From positions 2,398,001 to 2,462,000 of the forward strand of contig NZ_CP120863.1 in assembly GCF_026191725.2 (NCBI RefSeq): 64,000 bases of DNA, read 5' to 3'. The notes beneath the pieces are model-generated. The model was given only the letters and a program-made list of their open reading frames with translations. It was not told the origin of the DNA and did no database searches. The stretch comes from Roseibium porphyridii. GTDB taxonomy: Bacteria; Pseudomonadota; Alphaproteobacteria; Rhizobiales; Stappiaceae. A program made the translations under genes and the position numbers. This document shows positions 1-64,000 of this stretch, piece by piece (position 1 is the first letter of the stretch; each line of letters opens with the position of its first letter).

Positions 1-315
1 GTAGCAACCCTGGAGCGGATCGCTCGATTTGTTGGTGCCGCCTCGCTCAACGGGGATGATGCCCAATATGTTTTCAGACAGCCATGCTTTGAGGGGAGAG
101 GAAAAGAAATAGTCTGCCGCTGCGACCGGTTTGATGTCCTGGAGCCTCGACAAGGGCATCAGCGCCATCAACACCATCGTATCCAGATGACTGTTGTGGT
201 TGGCCACCACTATCGCGGGGCCTGTCGAAGGCAGGAGCTCCTTGCGCCGGACATTTAGTCCGAGCAGAAATAGCACCGCAATCTTGATGACTAAGTAAAA
301 GGCCTTCTGGAGCAT
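1..315 (-). CDS. PlsC-type acyltransferase (3' end outside window)
   Basis: Only the first 105 residues are visible; the gene runs off the left edge. An N-terminal hydrophobic segment (residues 5-20) is followed by the acyltransferase block NHNSHLDT (residues 39-46, the H-x4-D catalytic motif) and a second conserved block around IIPVERGG (86-93). These are hallmarks of the 1-acyl-glycerol-3-phosphate acyltransferase (PlsC) superfamily, which transfers an acyl chain to a lysolipid at the inner membrane. The ATG at 315 lies 7 bases after the stop of the CdsA-like gene, so it is probably the third gene of that operon, which makes lipid modification a likely role. The exact acceptor cannot be told. 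Confidence 0.85.
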   Translation of the reverse strand, partial: MLQKAFYLVIKIAVLFLLGLNVRRKELLPSTGPAIVVANHNSHLDTMVLMALMPLSRLQDIKPVAAADYFFSSPLKAWLSENILGIIPVERGGTNKSSDPLQGCY

Positions 316-322
316 AGCGGGC

Positions 323-1249
323 TCAATAGTAGAAATAGCGGGTGAAATGGAAGAACAGGGGGGCTGTGAAAGTCAGGCTGTCAATGCGGTCGAGAATGCC
401 GCCATGGCCTGGGATCAGGCTGCCCGTATCCTTGACCCCCAGATCTCGTTTCAAGGCTGACACGGTGACATCCCCCACAAACCCGGCAACGGGAATGAGA
501 AGACCTGCAGCTGCCGCATGAAGCATACCGAAAGGGGTCACCAGGGGAGCGGTCACCAGGGCCAGAACGAAAGTCGTTGCAACCCCTCCCAGAAATCCTT
601 CCCAGGTTTTGTTCGGGCTGACACCTGGAATAATTTTGTGCCGACCGAAGAGTTTGCCCCAGGTGTATTGGGCAACATCGTTGAACTGGGTCAAAAAGAT
701 CAGGAAGAGGAGCAGTCCGGCACCGCCGGACATGTTTTCCGGTGTGGGTGGAAGGATCAAAAGAAATGCGGCATGGCTGATCGAAAAGACGCACAGCATC
801 AGGCCCCAGTTCAGGGTTCCGACAGATTTCAGGAACCCGTCCGTCTGCTGTGACAACAGGCTGGCGAACGGCAAAAACAGGAACATGTAGACAGGAATAA
901 ACACCGCAAACATGCCGTAATAGCTGTCATAGACCCAGAAATACTGCACGGGAATCGAGAGGTATGCCCAGAAAAGGACGCGCCGGTCGGTGCGCCTGGT
1001 CGGGATCATCGAAAAATATTCCTTCAGTGCAAGGAAGCTGATGAGTGCAAAAACAATGATGGAAATCGTTTTGCTGACCAGGAAGGCGAGCGTGAAAATC
1101 GCCACCATGACCCACCAGCTCTGGGTCCGCTGAACAAGTTCGCTCATGTCCTTGTTCGAGCGCTTTGCGACGGCAAAGACAATGACACTCGCCAGCCCCA
1201 GAATGCCCCAGATGCCAATGATAACCCAATGAATTGTATCAAGTGTCAT
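323..1249 (-). CDS. CdsA-like phosphatidate cytidylyltransferase (YnbB type)
   Basis: This is a polytopic membrane protein of 308 residues ending with the CdsA signatures SPNKTWEGFLGG (211-222) and GHGGILDRIDSL (281-292). The family makes CDP-diacylglycerol from CTP and phosphatidate in the inner membrane. The start is set at the ATG at 1249, which overlaps the upstream stop in an ATGA arrangement (1246-1249); a longer reading to 1381 would run through the upstream gene. Being paired with a CDP-alcohol phosphotransferase and an acyltransferase resembles the E. coli ynbA-ynbB cluster, so it is likely an accessory paralogue rather than the essential housekeeping cdsA. That last point is inference from gene order. 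Confidence 0.85.
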   Translation of the reverse strand: MTLDTIHWVIIGIWGILGLASVIVFAVAKRSNKDMSELVQRTQSWWVMVAIFTLAFLVSKTISIIVFALISFLALKEYFSMIPTRRTDRRVLFWAYLSIPVQYFWVYDSYYGMFAVFIPVYMFLFLPFASLLSQQTDGFLKSVGTLNWGLMLCVFSISHAAFLLILPPTPENMSGGAGLLLFLIFLTQFNDVAQYTWGKLFGRHKIIPGVSPNKTWEGFLGGVATTFVLALVTAPLVTPFGMLHAAAAGLLIPVAGFVGDVTVSALKRDLGVKDTGSLIPGHGGILDRIDSLTFTAPLFFHFTRYFYY

Positions 1250-1857
1250 GCGGAGGCCCGCTCCTTCAATGCCGCTTTGGCGCGGTTCCAGATTGTCAAC
1301 GCGGAGAGCAGGAGACCTGCTGCAAACAGCACCAGGAACAGAATGCTGGACTGAACGCCCAGCCCTATCAAAAATCCGCACAAACCGAAGAGTACCGCCC
1401 GGTCGCTCTTGCCAAACGGACCATCATATCGCCGGCTTGCGCCGATCTGCACACCTATGACGCCGGTCATTTCGCCGATAATGCCGAGCACCACCAGTCC
1501 GACAACAAGTTCGCCCGATACAAAAGCCAGAGCGGCAAACGGGAGATAAAGCGCTGCATCGGCCAGAACGTCGCCCAATTCATTCAAGATCGCGCCGAGA
1601 TCCGACTTCTGGTCGTGCTCGCGGGCAAGCATGCCGTCAATGGCGTTTAACCCCATGCGTAAAAACAGGATCAGAGGCAGAAGCAGGAACGGCAACGCTG
1701 ATCCTGGAAAATACCAAAGAGCTGCGCCTTCCATAATCGACAGGACTAGGGCGGCAAGTGTCACTTGATTTGCAGTTATTCCGGCTGTTGCCAGTTTCTT
1801 GCAAAGAGGGCGGAGAAGATCCTGAAAACGTGATTTCAGCTGATAAACGGTGGGCAT
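1246..1857 (-). CDS. CDP-alcohol phosphatidyltransferase family (YnbA-like), variant active site
   Basis: The protein has 203 residues and several membrane segments. It carries a recognisable CDP-alcohol phosphotransferase motif (D-xx-DG-xx-AR-x8-G-xxx-D-xxx-D) at residues 71-96: NAIDGMLAR, then GAILNELGD. Two of the four acidic positions are asparagine (N71 for the first Asp, N92 for the third); D74 and D96 remain and a further Asp follows at D100. The family transfers a phosphatidyl group from CDP-diacylglycerol to an alcohol. It is the first gene of the ynbA/ynbB/plsC-like operon and overlaps the next gene by 4 bases. Its acceptor is unknown; the Asn substitutions appear characteristic of the YnbA branch, from memory. 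Confidence 0.8.
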   Translation of the reverse strand: MPTVYQLKSRFQDLLRPLCKKLATAGITANQVTLAALVLSIMEGAALWYFPGSALPFLLLPLILFLRMGLNAIDGMLAREHDQKSDLGAILNELGDVLADAALYLPFAALAFVSGELVVGLVVLGIIGEMTGVIGVQIGASRRYDGPFGKSDRAVLFGLCGFLIGLGVQSSILFLVLFAAGLLLSALTIWNRAKAALKERASA

Positions 1858-2216
1858 TCTTAAAACCGATTGAATGTGTCTGTTTCATATAAGCATGGAC
1901 GACCGAATTGCACACAACGAATGACAGAGGTCACCTTGCAGAAAGACAGACCCTCCATCAACAGCTTGCCAATCCGTGCGTTCGACGCTACTCTTGATTG
2001 GTAAATCTTAATACAACCCGTTATACGCTTATTGGTGGTATTTCCGGATAACGGTTCTTCAAAATCGCCCGCTTTGATTTGTGCGGGCTTGCATTGCTGA
2101 AAATTCGTGGGCCGAAAGTTGGTGGTCGTAACAGGTTGATATTGTTGCTGTTCGTCCATCGGATTTGGCAGTGGTGTTGATGACCTCTGCCTTGATAGTT
2201 CGCGAAAGTTGTTGGT
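1858..2216. other. Divergent intergenic region, no gene recognised
   Basis: About 360 bases separate the minus-strand lipid operon from the plus-strand prodomain-like and subtilase genes. It is more AT-rich than its flanks and must hold both promoters. I see no convincing coding sequence, RNA gene or strong operator palindrome in it. Open frames on the minus strand here lack family resemblance and overlap each other. Confidence 0.5.
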
Positions 2217-2489
2217 TTGACTGAAGTCGTTGTCCTGATATCCGCCTCGCTATTGACTGAGCTTCGCAGTGGCAAGCCGCAAGCGGCTTCTGCCGTAGCA
2301 CTTGAAAGTGCATGCAATCAATTCAGCGCGGTTTTCAATCATGACCTTGCGACCCCTGATCCGGAGTCGTCTGACAGCTTTTTTCTAAGTTTTTTTCTGG
2401 ACGAACAGGCTGGTGAATTCACAGAGAAGATCAAGGACTTCGACGGTGTTTTATCCGTCTATGTCAAAGCGGGTTTAGAGCTTCCCTGA
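2217..2489 (+). CDS. Small protein resembling the subtilase N-terminal (prodomain-like) segment
   Basis: This 90-residue frame opens just before a TTG at 2217, the only possible start after the upstream stop, and has a weak ribosome binding site. Its last 35 residues parallel the segment just before the catalytic domain of the neighbouring subtilase: here it ends FDGVLSVYVKAGLELP, and in the protease the matching place reads FEAVYLKPAVELP. Such beta-alpha-beta segments act as inhibitory chaperone prodomains in S8 peptidases. It ends 38 bases before the protease start, on the same strand. It could be a detached prodomain/inhibitor or a decayed fragment of a duplicated protease; the non-ATG start leaves this open. 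Confidence 0.5.
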   Translation: MTEVVVLISASLLTELRSGKPQAASAVALESACNQFSAVFNHDLATPDPESSDSFFLSFFLDEQAGEFTEKIKDFDGVLSVYVKAGLELP

Positions 2490-2527
2490 AGCCGGCCGGT
2501 CCGTCCCACATTGCCAGGGAGGATGTC

Positions 2528-4423
2528 ATGGCCAGGAAGTCCAAGAAAGTCAGTGCAGGCCCGGCCCCAGAGCCGGAATTGATTGCTATTTCCAAGGCAG
2601 ATGCCGGACTGCGCACAGGCGGCCTGGAAATAATCTCGCTTGCTGGTGCGCCAACCACGAAGCTTGAAAAGACACTCAAGAAATATGGTGGCACCGCCAT
2701 ACCGCTTTTCGGTCCGACGGAGGAAAGGGTTGCGGCATCGGTCGGAGCATTGTCGGAAGCTGCAATGGCTCCACTGGCAAGTCTGACGGAGTTTTATCGA
2801 TTGAAGGCTCCCGTGTCCGATCTTGAGAGTCTGCAAAAGGATCTTCTGGAAAACGACCTGTTTGAAGCTGTTTATCTGAAACCGGCTGTCGAGCTTCCCG
2901 AGGAAGCAGTGGTTGAAGGCGTGAACGAGATGGTGGCCGCGCCGGACGTGCCGCCTCCAGCTTCACCGAACTTTGTCGCAAGGCAGATCTATCTCGACCC
3001 GGCTCCGGCTGGCATCAACGCGCGCTGGGCCTGGACTCAGGCCGGTGGTCGCGGCACGGGTGTCCACATAACCGATATTGAGGGCGGTTGGCGCTTTACA
3101 CATGAAGACCTTGTCGAGCGGCAGGGCGGCGTTGTTGGAGGAACGGAATACAACGATGTCAGCTGGCGCAACCACGGCACAGCCGTTCTTGGCGAATATG
3201 GCGGGGACATCAATGGTTTCGGTGTCACTGGCATTTCTCCGGAAGCGATCTGCACGGCTGTTTCCCACGGGTCGCTGGGATCGGCTGGCGCCATCAACCA
3301 TGCGGCTGCGCGCCTGAGTGCAGGGGATGTGCTGCTTCTTGAAATGCACCGTCCCGGCCCCCGGCATAACTTCCGTCTGCGGCCGGACCAGAGAGGTTAC
3401 ATCGCAGTCGAATGGTGGCCCGATGATTTTGCCGCAATCCTGAACGCTTCCCGACGCGGGATCATCGTGGTTGAGGCCGCCGGCAACGGTGCGGAGGACC
3501 TCGATGACGTCCTTTACGAGACACCGGGCTTCGGGTTCCCGGCCAGCTGGAGCAATCCCTTCCGCCGGTCGAACCGGGATTCAGGTGCAATTGTTGTTGG
3601 AGCGGGCGCGCCGCCTCCTGGAACCCATGGCCGCAACCATGGACCGGACCGGTCCCGTCTTGGGTTTTCCAACTATGGATCGATTGTCGATGCGCAAGGT
3701 TGGGGCCGCGAAGTCACGACATGCGGTTATGGCGATCTTCAAGGGGGTGCCAATGAAGACCTTTGGTACACAGACCGCTTCTCGGGAACGTCCAGTGCAT
3801 CACCTATCGTGACTGGCGCAATCGCATGTCTCCAAGGCATGGCGCAGGCGCGAGGACGACCTGTCTTTTCGCCGGTCGATCTGAGAGATGCTTTGCGCAC
3901 GACAGGATCGCCTCAACAAGATGCTCCCGGCAGACCTGCAACCCAACGTATCGGAAACCGTCCGGACTTGCCGGCGCTTGCCGGTGCTCTCTTCGGCGGG
4001 AGTGGTGGTAATTTGCGCCCGGCTGCCTTCCGGCGGGTGGTTGAACAATGGCGCCCACTTGAAGTGCGGGCCCTCATAGATATCAGCCCTCAACTCACGG
4101 CGGCACACACAACTTCCGTGCTGCAGCAGGCTCTGGTGTCGGCTCAGCCGGTGACCGCAGATGGTGATGGAATTCTGGCTAAAATGGCGATCATGTTCCG
4201 AGTTTCAGCTTTGGCCGGTCAAGCGATTGAAATTGCAGGACCAGTCGGTGGCGGCCGTTACCGCTACTGGGGCCGCATCGCAGCAGATGGCCTTGGGCAG
4301 CTTTATATCGATGAAGGACATTCATCGACCGGGAGCGACAAATACGATCTTGTGGCCGAAATTCAGGGCGTCAACACAAGGTTCGCCTTTGATGAGAACT
4401 TGTTGCGATACGTGGCTGTTTAA
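2528..4423 (+). CDS. S8 family serine peptidase (subtilase), no signal peptide
   Basis: The protein has 631 residues, with a start supported by GGGAGG at 2517-2522. The full catalytic set is visible: Asp183 (TDIEGG), His216 (NHGTAVLGEYGG), oxyanion Asn320 (AAGNG) and Ser422 (SGTSSASP). Residues 1-150 form a prodomain-like region with a YLKPAVELP motif and a Pro/Ala linker. Residues 480-631 form an uncharacterised C-terminal domain. The N-terminus is charged (MARKSKK), with no secretion signal, so either it acts in the cytoplasm or it leaves by a non-Sec route. It should cleave proteins; the substrate is unknown. The gene ends 3 bases from a convergent gene. Confidence 0.9.
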   Translation: MARKSKKVSAGPAPEPELIAISKADAGLRTGGLEIISLAGAPTTKLEKTLKKYGGTAIPLFGPTEERVAASVGALSEAAMAPLASLTEFYRLKAPVSDLESLQKDLLENDLFEAVYLKPAVELPEEAVVEGVNEMVAAPDVPPPASPNFVARQIYLDPAPAGINARWAWTQAGGRGTGVHITDIEGGWRFTHEDLVERQGGVVGGTEYNDVSWRNHGTAVLGEYGGDINGFGVTGISPEAICTAVSHGSLGSAGAINHAAARLSAGDVLLLEMHRPGPRHNFRLRPDQRGYIAVEWWPDDFAAILNASRRGIIVVEAAGNGAEDLDDVLYETPGFGFPASWSNPFRRSNRDSGAIVVGAGAPPPGTHGRNHGPDRSRLGFSNYGSIVDAQGWGREVTTCGYGDLQGGANEDLWYTDRFSGTSSASPIVTGAIACLQGMAQARGRPVFSPVDLRDALRTTGSPQQDAPGRPATQRIGNRPDLPALAGALFGGSGGNLRPAAFRRVVEQWRPLEVRALIDISPQLTAAHTTSVLQQALVSAQPVTADGDGILAKMAIMFRVSALAGQAIEIAGPVGGGRYRYWGRIAADGLGQLYIDEGHSSTGSDKYDLVAEIQGVNTRFAFDENLLRYVAV

Positions 4424-4426
4424 GTC

Positions 4427-5125
4427 TCAGGCAGGCTGGAAGCGGTAGCGGCCGGTAATCCGGTACGAAAAAAGCCGATCTTCCAGCTTGGTTCCTGAGC
4501 CGATGTTGTGAACGAGCATTGGCCGTTGACCGTCGGGCGATTTGCGGTGCGTGACAATTGCCATGTGCGGTAGATTGCCCGGTAGCAATTGCGACACGAT
4601 ATCGCCGGGCAGATAGTCTCTCGGGTCGTCGCTAACAGGAAGCCCGGCGCCTTTCCGGGTGAAAAAGGTCTGCAGGTTGGGAACACGGCGATGGTCGATG
4701 TTTTTGTCCGGCCGTTTCAGACCCCAGTTTTGCGGATAGGCGCTGAAATGGTTCTTCATGTCCACGTTGACTTCACGTTGAAGATCAAAGTCGAACGCAT
4801 CGCGGTAGGCGCGGACGATAACGTCCGTGCAGACACCACGTTCCCGCGGAATGTCTCCGTTGGGGAAGGTCAGCCCGACATAGCCGGGGTCGTAGAGTAC
4901 GGTGACGCCGATCTGGTCTTCTGCCGCGGTTATCAGTTCTTCCGCCCAGGAATCGGGATTTTTCCAGATGATGTCCGTGGAAGACTGATCGCCGCTCAAT
5001 GCGTTCAGTTTTACTGAACCAGATGCGCCGTCCGTGCCGAGTTTTTGTGCCGGAACGCGAGAGGCCGCCAACAGACCGCCGCCTGCAAGCACCAAACCAC
5101 CAACCAGAAAACTCCGCCGTTTCAT
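4427..5125 (-). CDS. DUF1287 domain protein, exported
   Basis: The protein has 232 residues and an N-terminal export signal beginning MKRRSFLVGG, a twin-arginine-like start followed by a hydrophobic stretch. The body matches what I know of DUF1287, an NlpC/P60-like fold: RGVCTDVIVRAYR (likely nucleophile Cys99), DHRRVPNLQTFF (about 144-155), GDIV, LPHMAIVTH (His187) and a late VHNIG. A role as periplasmic amidase/peptidase on cell-wall material would fit the fold but is not established. GGGAG lies five bases before the ATG. It converges on the subtilase gene with 3 bases between the stops. Confidence 0.8.
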   Translation of the reverse strand: MKRRSFLVGGLVLAGGGLLAASRVPAQKLGTDGASGSVKLNALSGDQSSTDIIWKNPDSWAEELITAAEDQIGVTVLYDPGYVGLTFPNGDIPRERGVCTDVIVRAYRDAFDFDLQREVNVDMKNHFSAYPQNWGLKRPDKNIDHRRVPNLQTFFTRKGAGLPVSDDPRDYLPGDIVSQLLPGNLPHMAIVTHRKSPDGQRPMLVHNIGSGTKLEDRLFSYRITGRYRFQPA

Positions 5126-5240
5126 GAGTGCTCCCTCTTGTCTGTTCTATTTTTCCGTAATCGCAGAGTGAGTCAGCAATGCGGCGAACCTCGTAGGGCA
5201 ACAACTCTATGTGGAAACTCAGATCTGAAAGATCTATTGC

Positions 5241-6464
5241 CTATGAGTTCTTTGGGACTTGCGAGCCCAGTCTTCCCATGAGCGGGCCAAAGCCCAACAG
5301 CCAGTATAAAAATGCGAATGACCAGGACACCGTTGCAAGTCCATGAAAAGGGCCAGGCAAGTCGTATCCAAGGTCTGGTGCAATTCTCAGCAATGCGGAT
5401 AGGCATAAGAAAACAGCACCTGTTTTGACCAGCCAGCTTTGGCCCAATGGATGCCCTGTATGAAGCTTACCTGCGATGCAATAGACCGCGTAAACTCCGA
5501 GACCCAGACCGCCCAGAAATGCAAGGTGAAGTCCGGTGATATCGCTCCAGGGCGCACCAAGCCTCGCGCAGCCGGCAAGTATCAGGCCCACACCGGCAAG
5601 TGCTGAGGACCCGCCCAGCATCAATATTTCGGAATGAAATGTCGCCCGACCAATAAAGGCTTCAGCGACCCTATCCATGAAAGCTGCGCCGGCGGCTAGT
5701 ATCAGAAATCCGGTTACCGCCTGGCTCAGACCAAAGATTTCTCCGGCAAGTGCAACGAATACAAGACCGGGCGCAAGGTGCAGTCGGCCAGGATGTGGCC
5801 GGAAAGGGGAGGTGGCTTCGGTAGGGTCCAGGATGAGGTTTGTGACAGGAACAGTGATCCGGCCAAGGGCGAGGCCCAGCAGTCCGAGAAACGCAAATCC
5901 AACCATGTGAATGGATTTGGTTGCAAGATCCAGCTGACCAGTCAGAAAGCCAAGACGGGCCATTGCGGCACAGGCCAAAAGGATCAGCAGCCAGAATGCG
6001 AAAGACAGCAATCTGTCTGTTCTTTGCCGCCAGGATAATTGCAAGATGTAGATGAGCAGTATCGAAAGCCAACTGACATCGGCGATTGCGCCGATGAGAC
6101 CCAATCCGTCCCACCCCAACAGACCCACAACCCTGCCGATGAACCACAGACCAGCGAGGGCCCATAGGTGCCAGCCTCGTAGGGGCTCGCTGTCTGTCCA
6201 TTCAGGGGCTGCCGTTGTCAGAAAGCCGATCAAGGCAGCACCGAATGCACCTATGAGCATTTCGTGGGCGTGCCAAAGGGAAGGTGGAACAGTTTCTGCA
6301 AGTGGCAGATCGAACTCGAACGCCAGCACCCAGAGCAGTGGCCAAAGAGCTGCATAGGCTGCCCCAAGCGGAAAAAACAGCCGAAACCCTTCGTCCGACA
6401 GGGCGTCCCACCAACGAATACTCCTGCTCTGGTTTCGATTCTGGACAGCAGGGCCGCAGCTCAT
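5241..6464 (-). CDS. nnrS: NnrS family membrane protein
   Basis: This 407-residue polytopic membrane protein (about 12 segments) has the NnrS-type opening FRLFFPLGAAYAALW and the conserved HAHEMLIGAFGAALIGF block (about 67-83), followed by a TAAPEW motif. NnrS proteins are haem- and copper-associated membrane proteins made under nitric-oxide or denitrifying conditions; they protect against NO stress in Vibrio. It is the last gene of the minus-strand operon starting at 9989, and its ATG overlaps the ABC ATPase stop (6461-6464). The FNR/Dnr box ahead of the operon (10052-10065) agrees with low-oxygen or NO control. Confidence 0.88.
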   Translation of the reverse strand: MSCGPAVQNRNQSRSIRWWDALSDEGFRLFFPLGAAYAALWPLLWVLAFEFDLPLAETVPPSLWHAHEMLIGAFGAALIGFLTTAAPEWTDSEPLRGWHLWALAGLWFIGRVVGLLGWDGLGLIGAIADVSWLSILLIYILQLSWRQRTDRLLSFAFWLLILLACAAMARLGFLTGQLDLATKSIHMVGFAFLGLLGLALGRITVPVTNLILDPTEATSPFRPHPGRLHLAPGLVFVALAGEIFGLSQAVTGFLILAAGAAFMDRVAEAFIGRATFHSEILMLGGSSALAGVGLILAGCARLGAPWSDITGLHLAFLGGLGLGVYAVYCIAGKLHTGHPLGQSWLVKTGAVFLCLSALLRIAPDLGYDLPGPFHGLATVSWSFAFLYWLLGFGPLMGRLGSQVPKNS

Positions 6465-7210
6465 GCAATCTGCCTTTCGTCAACATCATGAATGTGCCGG
6501 AACAGCGGGTCTTCTTTCAAAGCAGATTGCACCCATTTGAAGATAGTGACGTCGTCGCGTTCTTGTGGTGGCAAGGGAAATGAACGGATGCCCAGAACTC
6601 CGTGTCCATGGCTATCCAGGACCGCAATTCGGTCCGCCAGGCGAGCGGCCTCCTGCAGATCGTGCGTGATGAACAATCCTGAGAGTTGACCGCCCGCGCA
6701 GGTGTTGATCACCAAGTCCTGCATGCGCCTGCGCAGCGCGACGTCGAGCGCCGTAAACGGTTCGTCGAAGTAGATGAAATCGGGGTTTGTTGCCAACGCC
6801 CGTGCGATGGCGACGCGCTGTTTCATCCCGCCTGACAGCTCAACCGGATACTTTCTCAGGTCCTCAGAAAACAGTGCGACGCGTTCTGCGGCGACGGCAA
6901 CTTTTTCTCTGCGTTCTCCGCGTTTCACACCGGCAATTTGCAGGGAATAAGCGATGTTTTGAGCAGCTGTTGCCCAAGGCAACAACGACGGTTCCTGAAA
7001 GATCATTGAATGGCGGCGATAGCGCCGATCAATTTTCCCTGCCCGGGGTTCGACAAGATCTGCAGCGATGTGTGCGAGCGTCGATTTTCCGCAACCGGAA
7101 GGTCCAACCAGAGCGACTATTTCTCGCTCCTCAATTTCGAGATGGATATTTTCAAGAACGGTCCGACCCAGATATGCGTGTCCGATATCTTGAAGGCTCA
7201 AGGCACTCAT
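6461..7210 (-). CDS. ABC transporter ATPase, NitT/TauT type
   Basis: The protein has 249 residues, with Walker A GPSGCGKS (36-43), Q-loop region FQEPSLLPW (71-79), signature LSGGM (125-129), Walker B FIYFDE (145-150) and switch His183. Sequence style and length fit the SsuB/TauB/NrtD group that powers import of sulfonates, nitrate, pyrimidine precursors or similar anions. The ATG at 7210 overlaps the permease stop (ATGA), and the gene's own stop overlaps nnrS, so translation of the three genes is probably coupled. The substrate cannot be read from the ATPase. Confidence 0.92.
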   Translation of the reverse strand: MSALSLQDIGHAYLGRTVLENIHLEIEEREIVALVGPSGCGKSTLAHIAADLVEPRAGKIDRRYRRHSMIFQEPSLLPWATAAQNIAYSLQIAGVKRGERREKVAVAAERVALFSEDLRKYPVELSGGMKQRVAIARALATNPDFIYFDEPFTALDVALRRRMQDLVINTCAGGQLSGLFITHDLQEAARLADRIAVLDSHGHGVLGIRSFPLPPQERDDVTIFKWVQSALKEDPLFRHIHDVDERQIA

Positions 7211-8037
7211 CGTTTGATACCCCACGGTTGCGCTGCCCGGCGCCAACGGTCGATCTCGCCCTTAACCGGGTGGATCAATGAGTATTCCACGACGATCAAC
7301 AGTCCCACCGCAACAACCACCCAGGCAAGAGCCGTTGCAATATCAAGATTGATCCGTGCGTCTGCCAATGCGCCGCCAATGCCACCGGCATTGGCCAACA
7401 GTTCGGCCATCACGGCGACTTTGAAGGAGGTCCCGAGCGCAAGCGCGAGGGCGGGAAAGAGCGTTGTCGTGGTCTGGCGCAGGCCGACGGACAAAAACCG
7501 ACTTATTGGTCCTGCCCCAAAGGCTTTGGCCATCCGATCCAACCCGCGATCACGTGTTGAAATGCCGCTTGCCGCACCCAGGAAGACCACGGGTAAGGCA
7601 GCCACAAGAATTACAACGCGAACAGTCGCATCGGAGCCGCCGAACCAGATCATGGCAAGGACGATCCAGGCGATGGGAGGTACCCCGAGAATGACGGTGA
7701 TCAAAGGCGAAGCAATTCGCATTGTTGCCGGTGAATAGCCGGCAGAAATCCCCAGAAGACAGCCTGTCAGAGCGACCAGGACGAACCCGGTTAATGCGCG
7801 CTGAAGTGTGAGCAATGCGATGCCCCAGGCGTTCCGATCCTGCGCCAGTTTCCCGATTGCCTGGAGTGTTTCCAAAGGTGAGGTGAGAATAAATGGACCA
7901 TAGGCCTCATGTCCGATTTGCCAGACTGCAGCCATCAGGCACAGAGCTGCAAAACCGGCCCAACCAGACCACAAGAAATCCAGTACGCGCCCAACCCGGT
8001 CGAGCAATCGCATTGCGAGATTGCCTAGCATATTCAT
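7207..8037 (-). CDS. ABC transporter permease, NitT/TauT type
   Basis: This 276-residue inner-membrane protein has about six hydrophobic segments and the BPD-type cytoplasmic loop with conserved Ala/Gly around residues 180-215 (AKAFGAGPISRFLSVGL). It is the SsuC/TauC-like partner of the ATPase that overlaps its 3' end. The start at 8037 is ATG, with a second ATG two codons later. It follows the binding-protein gene after 63 bases containing an inverted repeat (8051-8093). Confidence 0.9.
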   Translation of the reverse strand: MNMLGNLAMRLLDRVGRVLDFLWSGWAGFAALCLMAAVWQIGHEAYGPFILTSPLETLQAIGKLAQDRNAWGIALLTLQRALTGFVLVALTGCLLGISAGYSPATMRIASPLITVILGVPPIAWIVLAMIWFGGSDATVRVVILVAALPVVFLGAASGISTRDRGLDRMAKAFGAGPISRFLSVGLRQTTTTLFPALALALGTSFKVAVMAELLANAGGIGGALADARINLDIATALAWVVVAVGLLIVVEYSLIHPVKGEIDRWRRAAQPWGIKR

Positions 8038-8050
8038 GCCTTGTTGTATT

Positions 8051-8093
8051 GCCTGTCGCAGACCTGCCGAACGTGTGAGGCCATCCGACAGGC
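8051..8093 (-). promoter_or_regulatory. Inverted repeat between binding-protein and permease genes
   Basis: GCCTGTCG (8051-8058) pairs with CGACAGGC (8086-8093) around a 27-base loop, inside the 63-base gap between the two cistrons. There is no T-run, so a mRNA-stabilising or attenuating hairpin is more likely than a full terminator. Comparable repeats sit at the same place in two other transporter operons of this window. Confidence 0.45.
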
Positions 8094-8100
8094 CCGTAGG

Positions 8101-9096
8101 TCATGTGTAGAACTTGTTGTCGGGAAGCTTGCCGCCAATGCGGGCCATGTCCTTGCCTGCCATTGCTTTCAACATGCGTTCTATGTCCGCGCGAGCCTCG
8201 ACAGCGTTTCGTGCAACGAGATTGCAATGCGGAACCGATGCGGCAAGCAAAGGTGCCGGCAATCCGAGTGCTCCGGTCGCCTGTTCAGCAGCCTTGCCCG
8301 GATCTTCTAGGACTTCGCTGGTGGCGGTTCTGAGCACTTTGAGAATGTCTGGAATCATTTCCGATCCCGTCTCCATAAATGCTCCCGTCACTGCAAGACC
8401 TGCTTGGGGCAGAACAGGCGCAGCATCCGTCATCTCGCCCCAGGCGTCCTGGATATTGATGACCCGTGCGATTTTCTTGCCCGCCTTGCGTCCGCGCAGG
8501 ATGCCGGCGGTTGTTGACGGCTCTGCAGTCAGGGCCGCTTCGACCTTACCTGCCAATAGCAATTGCATGGCTTCGATTGGCGACCCGGCATATGTGATTT
8601 GCAGGTCTTCTTCAGCGTTTAGCCCTGCATGCGATACAAGCTGGCCAAAGATGATTTCCGGTGTGTCACCGCGAAACGGTACGGCAATACTTCTTCCCTT
8701 GAGGTCTGAGATCGACTTAATTTCGGGAGCTTCGCTGATGATGTAGAGCAACCCATCAGTCATAATATTTGCAAGTCGGATCGGAAAGCCGCGATTGTAG
8801 AGATTTGCGGCGGCCTGTACCGGGACAACCGACAATCCAATGCTGCCCGACGTCAGCCCTGCGCGAAGTTCGTCCGGGTTACGCCAGGCCGTGAAAGTTG
8901 CATTTGCGGCCAATGCGCTGAAACCTCCACTCGCGACCGCATGGGCAAGAGTTACGGAAGGCCCTGCCGGAGGTCCAAACAGGGCAAGAGTGTCAGTTTT
9001 GTCCGCCAATGTCAGGGATGGAAGCAACGGTGTTGCAGCTCCGCCTGCCAGAAGAGAGAGCGCGGATCGCCGAGTCAAATCATGGATCTTGCTCAT
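8101..9096 (-). CDS. ABC substrate-binding protein, NitT/TauT type
   Basis: The protein has 331 residues and an N-terminal signal containing TRRSALSLL and a hydrophobic run to about residue 31, consistent with export, perhaps by Tat. The body has the NMT1/SsuA-like layout, including SISDLKGRSIAVPFRGDTPE (about 128-147) and AGKVEAALTAEPST. It should bind a small ligand in the periplasm and deliver it to the permease at 7207-8037. The ligand is unknown. The ATG at 9096 overlaps the cupin stop. Placement between a secreted cupin and NnrS suggests a ligand relevant to low-oxygen or NO metabolism, which is inference only. Confidence 0.88.
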   Translation of the reverse strand: MSKIHDLTRRSALSLLAGGAATPLLPSLTLADKTDTLALFGPPAGPSVTLAHAVASGGFSALAANATFTAWRNPDELRAGLTSGSIGLSVVPVQAAANLYNRGFPIRLANIMTDGLLYIISEAPEIKSISDLKGRSIAVPFRGDTPEIIFGQLVSHAGLNAEEDLQITYAGSPIEAMQLLLAGKVEAALTAEPSTTAGILRGRKAGKKIARVINIQDAWGEMTDAAPVLPQAGLAVTGAFMETGSEMIPDILKVLRTATSEVLEDPGKAAEQATGALGLPAPLLAASVPHCNLVARNAVEARADIERMLKAMAGKDMARIGGKLPDNKFYT

Positions 9097-9524
9097 TTCA
9101 TCTGCTCCAGAATTGCAGGGACGGGTTTTTCGTCATCAAGGACAACAAGCTGGACACGGAGCGCACCACTGCGGGCGGCGAGCCAATGATCCACTCCTGA
9201 AGGGATCGTCAGCAGGCTGCCAGCGGGATAAACGGTTTCTTTTTCCACATCGATCGCGCTTCCATCACCCCAGGACAACTCACCTGAAAGAACGGTCAAT
9301 AGCCGTAGCCCACTCTTGGCCGCGTGCGGGGGTACGACATCTCCTTTGTCCAGATCCAGAAGAACGACGGCAGGGGTACCTTCTGACGTAACAGCGAGCG
9401 GTGTCAGCTGTGCAACGTCATAGACCTCCTTGGATGGAAGTTTTTCAGTTGCTATCAGAGTTGTTTCGGCGGCTGCCGCCGTGAAAAACGATGCAAGCAG
9501 CAACGAAGTCAGAAGCAATCTCAT
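9093..9524 (-). CDS. Secreted cupin-domain protein
   Basis: The protein has 143 residues: a cleavable signal peptide (about 1-19, ending AAAAE), then a single cupin barrel with PPHAAKSGLRLLTVLSGELSW (about 64-84) and PAGSLLTIPSGVDHW (about 100-114). His66 and His113 are the visible candidate metal ligands, fewer than in a classic cupin. A periplasmic binding or sensing role, or a small-molecule enzyme, is possible. It is translationally coupled (4-base overlap) to the ABC binding protein, so the two may act on the same compound. Confidence 0.8.
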   Translation of the reverse strand: MRLLLTSLLLASFFTAAAAETTLIATEKLPSKEVYDVAQLTPLAVTSEGTPAVVLLDLDKGDVVPPHAAKSGLRLLTVLSGELSWGDGSAIDVEKETVYPAGSLLTIPSGVDHWLAARSGALRVQLVVLDDEKPVPAILEQMK

Positions 9525-9593
9525 GAGATTTCCCTTTCTATTTCGCTTCGAGAGCGGATTTGTTTCTGGCTTGCGAGAGGCTGGCTAAGGACG

Positions 9594-9989
9594 TCAAACA
9601 GCAGTTCCTGGTCTGCTGAGAATGAAGAGTGAAGCAGCAGCAATGGCGACTGCCTGGATCACGAGAACTGTCGGAGAGGCGTTCAAGATAACACTGAGCG
9701 TAAGAAGACTCGCCATCATGCCGATTGATACGACTTTGTATCGAAGCGCTATTGCACCGTTTCGACGCCAATCCAGGATGATCGGCCCAAACACGGCGTT
9801 GGTCTCAAGTATGTCCTGCAGATATGGAGAGCTTTTTCCGAAGGCAAAAGCAGCCAGGATAACAAAAGGTGTGGTTGGTAAAACCGGCAAGAAAGTTCCA
9901 ATTGCACCTATCAGAAGCGATACGACACCGATGCCTATCCACACAGCCCGTTTGGCTGCCGGTGCAAGATTTTTGAGAATGCTTTTCAA
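9594..9989 (-). CDS. YbaN/DUF454 family inner-membrane protein
   Basis: The 131-residue protein has the DUF454 pattern GIGVVSLLIGAIGTFLPVLPTTPFVILAAFAF (about 18-47), then SSPYLQDIL, DWRRNGAI and C-terminal hydrophobic helices. Its function is unknown, although the family often occurs in FNR/Anr-regulated loci beside haem or NO functions. The reading frame begins with TTG at 9989 (no ATG is available), preceded by a GAGAG-type site. It is the first gene of the six-gene operon, and an FNR/Dnr box is centred about 69 bases upstream. Confidence 0.82.
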   Translation of the reverse strand: MKSILKNLAPAAKRAVWIGIGVVSLLIGAIGTFLPVLPTTPFVILAAFAFGKSSPYLQDILETNAVFGPIILDWRRNGAIALRYKVVSIGMMASLLTLSVILNASPTVLVIQAVAIAAASLFILSRPGTAV

Positions 9990-10051
9990 AGCGGACTCTC
10001 TTTAACTGGAGTTTAATATTCAGGTTTTAACTGACCAGTCACCGGCTGCAC

Positions 10052-10065
10052 TTGATTTTTATCAA
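10052..10065 (-). promoter_or_regulatory. FNR/Dnr-type binding site
   Basis: TTGAT-TTTT-ATCAA is a perfect match to the FNR/Anr/Dnr consensus TTGAT-N4-ATCAA. If it works from -41.5 on the minus strand, transcription would begin near 10017, about 28 bases before the first codon of the DUF454 gene. That predicts activation of the operon 9989-5241 (including nnrS) when oxygen is low or NO is present. The site is symmetrical, so it could also act to the right. Confidence 0.8.
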
Positions 10066-10139
10066 GACACGTGGGTTTCGAGAAAAAAGAGGGAAGGTGG
10101 GCTCATCTGAGGTGGCCCGGCCTAGAGAGATTTTCCGGA

Positions 10140-10179
10140 GAAAAGGCAGGTGGAAGCTCCAATTTTCACCTGCCTTTTC
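10140..10179. terminator. Terminator-like hairpin with no known upstream gene
   Basis: GAAAAGGCAGGTG (10140-10152) pairs perfectly with CACCTGCCTTTTC (10167-10179), giving 13 base pairs with a 14-base loop, U-rich on the 3' side in both directions. It lies inside a divergent intergenic region, where no protein gene needs terminating. It may end a small RNA or a leader transcript. Confidence 0.5.
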
Positions 10180-10384
10180 ATGTTTGCCCCACGGAGTGAA
10201 GTGACGCGAAAAGTGCAGACTTTTTCGTTATCAGTTGCAAAGATTGCCAGAACATCAGTCTGTGGACCTCCTTGGTTCCTGACAATGCCATGACACCTTG
10301 CCGGGACACGCTTACCAAGCGGTGATAGGTTTGGTGCGAGTTGGTTTGAACTAGGCAACCATTTGCTCTTGTCCGGAGGCAGAC

Positions 10385-11287
10385 ATGGAAGTGCTGCTCC
10401 TTTGTGCCGGTTCGGGCCGGAAATCCTGGGAAGGAGAAAGCTCGAAGCGGCCGCTGCGCACAAAAGGCAAACGACAGGCACAGAAAGTCGGAGCGTGGAT
10501 GGGGCAATGTCACCTTGCCCCGGATATCGTGTTTTCAGCGCCGTGTGAACGCGCTTTTGTCAGTGCTCAAAAGGCATTGAAGGCTGGCGGTTGGACTAGC
10601 CGAAATATCGAAGTTTCGCGAGCCGTTGGCGATGGCAGACTGCCTCGGCTTCAAGGCAGCGGTTTGTCTATGCTGGTTGCGCAAGTATCGGCCATGCGTC
10701 AACTCATTTCAGGCTTGCAGTTGGATATGGAGCCGGGTCTGGCTCCAGGGGTTCTTCTCCGTCTTTGCTTGACTGAAGGAGTGTGGCGGGTGCTGTCACG
10801 GATTGACCCGCGAGACCTTCCCGAGCTTTTTCCGTTTCCGGGGCCGGATGGACCCGAGCGCCGAGAGCGACCATCTTACTACTACACCCAGTCTGCAGTT
10901 GTGCCCTATAGGAGGACACGAGACGGGGTTCAGATCCTGATTGTCGGCTCCAGCAGTGGCCGTCATTGGGTGGTGCCGAAGGGAATTGTTGAACCCGGCC
11001 TTGATCCCGGTGCTTCTGCGGTGATTGAGGCACGCGAGGAAGCGGGCGTTGTGGGGAATGTCAGCGACGAGCCGATTGGCACTTACCACTACGAGAAATG
11101 GGGCGCGCAATGCCATGTCGTTGTCTATGCGTTGGAGGTAGAAACTCTGATCCCGGACGCTGACTGGGAGGAGAACCACCGTCAACGGCAATGGGTTAGT
11201 CCCGAGGAGGCCGCCAGTCGCATGGTGCAATCGGCAATCGGCAGCTTGATTCGTGGATTCGCAATTGAAATTTCCACTGGCCTTTGA
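10385..11287 (+). CDS. SixA-like domain fused to a Nudix hydrolase
   Basis: The protein has 300 residues; GGAGG at 10375-10379 supports the start. Residues 1-130 resemble SixA-type histidine phosphatases (LLLCAGSGRKSW, KRPLRTKGKRQAQKVGAWM, PDIVFSAPCERA), but the catalytic Arg-His of the usual LLLxRHAKS is replaced by Ala-Gly, so this half is probably inactive. Residues 165-300 form a Nudix domain with the box running G200 to G221: E203, E215, E218, E219 and G221 are present, while the Arg of the RE pair is Ile214. The Nudix half should hydrolyse a nucleoside-diphosphate-type compound. Mycobacterial MutT1 has the same two domains in reverse order. The gene converges on the LysR gene. Confidence 0.75.
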   Translation: MEVLLLCAGSGRKSWEGESSKRPLRTKGKRQAQKVGAWMGQCHLAPDIVFSAPCERAFVSAQKALKAGGWTSRNIEVSRAVGDGRLPRLQGSGLSMLVAQVSAMRQLISGLQLDMEPGLAPGVLLRLCLTEGVWRVLSRIDPRDLPELFPFPGPDGPERRERPSYYYTQSAVVPYRRTRDGVQILIVGSSSGRHWVVPKGIVEPGLDPGASAVIEAREEAGVVGNVSDEPIGTYHYEKWGAQCHVVVYALEVETLIPDADWEENHRQRQWVSPEEAASRMVQSAIGSLIRGFAIEISTGL

Positions 11288-11336
11288 GGGTTGATCGAAG
11301 CTCAGAGATCACGACGGAGTTCGGAGTTTCGGTTTG

Positions 11337-12188
11337 TCAGATCGCGGATTTGAAGGCCGAGGTGAGCGCGTTGAGCGTGTCTGAATGACGACCGTTCTTG
11401 ATGCGTGTGTGCAAGATTACCGGCAAGGCCGGCAACGCGGGCAGTCCGAGTCGAGGACCAACATCCACGACACCAAGAGGAAGCATGCGCCGAGACAGTG
11501 CAGACACACCCATGCCAGCGACAACGGCCGCGGACACAGCTGTCACGCCACCGCCAACGAAGACCTCCCGCCATTCAATTCCTGCACGATCAAGCAGCTC
11601 TCCAGCCAAGCTCCTGACACCGCATGGTTCCGGCATGGTTGCGATCGGCAAAGGCTCATCTTCGCTAGGCCGCCAATTCTGGGATGCGAACCAGGAGAAT
11701 TTTTCATTCGCGATGGTCTGGCCGCCGTCTCTTCCCTTGTCAAACCGAACGATTGCGGCGTCCAGAAGCCTGAGATCGTAGTCTTTCAAAAGATCCAGTG
11801 AAGACCCTATCCGGATCTCGATGGTGAGTTGGGGATCTTGCGCATTCATACGCGCGACCAGCGCTGGCAGTTCCGGTCCAGCAACATGATCGCTCAGACC
11901 GATGGTCAGTTTCTGTCGCGGCTCGGCAAGTGTCGTGAAGGCGCGGTCATGGACCTCAAGCAGTTCTCGCGCGTGCACCAGGAACGCAGCGCCGCGCGCT
12001 GTCAGTTCAACGTGTCTTGGCGTTCGCTGAACGAGTTTACAGTCCAGCCTTTCTTCCAGGCGCTTCAGTTTCAATGACATCGCCGATTGGGTCATCCGGG
12101 CCATGTCTGCAGCTCGGGTAAAACTGCCAAGCTCGGCGATCCGGACGAAGGCACGGACACAATCAATATCCAGGGCGCGATCAATCAT
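11337..12188 (-). CDS. LysR family transcription regulator
   Basis: The 283-residue protein begins with a typical LysR winged helix (residues 8-65: FVRIAELGSFTRAADMARMTQSAMSLKLKRLE, then LVQRTPRHVELTARG) and continues with a PBP2-like effector domain. It is divergent from the tautomerase gene at 12280, with 91 bases between the starts, so that enzyme is its likely target. The effector is unknown. Confidence 0.9.
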   Translation of the reverse strand: MIDRALDIDCVRAFVRIAELGSFTRAADMARMTQSAMSLKLKRLEERLDCKLVQRTPRHVELTARGAAFLVHARELLEVHDRAFTTLAEPRQKLTIGLSDHVAGPELPALVARMNAQDPQLTIEIRIGSSLDLLKDYDLRLLDAAIVRFDKGRDGGQTIANEKFSWFASQNWRPSEDEPLPIATMPEPCGVRSLAGELLDRAGIEWREVFVGGGVTAVSAAVVAGMGVSALSRRMLPLGVVDVGPRLGLPALPALPVILHTRIKNGRHSDTLNALTSAFKSAI

Positions 12189-12197
12189 TATGAATGT

Positions 12198-12212
12198 TTA
12201 TCTCTGTAATAA
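12198..12212. promoter_or_regulatory. Possible LysR operator
   Basis: TTAT-N7-ATAA lies in the 91-base gap between the divergent LysR and tautomerase genes, 10 bases before the LysR start codon. The inverted repeat and AT-rich setting fit an autoregulatory LysR box, but the repeat is short. Confidence 0.35.
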
Positions 12213-12279
12213 CATATCATTTCAATTTGTAATGATAGCTTGCGCAAGTCAGTGAGTTCAAGCCTTTCTGGAGGACCAA

Positions 12280-12654
12280 ATGCCAATCGTTCATGTGTCT
12301 ATGTGCGCCGGGCAATCGAAGACTTATCGCGCAGCCGTTCTGGATGGCTTGTATCTTGCCTTGCGTGACGCCTTGAAGGTTCCCGAGGATGATCGTTTCA
12401 TGACAATCACCGAGCACGCGCCTGAAAATTTTCGCTTCGGTTCGGCGTTCGGGGTCGAACGCAGCATAAATGTTCTTTACATCACGATTTCGGTTTTCAA
12501 CACGCGTACTGCGCAGCAGAAAGCAGCTCTCTTTCAGCGGATCGCGGAAGTGCTGACCGAAAATCCGGGTATCCGCCCGGAAGATCTGTTCGTGACGGTG
12601 CATGATCTGCCGAAAGAAAACTGGTCGGTCGGTTATGGGCGTCCATTTGCCTGA
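12280..12654 (+). CDS. Tautomerase superfamily protein
   Basis: The protein has 124 residues, and Met1 is followed by Pro2, the catalytic amino-terminal proline of the 4-oxalocrotonate tautomerase superfamily once Met is removed. The pattern PIVHVSM, DGLYLALRDAL, PEDDRFMTITEH and a late DLFVTVHDLPKENWSVG fits the Tautomerase_2-like group. It would catalyse keto-enol shifts or a related reaction on a small acid. GGAGG sits before the ATG. It is divergent from a LysR gene, which probably controls it. The substrate is unknown. Confidence 0.85.
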   Translation: MPIVHVSMCAGQSKTYRAAVLDGLYLALRDALKVPEDDRFMTITEHAPENFRFGSAFGVERSINVLYITISVFNTRTAQQKAALFQRIAEVLTENPGIRPEDLFVTVHDLPKENWSVGYGRPFA

Positions 12655-12720
12655 GGTTTCAAGAGCAAGAGACCAGTTGTGTCCCGGCTTTTTTGGGCCG
12701 TTGCTCAGTGGAGCGAACGT

Positions 12721-13761
12721 TCAGCCCCAGGTCTGGAGCTTTGCCGAATAGCTTGACAGGTCACCAAAGTGCTCCTTGACCCAGTCCGGATTATAATAGG
12801 TGTCCAGATACCGTTGTCCGCTGTCGCACATCAGCGTGACGATCGAGCCAACTTCGCCCTGGTCCATCATCTTTCTGGCAATTTGAAGAGAGCCCCAGAG
12901 ATTGGTGCCTGTCGAAGCGCCGGCCTTCCGGCCGATCAGTTTTTCAAGCCAGAAAATGGTTGCGACGCTTGCAGCGTCAGGAACCTTGATCATGTCGTCG
13001 ATCACATCCGGTAAAAAGGAATGCTCGACCTTTGGGCGGCCAATCCCTTCTATCCGGCTGGATTTTCCTGAAGTGAGGGTACGATCCCCGCTTTGGTAGG
13101 CATCATAGAAGACCGAATTTTCCGGATCGACGACAGTGAGTTTGGTGTCATATCCCTTGTAGCGGATATATCTGCCGAGGGTCGCGGACGTGCCGCCGGT
13201 GCCGGCGCTCATGACCAGTCTTTTCGGCGTCGAATGCGGTTCCCATTCCAATTGCCGGAAGATGCTTTCGGCGATGTTGTTGTTGCCACGCCAGTCGGTT
13301 GCCCGTTCCGCATACGTGAACTGATCCATGAAGTAACCATCGATGGAGGCGGCCAGCTCCACTGCTGCGCCGTGCATTTCCGGTGCGGATCCAACAAAAT
13401 GTGTTTCGCCCCCGTGAAGGCGGATCTGTTCGATTTTGCTGTGCGCAGTGCTTCTGGGCACAACTGCGATGAACCTGGCGCCGATCATGTTTGCAAAATA
13501 GGCTTCCGACACAGCGGTGCTGCCTGAAGATGCTTCAATGACCGGTGTGTCTTCCCGGATCTTGCCGTTGCAAAGTGCATACAGAAAAAGGGATCTCGCA
13601 AGGCGGTGTTTCAAGCTGCCGGTCGGATGTGTGCTTTCGTCCTTCAGATAGATGTCGACGCCTTCCAGCGAGGGCAGGGGCAATTTGAACAGATGCGTAT
13701 CGGCTGAACGATGTGCGTCCGCATTGATCCTGTTGATTGCCTCTTTTACCCAAGTGCTCAT
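12721..13761 (-). CDS. cds1: PLP-dependent L-cysteine desulfhydrase, Cds1 type
   Basis: This 346-residue fold-type II PLP enzyme has the lysine motif HPTGSLKHRLA (Schiff-base Lys51), the serine/threonine loop EASSGSTAVSEA and a glycine-rich phosphate-binding loop SAGTGGTSATLG. The opening WVKEAINRINADAHRSADTHL and the internal block FTYAERATDWRGNNNIAESI match, from memory, actinobacterial Cds1, which breaks L-cysteine into pyruvate, ammonia and sulfide. A cysteine-synthase activity remains possible. It lies 49 bases after the MFS gene on the same strand. Confidence 0.8.
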   Translation of the reverse strand: MSTWVKEAINRINADAHRSADTHLFKLPLPSLEGVDIYLKDESTHPTGSLKHRLARSLFLYALCNGKIREDTPVIEASSGSTAVSEAYFANMIGARFIAVVPRSTAHSKIEQIRLHGGETHFVGSAPEMHGAAVELAASIDGYFMDQFTYAERATDWRGNNNIAESIFRQLEWEPHSTPKRLVMSAGTGGTSATLGRYIRYKGYDTKLTVVDPENSVFYDAYQSGDRTLTSGKSSRIEGIGRPKVEHSFLPDVIDDMIKVPDAASVATIFWLEKLIGRKAGASTGTNLWGSLQIARKMMDQGEVGSIVTLMCDSGQRYLDTYYNPDWVKEHFGDLSSYSAKLQTWG

Positions 13762-13810
13762 AATCCGCCTTTCCCATCACGCACTGTGCAATTTCAACTT
13801 GATGCGCTCT

Positions 13811-15076
13811 TTAGGATCGGTTGTCTCCGATCAATTTTGGAAGCCGCCAGATAACCGGCAATGAAACAAGGACAGCGACGATCACATAGTAGACAGGCGC
13901 GAAATCGTCGCCGGTTCGGTTGACCAGGTAGGTTGCAATCATCGGCGTTGTGCCGCCAAAGATCGCCATGCAGGTGTTGTAGCCCAGTGCAACGACACTG
14001 CAGCGCAAATGATCCGGTGCCATCAACGTCAAGGCCGAGACGGACAATGCCCACCCTACGGTGCTGGTAATCGTCAGGCCGAACTGACCGAGGAACACAA
14101 TGCCGATGTCGGGTCGGTGCATCAGCCACCAGCTTGGGATGGCCACCAGTAGCGTGCCGACTGCACCGACCAGAAAAACCGATCTTTGACCAAACCTGTC
14201 CGCGGCCAGGCCACAAACCGGCACAAGCAGTGCCATGACAATCAAGTTGACGGTGGTGATGTCGAGCGCGGCGGCGGAGGTGAAGTGCATCTGCGACGTC
14301 AGGTAGGAGACCGCATAGACAAAGATGACGAAGTAGATGACCGCACTCGGGATCAGCAGCAGCACCATCTGTATCAGCAGTCGCCAGTGGTGACGCAGAC
14401 TCTCAATGATGGGAGAGACTTCGTTTGTCTGCGCATCGCTCGGCGCGCTTTCAGTCAGGCTTCGCCGCAAGACAGCGCTGAAGAGTGCAACCATCGCGCC
14501 AAGGGCGAATGGGACCCGCCATCCCCAAGACTGCATGTCTTCCGGAGACAGGGTAGAGCTGACTGCTGCAGGCACGGCAGAGCCCAGGACACAGCCCCAC
14601 ATCATGGCGAAGGCAACCCAGGCTCCGGTGAGAGCCTTTCGCCCGGGTTGGGCCTGCTCCACCAGCAATACACCGGAGGCCGTGTATTCACCTGCAACGG
14701 AAATACCCTGGACGACACGGATAAGAACCAGCAGAACCGCAGCCGTGACGCCGATTTCTTCGTAGGTCGGCAAAAGCGCAATTGCGAGCGAGCCGGCGCC
14801 CATCAAAAGAACCGAAATCATCAAGGCTGTCTTGCGCCCGATCCTGTCGCCGATATGTCCGAATATCACGCTGCCGATTGGCCGGGCAGCGTATCCGACT
14901 GCAAGAACCGCAAAGGCGGACAACAGGGATGCGAACTTGTCTTCGGAGGGAAAAAACAGGGTCGCAAGCGTCGGCGCCAGAAAGCCATAGACCGTGAAAT
15001 CATACCATTCCAAAACATTGCCGCTTGCCGCGGCGAAGATGGAACGCGGTGGCAGTTTTGCTTTTGTAGTGGTCAT
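13811..15076 (-). CDS. MFS transporter, metabolite:H+ symporter group
   Basis: The protein has 421 residues from the ATG at 15076 (a TTG at 15088 would add four) and twelve membrane segments. The opening GNVLEWYDFTVYGFLAPTLATLFFP and the loop GHIGDRIGRKTALMISVLLMGAGS are typical of the MHS family (proline/betaine, shikimate, citrate and dicarboxylate carriers). RVVQGISVAGEY on helix 4 also fits. The substrate is not determined. It lies 186 bases after sugE on the same strand and just before the Cds1-like gene. Confidence 0.88.
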   Translation of the reverse strand: MTTTKAKLPPRSIFAAASGNVLEWYDFTVYGFLAPTLATLFFPSEDKFASLLSAFAVLAVGYAARPIGSVIFGHIGDRIGRKTALMISVLLMGAGSLAIALLPTYEEIGVTAAVLLVLIRVVQGISVAGEYTASGVLLVEQAQPGRKALTGAWVAFAMMWGCVLGSAVPAAVSSTLSPEDMQSWGWRVPFALGAMVALFSAVLRRSLTESAPSDAQTNEVSPIIESLRHHWRLLIQMVLLLIPSAVIYFVIFVYAVSYLTSQMHFTSAAALDITTVNLIVMALLVPVCGLAADRFGQRSVFLVGAVGTLLVAIPSWWLMHRPDIGIVFLGQFGLTITSTVGWALSVSALTLMAPDHLRCSVVALGYNTCMAIFGGTTPMIATYLVNRTGDDFAPVYYVIVAVLVSLPVIWRLPKLIGDNRS

Positions 15077-15123
15077 TGTTGCGCGCAAATGCCTTTGGAG
15101 TGCAGATCGGTTCGGACGATTTT

Positions 15124-15145
15124 AGCCGTGTTGGGAGACACGGCT
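15124..15145. promoter_or_regulatory. Hairpin ahead of the MFS gene
   Basis: AGCCGTGT (15124-15131) pairs with ACACGGCT (15138-15145) around a 6-base loop, 48 bases upstream of the MFS start codon. There is no U-run in either direction, so it is not a standard terminator. It may be part of the MFS leader or a 3' structure of the sugE transcript. Confidence 0.35.
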
Positions 15146-15274
15146 GAAAGGCGAATTTGCATCAAAGGCTCGCATAAGCGCAGACCACATGAAACCCTTT
15201 TTGACACGTTTGCCGTGGATCAACCAGGGCTACAACAAAGGTTGTGCCTCCGGTCAGGTCCTTTTTTCTCAATC

Positions 15275-15586
15275 TCAGGCGAGCTTCATTGTTACGATGC
15301 CCGCGAAAATCAAAAGTGCAGCAATCAAGCGCTGGGCGGTTACTGTTTCGCCAAGAAACCAGATTCCGACCACAAAGGCGCCAACGGCACCAATCCCGGT
15401 CCAGATCATGTAGCTGGTCCCAAGCGGAAGGCTGCGCATCGAAAGCGAAAGAAGACCGAACGAGGCGACCATGGCACCAAGCATGATCAGTGTTGGTGTC
15501 AGACGCGTGAACCCCTGCGATTCCTTCATCGCGAACGCCCAGACAATTTCAAGGAAGCCTGCGGCGAGCAAAAAAAACCAAGCCAT
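15275..15586 (-). CDS. sugE: SugE/Gdx guanidinium exporter (SMR family)
   Basis: This 103-residue protein has four membrane helices. The SMR signature glutamate is Glu13 in FLEIVWAFAMK, and the helix-3 run MIWTGIGAVGAFVVGIWFLGE is typical of the SugE/Gdx branch rather than the EmrE multidrug branch. Gdx proteins swap guanidinium for protons and work as antiparallel dimers. The start is the ATG at 15586, preceded by GGGAG (15594-15598); a longer reading to 15679 would pass through the riboswitch hairpins and is rejected. The guanidine-II riboswitch just upstream supports guanidinium as the substrate. Confidence 0.93.
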   Translation of the reverse strand: MAWFFLLAAGFLEIVWAFAMKESQGFTRLTPTLIMLGAMVASFGLLSLSMRSLPLGTSYMIWTGIGAVGAFVVGIWFLGETVTAQRLIAALLIFAGIVTMKLA

Positions 15587-15600
15587 GGATTTTCTCCCAG

Positions 15601-15650
15601 CCGGGCCGTCCCGTTGATTTGATGAAAGTTGGAGGTCGTCCTCCGGCTGA
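15601..15650 (-). promoter_or_regulatory. Guanidine-II (mini-ykkC) riboswitch
   Basis: Read on the minus strand, there are two short hairpins, each with an ACGR tetraloop: GGAGG-ACGA-CCTCC (15631-15644) and CGGG-ACGG-CCCG (15602-15613), separated by 17 bases. They lie directly before the GGGAG ribosome binding site of sugE. This is the diagnostic layout of guanidine-II RNAs, in which guanidinium docks the two loops and frees the ribosome binding site. Loop sequences, arm lengths and the downstream gene all agree. Confidence 0.92.
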
Positions 15651-15716
15651 TCAGATGGGGTGCCGGCTTGCCGGTTCAAATGAAATTTCCTTCATGTTGA
15701 AAAGCACCTTAAGGCG

Positions 15717-16262
15717 TTAAAGCGGAATGCCGCTGATATGTGCCACAAGTTCAAGACTGTTTCTGACGCCGAGTTTTTTCATCAGCCGGGCTCTGTGAAT
15801 ATCGACCGTCCGCGGTGAAATCTCCAGAACACGGGCAATTTCCTTGGATGTCTTTCCTTCAACCATGAGAGTTGCTACCTGCCGCTCCCGCAAGCTCATA
15901 TCGGTTATCGGCCTGTCTTCGGAAATATCGGCAAAGGACCAGACTGCTCGCGCGAAAGGTGCCGAGGGGTCCAGCGATTGGCCGCGAACACGGCACCAGA
16001 ACAACAGACCATCTTGTCTGCGCATAATGCGCTCGTCCCGGTACCGACCGGTTCCCAACATTTTCTGGGCACCAATCTGGCCGATGCGGGCAAATTCCTC
16101 GGAAGAGGGGTAAAGGATCGACAAGGAGGCGTCTGTCAGTTCGGCGCGGGAATAGCCAAACATTTCGGCAAAAAGGGTGTTGCACTTCTTTATGCAACGG
16201 TTCTCTGAGTAAATCAGCCCGACTGGTGCGTGTTCAAAGGCGATTGTCTCGCTGTCTTCCAT
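15717..16262 (-). CDS. PAS-LuxR type transcription regulator
   Basis: The protein has 181 residues from the ATG at 16262; longer readings run into the divergent ligase gene. Residues 5-115 form a PAS domain (EHAPVGLIYSENRCI, FAEMFGYSRAEL, then WSFADISE). Residues 122-180 form a LuxR/FixJ helix-turn-helix (LRERQVATLMVEGKTSKEIA, SPRTVDIHRARLMKKLGV). The PAS domain should sense a ligand or redox signal and the HTH bind DNA. The gene is divergent from the acyl-CoA ligase/SDR operon with 80 bases between, so it probably controls that operon. Confidence 0.88.
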   Translation of the reverse strand: MEDSETIAFEHAPVGLIYSENRCIKKCNTLFAEMFGYSRAELTDASLSILYPSSEEFARIGQIGAQKMLGTGRYRDERIMRRQDGLLFWCRVRGQSLDPSAPFARAVWSFADISEDRPITDMSLRERQVATLMVEGKTSKEIARVLEISPRTVDIHRARLMKKLGVRNSLELVAHISGIPL

Positions 16263-16279
16263 TTTTATCCCGTTAGGTA

Positions 16280-16292
16280 AATTGACGTAATT
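16280..16292. promoter_or_regulatory. Candidate operator between LuxR and ligase genes
   Basis: AATT-GACGT-AATT is a short inverted repeat in the 80-base divergent gap. Its place near both starts fits a site for the PAS-LuxR regulator, but the repeat is short and AT-rich. Confidence 0.3.
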
Positions 16293-16342
16293 CCCCGAAA
16301 GACCTGGCAATAGTATCTGAAAGGACGAATTGGGAGGCAAGA

Positions 16343-17872
16343 ATGAACCCGGCAGAGTGGCTTTATAGAAGCGCGGCGAAAATGCCCGATGCTCCTGCTC
16401 TCCATAATGGCACCACATGCACGGCCAGCTATGGCGAGTTCGCCAATCGAGCGGGCTCCATCGCCTTGGCCTTGTCCGATGAAGGCGTTGGCAAGGGGGA
16501 TCGCGTAGCGTTTTATTGCGCCAACCGGACCGAGTATCTGGAAGCACTCTATGGCGCATGGTGGATCGGGGCATCGGTTGTACCGATAAACGCGAAATTG
16601 CATGTCAAGGAAGCTGCCTGGATGATTGAAAACTCCGGCACGGCTCTTGTTTTTTCGGATGATAAATCCGTCATGCAGCTCTCACCTCTCGTCGATGCAG
16701 GCGTGCGTGTTGTCAGTCTTACTGGTGACGAATTTGGCGCAATGCGCGGCACCCAATCGGACACTGTCCCGGTTGCAATGCAAAAGGATGAGCTTGCCTG
16801 GCTGTTTTATACATCCGGAACGACCGGCAAGCCCAAGGGCGTCATGATTACTTGCGGAAATATCCTCTCCATGACGCTGACTTACTTTTCGGACGTGGAT
16901 GAAGTCAAAACACAGGATGCCATCCTATATGCAGCTCCGATGAGCCACGGGGCTGGCCTCTATAATTTCATGCATGTTCTGAAAGGTGCACGGCATGTTG
17001 TGCCTGAAAGCGGTGGTTTCGATGCCGAGGAAGTCCTGACAATTGCTCCTTTGATAGGTTCTGTTTCGATGTTCGCGGCCCCGACGATGGTCCGAAGGCT
17101 TGTCGATGAAGCCAAGGCAAAGGACCTGTCCGGAAGAGGGCTCAGGACCGTCGTTTATGCCGGTGGACCGATGTACGAGGCGGACATTCTGGAAGCTGTC
17201 GATCAAATGGGGCCTCGCTTCGTTCAAATTTACGGTCAGGGAGAATGCCCTATGGGCATTTCGGCGCTGTCACGTGAAGAGGTTTCCGATCGTGACCATC
17301 CGCGTTGGCGAGATCGTTTGAATTCAGTCGGTACTGCGCAGTCCGCTGTCCTTGTTGCGATTGTCGACGAGGCGGGCAACGAACGTCCACGCGGCGAGGT
17401 GGGGGAAATTGTGGTCAAAGGACCCACTGTCATGAAGGGATATTGGAAAAACCCGGATGCAACCTCAAAGACTCTTCGAGACGGCTGGCTGTGGACGGGA
17501 GATCTCGGGCGCATGGATGACGCCGGTTATGTGACCCTACAGGATCGGTCCAAGGACGTTATCATTTCCGGGGGGGCCAATATCTACCCGCGTGAAGTGG
17601 AAGAGGTGCTGCTGAGCCATGATGCCGTGCGTGAAGTCGCGGTTGTTGGCCGGACGGACCTGGAATGGGGTGAAACCGTGGTTGCCTTCGTTGTTTGCGA
17701 CGAAAACCGGACCGTCACGACACAAGTACTGGATTTACATTGTCTAGATCAGATTGCACGGTTCAAACGGCCAAAAGAGTATCTGTTCGTTTCTGAACTG
17801 CCGAAGAACAATTATGGAAAGGTCCTGAAGACGGAGCTGCGGGACAGAGTGAACAAGGAGGTACGGACATGA
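16343..17872 (+). CDS. AMP-forming acyl-CoA ligase
   Basis: The 509-residue protein has the adenylate-forming P-loop YTSGTTGKPKGV (156-167), the hinge motif WLWTGDLGRMDDAGY, KDVIISGGANIYPREVEE and the C-terminal catalytic lysine Lys493 in NNYGKVLK. It activates a carboxylic acid as an acyl-adenylate and then transfers it to CoA in the cytoplasm. Size and motifs fit a medium/long-chain or aryl acid ligase; it is too short for a typical acetoacetyl-CoA synthetase. Its stop overlaps the SDR start (ATGA), so the two enzymes probably act in one catabolic route. Confidence 0.88.
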   Translation: MNPAEWLYRSAAKMPDAPALHNGTTCTASYGEFANRAGSIALALSDEGVGKGDRVAFYCANRTEYLEALYGAWWIGASVVPINAKLHVKEAAWMIENSGTALVFSDDKSVMQLSPLVDAGVRVVSLTGDEFGAMRGTQSDTVPVAMQKDELAWLFYTSGTTGKPKGVMITCGNILSMTLTYFSDVDEVKTQDAILYAAPMSHGAGLYNFMHVLKGARHVVPESGGFDAEEVLTIAPLIGSVSMFAAPTMVRRLVDEAKAKDLSGRGLRTVVYAGGPMYEADILEAVDQMGPRFVQIYGQGECPMGISALSREEVSDRDHPRWRDRLNSVGTAQSAVLVAIVDEAGNERPRGEVGEIVVKGPTVMKGYWKNPDATSKTLRDGWLWTGDLGRMDDAGYVTLQDRSKDVIISGGANIYPREVEEVLLSHDAVREVAVVGRTDLEWGETVVAFVVCDENRTVTTQVLDLHCLDQIARFKRPKEYLFVSELPKNNYGKVLKTELRDRVNKEVRT

Positions 17873-18672
17873 GCGAACTGACCGGGAAAACTGCGCTCGT
17901 CACGGGATCGGTGCAAGGGATCGGGTTGGCCATTGCCAAGGTACTTGGGCGGGCAGGGGCCCGTGTTGGCGTGCACGGCTTGGCAACGGACGAGCAGGCA
18001 AAATCAACCGTCGACGCCGTGTTGGAAGCCGGTGCTCCCGAGGTAAGGTTTTTTGGCGCAGATGTGAAAGATGTGGCCGCGATCGAAACAATGATGGCGG
18101 AGGTCACCGATTGGGGCGGTCCAGATATTCTGGTCAATAACGCAGGAATTCAAAAGACCGCCAGTCTTGCGGAAGCCGATCCGGCAATCTGGGACGCGAT
18201 CATCGGCGTCAATCTTTCGGCAGCTTTCCACACCATGCGTCTGGCTTTACCTGCAATGGCAGCCAAAGGGTACGGCCGGGTAATCAACATCGCATCGGTT
18301 CACGGCCTGGTCGCTTCCGTCAACAAGGCACCATATGTAGCGTCGAAATTCGGTCTGGTGGGAATGAGCAAGGTCGCCGCTCTTGAATATGCGACGGCGG
18401 GTCAGAAGGCGACTGGCGGCGTCACCATCAACTGCATTGCGCCCGGTTGGACGGAAACTGCCATCATCGAGCCCCAAGTGGCGGCCCGTGCCGAACAATT
18501 CGGCGGAGATCGAGACAAGGGAATTGCAGACCTGCTGGCAGAAAAGCAACCAACCCGACGCACGTCGGACCCTTCTGAAATCGGTGAGCTCGCTCTTTGG
18601 CTTTGTAACCCGATTGCTCACAATGTGACGGGTGCAACGATCCCCGTCGACGGTGGTTGGACGTCGCAATAG
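17869..18672 (+). CDS. SDR oxidoreductase, 3-hydroxybutyrate dehydrogenase-like
   Basis: The protein has 267 residues with the Rossmann motif TGSVQGIG (12-19), NNAG at 90-93, and catalytic Ser143, Tyr156 and Lys160 (YVASK). The NIASVHGLVASVNKAPY block and the long insertion TINCIAPGWTETAIIEPQV resemble D-3-hydroxybutyrate dehydrogenases (NAD-dependent, 3-hydroxybutyrate to acetoacetate). Translation is coupled to the acyl-CoA ligase. A different 3-hydroxy acid or ketone substrate is possible, so I give no gene symbol. Confidence 0.85.
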   Translation: MSELTGKTALVTGSVQGIGLAIAKVLGRAGARVGVHGLATDEQAKSTVDAVLEAGAPEVRFFGADVKDVAAIETMMAEVTDWGGPDILVNNAGIQKTASLAEADPAIWDAIIGVNLSAAFHTMRLALPAMAAKGYGRVINIASVHGLVASVNKAPYVASKFGLVGMSKVAALEYATAGQKATGGVTINCIAPGWTETAIIEPQVAARAEQFGGDRDKGIADLLAEKQPTRRTSDPSEIGELALWLCNPIAHNVTGATIPVDGGWTSQ

Positions 18673-18694
18673 GCTGATCAGCGTAGCGAAAGAC

Positions 18695-19354
18695 TTAAAG
18701 AACCACGACCTTGGTTCCGAGCTCAACGCGATTGTAGAGATCGATGATGTCCTGGTGCCACATACGGATGCAGCCGCTGGACGCATTGGTGCCGATGCTG
18801 CTGGGCTGGTTTGTGCTGTGGATGCGATAAAGAGTGTCTTTATTACCCTGCCAAAGATAGAGACCCCGTGCACCGATCGGGTTGCTCGGGCCACCTTCCT
18901 GTCCGTCCTTGTATTTCGCCAGGCGCGGTTCGCGCTCGATCATTTCGTCGGGCGGAAACCATTTCGGCCATTTGCGTTTGAAACGGATCACGGCCTCGCC
19001 ATTCCAGGCAAATCCGGCACGACCGACGCCAATGCCATAGCGGATGGCACGGCCACCAGGCTGGATGAGGTAAAGGAACTTCCTGTTCGGGTCGACAACG
19101 ATTGTGCCAGATGGGTATTGGGACGGATAAAACACCGATTGGCGCAGATATTTCGGATCGAAATTCTGATATTTGATGCCGGGCAGTGAAAAGCCACCGT
19201 CGCGTACAGGCGCATAAGCGGTCGCATAATCAGGCGTTCCGTCGGAGAGCGGCGTCAGGCCCGCTTGAACTGTAGCGCCCTGTTTACTTTGGCAGGCGGC
19301 CAGCAGCAGCGGAATTCCAGCAACAAAACTCCGTCGGCTCAATTTTATCGCCAT
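18695..19354 (-). CDS. L,D-transpeptidase (YkuD), lipoprotein
   Basis: The 219-residue protein has a signal ending in a lipobox (LLLAAC, Cys21), so it is probably lipid-anchored; the preceding SRRSF also resembles a Tat motif. The YkuD catalytic block is at residues 179-197: His179 followed by SSGCIRM with nucleophile Cys195. It cross-links meso-diaminopimelate residues of peptidoglycan or attaches proteins to them in the periplasm. It faces the SDR gene tail to tail with 22 bases between. Confidence 0.92.
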   Translation of the reverse strand: MAIKLSRRSFVAGIPLLLAACQSKQGATVQAGLTPLSDGTPDYATAYAPVRDGGFSLPGIKYQNFDPKYLRQSVFYPSQYPSGTIVVDPNRKFLYLIQPGGRAIRYGIGVGRAGFAWNGEAVIRFKRKWPKWFPPDEMIEREPRLAKYKDGQEGGPSNPIGARGLYLWQGNKDTLYRIHSTNQPSSIGTNASSGCIRMWHQDIIDLYNRVELGTKVVVL

Positions 19355-19540
19355 GCTCGCGTCCTTTCCCGGGGGGCCGCCTCTTAGCGGATATCGGTTG
19401 TTGTCACCTTAAAACAGCTTTGCGGTCCGCAATCTGGATAAACGGAATACTGAAACGGTCCTCGAAAGCAACACAATTATGGTAAATGACCGATTAACGT
19501 CGAGTCCTAAGAGGCTGTTCCAAAATCACAAAAACGCTAT

Positions 19541-20134
19541 TCAGTCCGCCAAAATTCCGGCCAGAAGCTTGCGCGTGGCGGTCTCATAGGCGGTTCTGTC
19601 CTCACCTGCTGCAATGGCGAGTGCCGCACGGTCGAAGGCTGAGGAAAGGAGATCGGCTAGCGGCTCGAGCTCGATGCCTTTCAAGTGTCCGTGCTTTGCG
19701 CTGTGCTGCAGGCCTTCCAAAAGCGTCGCACCGCCGGTCTCCTTGTCGATTTCCGCCATTTCCGCCACGCCGAGAACGGCGGGCCCTTCCAGCAACATGA
19801 TTTTGGCGCGACCAGGAACGGACATTGCGGAAAAATAAGCACTTGCACCGGACATGAAAGCGTCGAGTGGGGATTGTCCGGTATCGGTCTCGGCATCTAT
19901 TTCGGCCGCGATGGCGGCCGCCTCGTGATGGACGAGGGCCCGCATGAGATCCGCCTTGTCCGCAAAGTGATGATAAAGCGCGCCTCTGGTAACGTCCGCA
20001 GCCTTCACGATTTCCGGTGTTCCGGTTTCAGCATACCCTTTTTCGACGATCAGAGCACGGGCAGCCCTGAGAAGTGCGTTGCGCGTTTCGGCCCGGCGTT
20101 CGGCTTGAGTTCGCCGTGATTTTGCTTCTTGCAT
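19541..20134 (-). CDS. TetR family repressor
   Basis: The 197-residue protein has a standard TetR helix-turn-helix at about residues 15-62 (LLRAARALIVEKGYAETGTPEIV, then GALYHHFADKADLMRALV) and an all-helical ligand domain behind it. It is divergent from the glyoxalase-fold gene at 20284. The start codon abuts one of two matching palindromes (20135-20151 and 20164-20180), which predicts autoregulation and control of the divergent gene. Confidence 0.92.
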   Translation of the reverse strand: MQEAKSRRTQAERRAETRNALLRAARALIVEKGYAETGTPEIVKAADVTRGALYHHFADKADLMRALVHHEAAAIAAEIDAETDTGQSPLDAFMSGASAYFSAMSVPGRAKIMLLEGPAVLGVAEMAEIDKETGGATLLEGLQHSAKHGHLKGIELEPLADLLSSAFDRAALAIAAGEDRTAYETATRKLLAGILAD

Positions 20135-20151
20135 ACATGCAGCCTGTATGT
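20135..20151. promoter_or_regulatory. TetR operator 1
   Basis: ACATGCA-GCC-TGTATGT is an inverted repeat with one mismatch, directly upstream of the tetR start codon. It has the same right arm as operator 2, and the two centres are 29 bases apart. Confidence 0.75.
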
Positions 20152-20163
20152 TAATTGAATTTT

Positions 20164-20180
20164 ACATACAAACTGTATGT
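20164..20180. promoter_or_regulatory. TetR operator 2
   Basis: ACATACA-AAC-TGTATGT is a perfect inverted repeat of 7-base arms with a 3-base spacer, 104 bases before the glyoxalase-fold start. Together with operator 1 it defines the motif ACATRCA-N3-TGTATGT for this repressor. Confidence 0.8.
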
Positions 20181-20283
20181 CTTTTTATTGATGTTGAAAA
20201 GGCCACTCCAATGATCGTGTTTTCGTCGACGTGACGGCGCATTGGTCAGATTGGCAGCGGATACCAGGCAAGGAGATCGGAAG

Positions 20284-20712
20284 ATGAAGTGCACGCAGTA
20301 TTACCCGGTTCTGATGACATCGAATGTTGCAGAAACTGCGCGGTTCTATCAGGACAACTTCAAATTCAAGGCGGCGTTCGAAGCCGACTGGTATGTCCAT
20401 CTGCAATCCGAAGAAGACGAAAAGGTCAATCTTGCGGTTCTCAATCAGGACCACGAGACAATTCCGAAGGAAGGAAGGGGCAAAGGAGCAGCTGGAATGC
20501 TGATAAATTTTGAAGTGGAAGACGTTGATGCTGTCTATGAAAAAGCCAATGAAAACGGTTTGCCCATCCTGCAGGCCCTACGCGACGAAGACTTCGGTCA
20601 GCGCCACTTCATTACCCGTGACCCTAACGGTGTTCTGATTGACGTTATCAAGCCCATACCGCCCAGCCCCGAATTCCTGAAGCAGTTTGCTCCTGAAGCC
20701 GTGCCTTCATGA
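20284..20712 (+). CDS. Glyoxalase/bleomycin-resistance fold (VOC) protein
   Basis: This 142-residue single-module VOC protein opens with [21 protein letters not shown] and closes with [18 protein letters not shown], where the usual metal-ligand pattern ends in Asp rather than Glu. AGGAG at 20271-20275 selects the ATG at 20284 over an earlier in-frame start. Family members are lyases, dioxygenases or drug-binding proteins. The divergent TetR repressor and its two operators suggest an inducible detoxification or binding role. Confidence 0.85.
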
Positions 20713-20782
20713 CCGATACGGCACAAACCGGAGTTACCGGTCAATCGCATTGGTTTTGAACCAAAGCCTGGTGACAAGAAAA

Positions 20783-20809
20783 CGGCGTGACCGGGGATCG
20801 GTCACGCCG
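20783..20809. terminator. Bidirectional terminator
   Basis: CGGCGTGACC (20783-20792) pairs with GGTCACGCCG (20800-20809): a 10-base-pair stem with a 7-base loop. On the minus strand it is followed by TTTTCTT, on the plus strand by a weaker CTTTGATT. It lies between two convergent genes. Confidence 0.85.
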
Positions 20810-20833
20810 CTTTGATTAAATTTCCCTTGGCCG

Positions 20834-21328
20834 TCAGGACGAAACGGCAGGACAGGAGCTGTTCTGCTCGGCGCGTGACTTCAAGCCCTGGAGGCTTTGC
20901 ATCGTGTTCGGGTCACCGGGCAAAACGAAACTTTGTTCAAGCGCTGTACGCACGTTGTTTATGACTGCAAGATCCTGAACGGCGAGTGTCTGGCAGGGCG
21001 TACCGGTAAATCGGACCCGAATACGAATGACGCGCTGACCGTTGTCTGACGGTCCAAATTCAGAATCGAGTGCCGGGTTCGGACTGGTCATTGGCCTTTC
21101 CAGAACAACCATGTTCGGCTGATCCTGAAGCACGACCGTACCCCGTTGCTGTGCGCTGGAGACCAGAGCATTTCGCACGGTGGGCGGGTCGGCGGCAATC
21201 GTTACGCTTTGTGCGCCGGCCGGAACGCTAAGCTGCGGTTGGTCAGGCAAACTCGCACGCTGCGAGGATCCTGACTGGCATGCGGCAAGACTAAGCGCGC
21301 ATAGGCTGGCTAAAAGAAGATGTCGCAT
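20834..21328 (-). CDS. Hypothetical lipoprotein
   Basis: The protein has 164 residues from the ATG at 21328. It begins MRHLLLASLCALSLAAC with a clear lipobox (Cys17), followed by a Ser/Gln-rich linker and a small alpha/beta domain (VTIAADPPTVRNALVSSAQQRG; VLQDQPNMVVLERP). Two later cysteines (TPCQTL and NSSCPAV) may form a disulfide. It probably sits in the outer or inner membrane leaflet facing the periplasm. I do not recognise the family. A bidirectional terminator follows it. Confidence 0.75.
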   Translation of the reverse strand: MRHLLLASLCALSLAACQSGSSQRASLPDQPQLSVPAGAQSVTIAADPPTVRNALVSSAQQRGTVVLQDQPNMVVLERPMTSPNPALDSEFGPSDNGQRVIRIRVRFTGTPCQTLAVQDLAVINNVRTALEQSFVLPGDPNTMQSLQGLKSRAEQNSSCPAVSS

Positions 21329-21510
21329 GTTCAGTCCTGCATTCAATAGAGCAGCCGATGGTCCCGGCTTCGTCATCACCTAAATCAAGTCATCGCTGAA
21401 CACAATAAAACTGCGTGTGAGCAACGGCATTCTTGTTTCAACACTGTGTCACAACACTCCTAACGAAGCCTTGTGGCCGGACATGGGCAAAAATGGCAGT
21501 CTTTTGAAAA

Positions 21511-22962
21511 TTAGAAACTGTCACCGGTTTTAAATCCTCCGCTGCCAAAGCTTTTGCCGGTCTTGAAACCTCCCTTGAAGGGATCTCTGCGTTTCGTGCG
21601 GCGGCCAAAGTCACCACCGAAGCCTCCCATGGATTTTGGAAGTCCGGACCCACCTGGAAAGGCAACGCGGCGGCCTCGCGGTTTGCGGCGCTTGTGTGAG
21701 CGCTCGGCTCTCGCCCAGTAATCAGCGCCGGTTATCGCGCCTTTGACCAGCTCACCGAGCAGAACTGTCGTCAGCTTGTCGTCGGAAAAAGTGGATTCCC
21801 AGCTTCCATAACCTTTCGAGCGGAACCGTTTGATGACGTCGGAGAGCTCAGCCCGGCGGCGGCTGATGTCGCGTTGCAGCTCGCGGTCCTGCCGGATTTC
21901 TCGGGCAACCTGCTCAATCCTGTCCTTCAGATCCTCAATGCGTTGAACAATTTTTTCATCCTCAGGCGAGGGTGTTGCAATTGCTGCCCGCCAGAGGTCA
22001 TTCAAATCGTCGGCCTGAAGTGAGACAGACAAGTGTTCTTCGGCCTTTTGAAAATCCGCGTCTTCACCGCTGGAAAACTCGGTCAGCGCAGCGGACAGTG
22101 TTTCGATCTGACGATCCAGTTTGTCGAGTTGAGCGTCGATCCGGTCAATGTCCTCACTTTGGGTCTCAATCGCCCCGACCAGATCGGTTCCAGCCGCATC
22201 CGTCATGGCGTTGCGGCTCATTTCGGCAAGCTTGGTCTGCTCTTCTACGGCTATATCGGCGCAGTGTTCCGCATGGCGGGCCATGCGTTCAGGTATGCCG
22301 GTCAACATTGCGTAATTGGCGCGCGCGCCGTCAAACTTGATCAGCCCGGCGACCCACCGGTCCAGTGAGCGCACAAGACCCCGGTGGGTATAGTCTGGAG
22401 TTCCATAGCCGCGCTGCCAGAGGTAGATAAACAACGGATCGTCTTCATAGGCCTTGCCCTTTTGCTCACGGTCCGCGTTGGAAGTCTCGGCCTTTGAGGC
22501 CGCAGCTTCCGCGGTCGCCTCTGCGGTTTCTGCTCTTTCGCGCTGGGCAAGATACGCCTTGTCGTTTTCCAGGCGGCCGTCGATGGCTTCCATCAGTTCG
22601 TCCATCTGGCTTTCTGCCGCATCTCGGGCTTCGTCCAGATCCGACCGTTCCTTTTGAAGCTGTCCACGCTCCGCCTCGCAGCTGCGCAACTGATCAGTCA
22701 GCACCTTGTAGTCAGCGTTTCGTTTGTCCAGAAGGCGGCGGGCTTCGCGGGCAGCACTGTCGAGGCGGGTGTTCAGCGCGCCTGCTGCATCTGTGTCCAT
22801 CCGAAAACGGGCCAGGTCGCGATAGGCCTCGCTCTGACGTTCTTGCAGGTCTGTCATGGCACGGGTCGCGCGTTCGATCCGCTTGGTGAGTTCAGCTTCT
22901 TCGCGGCGCAAGTCAGCAAGCGATTGCTCGATCGTCCCCAGGGTCTGACGTCCTGTCAGCAT
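21511..22962 (-). CDS. Coiled-coil protein with glycine-rich tail, third gene of an unknown operon
   Basis: The 483-residue protein is not assigned to a known family. Residues 5-170 are a long charged coiled coil (repeated E/K/R/L heptads). The middle (about 175-240) is more globular (DDPLFIYLWQRGYGTPDYTHRGLVRSLD has hydrophobic spacing), followed by further coiled coils to about 390. The tail after residue 430 is basic and glycine-rich (RRKPRGRRVAFPGG) and ends in two GGFKTG repeats. There is no signal peptide or membrane segment. It is last of three genes (23980-25185, 22994-23920, this one) with 31- and 59-base gaps, so a shared complex is likely. Confidence 0.75.
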   Translation of the reverse strand: MLTGRQTLGTIEQSLADLRREEAELTKRIERATRAMTDLQERQSEAYRDLARFRMDTDAAGALNTRLDSAAREARRLLDKRNADYKVLTDQLRSCEAERGQLQKERSDLDEARDAAESQMDELMEAIDGRLENDKAYLAQRERAETAEATAEAAASKAETSNADREQKGKAYEDDPLFIYLWQRGYGTPDYTHRGLVRSLDRWVAGLIKFDGARANYAMLTGIPERMARHAEHCADIAVEEQTKLAEMSRNAMTDAAGTDLVGAIETQSEDIDRIDAQLDKLDRQIETLSAALTEFSSGEDADFQKAEEHLSVSLQADDLNDLWRAAIATPSPEDEKIVQRIEDLKDRIEQVAREIRQDRELQRDISRRRAELSDVIKRFRSKGYGSWESTFSDDKLTTVLLGELVKGAITGADYWARAERSHKRRKPRGRRVAFPGGSGLPKSMGGFGGDFGRRTKRRDPFKGGFKTGKSFGSGGFKTGDSF

Positions 22963-22993
22963 ATGCGTATCCCCATCAAGTTCCGATTGACCG

Positions 22994-23920
22994 CTACCAT
23001 TGGGTGATTGCTCCGTCCTGTACGCCGCTGCGCCACTTGATATTCAGTTCACCGCGGCGTTTCTCGCCAAGCTTGCCGTTTTGAACGATGCCGTCTTCCA
23101 GCTTGTCCTGCCGCACGGCATCATAAATATTCTGCGATACCCGTTGTCCCCATTTGTCGACTGAAACCGCTTCGCTGTTTTCTTCAGAAACGATGCTGCG
23201 ATTGATGATGTTTCCGTCCGGATCGATCGCTTCAACGACAATGTAGTAGTTTTCGGTCTCCGGATTGGTTTCCGGAATACGGGTGATGCCGGTCGGTACG
23301 CCCTGACGCGAAATGATGCGGACTTCAAAGACTTCCTGCAGATTGGCAGCCAGTTGACGCAAGTCGCTTTCGGCCTTGAAGGCGGCATCGTTTTTGCCAT
23401 CCGACAGGGCCAGTCGACCATCCTCAGCTAGACGCGCCGCTTCTGCCTCGATGTCGGCATTTTCGGTCAAGGCATCAACGCGTCCAACCAGTTCCGAATA
23501 GGTTTGGGGAAGCGCATCAATGCGAGCCAACAGATCCGCTTCTGCGCGTTGTTCAGGCAATTTGACCAGGAAATACCAAGCTGCAATGGCAACGACCAGG
23601 ACTGCAAAGACCCCGACCATCCATTTCGACCAGGTACTGCGGGAGATATAAATCATCGCCAGGGTGCGCGAAAACCCAGCAGCCGGAGGTGAATAGACAA
23701 AGCGGTCGCGTTTGAGGTCCTCGACACCTTTTTTGAGGATATGGTCTGGAACTTCGATCCCCTGAGCTGCATAGACCTTGCGCAACCGGTCGATCATTGC
23801 GGTGTCGCGTTCATCCGCTTTCAGTTCACGGGCCACCTGACCTTCTTCATGCCGAAGCGTGTCCACCACGTCCATCGCCATCATCAGATCGTCGAGCGGA
23901 GCCTCGGATTTGCCTGCCAT
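22994..23920 (-). CDS. DUF6384-like membrane protein, second gene of the unknown operon
   Basis: The 308-residue protein has a cytoplasmic helical N-terminus (APLDDLMMAMDVVDTLRHEE), one membrane segment at about 100-119 (WMVGVFAVLVVAIAAWYFLV), a helical stalk and an extracytoplasmic beta-rich domain from about 200 (YYIVVEAIDPDGN, NEDGIVQNG-like turns). From memory this resembles DUF6384; the function is unknown. It probably anchors the two soluble coiled-coil partners encoded on either side to the inner membrane. Confidence 0.72.
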   Translation of the reverse strand: MAGKSEAPLDDLMMAMDVVDTLRHEEGQVARELKADERDTAMIDRLRKVYAAQGIEVPDHILKKGVEDLKRDRFVYSPPAAGFSRTLAMIYISRSTWSKWMVGVFAVLVVAIAAWYFLVKLPEQRAEADLLARIDALPQTYSELVGRVDALTENADIEAEAARLAEDGRLALSDGKNDAAFKAESDLRQLAANLQEVFEVRIISRQGVPTGITRIPETNPETENYYIVVEAIDPDGNIINRSIVSEENSEAVSVDKWGQRVSQNIYDAVRQDKLEDGIVQNGKLGEKRRGELNIKWRSGVQDGAITQW

Positions 23921-23979
23921 ACGATTGGTTCTTCTTGCGTTGGGCAGGCCGTTTGACCGGCCTGCCGATGCCTTGCGTG

Positions 23980-25185
23980 TTAAAGTCCCTGGCCCTGGGC
24001 CGTCAGTTTCGCCAGCCGCCGTTTTCCGTCCTCGACCGCATTGCGGATTTCTTCGGAGTTCTTGGTCGACATGTCGCGCATTTCCGTAATGATTTCACGG
24101 GACTGAACCTGGAAGTTCACAACCGAATCCACCAGCTTTTTGACCGAGGCGGCAGCTACGGTCGGGCCATAACCGGCTTTCAGGGCTTCCTTTTGAACCG
24201 CATCGCCAATTTCCGCCAGAGTCTCAAGGCTCTTGTTGATGCCGTCCTTCATGGCATTCAGCGTTTCGGTGGATTCATGCAGGCCTTGAAGACCGGTAAA
24301 GGAGGCGTTGAGAGCAGTCAGGACGGATTCGTTGGTCGAAAAGAAGCTGACCGACTGGGCATAAACGCGTTCCTTCGCGTTTGTGGTCTGCACCAATCGA
24401 GCCATGATGACTTCGGACGTATTGTAACCAATCGTCAGATTGTCGGAGAGATCCTTGGCAATCTGGTATCTCTTTTCTTCGTCCTGCATCTCGCGCAGTT
24501 TTTCATCACGCGTAAGTTCCAGCCAGGCTTTCTGAGCCGGGTCGTCACCGGTATAGGCCTCCACTTCGCTGGAAGACCCCTCAAGTGCGGATTTGGCGAC
24601 CGACAACTTTTCAGTTGCCATGTTGAGCAACTCAAGCGCCGTTACCTCTGCCTGCTTCAGTGCCCCGCGGAAATCGCGGTAGGCCTCCAGGATAACCTGT
24701 TCACGTTCGATCTGGTCTTTGGTTGCGCTGGCCACTTCCTTGTAGGTTCCGCGAATATCGGTGAACCGGTCTGAGATGGTGCCGCGGCGCATGTCGCGCC
24801 ATTTGTTGGAAAGATTTTCAGTGAAGGAAATCTTGCCGTCCGCAAGCTGGTCAACCAGTGTCTTGGCATCGTCGCGGATCGAGTTGAAGGCCTCGGTGAT
24901 TTCCTCATAACGCTCACCGATATCCATCTGCTGCACCTGGTTGCGGACCACCTCGTTGAAGTTGGAGGCCTGACCGAGGGTGCGGGAAATTATCAAGACC
25001 TTGTCGGGCGACAGGTCGGAGATCTGCTCAAGCAGTGCATTGATAGGCGCATCGCGTTCCGTTTCCGGTGAGATACCGATATCGCGCAACGTTGAAAGCG
25101 CGCGATCCAGATATTGAAGGGGGGAAAACCCGCCGGCCGGCGCCGCTGCATTTTCCGGAGTTTCAGGTGCTGCCGCGTCTGTCAT
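23980..25185 (-). CDS. Helical cytoplasmic protein, first gene of the unknown operon (possibly TelA-like)
   Basis: The 401-residue protein is almost wholly helical with an Ala/Pro-rich N-terminus and no signal peptide. The layout resembles the TelA/YaaN toxic-anion-resistance family: a central coiled-coil KWRDMRRGTISDRFTDIRGTY, a block of small residues in NESVLTALNASFTGLQGL, and a C-terminal long helix with EEIRNAVEDGKRR. I judge this as weak. It is first in the operon, with AGGAGG just before its ATG. A 13-base palindrome lies 58 bases upstream. Confidence 0.7.
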   Translation of the reverse strand: MTDAAAPETPENAAAPAGGFSPLQYLDRALSTLRDIGISPETERDAPINALLEQISDLSPDKVLIISRTLGQASNFNEVVRNQVQQMDIGERYEEITEAFNSIRDDAKTLVDQLADGKISFTENLSNKWRDMRRGTISDRFTDIRGTYKEVASATKDQIEREQVILEAYRDFRGALKQAEVTALELLNMATEKLSVAKSALEGSSSEVEAYTGDDPAQKAWLELTRDEKLREMQDEEKRYQIAKDLSDNLTIGYNTSEVIMARLVQTTNAKERVYAQSVSFFSTNESVLTALNASFTGLQGLHESTETLNAMKDGINKSLETLAEIGDAVQKEALKAGYGPTVAAASVKKLVDSVVNFQVQSREIITEMRDMSTKNSEEIRNAVEDGKRRLAKLTAQGQGL

Positions 25186-25523
25186 ATTTGACCTCCTCGA
25201 AGGACGGCGTCGATTTTTCTGGTCCAGCGCCGCTTCGTCCTGTTTACGTCGTAAAGGGGCATGTTAGGGCAGGCTTACGCCGCTCTGTCAACGGGTTGGC
25301 GGTGGAAACTGGCCAAGTTTGCTCGCCGGGCCAGACCCGTTTGATCCTTTCCATAGGCTGCTTTTGCGACAAGTATGTTTCGTGGATCAGAGTTCCTGCA
25401 TTTTCACGCTGTGCCGTTCTTGACCTTGTGCTCATGGCTTTGCCACAGAAGAATGCGGTAACAAGTGGTCAGGAAAGACTTTCGGTCTTAAACGGAACAG
25501 GTACGCGTTGGCATGGCAAGGTG
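25186..25523. other. Divergent intergenic region
   Basis: These 338 bases lie between the three-gene operon and the MscS-type channel. The plus-strand frame of the channel stays open through most of it, but nothing before the signal peptide at 25524 looks like protein. The only structured element I see is the palindrome at 25243-25255. Confidence 0.5.
25243..25255. promoter_or_regulatory. Candidate operator palindrome
   Basis: TTTACG-T-CGTAAA is a perfect palindrome in the divergent region, 58 bases upstream of the unknown three-gene operon and 269 bases upstream of the MscS gene. Its position suits an operator for the operon, but no regulator gene is nearby. Confidence 0.4.
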
Positions 25524-27944
25524 ATGAAACAGATAAAGACTATTGGTTTCTCGCTCCTGTTTGCCTTGCTTTTGGCACTGCAATTATCGGTCTTTTCCAG
25601 CTATGCCCAGGAAGCGGGCAGCGACCCGGTTCCTGCTGAACCTTCGGTGCTTGATCTCTTTGAGCGTGCCTCGAATGCGTTGGAGCAAGGTACGGTCTCG
25701 ACCGCAACACTTGAGCTCTTACGGCAACAGCTCGTCGAGGTGCGTGATAAAAACTCACGCATTGTCGAACATGGCAGCATCGACGCGCAAACACTTGCCG
25801 CCCAGTTGCGGGCTCTGGGATCACCTCCTTCGGATGGACAGGATGAAGCTGAGGAGATTGCCGAGAGGCGCAAGGAACTGACGAATGCGCTGGCCGAGGC
25901 CAATGCGCCGATCCGCGAAGCAAGGGAAATCACAAACCTTGCCAATGTTCTAATTCGCGAGGTCGACCGGCAAATCAGGTCGATGAAGATCGACAGCCTG
26001 TTGACCAATTATCCTTCGCCGCTTGTTCCGGCAACATGGACCAGCGGTTTCCAGGAAATCAACCAATTCTGGCGGCGGTTGCATCGCGACATTCAAGGGG
26101 AACTTGAACGCCCCAGCGTTTCGAAAGCACTTGGACAGACTGTACCGACGTCACTGGCACTCGTTGCCTTTGGAATATTCTTCCTTGTCGTTGGGCGCAT
26201 GCCTATCCATCGCTTCCTGTTGAAACTGAGCGTGCGTCAGGAACGTGGCGGGCGCGCGCTTGCGCTTGCGGTGGTCTACAATCTCAGTTTCCTGGTTTTG
26301 CCGGCAATCGGCGCCTTGTCGATCCTCCTCGTCATACCGGTCCTGGACATCTACCCCAACAGCGCTCGAATTGCGCTTACAGCAGCTCCGGTTGTGGCGC
26401 TTTTCATGATTATCGCCAATTGGCTGGGTCACACGCTGTTTGCGCCGGGGCAGACCCGTTGGCGCTTGTTGGAGCTTGAGGAACGCGAGGCAAAGCTGGG
26501 CTTGCGACTTTGCCAGGGGCTCGGAGCCTTCATGATGGTCGAGGTTGCACTGGAAACGCTGCAGCTTGACAATGCCTTTGGCGACAGCGCGATCTCGGTC
26601 TTGTCCGTGCCGCTCATTGTAACCGCTGCGATATTGTTATGGGCATTGGCGGGGATCCTCAGAAACAAGGGTGCGGAAGTTCCCGACGAGACTGAGGAGG
26701 CCGAGGAACCGGATGAAGACGAGGAAGCTGAAGAAGCTTCGGTTAAACCACAAGAATCCGGATTTCTGTTGTTCCTCTCCCTTTTGATGAAAGCGTCTGC
26801 TTTGCTGGCAGTCAGCGTGACCCTTGTGGGTTATGTGGAACTGGCAAGGGCTGCCATTATTCCCATGATCATGACGGTCGCCCAGTTGGGACTGGGCTTC
26901 ATGCTCTATCACCTTGCGCAGCTTTTGGTGAAAACTGCGACGGACCGGGATGACGCGGCCCCAACGCCCATTTTGGTGACCATCGGACTGATTGTTCCGC
27001 TGGTGGCGATCTTTACGCCGCTAATTGCGCTGACCTGGGGTGCCAGGGCAACGGATATCGCCGATGCCTGGCGATTGCTGATCGGAGGCGTTCAGTTCGG
27101 AGACATCCGTCTGTCACTGGATTCTCTGATCGTTCTCGGGGTTGTTTTCGCAATTGGCGTGTTGATCACACGCTGGTTGAAAAATCTGCTGAGGACATCG
27201 GTTCTGCCGCAAACGCGCATGGATGTCGGCGCGCAGACCGCGATCGTGACCGGGACCGGATATGTCGGTTTGACGCTCGCGATTCTGGTGGCGGTTTCGA
27301 CCGCGGGATTGAACCTCTCCAGCCTTGCCGTCGTGGCGGGTGCGCTCTCGGTTGGCATCGGGTTCGGTTTGCAAACCATTGTCTCGAATTTCGTCTCAGG
27401 CATCATTTTGCTGATAGAGCGGCCGATCAAGGAAGGCGACTGGATCGAGGTTTCTGGCCATATGGGCTACGTGCGCGACATCTCCGTTCGCTCAACCAGG
27501 ATAGAAACTTTTGATCGGCATGATGTCATCATTCCGAATTCGGATCTGATCGCCGGCACGGTCAAGAACATGACCTTGAGCAACAAGTCCGGCCGATTGA
27601 TGCTTCCAATCAGGGTTGCTTTCGGTAGCGACCTGGAGCGGGTGAAGGCCATTTTGATCGAAGCGGCCAGGGGACACTACACCGTTGCGCGCTATCCGGT
27701 GCCGTTTGTCCTCTTCATGGGAGTTGGCGAGAACGCATTGAACTTCGAACTGAGATGCTATCTGAAAGACGTCAACAACATACTGACGACGCAATCGGAT
27801 CTTTACTTCGCAATCTATAATGAACTCGGCAAATCAGGGATCGAAATTCCGATCCCGCAGCGCGATCTGCACATCAAGGATATCGACAAGGTGTTGAATG
27901 CCCTGGATGGAAAGGCAAAAACCGATCCATCCCCGGCATCCTGA
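25524..27944 (+). CDS. MscS family mechanosensitive channel with N-terminal DUF3772-like domain
   Basis: The protein has 806 residues. The start is set at the ATG at 25524 because a clean signal peptide follows (MKQIKTIGFSLLFALLLALQ, cleaved near YAQ). A periplasmic helical domain (about 30-190) is followed by roughly ten membrane segments. An acidic cytoplasmic insertion of Glu/Asp lies near 386-407. The MscS pore helix and beta domain come near 580-690 (GALSVGIGFGLQTIVSNFVSGIILL, then the beta-domain motif RSTRIETFDRHDVIIPNSDL), and the alpha/beta C-terminus ends near 790. It should open under membrane tension to release solutes. It is divergent from the unknown coiled-coil operon. Confidence 0.9.
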   Translation: MKQIKTIGFSLLFALLLALQLSVFSSYAQEAGSDPVPAEPSVLDLFERASNALEQGTVSTATLELLRQQLVEVRDKNSRIVEHGSIDAQTLAAQLRALGSPPSDGQDEAEEIAERRKELTNALAEANAPIREAREITNLANVLIREVDRQIRSMKIDSLLTNYPSPLVPATWTSGFQEINQFWRRLHRDIQGELERPSVSKALGQTVPTSLALVAFGIFFLVVGRMPIHRFLLKLSVRQERGGRALALAVVYNLSFLVLPAIGALSILLVIPVLDIYPNSARIALTAAPVVALFMIIANWLGHTLFAPGQTRWRLLELEEREAKLGLRLCQGLGAFMMVEVALETLQLDNAFGDSAISVLSVPLIVTAAILLWALAGILRNKGAEVPDETEEAEEPDEDEEAEEASVKPQESGFLLFLSLLMKASALLAVSVTLVGYVELARAAIIPMIMTVAQLGLGFMLYHLAQLLVKTATDRDDAAPTPILVTIGLIVPLVAIFTPLIALTWGARATDIADAWRLLIGGVQFGDIRLSLDSLIVLGVVFAIGVLITRWLKNLLRTSVLPQTRMDVGAQTAIVTGTGYVGLTLAILVAVSTAGLNLSSLAVVAGALSVGIGFGLQTIVSNFVSGIILLIERPIKEGDWIEVSGHMGYVRDISVRSTRIETFDRHDVIIPNSDLIAGTVKNMTLSNKSGRLMLPIRVAFGSDLERVKAILIEAARGHYTVARYPVPFVLFMGVGENALNFELRCYLKDVNNILTTQSDLYFAIYNELGKSGIEIPIPQRDLHIKDIDKVLNALDGKAKTDPSPAS

Positions 27945-27948
27945 TCGT

Positions 27949-28881
27949 CTAGACGAGTTCGGCCGCGATACGGGCCGCCAACCGGGCGTTGTTGCGCACA
28001 AGGGCAATATTGGTGTCGAGGCTGCGTCCATCAGTCAGGTCGAGTATCGCACCCAAAACGAATGGGGTGACGTCCTTCCCAGTTATATTCCGGGCCTCAG
28101 CCTGCCGGATAGCTTCGTCAATAAAGCCCGCCATCTCCGATCCGGGAATTTCATCTGTTTCCGGTACAGGATTGGCGATCAAGACACCGCCATGGTCTGG
28201 AAAGTTTTGCCGCATCTTCAGGAGTTGTCCGATGTCAGCGGCAGAGTTGAGCGTATAGGGCGCTTGAAGACCACTGGTTCTGGACCAGAATGCCGGCAAT
28301 TCCTCGGTGCCATAAGCAATAACCGGGACGCCCTTGGTCTCCAGCACTTCCAGCGTCTTTGGAATGTCCAGAAGAGCCTTTGCACCTGCTGAGACAACAC
28401 ATACGGGTGTGCGTCCAAGCTCATCGAGATCCGCCGACACGTCGAAGGTTGTTTCCGCGCCCTTGTGAACACCACCAATACCGCCGGTCGCGAATACTTT
28501 CAGACCGGCAACATGCGCTGCCATCATCGTCGCAGCAACGGTCGTCGCGCCATAGAGGCCGGTGCTGAGCGCAAATGTGAGATCTGCGCGCGAACACTTC
28601 ATCACGTCTTTGGCTTGCGCCAGGCGATCCAGGTCGCTGTCGGACAGGCCGATCATGATCTTGCCGTCCATCAGTGCGATGGTAGCCGGGACTGCGCCTT
28701 CGGCACGAATGTCGGCTTCGACCAACCGAGCCGTTTCGACATTTTTGGGAAAGGGCATCCCGTGCGTGATAATCGTGGATTCCAGAGCAACGATCGGTTT
28801 GTTGCTGGCAAGGGCATCCCGGACCTCCGCGCTGTAGACAAGCAGGTCTTTGACTGAGGTGTTAACGTCTGGGCGTGTCAC
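27949..28881 (-). CDS. psuG: Pseudouridine-5'-phosphate glycosidase
   Basis: The 310-residue protein has PsuG blocks VALESTIITHGMP (Glu34), ATGGIGGVHKG (131-141), DVSADLDEL and SAGAKALLD (Lys168, the expected Schiff-base lysine). It splits pseudouridine 5'-phosphate into uracil and ribose 5-phosphate. The start is GTG at 28881. It follows psuK on the same strand after 106 bases, so the two form the pseudouridine breakdown pathway. The gene ends 4 bases from the convergent MscS stop. Confidence 0.93.
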   Translation of the reverse strand: MTRPDVNTSVKDLLVYSAEVRDALASNKPIVALESTIITHGMPFPKNVETARLVEADIRAEGAVPATIALMDGKIMIGLSDSDLDRLAQAKDVMKCSRADLTFALSTGLYGATTVAATMMAAHVAGLKVFATGGIGGVHKGAETTFDVSADLDELGRTPVCVVSAGAKALLDIPKTLEVLETKGVPVIAYGTEELPAFWSRTSGLQAPYTLNSAADIGQLLKMRQNFPDHGGVLIANPVPETDEIPGSEMAGFIDEAIRQAEARNITGKDVTPFVLGAILDLTDGRSLDTNIALVRNNARLAARIAAELV

Positions 28882-28987
28882 GGAAGTGGCCTCTTGCTGT
28901 TTTCGCGGGCGCAGAGCCCTTTTTGTTGTTCGCCGCTCTTATAGGCCCGCACCGATTGCGCGCCAAGTGGGTGGTTTGTCCATTTGG

Positions 28988-29911
28988 TCAAAAATCTACC
29001 AGTGTTTCCCAGGAAAGCGATTCAGCCAACGCGCCAGTGCTTGCAAGGGTCAAGGTGGCTGCCTTCAGGCCAAACGTCACTGCCTCTTCAAGAGCATGTC
29101 CCTTGGAAATTGCGGCCAGGCTGGCGGCCGTCAGCGCATCGCCTGCGCCAGTTACATCGGTGACATCCGTTTTTGCCGGTGCAAGTCTGGTAATCAAACC
29201 CTTGTTTGAAACCGTAATGCTGGCAGGTCCGTCTGTCAGGACGAAGGATTTCAAACCGGCCTCAACGAGGGCGGAAGAAGTTTCATCCGGATCTGTCGAG
29301 ATTGGCAATCCGGTCAACGCAGCGGCTTCTCCACGATTGAGGAACAGACAATCAAGGCGAGAGAGCAGGGGGGTCAGTCGCTGGGACTTGGCATTCGAAA
29401 CCGCATTGGCCATCAGCATGCCCGTCTGGATTTGTGAGGCCAGCGACACAAGCATTTGAGTGGGCAGATTCGCGTCGAGAAACCAGATTGTCCGGTCGTC
29501 TGAAATTGCCGCCAGGCGATCAACGATGTCGGCGAAGAGATCGACCGGAGCTTCGGAGAGAATACGGTCATCAACACAGGCGGCCTTCAGCGAACCGTCC
29601 GGATCATGGAGTGCCAGATACTGCCCGGTTGAAAATCCCGATCTGTCGACGGTGAAGAGTTTGATCCCTTCGTCACTCAATTGCGCCTTGAGGAGTTGGG
29701 CGGGAGCGTCGTCGCCGACAGTTCCGATAAGCTTGGTCTGAACACCCAGTTTTGCAAGATTACGGGCGACATTGGTTGCCACTCCGCCGGGCTTTGCGTG
29801 AAAGCGGGCCGGGGTGGACGTTTCGGGCCGGATCGCTTCAGCTCCGTGCGCAATCGTATCGTAGTGAATTGCACCAAGTGCAATAACAGTGCTTTCGGAG
29901 GACGAGGACAC
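28988..29911 (-). CDS. psuK: Pseudouridine kinase (PfkB family)
   Basis: The 307-residue protein has the PfkB glycine pattern KPGGVATNVARNLAKLG (near 39-55), NRGEAAALTG and the catalytic GAGD (255-258). PfkB kinases phosphorylate sugars and nucleosides; next to psuG the substrate is most likely pseudouridine, giving the 5'-phosphate for PsuG. The start is GTG at 29911. The gene is divergent from recA. Confidence 0.88.
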   Translation of the reverse strand: MSSSSESTVIALGAIHYDTIAHGAEAIRPETSTPARFHAKPGGVATNVARNLAKLGVQTKLIGTVGDDAPAQLLKAQLSDEGIKLFTVDRSGFSTGQYLALHDPDGSLKAACVDDRILSEAPVDLFADIVDRLAAISDDRTIWFLDANLPTQMLVSLASQIQTGMLMANAVSNAKSQRLTPLLSRLDCLFLNRGEAAALTGLPISTDPDETSSALVEAGLKSFVLTDGPASITVSNKGLITRLAPAKTDVTDVTGAGDALTAASLAAISKGHALEEAVTFGLKAATLTLASTGALAESLSWETLVDF

Positions 29912-30227
29912 GCCGGATTACTTCTCCAGAGATCGGCCGGGATGGCGGGTGATGAGACACTGGACAAGCGGGCTAACAGATCGAACCTGATGCGGCAACT
30001 CCTGGCCGCAGGATCAATTGATTCTCCAGGCTCAAGGGCTCACAGCAGCGGGAACTGAAATAGTTACGTAGCGTTAGTTTTAAAGGCCGTCATGAGAACA
30101 TATTGGAAACAAACATGCATTTCTGTTTTAATACCAATCGGTTTCGCCGACTTGTCAAGTGAGAACAAAAAGTGTACAAAGCTCTCATTGAAACGGCACG
30201 TCCATCGTGGAATAAGGAGCGTGAACC
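29912..30227. other. psuK-recA divergent intergenic region
   Basis: These 316 bases hold the recA promoter and SOS box (30152-30180), the recA leader, and the psuK upstream region. The part from 29912 to 30060 shows no recognisable gene or strong structure. A second, weaker SOS-like match (GAAC-N7-AAAC) lies at 30096-30110. Confidence 0.6.
30152..30180 (+). promoter_or_regulatory. recA promoter with LexA (SOS) box
   Basis: A -35-like TTGTCA (30152-30157) and a -10-like TACAAA (30175-30180) are 17 bases apart. In the spacer sits GAAC-AAAAAGT-GTAC (30163-30177), which on the other strand reads GTAC-N7-GTTC, one base off the alphaproteobacterial LexA consensus GTTC-N7-GTTC. A repressor bound there would block RNA polymerase, as expected for recA. 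Confidence 0.7.
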
Positions 30228-31298
30228 ATGTCACAAAGTACACTTCGTCTCGTAGAAAGCAGCCAGATGGATAAGACAAAAGCGCTGGATGCAGCGCTGA
30301 GCCAGATCGAAAGAGCCTTTGGTAAAGGCTCCATCATGCGTATGGGTCAGAGGCAAGCTGTCGAGATACAGTCTGTCTCAACCGGGTCGCTCGGTTTGGA
30401 TATCGCGCTGGGTATTGGCGGGCTGCCGCGTGGACGTATCGTTGAGATCTATGGTCCGGAATCGTCCGGTAAGACCACGCTTGCACTTCACACAGTTGCC
30501 GAGGCCCAGAAGAACGGCGGCATTTGTGCCTTCGTTGATGCAGAGCACGCGCTGGATCCTGTTTATGCCCGCAAGCTCGGTGTCGATATCGACAACCTTT
30601 TGATCTCCCAGCCAGACGCTGGTGAGCAGGCGCTTGAGATCTGCGACACGCTTGTCCGTTCCGGGGCAATTGATGTTCTGGTCATCGACTCCGTTGCAGC
30701 TCTGACCCCCAAGGCAGAGCTGGAAGGGGAAATGGGTGACAGTCTTCCGGGCATGCAAGCGCGCCTGATGAGCCAGGCGCTTCGCAAGCTGACAGCATCG
30801 ATTTCCAAGTCGAACTGCATGGTTATCTTCATCAACCAGATCCGGATGAAGATCGGTGTCATGTTCGGCTCGCCCGAGACAACGACGGGCGGTAATGCAT
30901 TGAAATTCTATTCCTCGGTTCGTCTTGATATCCGTCGCATCGGCGCAATCAAGGATCGGGACGAGGTGGTCGGAAACCAGACGCGCGTCAAGGTGGTCAA
31001 GAACAAGCTTGCGCCTCCTTTCCGGCAGGTTGAGTTCGATATCGTCTATGGTGAAGGTGTTTCCAAAACCGGTGAACTGATCGACCTTGGTGTTAAAGGC
31101 AATATTGTCGAAAAGTCCGGGGCCTGGTTCTCCTATAACAGTCAGCGGCTTGGCCAGGGCCGTGAAAATGCCAAACAGTTTCTGAAGGATAATCCGGAGA
31201 TTGCTGACGAGATTGAATTGGCAATTCGCCAGAATGCGGGACTTATCGCAGAAGCAATCATCGACCCGGAAGGCGGTGCAGAAGAAGACGAGGATTGA
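30228..31298 (+). CDS. recA: Recombinase RecA
   Basis: The protein has 356 residues with Walker A GPESSGKT (76-83), the VFVD-like [14 protein letters not shown] strand, VIDSVAAL (Walker B), L1 [18 protein letters not shown] and L2 [22 protein letters not shown]. RecA drives homologous strand exchange and LexA self-cleavage. AAGGAG at 30214-30219 supports the ATG at 30228; a later Met14 has no ribosome binding site. The C-terminus is acidic (EGGAEEDED), as usual. A SOS-type promoter lies upstream and an intrinsic terminator downstream. Confidence 0.98.
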
Positions 31299-31616
31299 GT
31301 TTCCTTTCCTCTGCTCCCTGAAGCCTTTCGCAGTCGGGACTATGTCTGATAAGCAAAATGTGGAACCCCTCCTTGACGAACAAGGAGGGGTTTTGTTGTT
31401 TCGTCGTTGCATTTGCCTTCAGCACGGTCAGAAGATTTCCGGTCGCGACGTTCAAATCCGCCGGTTCTCAGAGCGTGCGTCCTCGCAACTGCTGGACAGG
31501 TTTGTAGGTCAAAGTTAAAAGGCTGTTCCGGCCGGTACCCCAATCTGGGGGCCTGCAATTTTTGAAAGCCAATTAACTGGCCCGCATCCCCGGGCTCAGA
31601 CCGATGTGAGACCCGT
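31299..31616. other. recA-alaS intergenic region
   Basis: These 318 bases hold the recA terminator (31366-31400) and the alaS promoter and leader. A short GC hairpin (CCCC-AATCT-GGGG near 31539-31551) followed by CTGCAATTTTT could attenuate alaS, but it is weak. There is no coding sequence. Confidence 0.5.
31366..31400 (+). terminator. recA intrinsic terminator
   Basis: CCCCTCCTTG (31366-31375) pairs with CAAGGAGGGG (31381-31390) around a 5-base loop, followed by TTTTGTTGTTT. It is a classic rho-independent terminator 68 bases after the recA stop. Confidence 0.95.
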
Positions 31617-34274
31617 ATGACCGGCGTAAACGAAATTCGCACCGCCTTCCTGGACTACTTCAAGAAGAACGATCACGAGGTGGTCGCCTCCGGTCCGCTG
31701 GTACCGCGGAACGATCCGACATTGATGTTTGCGAACGCGGGAATGAACCAGTTCAAAAACGTTTTCACAGGTTTGGAAAAACGGGATTATCAGCGTGCAG
31801 CGACATCGCAAAAGTGTGTGCGCGCAGGCGGAAAGCATAACGACCTCGACAATGTCGGGTATACCGCACGCCATCATACGTTTTTCGAAATGCTCGGAAA
31901 CTTCTCCTTTGGTGACTATTTCAAGGATCGGGCTATTGAGCTGGCGTGGAACCTGATCACCAAGGAGTATGGTCTACCGGCGGACAAGCTGTTGGTGACG
32001 GTTTATGCCGAAGACGATCAGGCGTTTGATCTTTGGAAGAAGATTGCCGGTCTTGGCGACGACAAGATCATCCGCATTCCGACCTCTGACAATTTCTGGT
32101 CCATGGGCGACACCGGCCCGTGTGGTCCGTGCTCGGAAATCTTTTACGACCACGGCGACCATGTCTGGGGCGGTCCTCCAGGAACACCAGAGGAAGATGG
32201 CGACAGGTTCATCGAGATCTGGAATCTGGTTTTCATGCAGTATGAACAAACGCCTGAAAAACGTCTCAACCTGCCGAGCCCGTCAATCGACACCGGAATG
32301 GGAATCGAGCGCATTGCAGCGGTCATGCAAGGTGTTCACAACAACTATGACATCGATCTTTTCAGGGCATTGATTGCTGCCTCCGAAAACGCGACCGGTG
32401 TTGATGCGGAAGGGGATGCGCTGGGCAGTCACAGGGTAATTGCCGATCATCTGCGCTCGACCAGCTTCCTGATTGCCGATGGTGTTTTGCCATCCAACGA
32501 AGGCCGCGGATATGTGCTGCGCCGGATCATGCGCCGTGGAATGCGCCATGCCCATCTTCTGGGAGCAAGCGAACCGCTGATGCACAAGCTGGTGCCAGCT
32601 CTTGTACGAGAAATGGGTCGGGCCTACCCGGAACTTGGCCGGGCAGAAGACCTGATCACTGAAACACTGAAGCTGGAAGAAACGCGCTTCCGTAAAACGC
32701 TTGAGCGGGGCCTTGGCTTGCTCGACAGCGCTACGCAGGATCTCTCAGCTGGCGGTGAGCTCGATGGGGAAACGGCATTCAAGCTCTATGACACTTATGG
32801 TTTCCCGCTTGATCTGACCCAAGACGCTCTGCGCGCAAGAGAAATTTCCGTCGACACGGACGGGTTTGACACAGCCATGGAGCGCCAAAAAGCAGAAGCG
32901 CGTGCTGCATGGTCCGGTGCCGGCGGTGCGGCGACAGAGACGATCTGGTTCGCCATGAAGGAAAAATACGGCGCGACCGACTTCTTGGGCTACGAGACCG
33001 AGATTGCCGAAGGGGTCGTTGCGGGCCTTGCGTCTGAGGACGCTGAGGTGGCTGAACTGACAGCTGGCCAGAATGGTTTCATGGTGCTGAACCAGACGCC
33101 GTTCTACGGCGAAAGCGGTGGACAGGTCGGCGACACCGGCGTGGTTCTGACAAATGGTGTCAGAGCAACCGTCACGAACACCCAGAAAAAAGCCGACGGC
33201 CTGTTCGTTCACTCCGTTACGGTGGAAGAGGGGACGTTGGTACCCGGTCTTGCGCTTGAGCTGAAGGTGGATCACGGCCGACGCACCGGGATCCGCGCCA
33301 ACCACTCGGCAACGCACCTTGTCCATGAAGCACTGCGCGAAGTCCTGGGAAATCACGTTGCACAGAAAGGTTCGCTGGTCACACCGGAGCGGCTTAGGTT
33401 TGATTTTTCTCATCCTAAGCCCATGAGTGATGAGGAACTGTCGACTGTTGAGACCTATGCCAACGAAATCGTGCTTCAAAACGCGTCGGTCGACACGAGG
33501 CTGATGGCAGTCGACGATGCGATCGAGGCCGGCGCCATGGCCCTGTTTGGTGAGAAATACGGCGAAGAAGTGCGCGTTGTTTCGATGGGGACAGCGCTGC
33601 ACGGTGCCAAGGAAGGCAAACCCTATTCGCTTGAATTGTGCGGTGGCACCCATGTGAACCGCACTGGTGATATCGGGCTGGTCACGCTCGTCTCTGAAGG
33701 AGCGGTTGCGGCAGGCGTGCGTCGGATAGAGGCACTGACCGGTGCTGAGGCAAGAACCTACCTGGATGCACAGGACAAGCGTATGCGTGAGGTTGCCGGT
33801 ATCCTGAAGACGTCTGCCGATGACGTGCCCGGCCGCGTAGCGCAGCTGGTGGAAGAGCGTCGGCGCCTGGAAAAAGAACTGGCCGATGCCAAGAAGAAAC
33901 TTGCCATGGGTGGCGGTGGCTCGGAAGGCGCGCCGGTCAAGGACGCTGGTGCCTACAAGCTGATGGCGCGCACGGTCGAAGGCATCAACCCCAAGGATCT
34001 GAAGGGCATGGCTGATGATGCCAAGGCTCAGCTCGGTTCGGGGGTCGTTGTTCTGATCAATGTGGCCGACGATGGCAAGGCTGCAATTGTCACAGCGGTT
34101 ACAAAAGACCTGACCGACAAGGTCAGTGCTGTTGATCTGGTGAGGCTCGGATCAGAAGCCCTTGGCGGACGCGGAGGCGGCGGACGGCCCGACATGGCAC
34201 AGGCCGGTGGGCCGGATGGTTCCAAGGCGGAAAGCGCAATTGGTGCGATTGAAAGCCATTTGTCGGCTTTGTAG
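31617..34274 (+). CDS. alaS: Alanyl-tRNA synthetase
   Basis: The 885-residue class II synthetase begins [20 protein letters not shown], followed by the motif 1 region [14 protein letters not shown] and [17 protein letters not shown] of motif 2. The editing domain carries the zinc ligands His563 and His567 (HSATH) and Cys675 and His679 (CGGTH). A DHHA1/C-Ala domain ends with [15 protein letters not shown]. It charges tRNA-Ala and clears mischarged Ser and Gly. Full length for the family; it lies next to recA as in many alphaproteobacteria. Confidence 0.98.
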
Positions 34275-34301
34275 GTCTTGCCGGAACGACTGCTGAAAAT
34301 G

Positions 34302-34330
34302 AAAAAGCGTGCCAATGGGCACGCTTTTTT
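34302..34330. terminator. Terminator after alaS (bidirectional)
   Basis: AAAAAGCGTGCC (34302-34313) pairs with GGCACGCTTTTT (34318-34329) around AATG, with a T-run on the plus side and A-run complement on the minus side. It ends alaS and can also end the convergent 41-residue gene. Confidence 0.92.
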
Positions 34331-34360
34331 CATGAGAAAAAGTCTTGTGATGGGTTTTAG

Positions 34361-34486
34361 TCAGTGAACCATTGCAACAGCTGCAAGAGAGGCGGCTGCC
34401 AGCAAGGTGGATACCAAAAGCATTTTCAGTACGACATGGTGCGGCGAAGTCTCCGCAGCTCTAGCCTTGTCAGTTTCGATAGTCAT
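34361..34486 (-). CDS. Small single-pass membrane peptide, 41 residues
   Basis: The frame starts at the ATG at 34486 behind a strong AAGGAGA ribosome binding site (8 bases away) and encodes a charged N-terminus (MTIETDKARAAETSPHHVV) and one hydrophobic helix (LLVSTLLAAASLAAVAMV) at the C-terminus. No family is recognised. It converges on alaS and shares its terminator. The strong ribosome site, correct topology and terminator make it a likely real gene. Its own promoter would lie in the 34487-34640 region. Confidence 0.6.
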   Translation of the reverse strand: MTIETDKARAAETSPHHVVLKMLLVSTLLAAASLAAVAMVH

Positions 34487-34700
34487 GTTCGTCTCCTTAT
34501 TGAGTGTTTTGCTTACCCTTCTAAAGATGGGGGCTGCGACAAATTTGCCCAATCACGTTGATACCATTTTAGCTCACGGCTTCGCGTAGTCTTCGTGAAG
34601 TGGTCGGTGAGCAAACAGCTGCGCAAGCAAGAGCGCTTTGTCTGAAACCATTCTTCGGCTATTCCTTTTTCAGGATCGCAAAAGACACCGGAGTACGCGG

Positions 34701-35993
34701 GTGACGCGCCAAGAATTCAAGCGAGCGCTCTATGAAGTGCTTGAAGACACAGGCAAACGAAAGCTTGCGGCTCGTTTCTTGCGCCATTTTCTCGTTTTTC
34801 TGATCATCTTCAATATCGTCTTGGCCGTGTTCGAAACCGTGCCGCAGGTAAGGCTCGGTTTCGGGGAACATCTGCGGTTTCTCCAACTCGGAAGCGGCTT
34901 TATCTTCCTGGTCGAATATATCTTGCGTCTCTATGTTGCCGATCTGCATCCGCCGCTGCGCCGTTACGGGCCGATCCGTGCGCGCCTTCGCTATGCGGTT
35001 CACCCCGATGCGCTGGTTGATCTGATTGGTGCACTGCCGCTTTTGTTTGTGCTGTTCTTGCCCAACCAGGCGGTGGTGGTTGTCATCATTTTGCGTCTGC
35101 TCCGGTTCCTGAAACTGGCGCGCTATTCGCCCGCACTCAGATCGCTAATTTCTGCCGTGGCCAATGAGCGTCGGGCATTGCTCGGTTCGACCATGATCAT
35201 TATGGGGGTTATCCTGCTTGCGGCGACCACCATGTACCTGATCGAACACGATGATCAGCCAGAGAAGTTTCGCAGCATCCTTCATGGCATGTATTGGGCC
35301 ATCACCACCGTCACCACGGTTGGCTATGGCGATGTTGTGCCTGTCAGCAATCTAGGAAAGATGGTCGGCAGCTTCGTCATGCTGCTTGGTTATGGTCTCA
35401 TTGCCTTGCCGGTGGGCATCATCGCCTCAGCATTTGCGAGGGAAATACACAGCCGGGATTTCGTCGTCACCTGGTCCATGGTGGCGCGTGTGCCCCTGTT
35501 TGAAGACCTCAAGGCGACGGAAATTGCGGAAGTTTCCAAGCTTCTTCAGGCACAAAGCGTGCGCAAGGGCATGACAATTGCCGATCGGGGCGACGTCGCC
35601 GACAGGATGTATTTCATTTCTGATGGAGAGGTTGAAATCAAGCTGCCCCACGATACGGTTTACCTCGGTGAAGGAAGCTTCTTCGGCGAACTCGCTCTTA
35701 TCAATCAGACCCGGCGGACGGCAACGGTATCAGCCTACAGCGACTGTCAGCTTCTTGTACTGGAAGCTGAAGCGCTGAGGCAGCTCATGGACCGGGATGA
35801 AGCGCTTGCCAAGAAGATCATGGACGAAGCGCGGGAACGGGCACTGGCGGGCAAAAAGGTTCTGGGAGAACTTGCCGAAGAAGAGCTCCAGCAAGCTGGC
35901 GTCTTTGCGGCAGGCGAGGATGCGCGTACAGAGCCGGAGCCTGAGCTTTTTTCAAAAGATGAAGCCGGGCAGGACAAGGATCCTGCTCAGTAG
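34701..35993 (+). CDS. Cyclic-nucleotide-gated K+ channel (6-TM, MlotiK1-like)
   Basis: I place the start at GTG 34701, 7 bases after GGAG (34690-34693); a TTG at 34638 would add 21 residues and has a weaker site. Six membrane segments include an S4-like helix with regularly spaced arginines (VVIILRLLRFLKLARYSPALRS). The selectivity filter is TTVGYGD. After S6 comes a short linker, then a cyclic-nucleotide-binding domain with FFGELALINQTRRTATVSA, whose Arg is the phosphate-binding residue. It resembles Mesorhizobium MlotiK1 in the ERDIQPEKF-like pore turret region. It should pass K+ when cAMP or cGMP binds. A charged tail ends the protein. Confidence 0.88.
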   Translation: MTRQEFKRALYEVLEDTGKRKLAARFLRHFLVFLIIFNIVLAVFETVPQVRLGFGEHLRFLQLGSGFIFLVEYILRLYVADLHPPLRRYGPIRARLRYAVHPDALVDLIGALPLLFVLFLPNQAVVVVIILRLLRFLKLARYSPALRSLISAVANERRALLGSTMIIMGVILLAATTMYLIEHDDQPEKFRSILHGMYWAITTVTTVGYGDVVPVSNLGKMVGSFVMLLGYGLIALPVGIIASAFAREIHSRDFVVTWSMVARVPLFEDLKATEIAEVSKLLQAQSVRKGMTIADRGDVADRMYFISDGEVEIKLPHDTVYLGEGSFFGELALINQTRRTATVSAYSDCQLLVLEAEALRQLMDRDEALAKKIMDEARERALAGKKVLGELAEEELQQAGVFAAGEDARTEPEPELFSKDEAGQDKDPAQ

Positions 35994-36460
35994 GGAACCA
36001 GCCCTTGGGGGAGGCGGCCATAGAGTGGATCGCCGTGCCAGAACACGTCAGTTGGGCCGACGACAAAGTCAATCAGATTCCAACGGTTGTACTGAAAACG
36101 GAGTAGCGCGAATGTGGCAAGTCCGTCCATATATTCGGCCTGCTGCGCATATGTGGTGCTTCTCAGATCAATGGTGCCTCCACCCGGTCTTTGCGGGCTG
36201 ACCTGGACAAATGCCCATCCGTTGCCGGCGCGCATCCAGTCGACCACAAACTCGACAGGTGGCCCGACCCGTGCCTCCAGCATCGGGCGTACCGCATTGA
36301 GAATATCGCCGCGTTCCGGAGTGCCCCGGGCAGGCTCGTAGACGGACTGGGCTCCTGCTTGGATACCAAGGCAAACGAGAAGAACAAGACTTGCAGAAAT
36401 CTTCGTAACCAATTGCTTTAGTTTGAAAAAAGAGATTTCTTGAGAAATTGATTCAAGCAC
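35987..36460 (-). CDS. Secreted protein of unknown function
   Basis: The protein has 157 residues from a GTG at 36460 that has GGAG six bases upstream. An N-terminal hydrophobic stretch (ISASLVLLVCLGIQAGAQS) looks like a signal peptide. The mature part is a small beta-rich domain (VEFVVDWMRAGNGWAFVQVSPQRPGG; WNLIDFVVGPTDVFW) that I do not recognise. It overlaps the K+ channel gene tail to tail by 7 bases and is divergent from the racemase gene. Confidence 0.7.
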   Translation of the reverse strand: MLESISQEISFFKLKQLVTKISASLVLLVCLGIQAGAQSVYEPARGTPERGDILNAVRPMLEARVGPPVEFVVDWMRAGNGWAFVQVSPQRPGGGTIDLRSTTYAQQAEYMDGLATFALLRFQYNRWNLIDFVVGPTDVFWHGDPLYGRLPQGLVPY

Positions 36461-36508
36461 GGCAGTCTCCGTCTATCCAGAAGATTAGAAAGCAGGCGAG
36501 ACGCTACC

Positions 36509-37210
36509 ATGAAAACCATCGGTTTGCTCGGTGGAATGAGCTGGGAAAGCACATCCATCTATTATCAGTTGCTCAATCGCCTGACGCGAGAACGGCTGGG
36601 TGGCCTGCATTCTGCGGAGTGCCTGCTGTGGTCGTTCGATTTTGCAGAGATTGAAGCCGCACAAGCGAGGGGCGATTGGCAGCTGGCGACACAAATGATG
36701 ATCGCGGCGGCGGAACGGCTTGAAAGAGGTGGCGCGGAGTGCCTGGTGATCTGCACCAACACAATGCACAAAATGGCCGATGATGTTCAGGCTGCGAGCG
36801 CTGTGCCGCTTATTCACATTGCAGATGCAACAGCCCCGGCCATAACTGAAGCGGAGTGCCGGACACCGCTTCTACTGGCAACCGGTTACACGATGGAACA
36901 AGACTTTTACAAGGGCCATCTGCGAGAGCGCCACGGCATCGAAGTGCGCATTCCCGAACCGAACGACAGGGCTGAGGTTCACCGGATTATCTATGAGGAA
37001 CTTTGCCGGGGAGAAGTCTGGGCCGATTCCAAACAAACCTTTTTGGATATCGTTGAAAAGGAGGTCGGCGGCGGAGCTGACGCGGTCATATTCGGCTGCA
37101 CGGAAATCGGACTACTCGTAAGACCAGAAGACTTCTCCATTCCGGCCTTTGATACGACCGTGCTTCATGTCAGGGCTGCCCTTGATTTCGCTCTGTCTCA
37201 ATCGACTTGA
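36509..37210 (+). CDS. Aspartate/glutamate racemase family protein
   Basis: The 233-residue protein has the family opening KTIGLLGGMSWESTSIYY and the two catalytic cysteines, Cys82 in VICTNTMHK and Cys197 in FGCTEIGLL. It should interconvert L and D forms of Asp, Glu or another amino acid, without PLP, in the cytoplasm. It resembles E. coli YgeA (broad-specificity racemase). The gene stands alone between divergent and convergent neighbours. Confidence 0.9.
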   Translation: MKTIGLLGGMSWESTSIYYQLLNRLTRERLGGLHSAECLLWSFDFAEIEAAQARGDWQLATQMMIAAAERLERGGAECLVICTNTMHKMADDVQAASAVPLIHIADATAPAITEAECRTPLLLATGYTMEQDFYKGHLRERHGIEVRIPEPNDRAEVHRIIYEELCRGEVWADSKQTFLDIVEKEVGGGADAVIFGCTEIGLLVRPEDFSIPAFDTTVLHVRAALDFALSQST

Positions 37211-37264
37211 GATCAATGGTTCGGGCAGCAGAAAGACCGGGAACAGTGCTTGCAACCGCCTTGG

Positions 37265-37903
37265 TCAATCTGTCCGAACAGGAGCTGTTGCCTGAAAACT
37301 CGCTCTGGATTTGAAGAAGGATAGCCAGGCCGCCAGTCGAGGAGTGCTTTTGAGCAGCAAGTCTCCTTCTTCTGCGATCTCGAACAGGGATAGCATTGGC
37401 GCTGCATGACAATCGGCGAGACTGGGGAGCTCACCAAGAAGGAACGGTTCGCCCTCAATAAGCGTTTCAAGGGCGGCCAGCACGGTTCTGGCCGGACCAA
37501 GCGCCGACGCGATTTTGACCTCGTCGGCAGGGGCTCCATCGCGTGTCTTGACCACCCGTTCCACGTAAATGTCCCAGACCAGCGTCCGATAAGCATATGC
37601 ATCCAGGATAGACAGGATCTGTGTCATCCCGGCGCGGAGCTTCGGGGTCGCAGGCTGAAGGGTAGGGCCATCGAAAGCCTCGTCCACATAACGCAGGATG
37701 GCCGTTGTCTCATAGAGATGAAAATCACCGTCCTTCAACAACGGGATTTTACCGAACGGGTGCAGTGACTGATACTCCGACGATGGCCCCTCGGAGGCAA
37801 AGATATCGATGGGTGTCAGGTCGTAGGACAGGCCCTTTTCCTCCAGCGCCAACCGTGCAGAACGGACATAAACGGAATAGTCTGCTCCGAAGAGTTCAAT
37901 CAT
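37265..37903 (-). CDS. Glutathione S-transferase family protein
   Basis: The 212-residue protein has a thioredoxin-like N-terminal domain (IELFGADYSVYVRSARLALEEKGLSY; cis-Pro in FGKIPLL; ETTAILRYVDEAF) and a helical C-terminal domain (about 90-205). Substrates are unknown. Its ATG overlaps the fetB stop (37900-37903), so it is co-translated with the FetAB exporter, an unusual pairing that suggests a shared role under metal or peroxide stress. Confidence 0.88.
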   Translation of the reverse strand: MIELFGADYSVYVRSARLALEEKGLSYDLTPIDIFASEGPSSEYQSLHPFGKIPLLKDGDFHLYETTAILRYVDEAFDGPTLQPATPKLRAGMTQILSILDAYAYRTLVWDIYVERVVKTRDGAPADEVKIASALGPARTVLAALETLIEGEPFLLGELPSLADCHAAPMLSLFEIAEEGDLLLKSTPRLAAWLSFFKSRASFQATAPVRTD

Positions 37904-38706
37904 GATGTTCCTCCGCTTAGTCGGTCGAGCCTAAGCCTGTGCCGTGTGTCGGTCAGCCGCCAAATACTGCCATATGTAGCCCCGAGTACGCCGAGACCGG
38001 TTGCCCCTCCCAACAAGAACATGACCAGGAGCTGGTACTTTACCGCTTCTTGCGGATCGACACCCGAAAGGATCTGACCTGTCATCATTCCGGGAAGGGA
38101 CACAACGCCCGTCGCCGCCATTGCGTTGATAATCGGCGTGAAACCTGACCGAAGTGCCTGCCTGGCGAAAGGGCGTGTCGCTTCCCAGCGGCTGCGACCG
38201 AGGAGAAGCTGCGCCTCAACTTCACGCTTGCCTTTGGCCAGTGCTGTATGAAGCGTATCAAGACCAAGGCTGACGCCTGTCATCGTGTTTCCGAGGATCA
38301 TTCCGAAAAGAGGGAGCGCATATTGGGGTTGCCAGACGGGGTCAGGACGGATCTGCCCGGCAAGACCGTAAAGTGTAACAAGTGCTCCGGATATCAGCAT
38401 TGCACCTGCCCCAAGGCCTGGGCCCCAAAGACCCTTGAGGCGACGATCCTGGCGGACCCATATCTCGCGCCCTGCAAAGACGCCCATGACAGCCGCCACC
38501 AGCATTGTCCAGTACAACGACCCGGCAAAGAAGATCAGCTTCAACACCAGCCCGACCAGAATCAACTGCACGGTCATGCGCAGCGCCGAGACCAGCAGGG
38601 TCCGGGTCAGACCCAGGTCGAGGAGTATGGAAAGGATGGCATTCAGCAGCAGGAACACCGAGGCGGCCACGAGATCCCAATAGGATAGAACCTGATAAGT
38701 GTTCAT
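37900..38706 (-). CDS. fetB: FetB-type iron export permease (UPF0014)
   Basis: The 268-residue membrane protein matches the YbbM/FetB family: LILVGLVLKLIFF, the long helices, LPLFGMILGNTMTGVSLGLDTL and SLPGMMTGQILSGVDPQEAVKYQ. With FetA it forms an ABC exporter that lowers cellular iron and protects E. coli from peroxide. The ATG overlaps the fetA stop, and the gene's own stop overlaps the GST start. Confidence 0.9.
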   Translation of the reverse strand: MNTYQVLSYWDLVAASVFLLLNAILSILLDLGLTRTLLVSALRMTVQLILVGLVLKLIFFAGSLYWTMLVAAVMGVFAGREIWVRQDRRLKGLWGPGLGAGAMLISGALVTLYGLAGQIRPDPVWQPQYALPLFGMILGNTMTGVSLGLDTLHTALAKGKREVEAQLLLGRSRWEATRPFARQALRSGFTPIINAMAATGVVSLPGMMTGQILSGVDPQEAVKYQLLVMFLLGGATGLGVLGATYGSIWRLTDTRHRLRLDRLSGGTS

Positions 38707-39311
38707 GAGGCCTCCTCGTGGAGGTCACGTTTCAACAATCTTCCGCCCTCCATATGAACGCAGTCAGCCTTTAGACGGATCGATTGCTCGGGGTCGTGCG
38801 TAACGAGCAAGATGGTGCGTCCAGCTGCGACCCTCTCTTTTAGGAGCAGTTCCACCTTGGCAACCGACGGCGGATCGAGGGCGGATGTTGGTTCGTCAAG
38901 CAGGAGGATTTCCGGGTCAATCTGCAAGGCGCGAACAAGTGCCAGACGTTGACGTTCACCCGTCGACAGCCTGGAGACCTCCCAGCCTGAAGCTTCTTCC
39001 AGGCCGACGGCAGCAAGTTGTTTGACAAGTTCTGGGGTGGGTTGAAAATGATCTGCTACGCGTTCCGACCACCAGCCGCTCTCCGCGGGTACATACGCCA
39101 CTTTGCGTCGCCAATCGGGTGCAGAAAATCGTTCACGATCTCTGCCATTCAGCGTGATTGTTCCGCTGCTTTCATCCAGATCGGCCAGTGCCCTCAAAAA
39201 CAGAGACTTTCCGGCACCGGAAGGACCGGAAATGGCGGTGCAGCTCCCATCTTCCAGCACAAGGTTGATTGGGCCAATCAGAGATGTCTTCAGCTCGTCA
39301 ATGATTAGCAC
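38703..39311 (-). CDS. fetA: FetA-type iron export ATPase
   Basis: The 202-residue ABC ATPase has Walker A GPSGAGKS (29-36), signature LSTGERQ, Walker B ILLLDEP and the switch LVTHD. The short length and overlap with fetB identify it as FetA (YbbL). The start is GTG at 39311 with a GAGAGGA site upstream. It is the first gene of the fetA-fetB-GST operon. Confidence 0.9.
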   Translation of the reverse strand: MLIIDELKTSLIGPINLVLEDGSCTAISGPSGAGKSLFLRALADLDESSGTITLNGRDRERFSAPDWRRKVAYVPAESGWWSERVADHFQPTPELVKQLAAVGLEEASGWEVSRLSTGERQRLALVRALQIDPEILLLDEPTSALDPPSVAKVELLLKERVAAGRTILLVTHDPEQSIRLKADCVHMEGGRLLKRDLHEEAS

Positions 39312-39560
39312 CAGTTACGTCCTCTCTCGAGCGCGCAGCCTATCCCGGGTGGTGGAAAGGAGCAATCGGACACGTTGCGTTTTGACTGACCTGGAAGGTA
39401 TGTGTGGGAGACCTGTTGATCCTGAGATTGGCGACCTTTGATTGAAGCAATTCCGGCTGGCGCGAAGGGACGCTGCTGCTATGCTCCGCCCGAGAGGACC
39501 GGACCGCCCTTTAAAAAGGTGGCCGTTCGATGAAAATTGCACTTCAGAACTGGGCAGTCC

Positions 39561-40571
39561 ATGACATTGGAACACACGACACTTCGCAAATATCTTCTTC
39601 AAATGCAGAAGGAACATGGGCTCGATCAGGACCTGACGCTACTTGTCGAGGATATTGCAACGTCGTGCCGGATAATATCGCACCAAATCCGCAATGGCCC
39701 GTTTCTCGACATCCTGGGCGCAACCGAAACATCCAACATTCAAGGCGAAACCCAGAAACAGCTGGATGTCATCGCAAATGACGTGTTCCTCAGTCATTGC
39801 TCGAATTGTCAGCGTGTTGCGGCCCTCGTGTCAGAAGAAATGGACGATGTAATCTGGCTGAAGGAAACTCCCAAGGCCGGAGACTATCTGGTTTATTTCG
39901 ACCCGCTTGACGGTTCCTCGAACCTGAATGTGAACCTCTCCGTCGGTTCCATATTTTCGGTTGTCGAGCTTGAGCAGGACATAGAAACGCTGACGAACGA
40001 AGTGGTTCTGCTGAAGGGTACAAAACAGGTCTTTGCCGGATACTCGCTCTACGGCCCTTCCACATCGCTCGTGTTTTCGACCGGCAAGGGTGTCCAGGGG
40101 TTCACGCACAAGATGGGAACGGGTGAGTTTCTCTTGACCTTCCCGGATATGTGTCTGCCAGACTCGACCGAGGAATTTGCCATCAATGCATCCCGTTGGC
40201 GTCATTGGGACGAGACAATCCGGCGATATGTCGAGGAATGTATCAAGGGTGAAAATGGCCCGAGACAAAAGTCGTTCAACATGCGTTGGACAGCCTCGAT
40301 GGTGGCTGAAATCCACAGGATCCTTACCCGGGGCGGGGTCTTTCTTTATCCCGTTGACGCTGAAAACGAACAAACAGGCGGCAAGCTCAGGCTATTGTAT
40401 GAAGCCAATCCCATGAGTTTCATTGTCGAGCAGGCCGGGGGACGCGCATCTACCGGCAGAGAACGTATTCTGGGTGTTCAGCCTCAATCCCATCATCAGC
40501 GCATTTCGGTGATCATGGGCTGTCGAAACGAAGTCGAATTGATTGAAAGCTACTACGCGGAACAGACCTGA
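39561..40571 (+). CDS. fbp: Class I fructose-1,6-bisphosphatase
   Basis: The protein has 336 residues from the ATG at 39561 (a TTG at 39537 would add eight residues and fits the family less well). The metal site is Glu92/Glu93 (SEEMDD), Asp114/Asp117 in YFDPLDGSSN, and the substrate site LLYEANPMSFIVEQAGG near 280. It removes the 1-phosphate of fructose 1,6-bisphosphate in gluconeogenesis or the Calvin cycle. No Calvin-cycle genes are nearby, so gluconeogenesis is likelier. Confidence 0.95.
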   Translation: MTLEHTTLRKYLLQMQKEHGLDQDLTLLVEDIATSCRIISHQIRNGPFLDILGATETSNIQGETQKQLDVIANDVFLSHCSNCQRVAALVSEEMDDVIWLKETPKAGDYLVYFDPLDGSSNLNVNLSVGSIFSVVELEQDIETLTNEVVLLKGTKQVFAGYSLYGPSTSLVFSTGKGVQGFTHKMGTGEFLLTFPDMCLPDSTEEFAINASRWRHWDETIRRYVEECIKGENGPRQKSFNMRWTASMVAEIHRILTRGGVFLYPVDAENEQTGGKLRLLYEANPMSFIVEQAGGRASTGRERILGVQPQSHHQRISVIMGCRNEVELIESYYAEQT

Positions 40572-40735
40572 GGCCTGTTCCAAGCTGGCGTCCGAACTGA
40601 AGACAACCAAGGCAGTTGCTTCAAGTTCGGCGTCACATGGCTTTAGCAAGTGATGACGCCTCTGGATCATGTACCTTCGGCAGAGGGAACTCAAAAAGTC
40701 CTTTAAGGAGTGCGTGATGAAAGGGTCAGCCTGTG

Positions 40736-41200
40736 TCAGAGCGCTTTCCTGTATACCACCTTGTCGTCTCCCGGTGCCCAGAAGTCGCGGATGCGTGCTT
40801 CTTTGTCGTAGCCATTTTGAACATAAAATTTCCGGGTGGCTGCGAAGTCATCTGTCCCTGACGTTTCGACCACCAGGATGCGTTGACCTTTGCCTTTGAG
40901 ATGACTTTCAGCGGCCCTGACAAGTGCTGTTCCCAATCCCTTGCCCTGCAAGTCCGGACGAACAGCGAGTGCCAGCATGTTCCAGGTTCCATCTGCCAGT
41001 TCTTCTGGAACCGTGAAGCAAAAACCCACAGGCTTTCCGTCAAGGTGACATGTGAGCCAAAAGGCTTCCGTGTCTCCCGCCAGTGAAGGGCCAAGCATCT
41101 CCGGGAGCATTTCACTTGGAAACAGCTCGGTCTGGTCCAGCACCAATTGCAGTGCCGGAACGTCGTCTTTTGTGGTTGAGCTGATCGATGGTTTTGTCAT
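40736..41200 (-). CDS. GNAT family N-acetyltransferase
   Basis: The protein has 154 residues from the ATG at 41200. The acetyl-CoA site is clear: LALAVRPDLQGKGLGTALVRAAE (Q/RxxGxG/A), followed by RILVVETSGTDDFAATRKFYVQNGY with the late beta-strand and GY. The acceptor is unknown. It converges on fbp and is divergent from the ABC importer operon at 41395. Confidence 0.88.
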   Translation of the reverse strand: MTKPSISSTTKDDVPALQLVLDQTELFPSEMLPEMLGPSLAGDTEAFWLTCHLDGKPVGFCFTVPEELADGTWNMLALAVRPDLQGKGLGTALVRAAESHLKGKGQRILVVETSGTDDFAATRKFYVQNGYDKEARIRDFWAPGDDKVVYRKAL

Positions 41201-41332
41201 TGTGCGTGATCTCTCGCGAATGGTGTTCTGTTCATTTGGAGGAACTGGTTCCGGGCCGAGATGCACGGCTAGAATGCTCGTACTTTTGATAACCCGAAGA
41301 GATCAAAATTTCCCGAAATTTTTCTTTGCAAT

Positions 41333-41356
41333 GTAATGTTATAACGGATACGCATT
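41333..41356. promoter_or_regulatory. Possible metal-repressor (Zur-like) half-palindrome
   Basis: GTAATGTTATAAC (41333-41345) resembles one half of Zur-type boxes (AATGTTATA arms), followed by an imperfect second half ending in CATT. It lies about 50 bases before the binding-protein start. One good half-site only, so this is tentative. Confidence 0.25.
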
Positions 41357-41394
41357 GTGGCATCCGTCAGTCATGTTTTATTCTGGAGTCGATC

Positions 41395-42963
41395 TTGCCA
41401 AAGCGGAAAAACAAACTTGCAATTGCAGCCTTTGTGGGCATGGGAGCCGTCGCAGCGATGGCCGTTGCAACACCTGCTCAAACAGCTCTTGCGGCCGACA
41501 AAAACCTGCGTATTGCTGTGCCTTTCGGCCCAAAGAGCACCGTGCCGGACCCCAGAGCCCGTCAAAACGGATGGCTCAGCAATCGCGCTGGTGTTTCCGA
41601 AACGCTGATTGGCCTGGCGCATGACATGACCATGCAGCCAAGGCTTGCCGAGAGCTTCGAAAACGTTTCCCCAACAGAGTGGAAACTGACACTTCGAACC
41701 GACGTGAAGTTTCACGATGGCACGCCTATGACAGCAAGCGATGTCAAAGCGTCGTTTGAAAAAATGGATGTGGAGGGTCACCCGGGCCACAATCCGCGCT
41801 TGTCAAAATTGCTTGGGCTGGAAACCATTACGGTGGAGAACGAGAACACATTGGTGTTCAAGACCAAGTCTCCAAATTCCGCATTCCTGTGGTCGCTGAC
41901 TGAACCTTCAGCTGCCGTGATGAAAGAAGGCACTGATGAGTTGCCGTTGATTGGCACCGGTCCATTTGTTTTTGTTTCTGCCGAAACGGAAAAATCCTAT
42001 CAGACCAGGAAGTTTACAGACTATTGGGGCGGAGAGCCTAAGCTCGACACCATCGTTATGGACGCTCTGTCTGATCCCTCTGTTGCAGCACTCGCCCTGC
42101 AAGCCGGAGACGTGGATCTTGTAACCAATTACCCTGAGCCTGACTTTGCCAAATTGAAAGAGAAGGGGGAGGGGCAGCTATTTTCCAACCCGACCACCCG
42201 GCTGTTCTTCTTTCAGGTCCGGACCGCCGATGGTCCACTTTCCAATGATGCCCTTCGCAAGGCGATTTCACTTGGTCTCGACCGTGAAACGATCGTTGCT
42301 GCCTCGTTGAGCGGTGTCGGTGGAGAAGTGGCCAACAGTATTTTTCCCGCGTCCATGGCATCTTGGGCAAACACCAATCTTTCACTGCCCTATGCCCCTG
42401 AAGAAGCTGCGACCCTGCTGGACGAGGCTGGCATCAAGGATACCAATGGCGACGGAAACCGCGAATTGGATGGCGCCGAGATTTCCCTGAAAATTCGCTC
42501 CTACGAGGGCCGTGCTGCCCTGCGTCCGACGCTGGAAATTGCCCAGGCCCTGTTGCAGCAGATCGGGATCAAGTCCGAGATTTCCATGGCTGAATATGAC
42601 GCCAACAACGAGGCACTCAAGGCAGGTGAAATTCAAATGCACCTTCAAGCCTGGGGGACCGCACCGCTCGGCGATCCAAACTATTTCCCAAGTACGCTTG
42701 TTGAATCAGGGGTTGGATACAATTTTTCCGGCTACTCCAACTCAGAGCTTGATGAGCTTCTCAAAAAGGGCCGGGAGAGCTTCGACGACGAAGTGCGCAA
42801 AGGGTATTACGACCGCATTCAGGAAATCATCAACGAAGACCTGCCGTTGATCCCGGTGTTTCATAAAACTCAGGTTTCAGTCGGAAACGGAAAAGTGGAA
42901 GGATACAAGATCCACCCAGCCGAGACTTACCTCGTTACCCCGGATCTCACACTTGCAGACTGA
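41395..42963 (+). CDS. ABC substrate-binding protein, family 5 (peptide/nickel type)
   Basis: The protein has 522 residues from a TTG at 41395 with GGAG six bases upstream (41385-41388); the residues that follow form a signal peptide (KNKLAIAAFVGMGAVAAMAV, cleaved near AALA). The family-5 pattern is present: ESFENVSPTEWKLTLRTDVKFHDG, ASDVKASFE, GTGPFVFVS, and a C-terminal IPVFHKTQVSVG. It binds an oligopeptide, metal chelate or other ligand in the periplasm. First gene of an operon with two ATPases, two permeases and an EamA protein. Confidence 0.88.
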   Translation: MPKRKNKLAIAAFVGMGAVAAMAVATPAQTALAADKNLRIAVPFGPKSTVPDPRARQNGWLSNRAGVSETLIGLAHDMTMQPRLAESFENVSPTEWKLTLRTDVKFHDGTPMTASDVKASFEKMDVEGHPGHNPRLSKLLGLETITVENENTLVFKTKSPNSAFLWSLTEPSAAVMKEGTDELPLIGTGPFVFVSAETEKSYQTRKFTDYWGGEPKLDTIVMDALSDPSVAALALQAGDVDLVTNYPEPDFAKLKEKGEGQLFSNPTTRLFFFQVRTADGPLSNDALRKAISLGLDRETIVAASLSGVGGEVANSIFPASMASWANTNLSLPYAPEEAATLLDEAGIKDTNGDGNRELDGAEISLKIRSYEGRAALRPTLEIAQALLQQIGIKSEISMAEYDANNEALKAGEIQMHLQAWGTAPLGDPNYFPSTLVESGVGYNFSGYSNSELDELLKKGRESFDDEVRKGYYDRIQEIINEDLPLIPVFHKTQVSVGNGKVEGYKIHPAETYLVTPDLTLAD

Positions 42964-43756
42964 AGCAAAAAACCTTCTGAAAGTGCAGAACCTGTCGGCC
43001 CGTATCGGTCGGCAGGTGGTGCTTGATGATGTGAGTTTCGATGTCGAAAAGGGCGAATGCGTCGCAATTGTCGGAGGTTCGGGAGCCGGTAAATCAACAC
43101 TTTTGCGTTGCCTGATGGGGTTGCGACGCCCGGCGGAACCAGTTGGTGGGTTCTTGACCTTTGATGGAGTAACGAGGGAATTCGGGTCCGCAGGCCGCAC
43201 CGGAAAGCCGAAGGGCATCGCCTATGTCCCTCAGAACCCGGACCATGGTTTTGACCCGCTCAAACGCCTCCAGTGGCAATGGCGCCAGACTGCCCGTGCC
43301 GTTACCGGAAGCAAGGATTTTTCCGCCTCGCAACAAGAGCTCCTGAGAGAACTTGGGCTTGGCTCCTTCCATGGCCGGTTTCCACATCAATGGAGCCGTG
43401 GCATGCAGCAGCGTCTGCTGGTGGGAATGGCACTTCTCGGTGAACCGAGTTTGCTGATCCTCGATGAGCCTACTTCGGCATTGGATCCATTGATTGCCGC
43501 CCAGGTTCTGCGGTCAGTCATGGCTTATGCCCACAAGCATGAAGTTGCGCTTTTGATTGTCACACATGATCTGGCGTTGGCAGCGCAACATGCAAACCGC
43601 ACAGCGATCATGACGTCTGGTCAGGTTGTGGAATTCGGTGAAACCCGAGAATTGCTGCGTGCGCCAGAAACAACGTATGGGCAATTGCTGGTAAATCATC
43701 GCGACTGGAACTTTTCCGTACACCAAAAAGCGGCAGATTCCGTCGCCGCCGAATAA
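42953..43756 (+). CDS. ABC transporter ATPase 1 (OppD/NikD-like)
   Basis: The protein has 267 residues and overlaps the binding-protein gene by 11 bases using a TTG start at 42953; a GTG further in cannot be excluded. It has Walker A GGSGAGKS, Q-loop YVPQNPDHGFDPL, Walker B LLILDEP and switch IVTHD. The signature reads WSRGMQQR instead of LSGGQ, a noticeable change that still keeps the glycine. It pairs with the ATPase at 43766. Confidence 0.88.
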   Translation: MQTEAKNLLKVQNLSARIGRQVVLDDVSFDVEKGECVAIVGGSGAGKSTLLRCLMGLRRPAEPVGGFLTFDGVTREFGSAGRTGKPKGIAYVPQNPDHGFDPLKRLQWQWRQTARAVTGSKDFSASQQELLRELGLGSFHGRFPHQWSRGMQQRLLVGMALLGEPSLLILDEPTSALDPLIAAQVLRSVMAYAHKHEVALLIVTHDLALAAQHANRTAIMTSGQVVEFGETRELLRAPETTYGQLLVNHRDWNFSVHQKAADSVAAE

Positions 43757-43765
43757 ATTAGTCAA

Positions 43766-44572
43766 ATGCTTCGTGTCGAAAAACTGCAATTGCAACTGCA
43801 TGGTAAATCGATTTTGGAGGAAGTCTCCTTCGATCTGCCGCGTGGACAAACACTTTGTGTTGTCGGCGAAAGCGGCTCAGGAAAGAGCAGCTTACTGCGT
43901 GCCGTGAACGGACTGATGCCTGCGACGTTCGACAGCCTTATGTTCCGGCCGAAAAATGGTCCTTCCATTTCGCTTAAGGAATATTGGAAGGGGCGTGTGG
44001 GATTGCCCGGCAGTCGGTGGGTGATGCAGGACCCGCTCTCCGCCCTTAATCCGAAGTTGCCGCTTGGCCTCTCGATCGGCGAGAGCGTTTTTGCTCAAAA
44101 GCTGAAGCCCCTGGAACTCAAGGCGGCCATATCGGCGGCACTTGCCGATGTTGAACTGCCTGCGGAAATGGCAAAGCGACGTCCTGCACAGGTTTCCATG
44201 GGTCAGGCACAGCGGGCGTGTCTCGCACGCGCGCTGATTGCTCGCCCGGACCTGATTTTTTTCGATGAACCACTGAGCGCGCTTGATGCCATTGTACAAA
44301 AGCAGATCGCCGCGACAATGAAGCGGATACAGACACGGTTTGACATCACCTTTGTGATTGTGACTCACGATCTTGGGTTCGCTGCAGCTTATGCAGATCA
44401 CATGCTTGTTTTGCGTGGCGGCAAGGTTGAGGCCAATCAGTCTGCCGAGATGTTTTTCCAAGCTCCCGAAAGCGACTATTGCCGAGAATTGATTGCGGCT
44501 GCCCACGAATTGGGAGGTTTGCCGGAAACCGTTGCGAAAGTGTCTGGATCAAAGGCCGCAATATCATGCTGA
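43766..44572 (+). CDS. ABC transporter ATPase 2 (OppF/NikE-like)
   Basis: The 268-residue protein has Walker A GESGSGKS, Q-loop MQDPLSALNP, a signature reading VSMGQAQR, Walker B LIFFDEP and the switch IVTHD. With ATPase 1 it forms the asymmetric pair typical of peptide and nickel importers. It begins 9 bases after the previous stop and its own stop overlaps the permease start by 7 bases. Confidence 0.9.
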   Translation: MLRVEKLQLQLHGKSILEEVSFDLPRGQTLCVVGESGSGKSSLLRAVNGLMPATFDSLMFRPKNGPSISLKEYWKGRVGLPGSRWVMQDPLSALNPKLPLGLSIGESVFAQKLKPLELKAAISAALADVELPAEMAKRRPAQVSMGQAQRACLARALIARPDLIFFDEPLSALDAIVQKQIAATMKRIQTRFDITFVIVTHDLGFAAAYADHMLVLRGGKVEANQSAEMFFQAPESDYCRELIAAAHELGGLPETVAKVSGSKAAISC

Positions 44573-45573
44573 ATACCAGATCGAAGGTAGTCGCCTTCAT
44601 TCTTGCGCTGGGCCGTCGTCTTGCAGGGCTGCTGTGTGTTCTGTTTGGCGTCAGCCTCATCACTTTTACCATGACGTATTTTGCGCCCGGCGATAAAGCC
44701 TCAGCGATTGCACATGCTCGCTACCCGGATGTGCAAGGGTTTCCGCCAGAAATTCTGGATGGAATCCGCGAAGAATTCTCGCTGAACGAACCTTTTTTTG
44801 TCCAGTTCTTTCAATGGCTTTACCGTTTTATCCAAGGGGACTTCGGGAACTCCTTTGCTTCAAATACGCCGGTGTGGGACATATTTGTCGGCAATGCAGC
44901 TGAAACACTTTCGCTGACGGCAACAGCGCTTGTTATTGGGCTGTTTTTCGCGTTCGCTCTGAGTTCGATCGCAGTCTGGCGACCTGGCAGCATGTTTGAC
45001 AGGGCATCTGTTGCTTTGGCATCGATCGGCGCGGCCATGCCGAATTATTGGCTCGGTCTGTTGTTGATCTTGCTGTTTGCCGCACATCTGAACTGGCTTC
45101 CAGCATACGGAACCGGATCGCCATCGCATTTGGTTCTGCCGGCTCTCACGCTTGCATTCTGGATCACTGCATCACAGACACGGCTTCTGCGTGCGTTTTT
45201 TCTTGAAGCAAAAGCTGCTCCCTACATCGAAACGCTTCGACTGCGCGGCGTCAGCGAAGCCGAAATCTTCTGGCGACACATTCTTCGCCACGCGTCGGTT
45301 CCGGCGCTCACCATGATCGGCTTGGATATTGCCAGTCTCCTTGAGGGGACGGTCATCGTTGAGTTGACATTCGCGCGCGGAGGCATCGGATCGCTTCTGG
45401 CGGGATCCGTTTTGTCTCGCGACTACCCTATGGTTCTGTTCCTGGTGCTGTTTTCGGCGCTGGTTTATGTCTTCATCAATTCAATGATTGAAATCCTTCA
45501 AGAAATCATGGACCCGCGAGTTTCCATCTGGTCCCATCAACAGTCTGTTCCTTCCGGTGAGGCACGATCATGA
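44566..45573 (+). CDS. ABC transporter permease 1 (DppB/NikB-like)
   Basis: The protein has 335 residues; the start is set at the ATG at 44566, overlapping the ATPase 2 stop by 7 bases. It has the DppB opening GVSLITFTMTYFAPGDKAS, a periplasmic loop with QFFQWLYRFIQGDFGNSF, and the cytoplasmic EAA-type loop TLRLRGVSEAEIFWRHILRHA. About six membrane segments. Its stop overlaps permease 2 (ATGA). Confidence 0.9.
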   Translation: MLNTRSKVVAFILALGRRLAGLLCVLFGVSLITFTMTYFAPGDKASAIAHARYPDVQGFPPEILDGIREEFSLNEPFFVQFFQWLYRFIQGDFGNSFASNTPVWDIFVGNAAETLSLTATALVIGLFFAFALSSIAVWRPGSMFDRASVALASIGAAMPNYWLGLLLILLFAAHLNWLPAYGTGSPSHLVLPALTLAFWITASQTRLLRAFFLEAKAAPYIETLRLRGVSEAEIFWRHILRHASVPALTMIGLDIASLLEGTVIVELTFARGGIGSLLAGSVLSRDYPMVLFLVLFSALVYVFINSMIEILQEIMDPRVSIWSHQQSVPSGEARS

Positions 45574-46448
45574 CGGTGCAGGCGGATGTGGGTTTTCTGG
45601 AAGCAGTGGACACTCTAAAGTCGAAACAGGAACTGGATCTGAAACGGTTTCTCATCCGGCTTGGACTTTCACTTCTGATCTTTCTGTTTGCCGTTGCCGC
45701 AGGCTTCTTGTTGTCGCCCTACGCTCCGAATGAACCCAATTTTCTGGAACGGCTGTCACCACCGTCCACAAGCCATTGGCTAGGCACGGATCAGCTTGGA
45801 AGAGATGTTGCGACAAGACTGCTTTATGGTGGTGTCTGGTCGATAGGACTGGCATTTCTCATTACGATTGTCGGCGCGATTGTGGGAACAGCAATCGGTC
45901 TAGTTGCGGGTCATTTCGGGCGGGCTGCCGATGTGACACTGATGCGGGTCACCGACAGTTTTTTTGCGTTTCCGGAATTGATAGCAGCGGTCACGATCGC
46001 AGGTGTTCTGGGACCAAGCACCACAAATATGGTGTTGGCGCTGATATTGGTTGGCTGGATGAAGTTTGCCCGTTTGGTACGCAGTCTTAGCGTTGATCTG
46101 GCGCACCGAGATTTCGTTGTGCAGGCCAGGCTGAACGGACTGCCTTCCTACCGAATTCTATGGCGTCACATCTTGCCGAATATCGGGCCAAGTCTGCTGG
46201 TGCTTTGGACCAATGCCTGGTCCAGAACCATTTTGTCCATTTCCGGACTGAGTTTCCTGGGATTTGGAGTTCAGCCTCCGAATGCGGAATGGGGGGCAAT
46301 GTTGCTGGATGGCAAGGCCTACATGCAAACGGCTCCGTATCTGATGATCTTTCCGGGACTTGCGATCCTCGTCGCCGTTCTTTCCATCAATTTAACCGGG
46401 GACCGGTTGCGTGACCTCCTGGGCAGCAACGGGGTCGCAGCGGACTAG
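45570..46448 (+). CDS. ABC transporter permease 2 (DppC/NikC-like)
   Basis: The 292-residue protein has the DppC motifs HWLGTDQLGRDVATRLLYGGVWSIG, LMRVTDSFFAFPELI and the EAA loop VQARLNGLPSYRILWRHILPN, followed by WSRTILSISGLSFLGFGVQPPNAEWGAML. It forms the membrane channel with permease 1. Translation is coupled to permease 1 by a 4-base overlap. Confidence 0.92.
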   Translation: MTVQADVGFLEAVDTLKSKQELDLKRFLIRLGLSLLIFLFAVAAGFLLSPYAPNEPNFLERLSPPSTSHWLGTDQLGRDVATRLLYGGVWSIGLAFLITIVGAIVGTAIGLVAGHFGRAADVTLMRVTDSFFAFPELIAAVTIAGVLGPSTTNMVLALILVGWMKFARLVRSLSVDLAHRDFVVQARLNGLPSYRILWRHILPNIGPSLLVLWTNAWSRTILSISGLSFLGFGVQPPNAEWGAMLLDGKAYMQTAPYLMIFPGLAILVAVLSINLTGDRLRDLLGSNGVAAD

Positions 46449-46450
46449 CC

Positions 46451-47344
46451 ATGACCATGGATTTCAAGGGAATTGGCCTGCGGGTTGGAGCAACCGTGTT
46501 TTTCACGCTTATGGTGCTCTTCATCAAATGGCTTTCTGACGCTGTTCCGGTTGGTCAGGTCGTTTTTTTCCGCAGTGCATTTGCGTTGATCCCTTTGGTC
46601 CTGTTTTTGATGTGGACACGGGAATTCCCGTCAGGCCTTAAAACCAGGCGTCCGGGAAGCCATGTCGCACGTTGCGTTCTGGGCTGTCTTGCGATGTTCG
46701 CAAGCTTTGCCAGTCTGAAATATCTGCCTTTGTCCCACGCTTCGATCATCGGCTATCTGGCACCTGTCCTCGCGGTAGTTCTGGCTGCAATTTTCCTTCG
46801 CGAGGTTGTCAGCAGTGTGCGCTGGTTCGGCGTTCTGTTCGGCTTTGTCGGAGTGCTTGTTCTCGTTCTTCCAACGGCTTCTGCTGCCGACCTGGACAAC
46901 GCTTATCTGCTCGGCGTCGGCCTTGCCTTGGCAATGGCGGTGCTGACAGCTGGCGCAAAGGTTCAAATCAGAAGTCTGGCGTTGACTGAAAACGCAGGTG
47001 CGATCGCATTCTATTTTGCGCTGACCTGCACCATTGCCGGTCTTGCAACCCTGCCACTGGGGTGGACAACTCCGACCTGGAACCAGCTTGGGCTTTTGGT
47101 TTGTACGGGATTTGCAGGTGGTATTGCGCACATCATGATGACCCTCAGCTATCAATACAGCGAGGTTTCCAAGCTGGCCGCGTTTGAATACCTGTCACTT
47201 GTTTTTGCCGTCATCGCGGACGCACTGTTCTTCGATATCCTGCCTGCTCCGGCATTTTATGCCGCTGCAGCCTTGATCATCGTGGCGACATTTGTCGTCG
47301 CTCTGAAAGACGGACGCCGGAAACTGGAGGCCGCAGCAAGGTGA
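46451..47344 (+). CDS. EamA/DMT superfamily transporter
   Basis: The 297-residue protein has ten membrane segments and two EamA repeats (about 10-140 and 150-285), with SHASIIGYLAPVLAVVLAAIFLRE closing the first. DMT proteins usually export amino acids, nucleotide sugars or metabolites. It begins 3 bases after permease 2, so it belongs to the ABC operon; an importer with a DMT exporter recalls opine-metallophore loci, although no biosynthetic genes are present here. Confidence 0.85.
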   Translation: MTMDFKGIGLRVGATVFFTLMVLFIKWLSDAVPVGQVVFFRSAFALIPLVLFLMWTREFPSGLKTRRPGSHVARCVLGCLAMFASFASLKYLPLSHASIIGYLAPVLAVVLAAIFLREVVSSVRWFGVLFGFVGVLVLVLPTASAADLDNAYLLGVGLALAMAVLTAGAKVQIRSLALTENAGAIAFYFALTCTIAGLATLPLGWTTPTWNQLGLLVCTGFAGGIAHIMMTLSYQYSEVSKLAAFEYLSLVFAVIADALFFDILPAPAFYAAAALIIVATFVVALKDGRRKLEAAAR

Positions 47345-47823
47345 AATGGCAAAGGGACTAATGCCGTCAGTCCTCAGGTTTTCGATGCATGGTCATTCTG
47401 CCGTAAATACGCGCAAAACACTCGGTTGATCGACTGTTTCAGAGAGAGCGCCCAATGCAATTGTGTCGACTCGGCAGAGATCTTTCATACGACCGGTCAG
47501 GAGCCGGATCTGAGGCAGGTTCTTTGATCTGCACCGCGAGTGCTGGGCAAGCAGTCTTCCGGAAGAGCCTGAGTTCAGACTGTTGGCATGTCCGAATGTA
47601 TCAAACGAGACTTTGCTGCTTATGCGTGGTTTGTTGGTGTCAAATCCCGTACTCGACCCTAATAGAATGCTGCAACTGCTGTTTCACTTATGATGTATAT
47701 TGAAGATTCTGACGGGCTGTAGTCAATTTCATATTATGATTGATATCTATCTCATATGATGCTTTGTTGCAGTCAGGAACATCAACAATAATTGGCCACT
47801 GAAATTCTCTGGGAGGGAGAACA
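47345..47823. other. Intergenic region ahead of the TAXI-TRAP operon
   Basis: These 479 bases hold no convincing gene; a short open frame at 47455-47703 is cysteine-rich with no family resemblance. From about 47690 the DNA becomes AT-rich and contains the palindrome at 47729-47739 shared with the SDR promoter and probably the TRAP promoter. Confidence 0.6.
47729..47740. promoter_or_regulatory. Candidate GntR operator upstream of the TRAP genes
   Basis: TCATA-T-TATGA is a perfect palindrome; on the minus strand the 12 bases read ATCATAATATGA, identical to the core of the site at 51456-51468 before the SDR gene. It lies 84 bases before the TAXI start. A shorter TCATATGA palindrome follows near 47752. 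Confidence 0.65.
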
Positions 47824-48780
47824 ATGAAGAACCTGCTAAAGTCGTTGGCATTGGTATCCGTTGCCGCAACGCTTGCAACGTCGGTGTCTGCACAAGAACG
47901 TATTACCTACAAGTCCGCGAAAACCACTTCATCCTATTACCAGATGGGCGTTCAGATCGCGGAGGCGATGCAAGCGGGTACCGATGGTGGAGTTGTCGTG
48001 ACAGTTGAAGAGAGCCAGGGCTCTGTTCAAAATGTCATGGAGGTTCGTGCGCGCGGTGGCGACTATGTGTTCACCACACCCCCAGCTCTGGTCGGTCTCG
48101 CACAAGGCGGCAAAGCCATGTTCGAGGGGAAGGGCGACCCGTCGTTTGACACTATCCGCGCTCTCTTCCCAATTCCGTCTCTGACCATGCATTTTGTCAT
48201 GTCGGCTGATAGCGGCGTTGAGACCTTTGAAGACCTGGAAGGAAAGACAATCCTGCTCGGGAGCGGGTCTTTTGGCGCGCGTGAAGGTGAAAAATACCTC
48301 GGTCTCTTTGGCCTTGAAGGCAAAGTCACGCTTGCAGATTCCGAGCTTTCCAATGCAGTTTCGGCTTTGAAAAACGGGCAAATTGACGGGTTTGTGACCG
48401 CCGGCTCTTACCCGGCTCCCAATGTGATTGAGGCAGCCGCTTCAACCGGCGTGCGTGTTCTGTCATTGAGCGACGAACAGGTCGCAGCAACCAAGCGAAC
48501 GCCTTTGACCATACCGGCTGGAACTTACGCCGGTCAGGATGCGGATATTTCAACAACGTCCTTGCCTGTTGTTGCCTACACAACCACCGCGATGAGCGAC
48601 GATACCGCCTATCTCCTCACAAAGACCTTCTGGGAACAGAAGAGCGAATTGGGCAGTGCGGCAGCGTGGTGGAATGGCATCAGCCCGGACATGATCTCAA
48701 ACATCACCACGGCAATTCATCCTGGTGCCATTCGCTACTACGAAGAGGTCGGTGCACCGTTGACCGACGCCCATCGTTAA
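47824..48780 (+). CDS. TAXI family TRAP solute-binding protein
   Basis: The 318-residue protein has a signal peptide (LLKSLALVSVAATLATSVSA) and TAXI features YYQMGVQIAEAM, TVEESQGSVQNVMEVRARGGDYVFTTPP, LEGKTILLGSGSFGARE, and a C-terminal HPGAIRYYEEVG. It binds a carboxylate-type ligand for the fused TRAP permease that follows. GGGAGGGAG precedes the ATG. A 7-base-pair hairpin separates it from the permease gene. Confidence 0.93.
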   Translation: MKNLLKSLALVSVAATLATSVSAQERITYKSAKTTSSYYQMGVQIAEAMQAGTDGGVVVTVEESQGSVQNVMEVRARGGDYVFTTPPALVGLAQGGKAMFEGKGDPSFDTIRALFPIPSLTMHFVMSADSGVETFEDLEGKTILLGSGSFGAREGEKYLGLFGLEGKVTLADSELSNAVSALKNGQIDGFVTAGSYPAPNVIEAAASTGVRVLSLSDEQVAATKRTPLTIPAGTYAGQDADISTTSLPVVAYTTTAMSDDTAYLLTKTFWEQKSELGSAAAWWNGISPDMISNITTAIHPGAIRYYEEVGAPLTDAHR

Positions 48781-48791
48781 GTGAAACAGCG

Positions 48792-48813
48792 CGCCCGGTC
48801 TCCTTGCCGGGCG
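48792..48813 (+). promoter_or_regulatory. Intercistronic hairpin between TAXI and TRAP permease genes
   Basis: CGCCCGG (48792-48798) pairs with CCGGGCG (48807-48813) around an 8-base loop, in the 55-base gap. There is no T-run, so it may protect the binding-protein transcript or reduce read-through. Confidence 0.45.
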
Positions 48814-48835
48814 TGGCTTCGAAGCACATCCTCTC

Positions 48836-50608
48836 ATGACATATACTCGTTCACACCTCGTCTGGGCTGCACTCGGACTGTTGATGATTGTTGCTCACCT
48901 GGGCCTGATTTTCTATGGCCTGGTGCCAAATCTCGTCGCCAGGCCACTGCACCTGGCTTTGATCCTGCCGTGGGTGTTTCTTTATTCCGCCCAGTCAAGA
49001 TTTGAAGTCTCCTTGGGAGCCGTTCTGACCGTCCTGGGCATCGGGTGTTGTGTCTGGATCGCATTGAATCATCAGGATCTGAAAAACCAATACGGCTTCC
49101 TTGAAGGAACCGGTCAGAAAATCATGGCTTTCCTTCTGCTTGGCCTCGTGCTTGAGGCGGCACGACGCATGATCGGCTGGCCATTGCCAACGGTTGCCGC
49201 ACTGATGCTTGCCTATGGTCTTTTTGGCAATCACATACCCGGACAGTTTGGCCATTCCGGCACACCTCTGCCGAGTTTCCTCGGCACGCTCACCATCGCC
49301 GAAGGCGGGCTTTGGGGCAGTCTTACCGGCGTTTCCGTTGGCGTTGTTTCGGTTTTTGTGATTTTCGGTGCGGTTCTGAATGCCGGCGAAGCCGGGCAGG
49401 GGTTCATGAACCTTGCAGCTGGTGCCGCCGGACGTCTGAAAGGTGGTGCTGCTAAGGTGTCGGTACTGTCTTCGGCACTTTTTGGATCAATTTCCGGATC
49501 AGCGTCGGCAAATGTCGCTTCAACCGGTGCCGTCACTTTGCCGGCGATGACTAAGCTGGGCTATCCGAAGCGACTGGCAGCCGCCGTCGAGGCCGTAGCT
49601 TCTTCAGGTGGCCAAATAATGCCTCCGCTCATGGGAGCGGGCGCATTTGTGATGGTTGAGCTGACCGGTGTGCCATACACCGACATCATGTTTGCGGCGC
49701 TCTTGCCCGCGCTCCTCTTCTTCTTTGCCGTGTGGGTCGGCATCGACGCCTATGCCACGCGCTACGATCTGAAGGGCATCCCGGATGATGAACGCCCCAG
49801 TCGGCGTGACATCTTCATCACGTCGTGTTTCTTCGCCGTGCCTTTTGCCGTGTTGCTGATTTCGATGTTCGCCCTGAAATTCACGCCGCAATATTCGGCT
49901 GCCCTCGCGATTTTCGCAGGTTTGTTTGCTCTTCTCTTCAACGGGAAGACCGGGCTCGATCTCAAACTGGGCACAGAACGGCTTGGCAATGCCTGTATCA
50001 ATGCGGGCCGACAAATCGCCATGATCGGCTCCATTATCATTTGCGCTGCCATCGTCATCGGTGTGCTTGGTATCACCGGGCTTGGCGTAAAGCTCACCTC
50101 CTTCATCGTGTCAGGTTCCGGCGGGCTTTTGTGGCCGTCGCTTTTGCTGACTGCCCTTGCGTGCCTGCTTCTGGGCATGGAAGTGCCGACGACCGCCGCC
50201 TATGTCATTTGTGTTTCAGTTGCCGGACCCGCACTGATCGATCTCGGGCTTGAACCGTTGCAAGCCCACCTTTTTGTCTTCTGGTTTGCGCTCTTGTCGA
50301 CCATCACACCACCTGTTTGTGGCGCGGTCTTCATTGCGTCCGGGATGATCGGCGAAAACTGGCTGAAGGTTGCAGCCTGCGCGATGGCCTTGGGTATCGG
50401 CCTCTATTTCATTCCTCTTGGAATGATCGCAAACCCCGAGATCATTGCCTTGAAGCTGAATATGGGCGGCGCACTGGGCGCACTGGTTCAAATGGGCATC
50501 GGCCTTGGGTGTTTGTCCTTCGCGATTATCTCAAAATTCAACATTGCGATCAGAGCAATCCTGCTGGTTGCGGGGCTTGGCATCTTCTTTATTCGCTTGT
50601 TGGCGTGA
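48836..50608 (+). CDS. TRAP transporter fused permease (4TM-12TM)
   Basis: The 590-residue protein combines a small DctQ-like part (about 1-110) and a large DctM-like part, as in TAXI-associated fused permeases. Characteristic blocks include GSISGSASANVASTGAVTLPAMTKLGYPKRLAAAVEAVASSGGQIMPPLMGAGAFVM and LALLSTITPPVCGAVF-like FWFALLSTITPPVCGAVFIAS. It uses an ion gradient to import the ligand of the TAXI protein. The ligand is unknown. Confidence 0.93.
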   Translation: MTYTRSHLVWAALGLLMIVAHLGLIFYGLVPNLVARPLHLALILPWVFLYSAQSRFEVSLGAVLTVLGIGCCVWIALNHQDLKNQYGFLEGTGQKIMAFLLLGLVLEAARRMIGWPLPTVAALMLAYGLFGNHIPGQFGHSGTPLPSFLGTLTIAEGGLWGSLTGVSVGVVSVFVIFGAVLNAGEAGQGFMNLAAGAAGRLKGGAAKVSVLSSALFGSISGSASANVASTGAVTLPAMTKLGYPKRLAAAVEAVASSGGQIMPPLMGAGAFVMVELTGVPYTDIMFAALLPALLFFFAVWVGIDAYATRYDLKGIPDDERPSRRDIFITSCFFAVPFAVLLISMFALKFTPQYSAALAIFAGLFALLFNGKTGLDLKLGTERLGNACINAGRQIAMIGSIIICAAIVIGVLGITGLGVKLTSFIVSGSGGLLWPSLLLTALACLLLGMEVPTTAAYVICVSVAGPALIDLGLEPLQAHLFVFWFALLSTITPPVCGAVFIASGMIGENWLKVAACAMALGIGLYFIPLGMIANPEIIALKLNMGGALGALVQMGIGLGCLSFAIISKFNIAIRAILLVAGLGIFFIRLLA

Positions 50609-50622
50609 AAAATTGCAGGCTT

Positions 50623-50655
50623 GGCCAGCTGACTTGAGTGCGACGTCTGCTGGCC
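50623..50655. terminator. Possible bidirectional terminator, TRAP permease/GntR
   Basis: GGCCAGC-T-GAC (50623-50633) pairs with GTC-T-GCTGGCC (50645-50655), one mismatch, between two convergent genes. There is no strong T-run on either side. Confidence 0.4.
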
Positions 50656-50664
50656 TTGCTTCGC

Positions 50665-51366
50665 TCAGGCTTCATCCGCCAATCGGGCGTCTGAGATCAC
50701 ATGAAGAGCTGCTTTGGTGATGTGGCCACGCAAGAGGTTCTGGCCGGTCTTTGTGTCCCCGGACAAAACAGCGTCTTTCAGTTCGTTATGCTCATTCGCG
50801 CTTTTTTCAACCCAGCGACGTCTCGACACTTCGCTGCGATCATTGGCATGTGCCATCAACCTGTAGCGACGGCTTTGATCATATTGCACAGAGATCAGCT
50901 CAATCAGTTTCGGTGAACCACAATTGCCAGCGATGGCCATGTGAAAGGTCTTGTTGCGTTCATCCCACTCCAGAGCCGCATTTATGGGATCGGTCGGCAT
51001 TTGTCGCTCAACTTCAGACAAAGCGTAGTGGGTGGCAACGACTTCAGAGCGCCAGTCCACGGTCGACCGCTTTATGGCCCACTCCAGCGCCAAGACTTCG
51101 AGTTCGGCCCTGACCCGGATACTGTCCTGGAGCTCGTCTCGCGAGGGATTCAGAACGCGAAAGCCCTTGGATTCTTCGAAGCTTACATATCCCTCACCAA
51201 CGAGAAGAGACAATGCTTCGCGGACTGATGGATGCGACACTGAGTAGGTTCGCTTCAGCCCTTCAATGTTCAGTTTTACGCCAGGCTGTATTACCCCGAG
51301 AGAGATGTCGAGACGTAACTGATTGGACAGGGCAGCAATGACTGAGCCTTGTTTTTGCACTTTCAC
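50665..51366 (-). CDS. GntR family regulator, FCD domain
   Basis: The 233-residue protein has an N-terminal winged helix (LRLDISLGVIQPGVKLNIEGLKRTYSVSHPSVREALSLLVGEGYV) and a C-terminal all-helical FCD domain whose His/Asp metal-ligand positions include FHMAIAG. The start is GTG at 51366 with GGGAGG upstream. It sits between the TRAP operon and the SDR gene, and one palindrome occurs before each, so it probably controls uptake and oxidation of one organic acid or sugar acid. Confidence 0.9.
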   Translation of the reverse strand: MKVQKQGSVIAALSNQLRLDISLGVIQPGVKLNIEGLKRTYSVSHPSVREALSLLVGEGYVSFEESKGFRVLNPSRDELQDSIRVRAELEVLALEWAIKRSTVDWRSEVVATHYALSEVERQMPTDPINAALEWDERNKTFHMAIAGNCGSPKLIELISVQYDQSRRYRLMAHANDRSEVSRRRWVEKSANEHNELKDAVLSGDTKTGQNLLRGHITKAALHVISDARLADEA

Positions 51367-51440
51367 TTACCTCCCACATCCAACCAATCAAACTGTATCG
51401 TCAGCCTAGGATACGGGTTTGACCATTGCAACAATTCAAT

Positions 51441-51453
51441 AATATGCGATATT
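51441..51453. promoter_or_regulatory. Inverted repeat upstream of GntR and SDR genes
   Basis: AATAT-GCG-ATATT is a perfect 5-base inverted repeat in the 150-base divergent gap, just before the palindrome at 51456-51468. It could be a second regulator or RNA polymerase element; the sequence is AT-rich. Confidence 0.35.
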
Positions 51454-51455
51454 TA

Positions 51456-51468
51456 ATCATAATATGAT
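51456..51468. promoter_or_regulatory. Candidate GntR operator upstream of the SDR gene
   Basis: ATCATA-A-TATGAT is a perfect 13-base palindrome, in the gap between the divergent GntR and SDR genes. It shares ATCATAATATGA with the site before the TRAP operon. Confidence 0.68.
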
Positions 51469-51516
51469 TTATATGCAGGCAAATTTGCGGTGGGCAGGAG
51501 TGGTTCAAACTGATGC

Positions 51517-52245
51517 ATGATCGGGATGCCTAGTTTCAGACCTTTAAGATCCATTGTGACCGGCGGTTCCGGTGCGCTCGGCAGTGCCATTGTGCGATCC
51601 TTGTGTGAACGAGGCGACCAAGTCGTTTGTCTGGACCAACACGCTCCGGCCACATGCATGGCTGAGTTCGTCAAGGTCGATGTTACCCAAAGGCCATCGG
51701 TTGATCGCGCGATCAGACACGCTGTCGAGCACATGGGCGGTTTGGATGTCCTGGTCCATGCCGCTGGCATGATCAGGGCGGCAAGGTTCAGTGATCTCAC
51801 TGAAGAAGATTTCGAATGCCACCTCAACACCAATCTGCTCGGTGCGTTTCGAGTGGCGCAACAGGCCAGCATCCACATGATGGAAAACGGCGGGAGGATC
51901 GTCTTCATTACGTCAATCCATGGACAGATCGGCGTGACGGGGCGAAGCGCCTATGCCGCTTCGAAGGGCGCGGTTGCGTCATTGGCGCGCGTGATGGCCG
52001 CAGAACTTGCCAAACATCGTATTCGCGTCAACGTATTGGCACCAGGCGCTGTGGATGGCGGCATGATGCCCGATCCGAAGTCACGTGATGGTTGGATTGC
52101 CGCGACACCCAGTGACAGGGTCGCGTATCTGGAAGAAGTCGCGGCTGTTGCCGCAATGCTTGCCTCCGATGAGGCAAGCTTCGTCAATGGTCAAGTTCTT
52201 GCCGTTGATGGCGGCGCCAGCACTGTGCGTTCAATTGGAAGATAG
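51517..52245 (+). CDS. SDR family oxidoreductase
   Basis: The 242-residue classical SDR has TGGSGALG (about 15-22), HAAG in place of NNAG, a serine in FITSIHGQIG, YAASKGA (catalytic Tyr and Lys) and a C-terminal SFVNGQVLAVDGGAS. It should oxidise or reduce a hydroxy/oxo substrate with NAD(P). It is divergent from the GntR gene and shares an operator motif with the TAXI-TRAP operon, so it likely acts on the imported compound. The start may be the ATG at 51517 or at 51526. Confidence 0.88.
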   Translation: MIGMPSFRPLRSIVTGGSGALGSAIVRSLCERGDQVVCLDQHAPATCMAEFVKVDVTQRPSVDRAIRHAVEHMGGLDVLVHAAGMIRAARFSDLTEEDFECHLNTNLLGAFRVAQQASIHMMENGGRIVFITSIHGQIGVTGRSAYAASKGAVASLARVMAAELAKHRIRVNVLAPGAVDGGMMPDPKSRDGWIAATPSDRVAYLEEVAAVAAMLASDEASFVNGQVLAVDGGASTVRSIGR

Positions 52246-52322
52246 CTGGGCAATAGCTCGAGCGAAGTGTGCCGAACAACAACAATAGTCCATTAGTGAA
52301 ATCTGAGTGGACTGTGCCTGTG

Positions 52323-53261
52323 TCAGCTCAACCGGTAATTTTCAAGATGGCCGGTACAGGGATTTGATTTCAAATGCGACCAGATTTTCTGCACGAGCGG
52401 AGAGGGTGCGTCGCGTTTCTTGAAGACCCAAATTTCCAGGTTGGTGTCGTATCGACCTTCCCCTGCCAATGCCAGCCTCCCTGCCTGAACGTCTTCATAA
52501 GCGCTGCAGGCAGGCAGCCAAAGCATCTTCTGGTCGAGGTGGGCAAGCCGTTTCATGAACTCGCACGTGCCGCTTTGCGAGGTGCACACGAAGTCCGGAT
52601 CCTGCGCGGTCATCGATGAAAACAGAAGGTCTTCGACTTTGGAGAAGTAACCGGTTTGGCCGTAGCCAATATATTCAAGACCGGTGCTTGGCGGCTTGTC
52701 GACGTCGAAGGCGGGACGTCCCTTTGCATCAACGGCAGTACAAAGATGCATAGTGTCATCGCCGAGTTTGATTGAATCGAATTCCTGATGCTCAAAAAAT
52801 GCCGGGACCTCTGGCTTAAAATAGAGCACCAGCAGATCCATCTTTCGATCACCGAGCAATTCCACCATTTCATAGAAATCGTAGCTGTCTATTGAAACGG
52901 AAAACGAACCACAGCCCTGCTTGATTTGATGAAGCCACTCCGGCACGAAGCTGAGCGCCAGCGACGTTGAGGCCGCAAGGCGAATGTCCGGTGTTGTCGC
53001 GGAATTTCGTCTTTGGAATTCAACGCGGTTGAGTTCCAGTTCCCGCAGTACATTTTGTGCCGAAGCGTGAAAGATTTCACCTTCTGGGGTGAGCGAAACA
53101 GGGTAGCTGCTTCGGTCGAAAAGTTCCGTGCCAAGCCAGGTTTCGAGGGCTTTGATCCGTCTGCTGAAGGCGGATTGGGTGATGTTGCGCTCGTCGGCTG
53201 CCTGGGAGAAGTTTCCGCGTTTGCTCAGAACCAGAAAGTCGGCCAGCCAATTGGTGTCCAC
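52323..53261 (-). CDS. LysR family transcription regulator
   Basis: I choose the GTG at 53261 (312 residues), which starts right before the winged helix (NWLADFLVLSKRGNFSQAADERNITQSAFSRRIKALE) and is preceded by an AAGGA-type site; a longer reading to 53396 lacks support. The C-terminal effector domain has SIDSYDFYEMVELLGDRKMDLLV. It is divergent from the dipeptide-type ABC operon at 53472, its likely target, with 210 bases between. Confidence 0.88.
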   Translation of the reverse strand: MDTNWLADFLVLSKRGNFSQAADERNITQSAFSRRIKALETWLGTELFDRSSYPVSLTPEGEIFHASAQNVLRELELNRVEFQRRNSATTPDIRLAASTSLALSFVPEWLHQIKQGCGSFSVSIDSYDFYEMVELLGDRKMDLLVLYFKPEVPAFFEHQEFDSIKLGDDTMHLCTAVDAKGRPAFDVDKPPSTGLEYIGYGQTGYFSKVEDLLFSSMTAQDPDFVCTSQSGTCEFMKRLAHLDQKMLWLPACSAYEDVQAGRLALAGEGRYDTNLEIWVFKKRDAPSPLVQKIWSHLKSNPCTGHLENYRLS

Positions 53262-53471
53262 CTCGTTTTTCCTTCTGAGACACTGCCGAATAAATAAGCA
53301 GTACGTGAAACTATGCAAAATTTGCATAACAAGGCTGTTGGTTGAATTCAAGCAATCGATATAAGCTTTTGCTTCAGGTGCGGATAACTTGCTCATTCAA
53401 CGAAGCGACACCGCACACGATCCCGCCGGTTTATACCGGCTCCGACCCATTCGAATTGTTCCAGAGGGGGA

Positions 53472-55076
53472 ATGATCGTGAAATTTACAGCTCCATTGAA
53501 AGGCCTGTCACTTGCCGCAATCCTGGCGACTTCAGTTGCCTTTCCGGCAATTGCAGAAACGCCAGCAGACACGTTTGTGATTGCCCGCAACACCGCAGAT
53601 GCGATTACGCTTGATCCCGCCGAATGCTTTGAATTCACCGGCAGCCGGATTGTCGCAAACATCTATGAGCGACTGTTTCTGTTCGAGCCGGATGACCTGA
53701 CAAAACTTGTTGGCGGCATTGCAGAATCCTATGAATTTTCCGAAGACGGCAAGAAAATCACCGTCAAGCTGCGCCCGGGCCTGACGTTCCATTCGGGCAA
53801 CCCTGTCACCGCGGCTGATGTTGCCTATTCGCTGAGCCGGGCCGTGAAGCTGGACAAGACGCCGGCCTTCATCATCAAACAGATCGGATGGACTGCAGAC
53901 AATGTCGACGAGGCAGTCGTTGCCGTCGATGATGGTACCGTTGAGATCAACATTCTCGCTGATTTGTCACCCGCGCTCGTGCTGAACCTGTTGTCCTCCA
54001 GCGTCGCTTCCATTGTCGACATGAAAGAGGTCCAGAAACACGAAGTCGACGGTGACATGGGCTATGCATGGCTGAAAGACAATTCCGCTGGGTCCGGTCC
54101 TTTCATGTTGAAGAACTGGAAAGCCAACGAAGTCGTCATGCTGGAAGCCTTTGACGACTATCGGCAGGGCAAACCTGCGATGAACCGCGTCGTCATTCGC
54201 CACGTGGCGGAGCCTTCCGCGCAACGCCTCCTGCTTGAAAAGGGTGACGTTGACGCAGCGATGGAATTGACAGCTGACCAGCTCAAGGGACTTGCCGGCA
54301 ATGACGATGTTTCTGCCGAGAGCTACCCCAAGGGTTATCTGATGTATCTGGCGTCCAACATGGAGCATCCGGTTCTGTCGAAACCGGAAGTTCGTGAGGC
54401 GCTGAAATACATGGTCGATTATGACGGCATGGTCGGATCGTTCCTCGATGGACAGTACAAGATCCATCAGAACTTCTGGCCGTCAGGCATGTGGGCTGCG
54501 GCCACGGACACGCCGTACAGCCAGAACATGGACAAGGCAAAGGCGCTGATTGCGGATGCTGGTCTTGATGCCGATACCAAGATCACCATCGACACGCTGA
54601 ACAAATCACCGTTCACGGAAGTCGCCCAAAGCGTTCAGGCAAGCCTGAAGGAACTCGGCATCGACTCGGAAATCATCTTGTCCGACGGTGCAACGCTCTG
54701 GCCGAAATACCGTGCACGCAAACATGAGTTGATCGTTGCGCGCTGGGGCCCGGATTACTCTGATCCGCATTCCAATGCCGATGCATTTGCTCACAACCCG
54801 AACAACGACTTCGAAGCCAAGCTGACCGGCAAGCTGACATGGCGAAACGCCTGGCCTGCTGAAGGTTTGACCGAATTGACCGATCAGGCCGCGGCCGAAT
54901 CCGATCCGGCCAAGCGCGAAGCCACCTATGCCAAGCTGCAGAAGATGGTTCAGGAGGATTCTCCGTTCACCATCATGTTCCAGGCAATCGGCACATTTGG
55001 CCAGCGTGCAAAGGTCAAAGGCTTCGTCAATGGCGTGACCTCTGATCAGGCGTACTACAAAACAGTGACCAAGTAA
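53472..55076 (+). CDS. ABC substrate-binding protein, family 5 (dipeptide type)
   Basis: The 534-residue protein has a signal peptide (LKGLSLAAILATSVAFPAIA) and family-5 blocks NIYERLFLFEPDDL, ITVKLRPGLTFHSGNPVTAADVAYSL, AGSGPFMLKNWKANE, and WGPDYSDPHSNADAF. It binds a peptide, opine, or glycoside in the periplasm; the ligand is unknown. AGAGGGGG lies just before the ATG. It is first of five ABC genes, but a 242-base gap with a hairpin separates it from the first permease. Confidence 0.92.
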   Translation: MIVKFTAPLKGLSLAAILATSVAFPAIAETPADTFVIARNTADAITLDPAECFEFTGSRIVANIYERLFLFEPDDLTKLVGGIAESYEFSEDGKKITVKLRPGLTFHSGNPVTAADVAYSLSRAVKLDKTPAFIIKQIGWTADNVDEAVVAVDDGTVEINILADLSPALVLNLLSSSVASIVDMKEVQKHEVDGDMGYAWLKDNSAGSGPFMLKNWKANEVVMLEAFDDYRQGKPAMNRVVIRHVAEPSAQRLLLEKGDVDAAMELTADQLKGLAGNDDVSAESYPKGYLMYLASNMEHPVLSKPEVREALKYMVDYDGMVGSFLDGQYKIHQNFWPSGMWAAATDTPYSQNMDKAKALIADAGLDADTKITIDTLNKSPFTEVAQSVQASLKELGIDSEIILSDGATLWPKYRARKHELIVARWGPDYSDPHSNADAFAHNPNNDFEAKLTGKLTWRNAWPAEGLTELTDQAAAESDPAKREATYAKLQKMVQEDSPFTIMFQAIGTFGQRAKVKGFVNGVTSDQAYYKTVTK

Positions 55077-55139
55077 GATCTGGTCTGATGGTTCCGTGCA
55101 CCTGACAAAAGATGTGCGGACCATCGACGATTTGAGATG

Positions 55140-55180
55140 CGCGCTCCCGCGTTTTTTGCAGCATGGGAGCGCGATTTTAC
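55140..55180 (+). terminator. Intercistronic hairpin between SBP and permease genes
   Basis: CGCGCTCCC (55140-55148) pairs with GGGAGCGCG (55165-55173): nine perfect base pairs, a 16-base loop, then ATTTTAC. It can act as a partial terminator or 3' stabiliser, letting the binding protein be made in excess over the permeases. Confidence 0.6.
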
Positions 55181-55318
55181 TTGTTCAAGGATCGGCCGAC
55201 TTGCTTGTCACTCCACCATCTATTCGTCTTCATTCCAAACCCGTGCAGCTAAGACGCACCGTGCCGGGAAACACCGGGCGACAGAGGCTCTGGACCCAGT
55301 TTCAAAAGGCGCTTTTGA

Positions 55319-56380
55319 ATGACTGACAGCGCCGCGACCCCGCGCCCTGCGGTGGATTTCAAACCCTATCTGAATGTCGCCCGAAAAATCGGCGGCGGCA
55401 TTCTCATGTTGGCCCTGACTTTCATCGGGTTGACCGCTGTCACCTTCGTCATAGGGCGTATCATGCCCAATGACCCTGTTGTCGCCATTGTCGGAGACAG
55501 AGCGTCGAAGGAAGTCTATGACGCGATGTTCCTGCAGCTCGGCCTCGACAAGCCGATCTGGCAGCAATACCTGATATTCTTGGGTGACATCCTGCGCGGC
55601 GATTTCGGCAACTCGGTGATGACAGGACAGCCTGTTCTGGAAGACATCAAGCGGTTTTTCCCCGCGACGCTGGAACTGGCCACGATTGCAACGGTTGTCG
55701 GCGTGATTATCGGCATACCTGCCGGTGTTTTTGCCGCTGTGCGCCAAGGCACGCTCATCGACCACTGCGTTCGGGTCATAGGTCTTCTAGGCCACTCCAT
55801 CCCGATTTTCTGGCTCGGCATGGTCGCGTTGTTGGTCTTTTATGCCAAGCTGGACTGGGTGGCCGGTCCTGGCCGTATTGATTTCTTCTATGACGGTATC
55901 GTCGATCCGGTGACAGGTGTCATCATGATCGACGCAGCGATTGCCGGGGAATGGGATGTGTTTCAAAATGCACTGTCCCACGTCATCCTGCCGGCTTCTA
56001 TGCTGGCAATCTATTCACTGGCCTATATTGCCCGCATGACGCGGTCTTTCATGCTGGATCAGCTCAATCAGGAATATGTTCTGACAGCGCGCGTGAAGGG
56101 GCTCGGCGAGGGGACGGTGATCTGGTACCACGCCTTCCGGAACGTGATGGTTCAGCTGATCACCATCATCGGACTGACCTATGCCAGCCTTCTCGAAGGT
56201 TCCGTTCTGACGGAGACCGTATTTGCCTGGCCTGGTATTGGTCAATACATCACCAATTCGCTGTTCAATGCAGACATGAACGCCGTGATAGGCGGGACGC
56301 TCGTCGTCGGTATTTCCTTCGTTTTCATTAACATGCTGTCTGACATGCTTTATCGCATTGTCGATCCGAGGGCGAAGTAA
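55319..56380 (+). CDS. ABC transporter permease 1 (DppB-like)
   Basis: The 353-residue protein has the DppB motifs GLTAVTFVIGRIMPNDPVVAI, a GDFGNSVMTGQPV loop, and the EAA-type loop YVLTARVKGLGEGTVIWYHAFRNV. Six membrane segments. The stop overlaps the next start (TAATG at 56378-56382). It carries the substrate released by the family-5 binding protein at 53472. Confidence 0.93.
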   Translation: MTDSAATPRPAVDFKPYLNVARKIGGGILMLALTFIGLTAVTFVIGRIMPNDPVVAIVGDRASKEVYDAMFLQLGLDKPIWQQYLIFLGDILRGDFGNSVMTGQPVLEDIKRFFPATLELATIATVVGVIIGIPAGVFAAVRQGTLIDHCVRVIGLLGHSIPIFWLGMVALLVFYAKLDWVAGPGRIDFFYDGIVDPVTGVIMIDAAIAGEWDVFQNALSHVILPASMLAIYSLAYIARMTRSFMLDQLNQEYVLTARVKGLGEGTVIWYHAFRNVMVQLITIIGLTYASLLEGSVLTETVFAWPGIGQYITNSLFNADMNAVIGGTLVVGISFVFINMLSDMLYRIVDPRAK

Positions 56381-57306
56381 TGTCGGAGCACACGCAAACC
56401 TCAAGTTCCGTTGTGTCCTGGTTGCTGGCAGACTCGCCGGACAATGCTTTCCAGGCCCGTTGTCAGCGCGCCTATATCAGTTGGCTCTCTTTCAAATCCA
56501 ACCCGATCGCGATGCTTGGCTTCTTCATCGTGCTCTTTCTCTGTCTCGTCGCGCTTTTCGCACCACTGCTGACATCCGGTGACGGAACGACGCAGGAGCT
56601 TTCCAATCGCCTTGCGCCGCCGAGCGCCGAGCATTGGTTTGGTACCGACGAACTCGGACGCGATATCTACGACAGGATTGTCTGGGGCTCGCGGGTGACG
56701 CTCTACATCATCTTTCTCGTGTCGATCATCGTGATGCCCATCGGCCTTATCATCGGTACGACGGCCGGGTTGTTCGGCGGTGTTGTCGACGCGACTTTGA
56801 TGCGGATCACCGATATTTTTCTGGCGTTTCCCAGACTGATACTTGCGTTGGCATTTGTCGCCGTTCTTGGCCCCGGACTGGAGAATGCGGTACTTGCCAT
56901 TGCCTTGACGACCTGGTCGCCTTATGCGCGCCTTGCAAGGGCTGAAACACTGACGCTGCGCAACTCCGAATATATCCTTGCAGCGCAAATCATGGGTGCG
57001 TCGCGCATAAGGGTTTTGCTGGCCCATATCATGCCAATGTGCATGTCATCTACAATCGTGCGTTTGACGCTGGACATGGCCGGGATCATCCTGACCGCCG
57101 CAGGGCTCGGCTTTCTGGGTCTCGGTGCGCAGCCGCCGCTTGCCGAATGGGGGGCGATGATCGCCTCTGGCCGCGATTATCTCCTGGATCAATGGTGGGT
57201 GCCGACTATTCCCGGCATCGCCATTCTTGTTGTCTCGCTCGGCTTTAACCTGCTGGGTGACGGTCTGCGCGACGTTCTCGACCCGCGCAGTTCAGGGGGG
57301 CACTGA
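56380..57306 (+). CDS. ABC transporter permease 2 (DppC-like)
   Basis: The 308-residue protein has HWFGTDELGRDIYDRIVWGSRVTLY, LMRITDIFLAFPRLILALA, the EAA loop YILAAQIMGASRIRVLLAHIMP, and TAAGLGFLGLGAQPPLAEWG. It completes the channel with permease 1. One base is shared with the preceding stop codon, and the next ATPase begins 2 bases after its own stop. Confidence 0.93.
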   Translation: MSEHTQTSSSVVSWLLADSPDNAFQARCQRAYISWLSFKSNPIAMLGFFIVLFLCLVALFAPLLTSGDGTTQELSNRLAPPSAEHWFGTDELGRDIYDRIVWGSRVTLYIIFLVSIIVMPIGLIIGTTAGLFGGVVDATLMRITDIFLAFPRLILALAFVAVLGPGLENAVLAIALTTWSPYARLARAETLTLRNSEYILAAQIMGASRIRVLLAHIMPMCMSSTIVRLTLDMAGIILTAAGLGFLGLGAQPPLAEWGAMIASGRDYLLDQWWVPTIPGIAILVVSLGFNLLGDGLRDVLDPRSSGGH

Positions 57307-57308
57307 CC

Positions 57309-58208
57309 ATGAACGGAAGCTTCAAAAAGGAGCCTTTGCGTGAAGAACCGCTCTTGTCCGTTCGTGACCTTCACGTGCGCTTTTCAACCTCCAAAGGTCT
57401 CGTTCACGCTGTTCGCGGTGTCAGCTTCGACCTTGGCCGGGAACGGCTTGGAATTGTTGGCGAGTCCGGATCTGGCAAGTCGCAAACCGGACGTGCGCTG
57501 CTGCGCCTGACAGCCGGCAATGGGCGCATTGATGCGGAAAAACTGATGTTCAGCGGCATGGATCTGATGCAGGCGAACGGAAAGACAATGCGAAACATTC
57601 GCGGTTCGCGCATTTCCATGATCATGCAGGACCCCAAATATTCACTGAACCCGGTTCTGACCGTTGGTGCGCAGATTGCCGAGTCCTGCCGACGGCATGA
57701 AAACATCCCCCGGGCGGAGGCAAAAAAGCGCGCACTTTCAATGCTCGACACGGTTCGCATCCGCGAGCCGGAAAAGGTTTACTCCCTTTATCCGCATCAG
57801 GTGTCGGGCGGGATGGGCCAACGCATCATGATTGCGATGATGCTGATAACCAATCCGGACGTGATGATTGCTGACGAACCGACTTCTGCGCTGGACGTGA
57901 CGGTGCAAATGCAGGTGCTCTCCCTTCTCGACGACATGGTGCGTGAACGTGGCATGGGTCTCGTGCTCATCAGTCACGACTTGCAGCTTGTTTCCAGCTT
58001 CTGTGACCGGGTGCTTGTCATGTATGGCGGACGCATCATGGAAACGCTGGACGCCAAGCATCTCGACCAAGCGCAGCATCCCTATACGAGAGGGCTTCTC
58101 AATTGCCTGCCGAGGCTCGACGGTCGTCACGACGATCTTCCTGTTCTTGAACGGGATCCGGCCTGGCTCACGCAGCCAAGCGATGCCAGCGGGGTGTTCG
58201 AGCAATGA
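57309..58208 (+). CDS. ABC transporter ATPase 1 (DppD-like)
   Basis: The 299-residue protein has Walker A GESGSGKS, Q-loop MQDPKYSLNPVL, signature VSGGMGQR, Walker B VMIADEP and switch LISHD, and the DppD-type C-terminal tail (HPYTRGLLNCLPRLD). The tail lacks an obvious iron-sulfur cysteine cluster. Its stop overlaps the next ATPase by 4 bases (ATGA). Confidence 0.93.
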   Translation: MNGSFKKEPLREEPLLSVRDLHVRFSTSKGLVHAVRGVSFDLGRERLGIVGESGSGKSQTGRALLRLTAGNGRIDAEKLMFSGMDLMQANGKTMRNIRGSRISMIMQDPKYSLNPVLTVGAQIAESCRRHENIPRAEAKKRALSMLDTVRIREPEKVYSLYPHQVSGGMGQRIMIAMMLITNPDVMIADEPTSALDVTVQMQVLSLLDDMVRERGMGLVLISHDLQLVSSFCDRVLVMYGGRIMETLDAKHLDQAQHPYTRGLLNCLPRLDGRHDDLPVLERDPAWLTQPSDASGVFEQ

Positions 58209-58981
58209 TCGAAATCAGCGACTTCAGCATTGCTTTCGGCTCGGGCAAAAATCAGATCCAAGCGGTCAAGAACTTCAATCTTTCGGTCGCGGAGGGGGAG
58301 AGCTTTGGTCTGGTCGGTGAATCGGGTTCCGGGAAGTCGACCGTACTCAGAGCCATGGTCGGTATCTATTCCCACTGGACCGGGACCATCAGAATTGACG
58401 GGCAGCCTATTGCCCACAAACGAACACCTGCCTCCCGCAAACACATGCAGATGGTGTTCCAGGACCCCTATGGTTCGCTTCATCCACGCAGAACCGTGGA
58501 CGCCACTTTAAGTGAGCCGCTGGTCATCCACGGATTGGACAATCGCGAAGAACGGGTCCTGAAGATCCTCGCCGAAGTCGGCCTTGGCCCGGAATACCGG
58601 TTTCGCTACCCCCACCAACTTTCTGGTGGTCAACGGCAGCGCGTCGCCATTGCGCGCGCGCTCATTCTTGAGCCACGGGTCATCCTGCTTGATGAGCCGA
58701 CGAGCGCGCTGGACGTGTCTGTTCAGGCTGAAATTTTGAACCTTTTATCTGCACTTCGGAAGGCGCATGGCCTGACCTATGTGATGGTCAGCCACGACCT
58801 TGCTGTCGTCGGGCACCTCTGCAGCCGGATTGCCGTGATGAACCGCGGCGAGGTTGTGGAGGAGATGAGTGAGGACCAGATGCGCACGGGTAACCTCAAG
58901 CATGAGTATACGCGCCAGCTCTGGACCGCATCGCATGGCTACGATCGCAAGGCTTTGGCAGGGTTCAAGGAATTTGCATAG
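58205..58981 (+). CDS. ABC transporter ATPase 2 (DppF-like)
   Basis: The 258-residue protein has Walker A GESGSGKS, Q-loop FQDPYGSLHPRR, signature LSGGQRQR, Walker B VILLDEP and switch MVSHD. It pairs with ATPase 1 for the dipeptide-type importer controlled by the LysR gene at 52323. Last gene of the operon. Confidence 0.93.
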   Translation: MIEISDFSIAFGSGKNQIQAVKNFNLSVAEGESFGLVGESGSGKSTVLRAMVGIYSHWTGTIRIDGQPIAHKRTPASRKHMQMVFQDPYGSLHPRRTVDATLSEPLVIHGLDNREERVLKILAEVGLGPEYRFRYPHQLSGGQRQRVAIARALILEPRVILLDEPTSALDVSVQAEILNLLSALRKAHGLTYVMVSHDLAVVGHLCSRIAVMNRGEVVEEMSEDQMRTGNLKHEYTRQLWTASHGYDRKALAGFKEFA

Positions 58982-58984
58982 TAA

Positions 58985-59003
58985 GGGCGGTTGAGACCCG
59001 CCC
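58985..59003 (+). terminator. Weak GC hairpin after the ABC operon
   Basis: GGGCGG pairs with CCGCCC around a 7-base loop, a few bases after the ATPase stop. No T-run follows, so this is only a possible terminator. Confidence 0.35.
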
Positions 59004-59280
59004 GATGATGTATCGCCATTGGTTCGCAAGGTACCGCTCATCGCTACCAAGTTTCGTAAAGTGCATAGGTGCCGATAGCGCTTTTTCCGGCAACCAGCGG
59101 ACGAAATCTATTCGCCAGCGGTTATATCAGTTGTAAGATGGTATGCTAGGCGTTTAGCGCGTCGCGGACGACGTGCCAGCTTCGAACGGAAAGATACTCG
59201 AAAGACCATTACTATCGGAAAAATGGATTTCTATTCAAAGACATAAACGCAGGTCGTGGGCAAAACGGAGGACTTGTACG

Positions 59281-60753
59281 ATGTCGATAAGTCGGAAGAT
59301 TGCCATGACGGGCGCATTTGTGTGTTTCGTTATCGGTATCAGTGCTGTCTATGGAGAGGAGCACCAGAGCGGAAGCGATCGGCCTTTATGCGGTCCGCAC
59401 CGGGCTACCATACTTGACCTTGCCGATCGCATCATTTCAGACCGCCCACAGGCCAAAAGGTTTTCACAACGGCATTTTGGAACTGCAGCCAGCTATTTGA
59501 AGCTGCGCTACGACGACCTGGACTTTGCTTCTGGACTGGACCTGATGGATCGCGTTCAAGGCGGTACTCAACGCCAGGCTCATGGCCTGAAGGAGGTACG
59601 GTTAGCCTTTGCGATCTCAAAACTGGGTGTGGTTGAAGGTTTGAAAACGGATGACCGACCAGCTGTCGAGATCTTTGCCGATTTCTCGCCCATCGTTATA
59701 CGGCAAATTCTGCTGGCGGATGCTGGCGCAACCTTCCTCGAACTGCTGGCGGCAGTGCGGAGCAGCCCTGACCTGGTCAAAGGCTTTGACGCCCGGTATT
59801 TCAATGGGCTTGGCGTTCACAATTGGGTTGTCGACCAAAGCGATGACTTCAAATTGACATTGGCCCGAAACGCGGAAGCGGCCGGAGAATTGGGTGTTGC
59901 GGCCATGGTCCTGGGTTCGCGCCAGGACTTGTCAGCTTATGATGCTTTGCTTGAGCGGCACCAGGAACAAAACCTGGCGAAGAGGGCGGGACCGGACAAG
60001 CTTTCGATCTATCTTGCTTCGGTTAACAATCAAATTGCTCCGGTTCCTGTTCCCGGAGACGATGAGGAAAGCCGTCAACGCCGTGCGCGCTATCATGAAA
60101 TACTGCGAGCTTCTTTCCAGATGGGGGGAATGGCGTGGCTGAGCATTCTTTTCAATCAGACAGGGGCCGAGGGCCCGATTGCTGATGCATCGCGTGACTT
60201 TCTTGCTGAAATCGAAGCCGGACGTCTGCAGCCAAGAACTGAACTCGATCCTGCCTGGGTCTATCTTTACGGGCGTTTGTCCGAGGAAATGGGTGATGAA
60301 AACCTGAACCAGCAGATGACAGGATTTAGCTTGGGAAAAACTGTCCGCCACTATGCGGATACGGCGCAAACCACCTTGAATTGGATGATTGCGCGGCAGG
60401 CTATGGTCGCCTATCTGACCGAAACTGATACTGGTCTTCCATCGCGACCTTCAGCATTGCCGCCCGATTTCGATTGGGAGGCATGGACTGCGGCAGCGTC
60501 GGCTCTTCGAAGTGACAAAGACGATCTGCCTCTGGGCGTCGATCGAACCATTTTCCTGGAACTGCTGCTTGCTAAGGGAGATGTGACGCAAGCAGTGGAG
60601 TTGGCGAACAAGTTTCTGCCACCAACGGATCGGCTCTGGTTCTACCGTGATGTCATGATCCGGCTCGACCATCTTTGTGAAGGGTACACGGTTTTTCCAG
60701 GCGCTGAGTTGAGCATGGGCGGCGACATTCTTTACCGCTTTGATGGGAAGTAA
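59281..60753 (+). CDS. Secreted protein of unknown function
   Basis: The protein has 490 residues from the ATG at 59281, chosen for GGAGG at 59267-59271. A signal peptide (KIAMTGAFVCFVIGISAVYG) is followed by a mostly helical body with motifs I do not recognise (LCGPHRATILDLADRIISD; YFNGLGVHNWVVDQSDD; WLSILFNQTGAEG). Cysteines at the mature N-terminus (CGPH) and near the end (HLCEGYTVFPG) may be paired. It has its own transcription unit, 299 bases after the ABC operon and tail to tail with the aldo/keto reductase. Confidence 0.7.
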   Translation: MSISRKIAMTGAFVCFVIGISAVYGEEHQSGSDRPLCGPHRATILDLADRIISDRPQAKRFSQRHFGTAASYLKLRYDDLDFASGLDLMDRVQGGTQRQAHGLKEVRLAFAISKLGVVEGLKTDDRPAVEIFADFSPIVIRQILLADAGATFLELLAAVRSSPDLVKGFDARYFNGLGVHNWVVDQSDDFKLTLARNAEAAGELGVAAMVLGSRQDLSAYDALLERHQEQNLAKRAGPDKLSIYLASVNNQIAPVPVPGDDEESRQRRARYHEILRASFQMGGMAWLSILFNQTGAEGPIADASRDFLAEIEAGRLQPRTELDPAWVYLYGRLSEEMGDENLNQQMTGFSLGKTVRHYADTAQTTLNWMIARQAMVAYLTETDTGLPSRPSALPPDFDWEAWTAAASALRSDKDDLPLGVDRTIFLELLLAKGDVTQAVELANKFLPPTDRLWFYRDVMIRLDHLCEGYTVFPGAELSMGGDILYRFDGK

Positions 60754-60955
60754 GTTTTCGGGTCTGGGTTTGGCGTCCAGTTCGCCAGATCCGCAAACGA
60801 GACCTTTGAGAAGAAGCAAAGGCGAAAGAACTGAAGGACTTTCCGAATATCAGTGCTGAGCTTAACAGGGGCACTGGGCTTCGGCCAACGGCTTGAATCC
60901 AAGTGCAACCCTTGAAAACCGGCAATCTGCCGACGTGTCGTTCTACCCGGATGCA

Positions 60956-61954
60956 TCAACAGTAGCGTTCGGGCCCGTTCCACTGGTCAACTGAATACCT
61001 GTCACCATGTGCCCAGCCCACAGGCAGAACGGCTTCGATGCGTTCAAGATCCGCATCTGAAAGGACCAGATCTGCTCCGGAGATGCATTCGCGCAAGTGG
61101 CTCACCGAGCGGGTGCCCGGAATTGGGATCACATGAGGCCCGCGGCTGAGCAGCCACGCATTGGCCAGCCCTGCAGCGGTCGTACCCATTTCAGCTGCAA
61201 GCTTTCGGAAGCCTTCGGTGAGACGCAGGTTCTCGGTCAGGTTCGGTTCCATAAAACGTGGGTTCCCGCCGAGAAAGGGCAAGTTCGCAAGCGCTTCGCG
61301 CGAGATCGGATTGTCGGTCAGGAGCGAACGGCCGACAGGCGAGAAGGCCACCATGGCAACACCAAGTTCGGCGCAAGCCTGCACAAGCCCAAGATCGGGG
61401 AACCGCGTGGAGAGCGAGTATTCCGATTGAACTGCTGCGACTGGAAAGGCTTTCATGGCGCGGCGCAGTGTCGAAGGCGCGATTTCCGAAAGGCCGATCG
61501 CCCGGGTCTTGCCCTTTTCAACCAACCTTCCAAGGTTCGTTGCCGTTTCTTCCGGAGTGAAGCGCGTGTCGCGACGATGCGCGTAAAACAGATCAACGCA
61601 GTCGACCCCGAGCCGTTGCAACGACTTGTCAAGTTCAGCTTCAAGGTGCTCTGCGGAATTGTCGAAGACGCGATTGCCGTCTGGATCTCTGGTTATTGTG
61701 GCCTTTGTCGCGATGACAAACTCGTCCCGCGCTGAGGGATTGGCCTTCAGGTAGGTTCCGATCGCGTTTTCCGATTTCCCCATGCCGTAAATATTTGCCG
61801 TATCCAAATGCGTAACACCCAACTCGCGACATGCATCCAGCACAGCATGGCTCTCGGCCTCGTTGGTTGGTCCATACATGTCGGAAAAGGACATGGCGCC
61901 ATAGCCAATCGCGCCGACCTCAGGACCGTCGGCACCCAGTTTGCGTTTTTGCAT
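60956..61954 (-). CDS. Aldo/keto reductase
   Basis: The protein has 332 residues from the ATG at 61954 with GAGGG upstream; earlier in-frame starts lack a ribosome site. AKR features: LDTANIYGMGKSENAIG (catalytic Tyr region), FVIATKATI (Lys), DLFYAHRRDTR (His) and a C-terminal GTRSVSHLRECISGADLVLS. It reduces aldehydes or ketones with NADPH. The 13-residue insertion and substrate loop give no substrate clue. Confidence 0.9.
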   Translation of the reverse strand: MQKRKLGADGPEVGAIGYGAMSFSDMYGPTNEAESHAVLDACRELGVTHLDTANIYGMGKSENAIGTYLKANPSARDEFVIATKATITRDPDGNRVFDNSAEHLEAELDKSLQRLGVDCVDLFYAHRRDTRFTPEETATNLGRLVEKGKTRAIGLSEIAPSTLRRAMKAFPVAAVQSEYSLSTRFPDLGLVQACAELGVAMVAFSPVGRSLLTDNPISREALANLPFLGGNPRFMEPNLTENLRLTEGFRKLAAEMGTTAAGLANAWLLSRGPHVIPIPGTRSVSHLRECISGADLVLSDADLERIEAVLPVGWAHGDRYSVDQWNGPERYC

Positions 61955-62179
61955 ATGTCCCTCTGAGTGTTGGGGAAGTTGGAGAGTTCTTTCGGAATTC
62001 ATTGTTTTAGTGCCCAAAGGCGTTGAAGTCCAAGGGCAGAGTTTTTTCAGTAAAGCCGCCGATCACGCAATAAGCTGTTGGGAACATGCTGACGCCAGCG
62101 AACTAGGGCTCCCATAGAGGTGGTTTGCCAGGTTCCTCCATCAGGAAATCAACGGCTAGCCACTATCGTCAATAGCAAA

Positions 62180-62203
62180 GGCCACCCGCTGATGCGGGTG
62201 GCC
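62180..62203. terminator. Terminator after dctM
   Basis: GGCCACCCGC (62180-62189) pairs with GCGGGTGGCC (62194-62203) around TGAT. Read on the minus strand it follows dctM by about 34 bases and is followed by TTTGCTATT. Confidence 0.8.
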
Positions 62204-62236
62204 CTTCTCTTTAGCCAGCACTTGGCGCAATCGGGA

Positions 62237-63547
62237 TCAGCCAGGCCCCTGACGGATGTTTGCTGGAAGCCAGGTGGCAATTTCCGGGAAGGCGATCAAA
62301 ACGAAGACCATCAGGACCATGATCAGGAACATCGGGATACTGGCCCGGGCGATGAAACCCATCTCGTGATGTGTCATGCCCTGAAGGACGAACAGATTGA
62401 ACCCGATCGGCGGTGTGATCTGAGCCATTTCGACCACCACGACAATGAAAATACCGAACCAGATCAGATCAATTCCGGCCTGGCGGACCATGGTCTCGAC
62501 GACAGCCATGGTCAGCACCACTGAGGAAATGCCATCGAGGAACATTCCCAGGATGATGTAGAAGACCAGAAGCGCCATCAAAAGTTCGAACCGTGACAGT
62601 TCCATTTGTGCGATCAGGTCGGCCAGACCACGCGGCAAGCCCGTGAAACCCATGGACAGTGACAGGAAGGCGGCACCGGCCAGGATCAGGGCGATCATCG
62701 CCGATGTTCTGGTCGCCCCCATCAGGCTTTCGGCAAAGGTCTTCCAGCTCAGCGACCCCTGGCTGGCGGCCAGGAGCAGGCTGCCGATAACGCCGAAGGC
62801 CGCTGCCTCTGTCGCTGTGGCAAAGCCCAGGTACATGGACCCGATCACCAGAAGTATGAGCAGAATGACCGGGATCAGAAAGCGGGAATTCTGAATTCTT
62901 TTCGCAAAACTCATCTTGGGTTCCGGTGCCGGATCCCAGTTTTTCGACACTTTCGACATGATCGCCACGTAAGCCATGAACATGGAGGCGAGCACGAGAC
63001 CCGGCAAAATGCCTGCAAAGAAGAGTTTTGAGATGGATTCGTTGATTGTTACGCCATAGACGATCAGTGTCAGCGAGGGCGGGATCATCAGCCCTAGCGT
63101 AGCTGCACCGGCAAGCGTGCCAATCACCATGTTTTCGGGATAATTGCGTTTTCTGAGTTCGGGGATCGACATCTTGCCGACAGTCGTCAATGTGGCTGCG
63201 CTGGACCCTGATACCGCGGCAAAGACGGTGCAACCGACAATGTTGGTGTGCACAAGGCCACCGGGCAATCCTGCCATCCAGGGGCTCAAGCCACGGAACA
63301 TGTCTTCAGATAGCCGCGTTCGGTAAAGGATTTCACCCATCCAGATAAAGAGCGGCAAGGCGGTCAGCGTCCAGCTTGAGGACGAAGACCAGATCGTGGT
63401 CAGCATCACGTCACCCACGGGGCGGGTGGTGAAGAGCTCCATGCCGACCCAGGCAACGCCCATAAGCGCCAGACCGATCCAGACACCGCTGCCCAGAAGC
63501 AGGAGAAGGACGAAGATAAACAGGATGATGATCGAGAAGTCTTCCAT
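62237..63547 (-). CDS. dctM: TRAP transporter large permease, DctM type
   Basis: The 436-residue protein starts at the ATG at 63547 (residues upstream would overlap DctQ). It has the DctM pattern VFAAVSGSSAATLTTVGKMSIPELRKRNYPENMVIGTLAGAATLGLMIPPSLTLIVYG and MFLDGISSVVLTMAVVETMV. With DctQ and a periplasmic DctP-type protein it imports a carboxylate using an ion gradient. The binding protein must lie beyond the right edge. Confidence 0.93.
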   Translation of the reverse strand: MEDFSIIILFIFVLLLLLGSGVWIGLALMGVAWVGMELFTTRPVGDVMLTTIWSSSSSWTLTALPLFIWMGEILYRTRLSEDMFRGLSPWMAGLPGGLVHTNIVGCTVFAAVSGSSAATLTTVGKMSIPELRKRNYPENMVIGTLAGAATLGLMIPPSLTLIVYGVTINESISKLFFAGILPGLVLASMFMAYVAIMSKVSKNWDPAPEPKMSFAKRIQNSRFLIPVILLILLVIGSMYLGFATATEAAAFGVIGSLLLAASQGSLSWKTFAESLMGATRTSAMIALILAGAAFLSLSMGFTGLPRGLADLIAQMELSRFELLMALLVFYIILGMFLDGISSVVLTMAVVETMVRQAGIDLIWFGIFIVVVVEMAQITPPIGFNLFVLQGMTHHEMGFIARASIPMFLIMVLMVFVLIAFPEIATWLPANIRQGPG

Positions 63548-63551
63548 GGCC

Positions 63552-64000
63552 TTACTCCCCGAAACTCTGGTCGACCAGATCGCGCTTGATCCGGTGTTTG
63601 CCGTCAAACAGCAGATGAACGAGATGATCGGTCAGGGCTATCGCCATGATAATCGCACCGGCCAGCATGAAGGATTGCGGGATCCATAGGGGAGTGCGGT
63701 CCTGACCCTGGCTGATGTCGTTGATCATGATGGAGAAATTGACGAACCGCCAACCGAACCAGACGAAATACCACATCACCAGCGCGCCGATTGCGAAGCA
63801 CCACACGTCGATCCATCGCGCAACAGTCGGCGGAACCGCGTTCAAGAGGATCGAGACGCGGATATGGCTGCCGCGGTTGAGAGCGTTTGCGAAAGCCAGG
63901 AAAGAGGCTGCCGCCATGAAGTAACCTGCATATTCCGGAATGCCCGGCGCCACTTCGCCAATCCAGCGGGCAAGCATCTGCAGGACGATCAGGACGAGGA
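63552..64000 (-). CDS. dctQ: TRAP transporter small permease, DctQ type (5' end outside window)
   Basis: At least 149 residues are visible; the frame runs open past 64000, and residues upstream of the first internal ATG (LVLIVLQMLARWIGE) continue a membrane helix, so the real start is outside. It has the DctQ features RGSHIRVSILLNAVPPTVARWIDV and four membrane segments. The stop is 4 bases before the dctM start. Confidence 0.88.
   Translation of the reverse strand, partial: LVLIVLQMLARWIGEVAPGIPEYAGYFMAAASFLAFANALNRGSHIRVSILLNAVPPTVARWIDVWCFAIGALVMWYFVWFGWRFVNFSIMINDISQGQDRTPLWIPQSFMLAGAIIMAIALTDHLVHLLFDGKHRIKRDLVDQSFGE

Follow-up and report, generated by a model that had tools for sequence, protein, structure and literature searches.

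A Roseibium porphyridii operon that probably joins a NitT/TauT-type importer to a distinct branch of NnrS under Crp/Fnr-type control

The NitT/TauT ABC importers SsuABC, TauABC and NrtABC are among the closest known systems to the locus reported here, which lies in a stretch of 64,000 nucleotides from Roseibium porphyridii (the window). The transporter of the window has the same domains and fold as these importers; however, it scores below all of the listed substrate-specific cut-offs and has an NnrS partner. The closest solved relative of its binding protein is 3hn0, a Parabacteroides binding protein with a ligand that is not named (profile E 7e-30, with common motifs). The best structural neighbour with a named organic ligand is the PQQ-binding protein PqqT (9b1u, 9b1v, 9ooz), the likeness being one of fold only at about 21% identity. 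NnrS was described as belonging to several NO-responsive regulons (PMC1274295, excerpt) and was called haem- and copper-containing in a table of PMC2908626 (excerpt). A linkage of NnrS to a transporter is not named in the titles or abstract openings of the literature searched, nor in the excerpts of PMC1274295, PMC9409073, PMC5398030, PMC6769254, PMC8610252, PMC6710368, PMC2908626 and PMC4417242. An excerpt of PMC5398030 gives Dshi_1384 of D. shibae as a DnrD-linked 'mineral and organic ion transporter'; this serves as a lead only, because no match to the homologue P0071 could be made.

The window carries a six-gene operon on the minus strand, confirmed as real, in the order DUF454, cupin, binding protein, permease, ATPase and NnrS, with an exact TTGAT-N4-ATCAA box. 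The features are as follows.

9594..9989, minus strand: small membrane protein of the DUF454 type, whose gene leads the operon and has a TTG start (PF04304, 109.8 bits)
9093..9524, minus strand: cupin with an apparent signal peptide (by eye), an optional partner of the binding protein (Cupin_2, 25.4 bits, just below the cut-off of 27.2)
8101..9096, minus strand: periplasmic binding protein of NitT/TauT fold (NMT1; AlphaFold2 pLDDT 91.2; nearest PDB entry 3hn0, then PqqT with PQQ)
7207..8037, minus strand: ABC permease (PF00528, 62.1 bits)
6461..7210, minus strand: ABC ATPase, with ATGA overlaps with the permease and NnrS genes (PF00005, 99.7 bits)
5241..6464, minus strand: NnrS of the transporter-linked group (PF05940, 246.7 bits; tree split 100/99 and group residues)
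10052..10065, no strand: palindrome of the FNR/Dnr/FixK type, TTGATTTTTATCAA (exact match, the sole one in the window)

An operon ending in nnrS had been proposed in an earlier note on this DNA, and all six genes were confirmed on the minus strand. The same note counted four ATGA overlaps; only three of these 4-base overlaps were found (cupin/binding protein, permease/ATPase and ATPase/NnrS), and gaps of 69 and 63 bases separate DUF454 from the cupin and the binding protein from the permease. An NMT1-type binding protein, a BPD permease and an ABC ATPase are present in one operon, as in a NitT/TauT ABC importer, and the PF05940 score of the last gene places it in the NnrS family (Pfam gathering score 28). 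Downstream of NnrS, at a distance of 115 bases, is a DUF1287 gene (4427-5125). Outside the window it was found only in the near-identical locus L003, and it was excluded from the system.

The centre of the palindrome lies about 69 bases ahead of the TTG codon that starts DUF454, as the earlier note had placed it, and the palindrome is an FNR/Dnr consensus site at a promoter-like distance. Weak matches to the box are meaningless, since 40 sites with up to two mismatches were observed in the window and 30 were expected by chance. The site class itself is real in this genome, because TTGAYN4RTCAA occurs at 38 places and the reversed-pattern control at 3. Four such sites are found inside the genome's denitrification region, 23 kb in which UbiD, NnrU, NosZ and NirJ occur together with a free NnrS and a NosR-like gene. 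Crp/Fnr-type regulators are present in the genome (five Crp-type places over the cut-off); the FixK/FnrL models score highest for L131 and L132, with none over the cut-off. Counterparts of the box stand upstream of the related Roseibium/Labrenzia operons, at -69 in L003 and at -71 in L004 and L006. Among 29 loci, a palindrome of the Crp/Fnr type lies upstream of 12 of 40 unit starts and is absent from the other 28. The reversed pattern was met at only 1 of the 40 starts, and the number expected was 1.07 by shuffling and 2.5 by the density of sites in the loci. The proposed Crp/Fnr-type box is supported for the operon in the window, but such a box is not universal among its relatives. We read the operon as a putative import system under Crp/Fnr control that has an NnrS partner of its own.

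The six-gene order, which the earlier note suggested searching for across genomes, is local only, and the cupin and DUF454 are optional, DUF454 also preceding the binding protein in L003, L004, L006 and L040. The genes for the binding protein, permease, ATPase and NnrS, the final four of the operon, form a core that recurs in Alpha- and Epsilonproteobacteria, and in Neisseria with intervening genes. Named records with permease, ATPase and NnrS together with a binding protein belong to Paracoccus, Martelella, Azospirillum, Cereibacter, Agrobacterium, Chelatococcus, Bartonella, Rhizobium, Shinella, Sulfurimonas, Arcobacter and Nitratiruptor. NnrS is directly 3' of the ATPase in 12 of the 16 named records examined (16 of 62 records found); a 13th, from unannotated N. 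gonorrhoeae, has NnrS with genes between, and in three NnrS is not at the locus. Denitrification genes and outer-membrane barrels of the TonB type often lie close to the recurring loci, with nor, nap, NnrU, nos, pseudoazurin and UbiD/UbiX/U32 genes as neighbours at some named loci. The system is patchy within the genus (5/45 genomes), and no NnrS adjoins the binding-protein relative in 17 of the 28 order-sample genomes having such a relative, or at 3 of 9 phylum-sample loci. In the order sample, NosZ was found in 7/10 NnrS-linked genomes and in 59/287 others (one-sided P 0.0014). As a specific link to the NnrS-linked set this co-occurrence is weakened: NosZ is equally frequent (10/17) in order-sample genomes with a binding-protein relative lacking an adjoining NnrS, and since these relatives are also enriched, NosZ does not mark out the linked set.

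The NnrS proteins fall into two groups. In an unrooted tree, from which biochemically studied NnrS were left out, 32 transporter-linked rows and 28 free rows are split by one branch (100/99), which is present in 100% of 200 bootstrap trees. The linked row L089 branches beside the free group (98/91), and in the unrooted tree linked NnrS may therefore be paraphyletic. Free, or canonical, NnrS belongs to the same PF05940 family, and both groups have H65, H313, H335 and R360 (window numbering) in almost every row; the three histidines, conserved in the window protein, are candidate ligands for a putative haem or copper. The groups differ at five further positions: H183, H298, M337, M342 and R344 (numbered as in the L038 fragment) occur in 25-28 of 28 free rows but in 2, 0, 1, 4 and 0 of 32 linked rows, and the window protein has R, G, G, Y and I there. 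By branch and by residues it is not a member of the free group. No solved relative of NnrS was found in the structure-relative search. The coupling of importer and NnrS suggested in the earlier note is supported, and the single branch that parts linked from free NnrS makes it stronger than could be known when that note was written. Gene conservation, the division of NnrS and the common site class were established by computation.

The operon is probably an import system of denitrifying respiration, switched by the Crp/Fnr family, with linked NnrS as a fixed fourth component and a polar organic cofactor or chelate as ligand. In this mechanism the periplasmic binding protein and NitT/TauT-type ABC importer would serve nitrogen-oxide respiration, and NnrS of the transporter-linked group would accompany them in the membrane. 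An activator of the FnrL, FixK or Dnr type would turn the operon on at low oxygen or in the presence of NO. The same ligand may be supplied in many relatives by an outer-membrane barrel of the TonB type, and it is most likely something other than a bare metal ion. The imported compound, or its redox state, is probably what linked NnrS acts on in the membrane. Solved relatives of the cupin are weak matches only; it has 110 homologues, 27 of them with a longest contig exactly as long as that of a listed binding-protein homologue, and the residues H67, R74, H113, W114 and R118 are invariant in 26 rows.

The metal or haem-related compound suggested in the earlier note may be the ligand: TonB-type barrels are near 15 of 33 NnrS-linked loci, but the best organic-ligand neighbour of the binding protein in structure is PqqT. 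Eight barrel queries placed none near the window operon, and the window genome gave no match to the L040 receptor. Receptors neighbouring the related loci resemble either YncD/PqqU, a receptor for PQQ, or OprC, a receptor for copper. One reading, which is unlikely though worth weighing, is that pyrroloquinoline quinone, or a polycarboxylated quinone resembling it, is imported, taken up through a YncD/PqqU-like receptor and a PqqT-like binding protein; as a general answer PQQ was weakened in follow-up. It is likewise rather doubtful that a copper or haem/iron chelate is imported to feed metal-rich N-oxide reductases and NnrS itself, which the cited table describes as a metal protein. Consistent with a chelate, OprC/NosA is the only solved relative found of the L042 and L044 barrels (E up to 1e-5), some loci are beside haem uptake (L073) or iron ABC transport (L071, L081), L079 is beside FTR1, imelysin and ferritin genes, and zinc is present in 3un6, which ranks fifth among the structural neighbours of the binding protein. 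However, no His, Cys or Met column exceeds 60% among 35 linked binding proteins, no barrel was found near the window operon, and a plug domain, which in OprC itself contributes half of the copper site, is not detected by Pfam in the barrels that resemble OprC. A copper receptor as a general answer was rejected: the receptors of L070, L072 and L073 are not over the TIGR01778 cut-off, and in a further set of receptors tested TIGR01778 is the best family for L042 and L044 only, under its cut-off. That NnrS is simply a co-regulated passenger of an ordinary sulfonate, taurine or nitrate transporter is quite improbable: all three transporter proteins fall in the general NitT/TauT family and many binding-protein relatives, among them two whole clades (12 and 6 rows), stand without NnrS, but no NCBIfam equivalog or subfamily cut-off for these substrates is reached (SsuA family 44.4/163.5, SsuC 58.7/347, NtrB 57/209, taurine ATPase 155.4/357), and NnrS adjoining the ATPase is of the linked type even at loci that carry a free NnrS in tandem with it.

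Returning to the import system with its own NnrS, NnrS may partly serve in uptake and not be a stress protein only, since the importer is coupled to its own NnrS branch and many bacteria that breathe nitrate have related operons. It is conceivable, and put forward tentatively, that two proteins bear the name NnrS, and that one branch is an old dedicated partner of TonB/ABC uptake of a PQQ-like quinone or metal chelate, switched by regulators of the Fnr, Dnr, NnrR or NsrR type in respirers of nitrogen oxides; part of the "nitric-oxide stress response" would then be cofactor acquisition for anaerobic respiration. The tie of one branch to an importer offers a handle, in that finding the imported ligand would make the function of that branch testable. 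A further suggestion is that the switch to nitrogen oxides goes along with uptake of a specific compound by denitrifiers, and this could have a bearing on when they leave nitrous oxide unreduced.

Six genes run in this order on the minus strand of the window: DUF454; a cupin that appears to have a signal peptide; the binding protein (NitT/TauT type), permease and ATPase of an ABC importer; and, last, NnrS. The genes and coordinates of the earlier note are correct, except for its count of ATGA overlaps, which was four; three are present (cupin/binding protein, permease/ATPase and ATPase/NnrS). The features are:

5241-9989, minus strand, six-gene operon
10052-10065, palindrome TTGATTTTTATCAA, exact match

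Labrenzia sp. THAF82 has a binding protein 99% identical to that of the window, which places the host among Roseibium/Labrenzia-type alphaproteobacteria, and the near-identical THAF82 locus contains all six genes. A DUF1287 gene lies 115 bases downstream of NnrS (4427-5125, minus strand); elsewhere it was seen only in the near-identical locus L003 (L numbers denote loci with binding-protein relatives). The six-gene order is local, and the recurrent part is a four-gene core, though not everywhere. This core (binding protein, permease, ATPase and NnrS) is complete in L004-L006, three further Roseibium/Labrenzia loci; two of them also have DUF454, and the cupin was found in none. The binding protein occurs in 5 of the 45 genomes of the genus sample, and a relative of it in 28 of the 297 genomes of the order sample; among these 28, NnrS stands with the transporter in 10 (L041, described below, among them), none was found beside the relative in 17, and in one the contig ends too early to judge. 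The phylum-wide sample (398 genomes) gave a match in 10; nine further loci came from eight genomes, and NnrS is present at six of these loci. Among 16 plasmid-collection records examined of the 62 with a match, NnrS directly follows the ATPase in 12 (including a Sulfurimonas locus with a divergent binding protein and an Azospirillum locus with a receptor gene inside the gene group), follows after intervening genes in one, and is absent from three. Neighbors at some loci include nor, nap, NnrU, nos, pseudoazurin and UbiD/UbiX/U32 genes. In L041 (6594-8261, minus strand) ATPase residues 1-198 and NnrS residues 95-404 share a single open frame, each sequence being truncated where the two meet; this is an in-frame fusion or deletion product. 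Two loci with an NnrS-less relative were looked at: in L051 (4698-8624) it adjoins an [FeFe] hydrogenase and a glutamate-synthase-like oxidoreductase, and L059 (4980-8949) contains genes belonging to those two clusters.

The NnrS tree combines proteins from the sampled loci with a further 19 taken from the order sample; it is unrooted and leaves out studied NnrS proteins. A single branch (support 100/99, present in 200 of 200 bootstrap trees) splits 32 rows standing with the transporter (linked) from 28 without it (free); near-copies among the rows (the window and L003; L084 and L086) are non-independent, and five linked labels were assigned by hand. The linked L089 row branches next to the free group. 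In tandem pairs (L042, L044, L046, L071, L084, L086 and L072, the last labeled by hand) the ATPase-side copy is linked and the other belongs to the free group. H313 and H335 are kept in all rows, H65 in 31/32 linked and 28/28 free, and R360 in 32/32 and 27/28. Numbered on the L038 fragment, H183, H298, M337, M342 and R344 are kept in 25, 26, 26, 28 and 28 of the 28 free rows, versus 2, 0, 1, 4 and 0 of the 32 linked rows. Conversely, in window protein numbering, E88 is found in 27/32 linked versus 0/28 free rows and N209 in 28/32 versus 2/28.

L003 has the palindrome at -69 (center relative to the start of the first gene), and L004 and L006 have TTGAC-N4-GTCAA at -71 before DUF454. In Shinella, TTGCGCCAGCGCAA lies at -68 before a receptor gene and fits the NnrR consensus of PMC1274295. 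Such a palindrome was present upstream of 12 of 40 unit starts tested (29 loci, some entered with two or three possible starts), against an expectation of 1.07 from shuffles or 2.5 from locus density; the reversed pattern was found once. In the window's genome TTGAYN4RTCAA occurs at 38 places versus 3 for the control. Four sites lie at 5.5658-5.5886 Mb, two of them directly before a free NnrS and a NosR-like gene. One region of this genome holds nosZ, a second NnrS, NnrU, UbiD, a U32 peptidase and NirJ (haem d1 radical-SAM protein). A predicted alphaproteobacterial DNR regulon includes NnrS together with a putative lipid carrier and a U32 peptidase (Dufour et al. 2010; PMC2908626), and the same site types are described at Bradyrhizobium NnrR-dependent genes (PMC6710368).

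The binding-protein model is of high quality (pLDDT 91.2). Its structural neighbors are, in order, 3hn0, three PqqT structures with PQQ, 3un6 with zinc, and SsuA and CmpA; Foldseek returned 3hn0, PqqT, SsuA and Thi5. The closest solved structure, 3hn0, has an unnamed ligand. In NnrS-linked binding proteins the best His, Cys or Met column reaches 60%, versus 91-100% for D75, R78, N110, D144, E192, R211 and W219, a pattern that favors a polar organic ligand over a bare metal. PQQ fits some of the evidence. Because neither PQQ alcohol dehydrogenase nor PqqE passed the cut-off in 14 of 17 tested genomes, the candidate ligand is given as a PQQ-like quinone or a metal chelate, with no choice between the two. 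Genome G000 encodes a PQQ-dependent alcohol dehydrogenase (C1:4187120-4188721) with no PqqE over the cut-off, and may be a PQQ auxotroph.

A TonB-type barrel lies near 15 of 33 NnrS-linked loci (L040, L042, L043, L044, L046, L070, L072, L073, L077, L078, L081, L085, L088, L089 and L090); none was found near the other 18, the window included, by barrel-query search and annotations, the count being limited at L047, whose sequence starts just before the binding protein. At least two kinds of barrel are represented: some are YncD/PqqU-like and have a plug, others are OprC-like and have none that could be detected. OprC-like barrels beside the binding protein are:

L042, 5648-7657
L043, 10255-12216
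L044, 14361-16337
L046, 14052-15977
L094, 7517-9403
L048 and L090, also present

Pfam detected no TonB plug domain in these seven, and no domain whatever in those of L048 and L090; they are apparently plugless TonB-receptor-type barrels. In Neisseria gonorrhoeae (L078, 5922-7842) the barrel gene preceding the binding protein is split over two reading frames.

The cupin family is narrow (110 homologues by protein search), and in the class sample of 385 genomes the cupin was found only in its own genome. Judged by identical length of the longest contig, 27 of the 110 are co-resident with a binding-protein homologue among 120 listed of 1076, versus none for a control of 120 listed Arcobacter-type binding proteins, two of which were co-resident with the first binding-protein list; the importer thus rarely has the cupin, though the cupin often travels with the importer. 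The cupin retains H67 and H113, two of the classical cupin histidines. A cupin is also found next to relatives of the binding protein in Diaphorobacter and in Paraclostridium, and a DUF1971 protein, which has a cupin-like fold, in Paracoccus. In Diaphorobacter (L080, 11551-15588) the stretch downstream of the binding protein and a cupin contains a large CobN-type chelatase gene with TonB receptors on either side.

The gene list and box of the earlier note hold; the weight shifts away from the six genes as a unit and onto an import module of four genes that recurs and comes with an NnrS group of its own. In this system a NitT/TauT-type importer is paired, unexpectedly, with NnrS, and this importer-NnrS module looks like part of a nitrogen-oxide respiration regulon.
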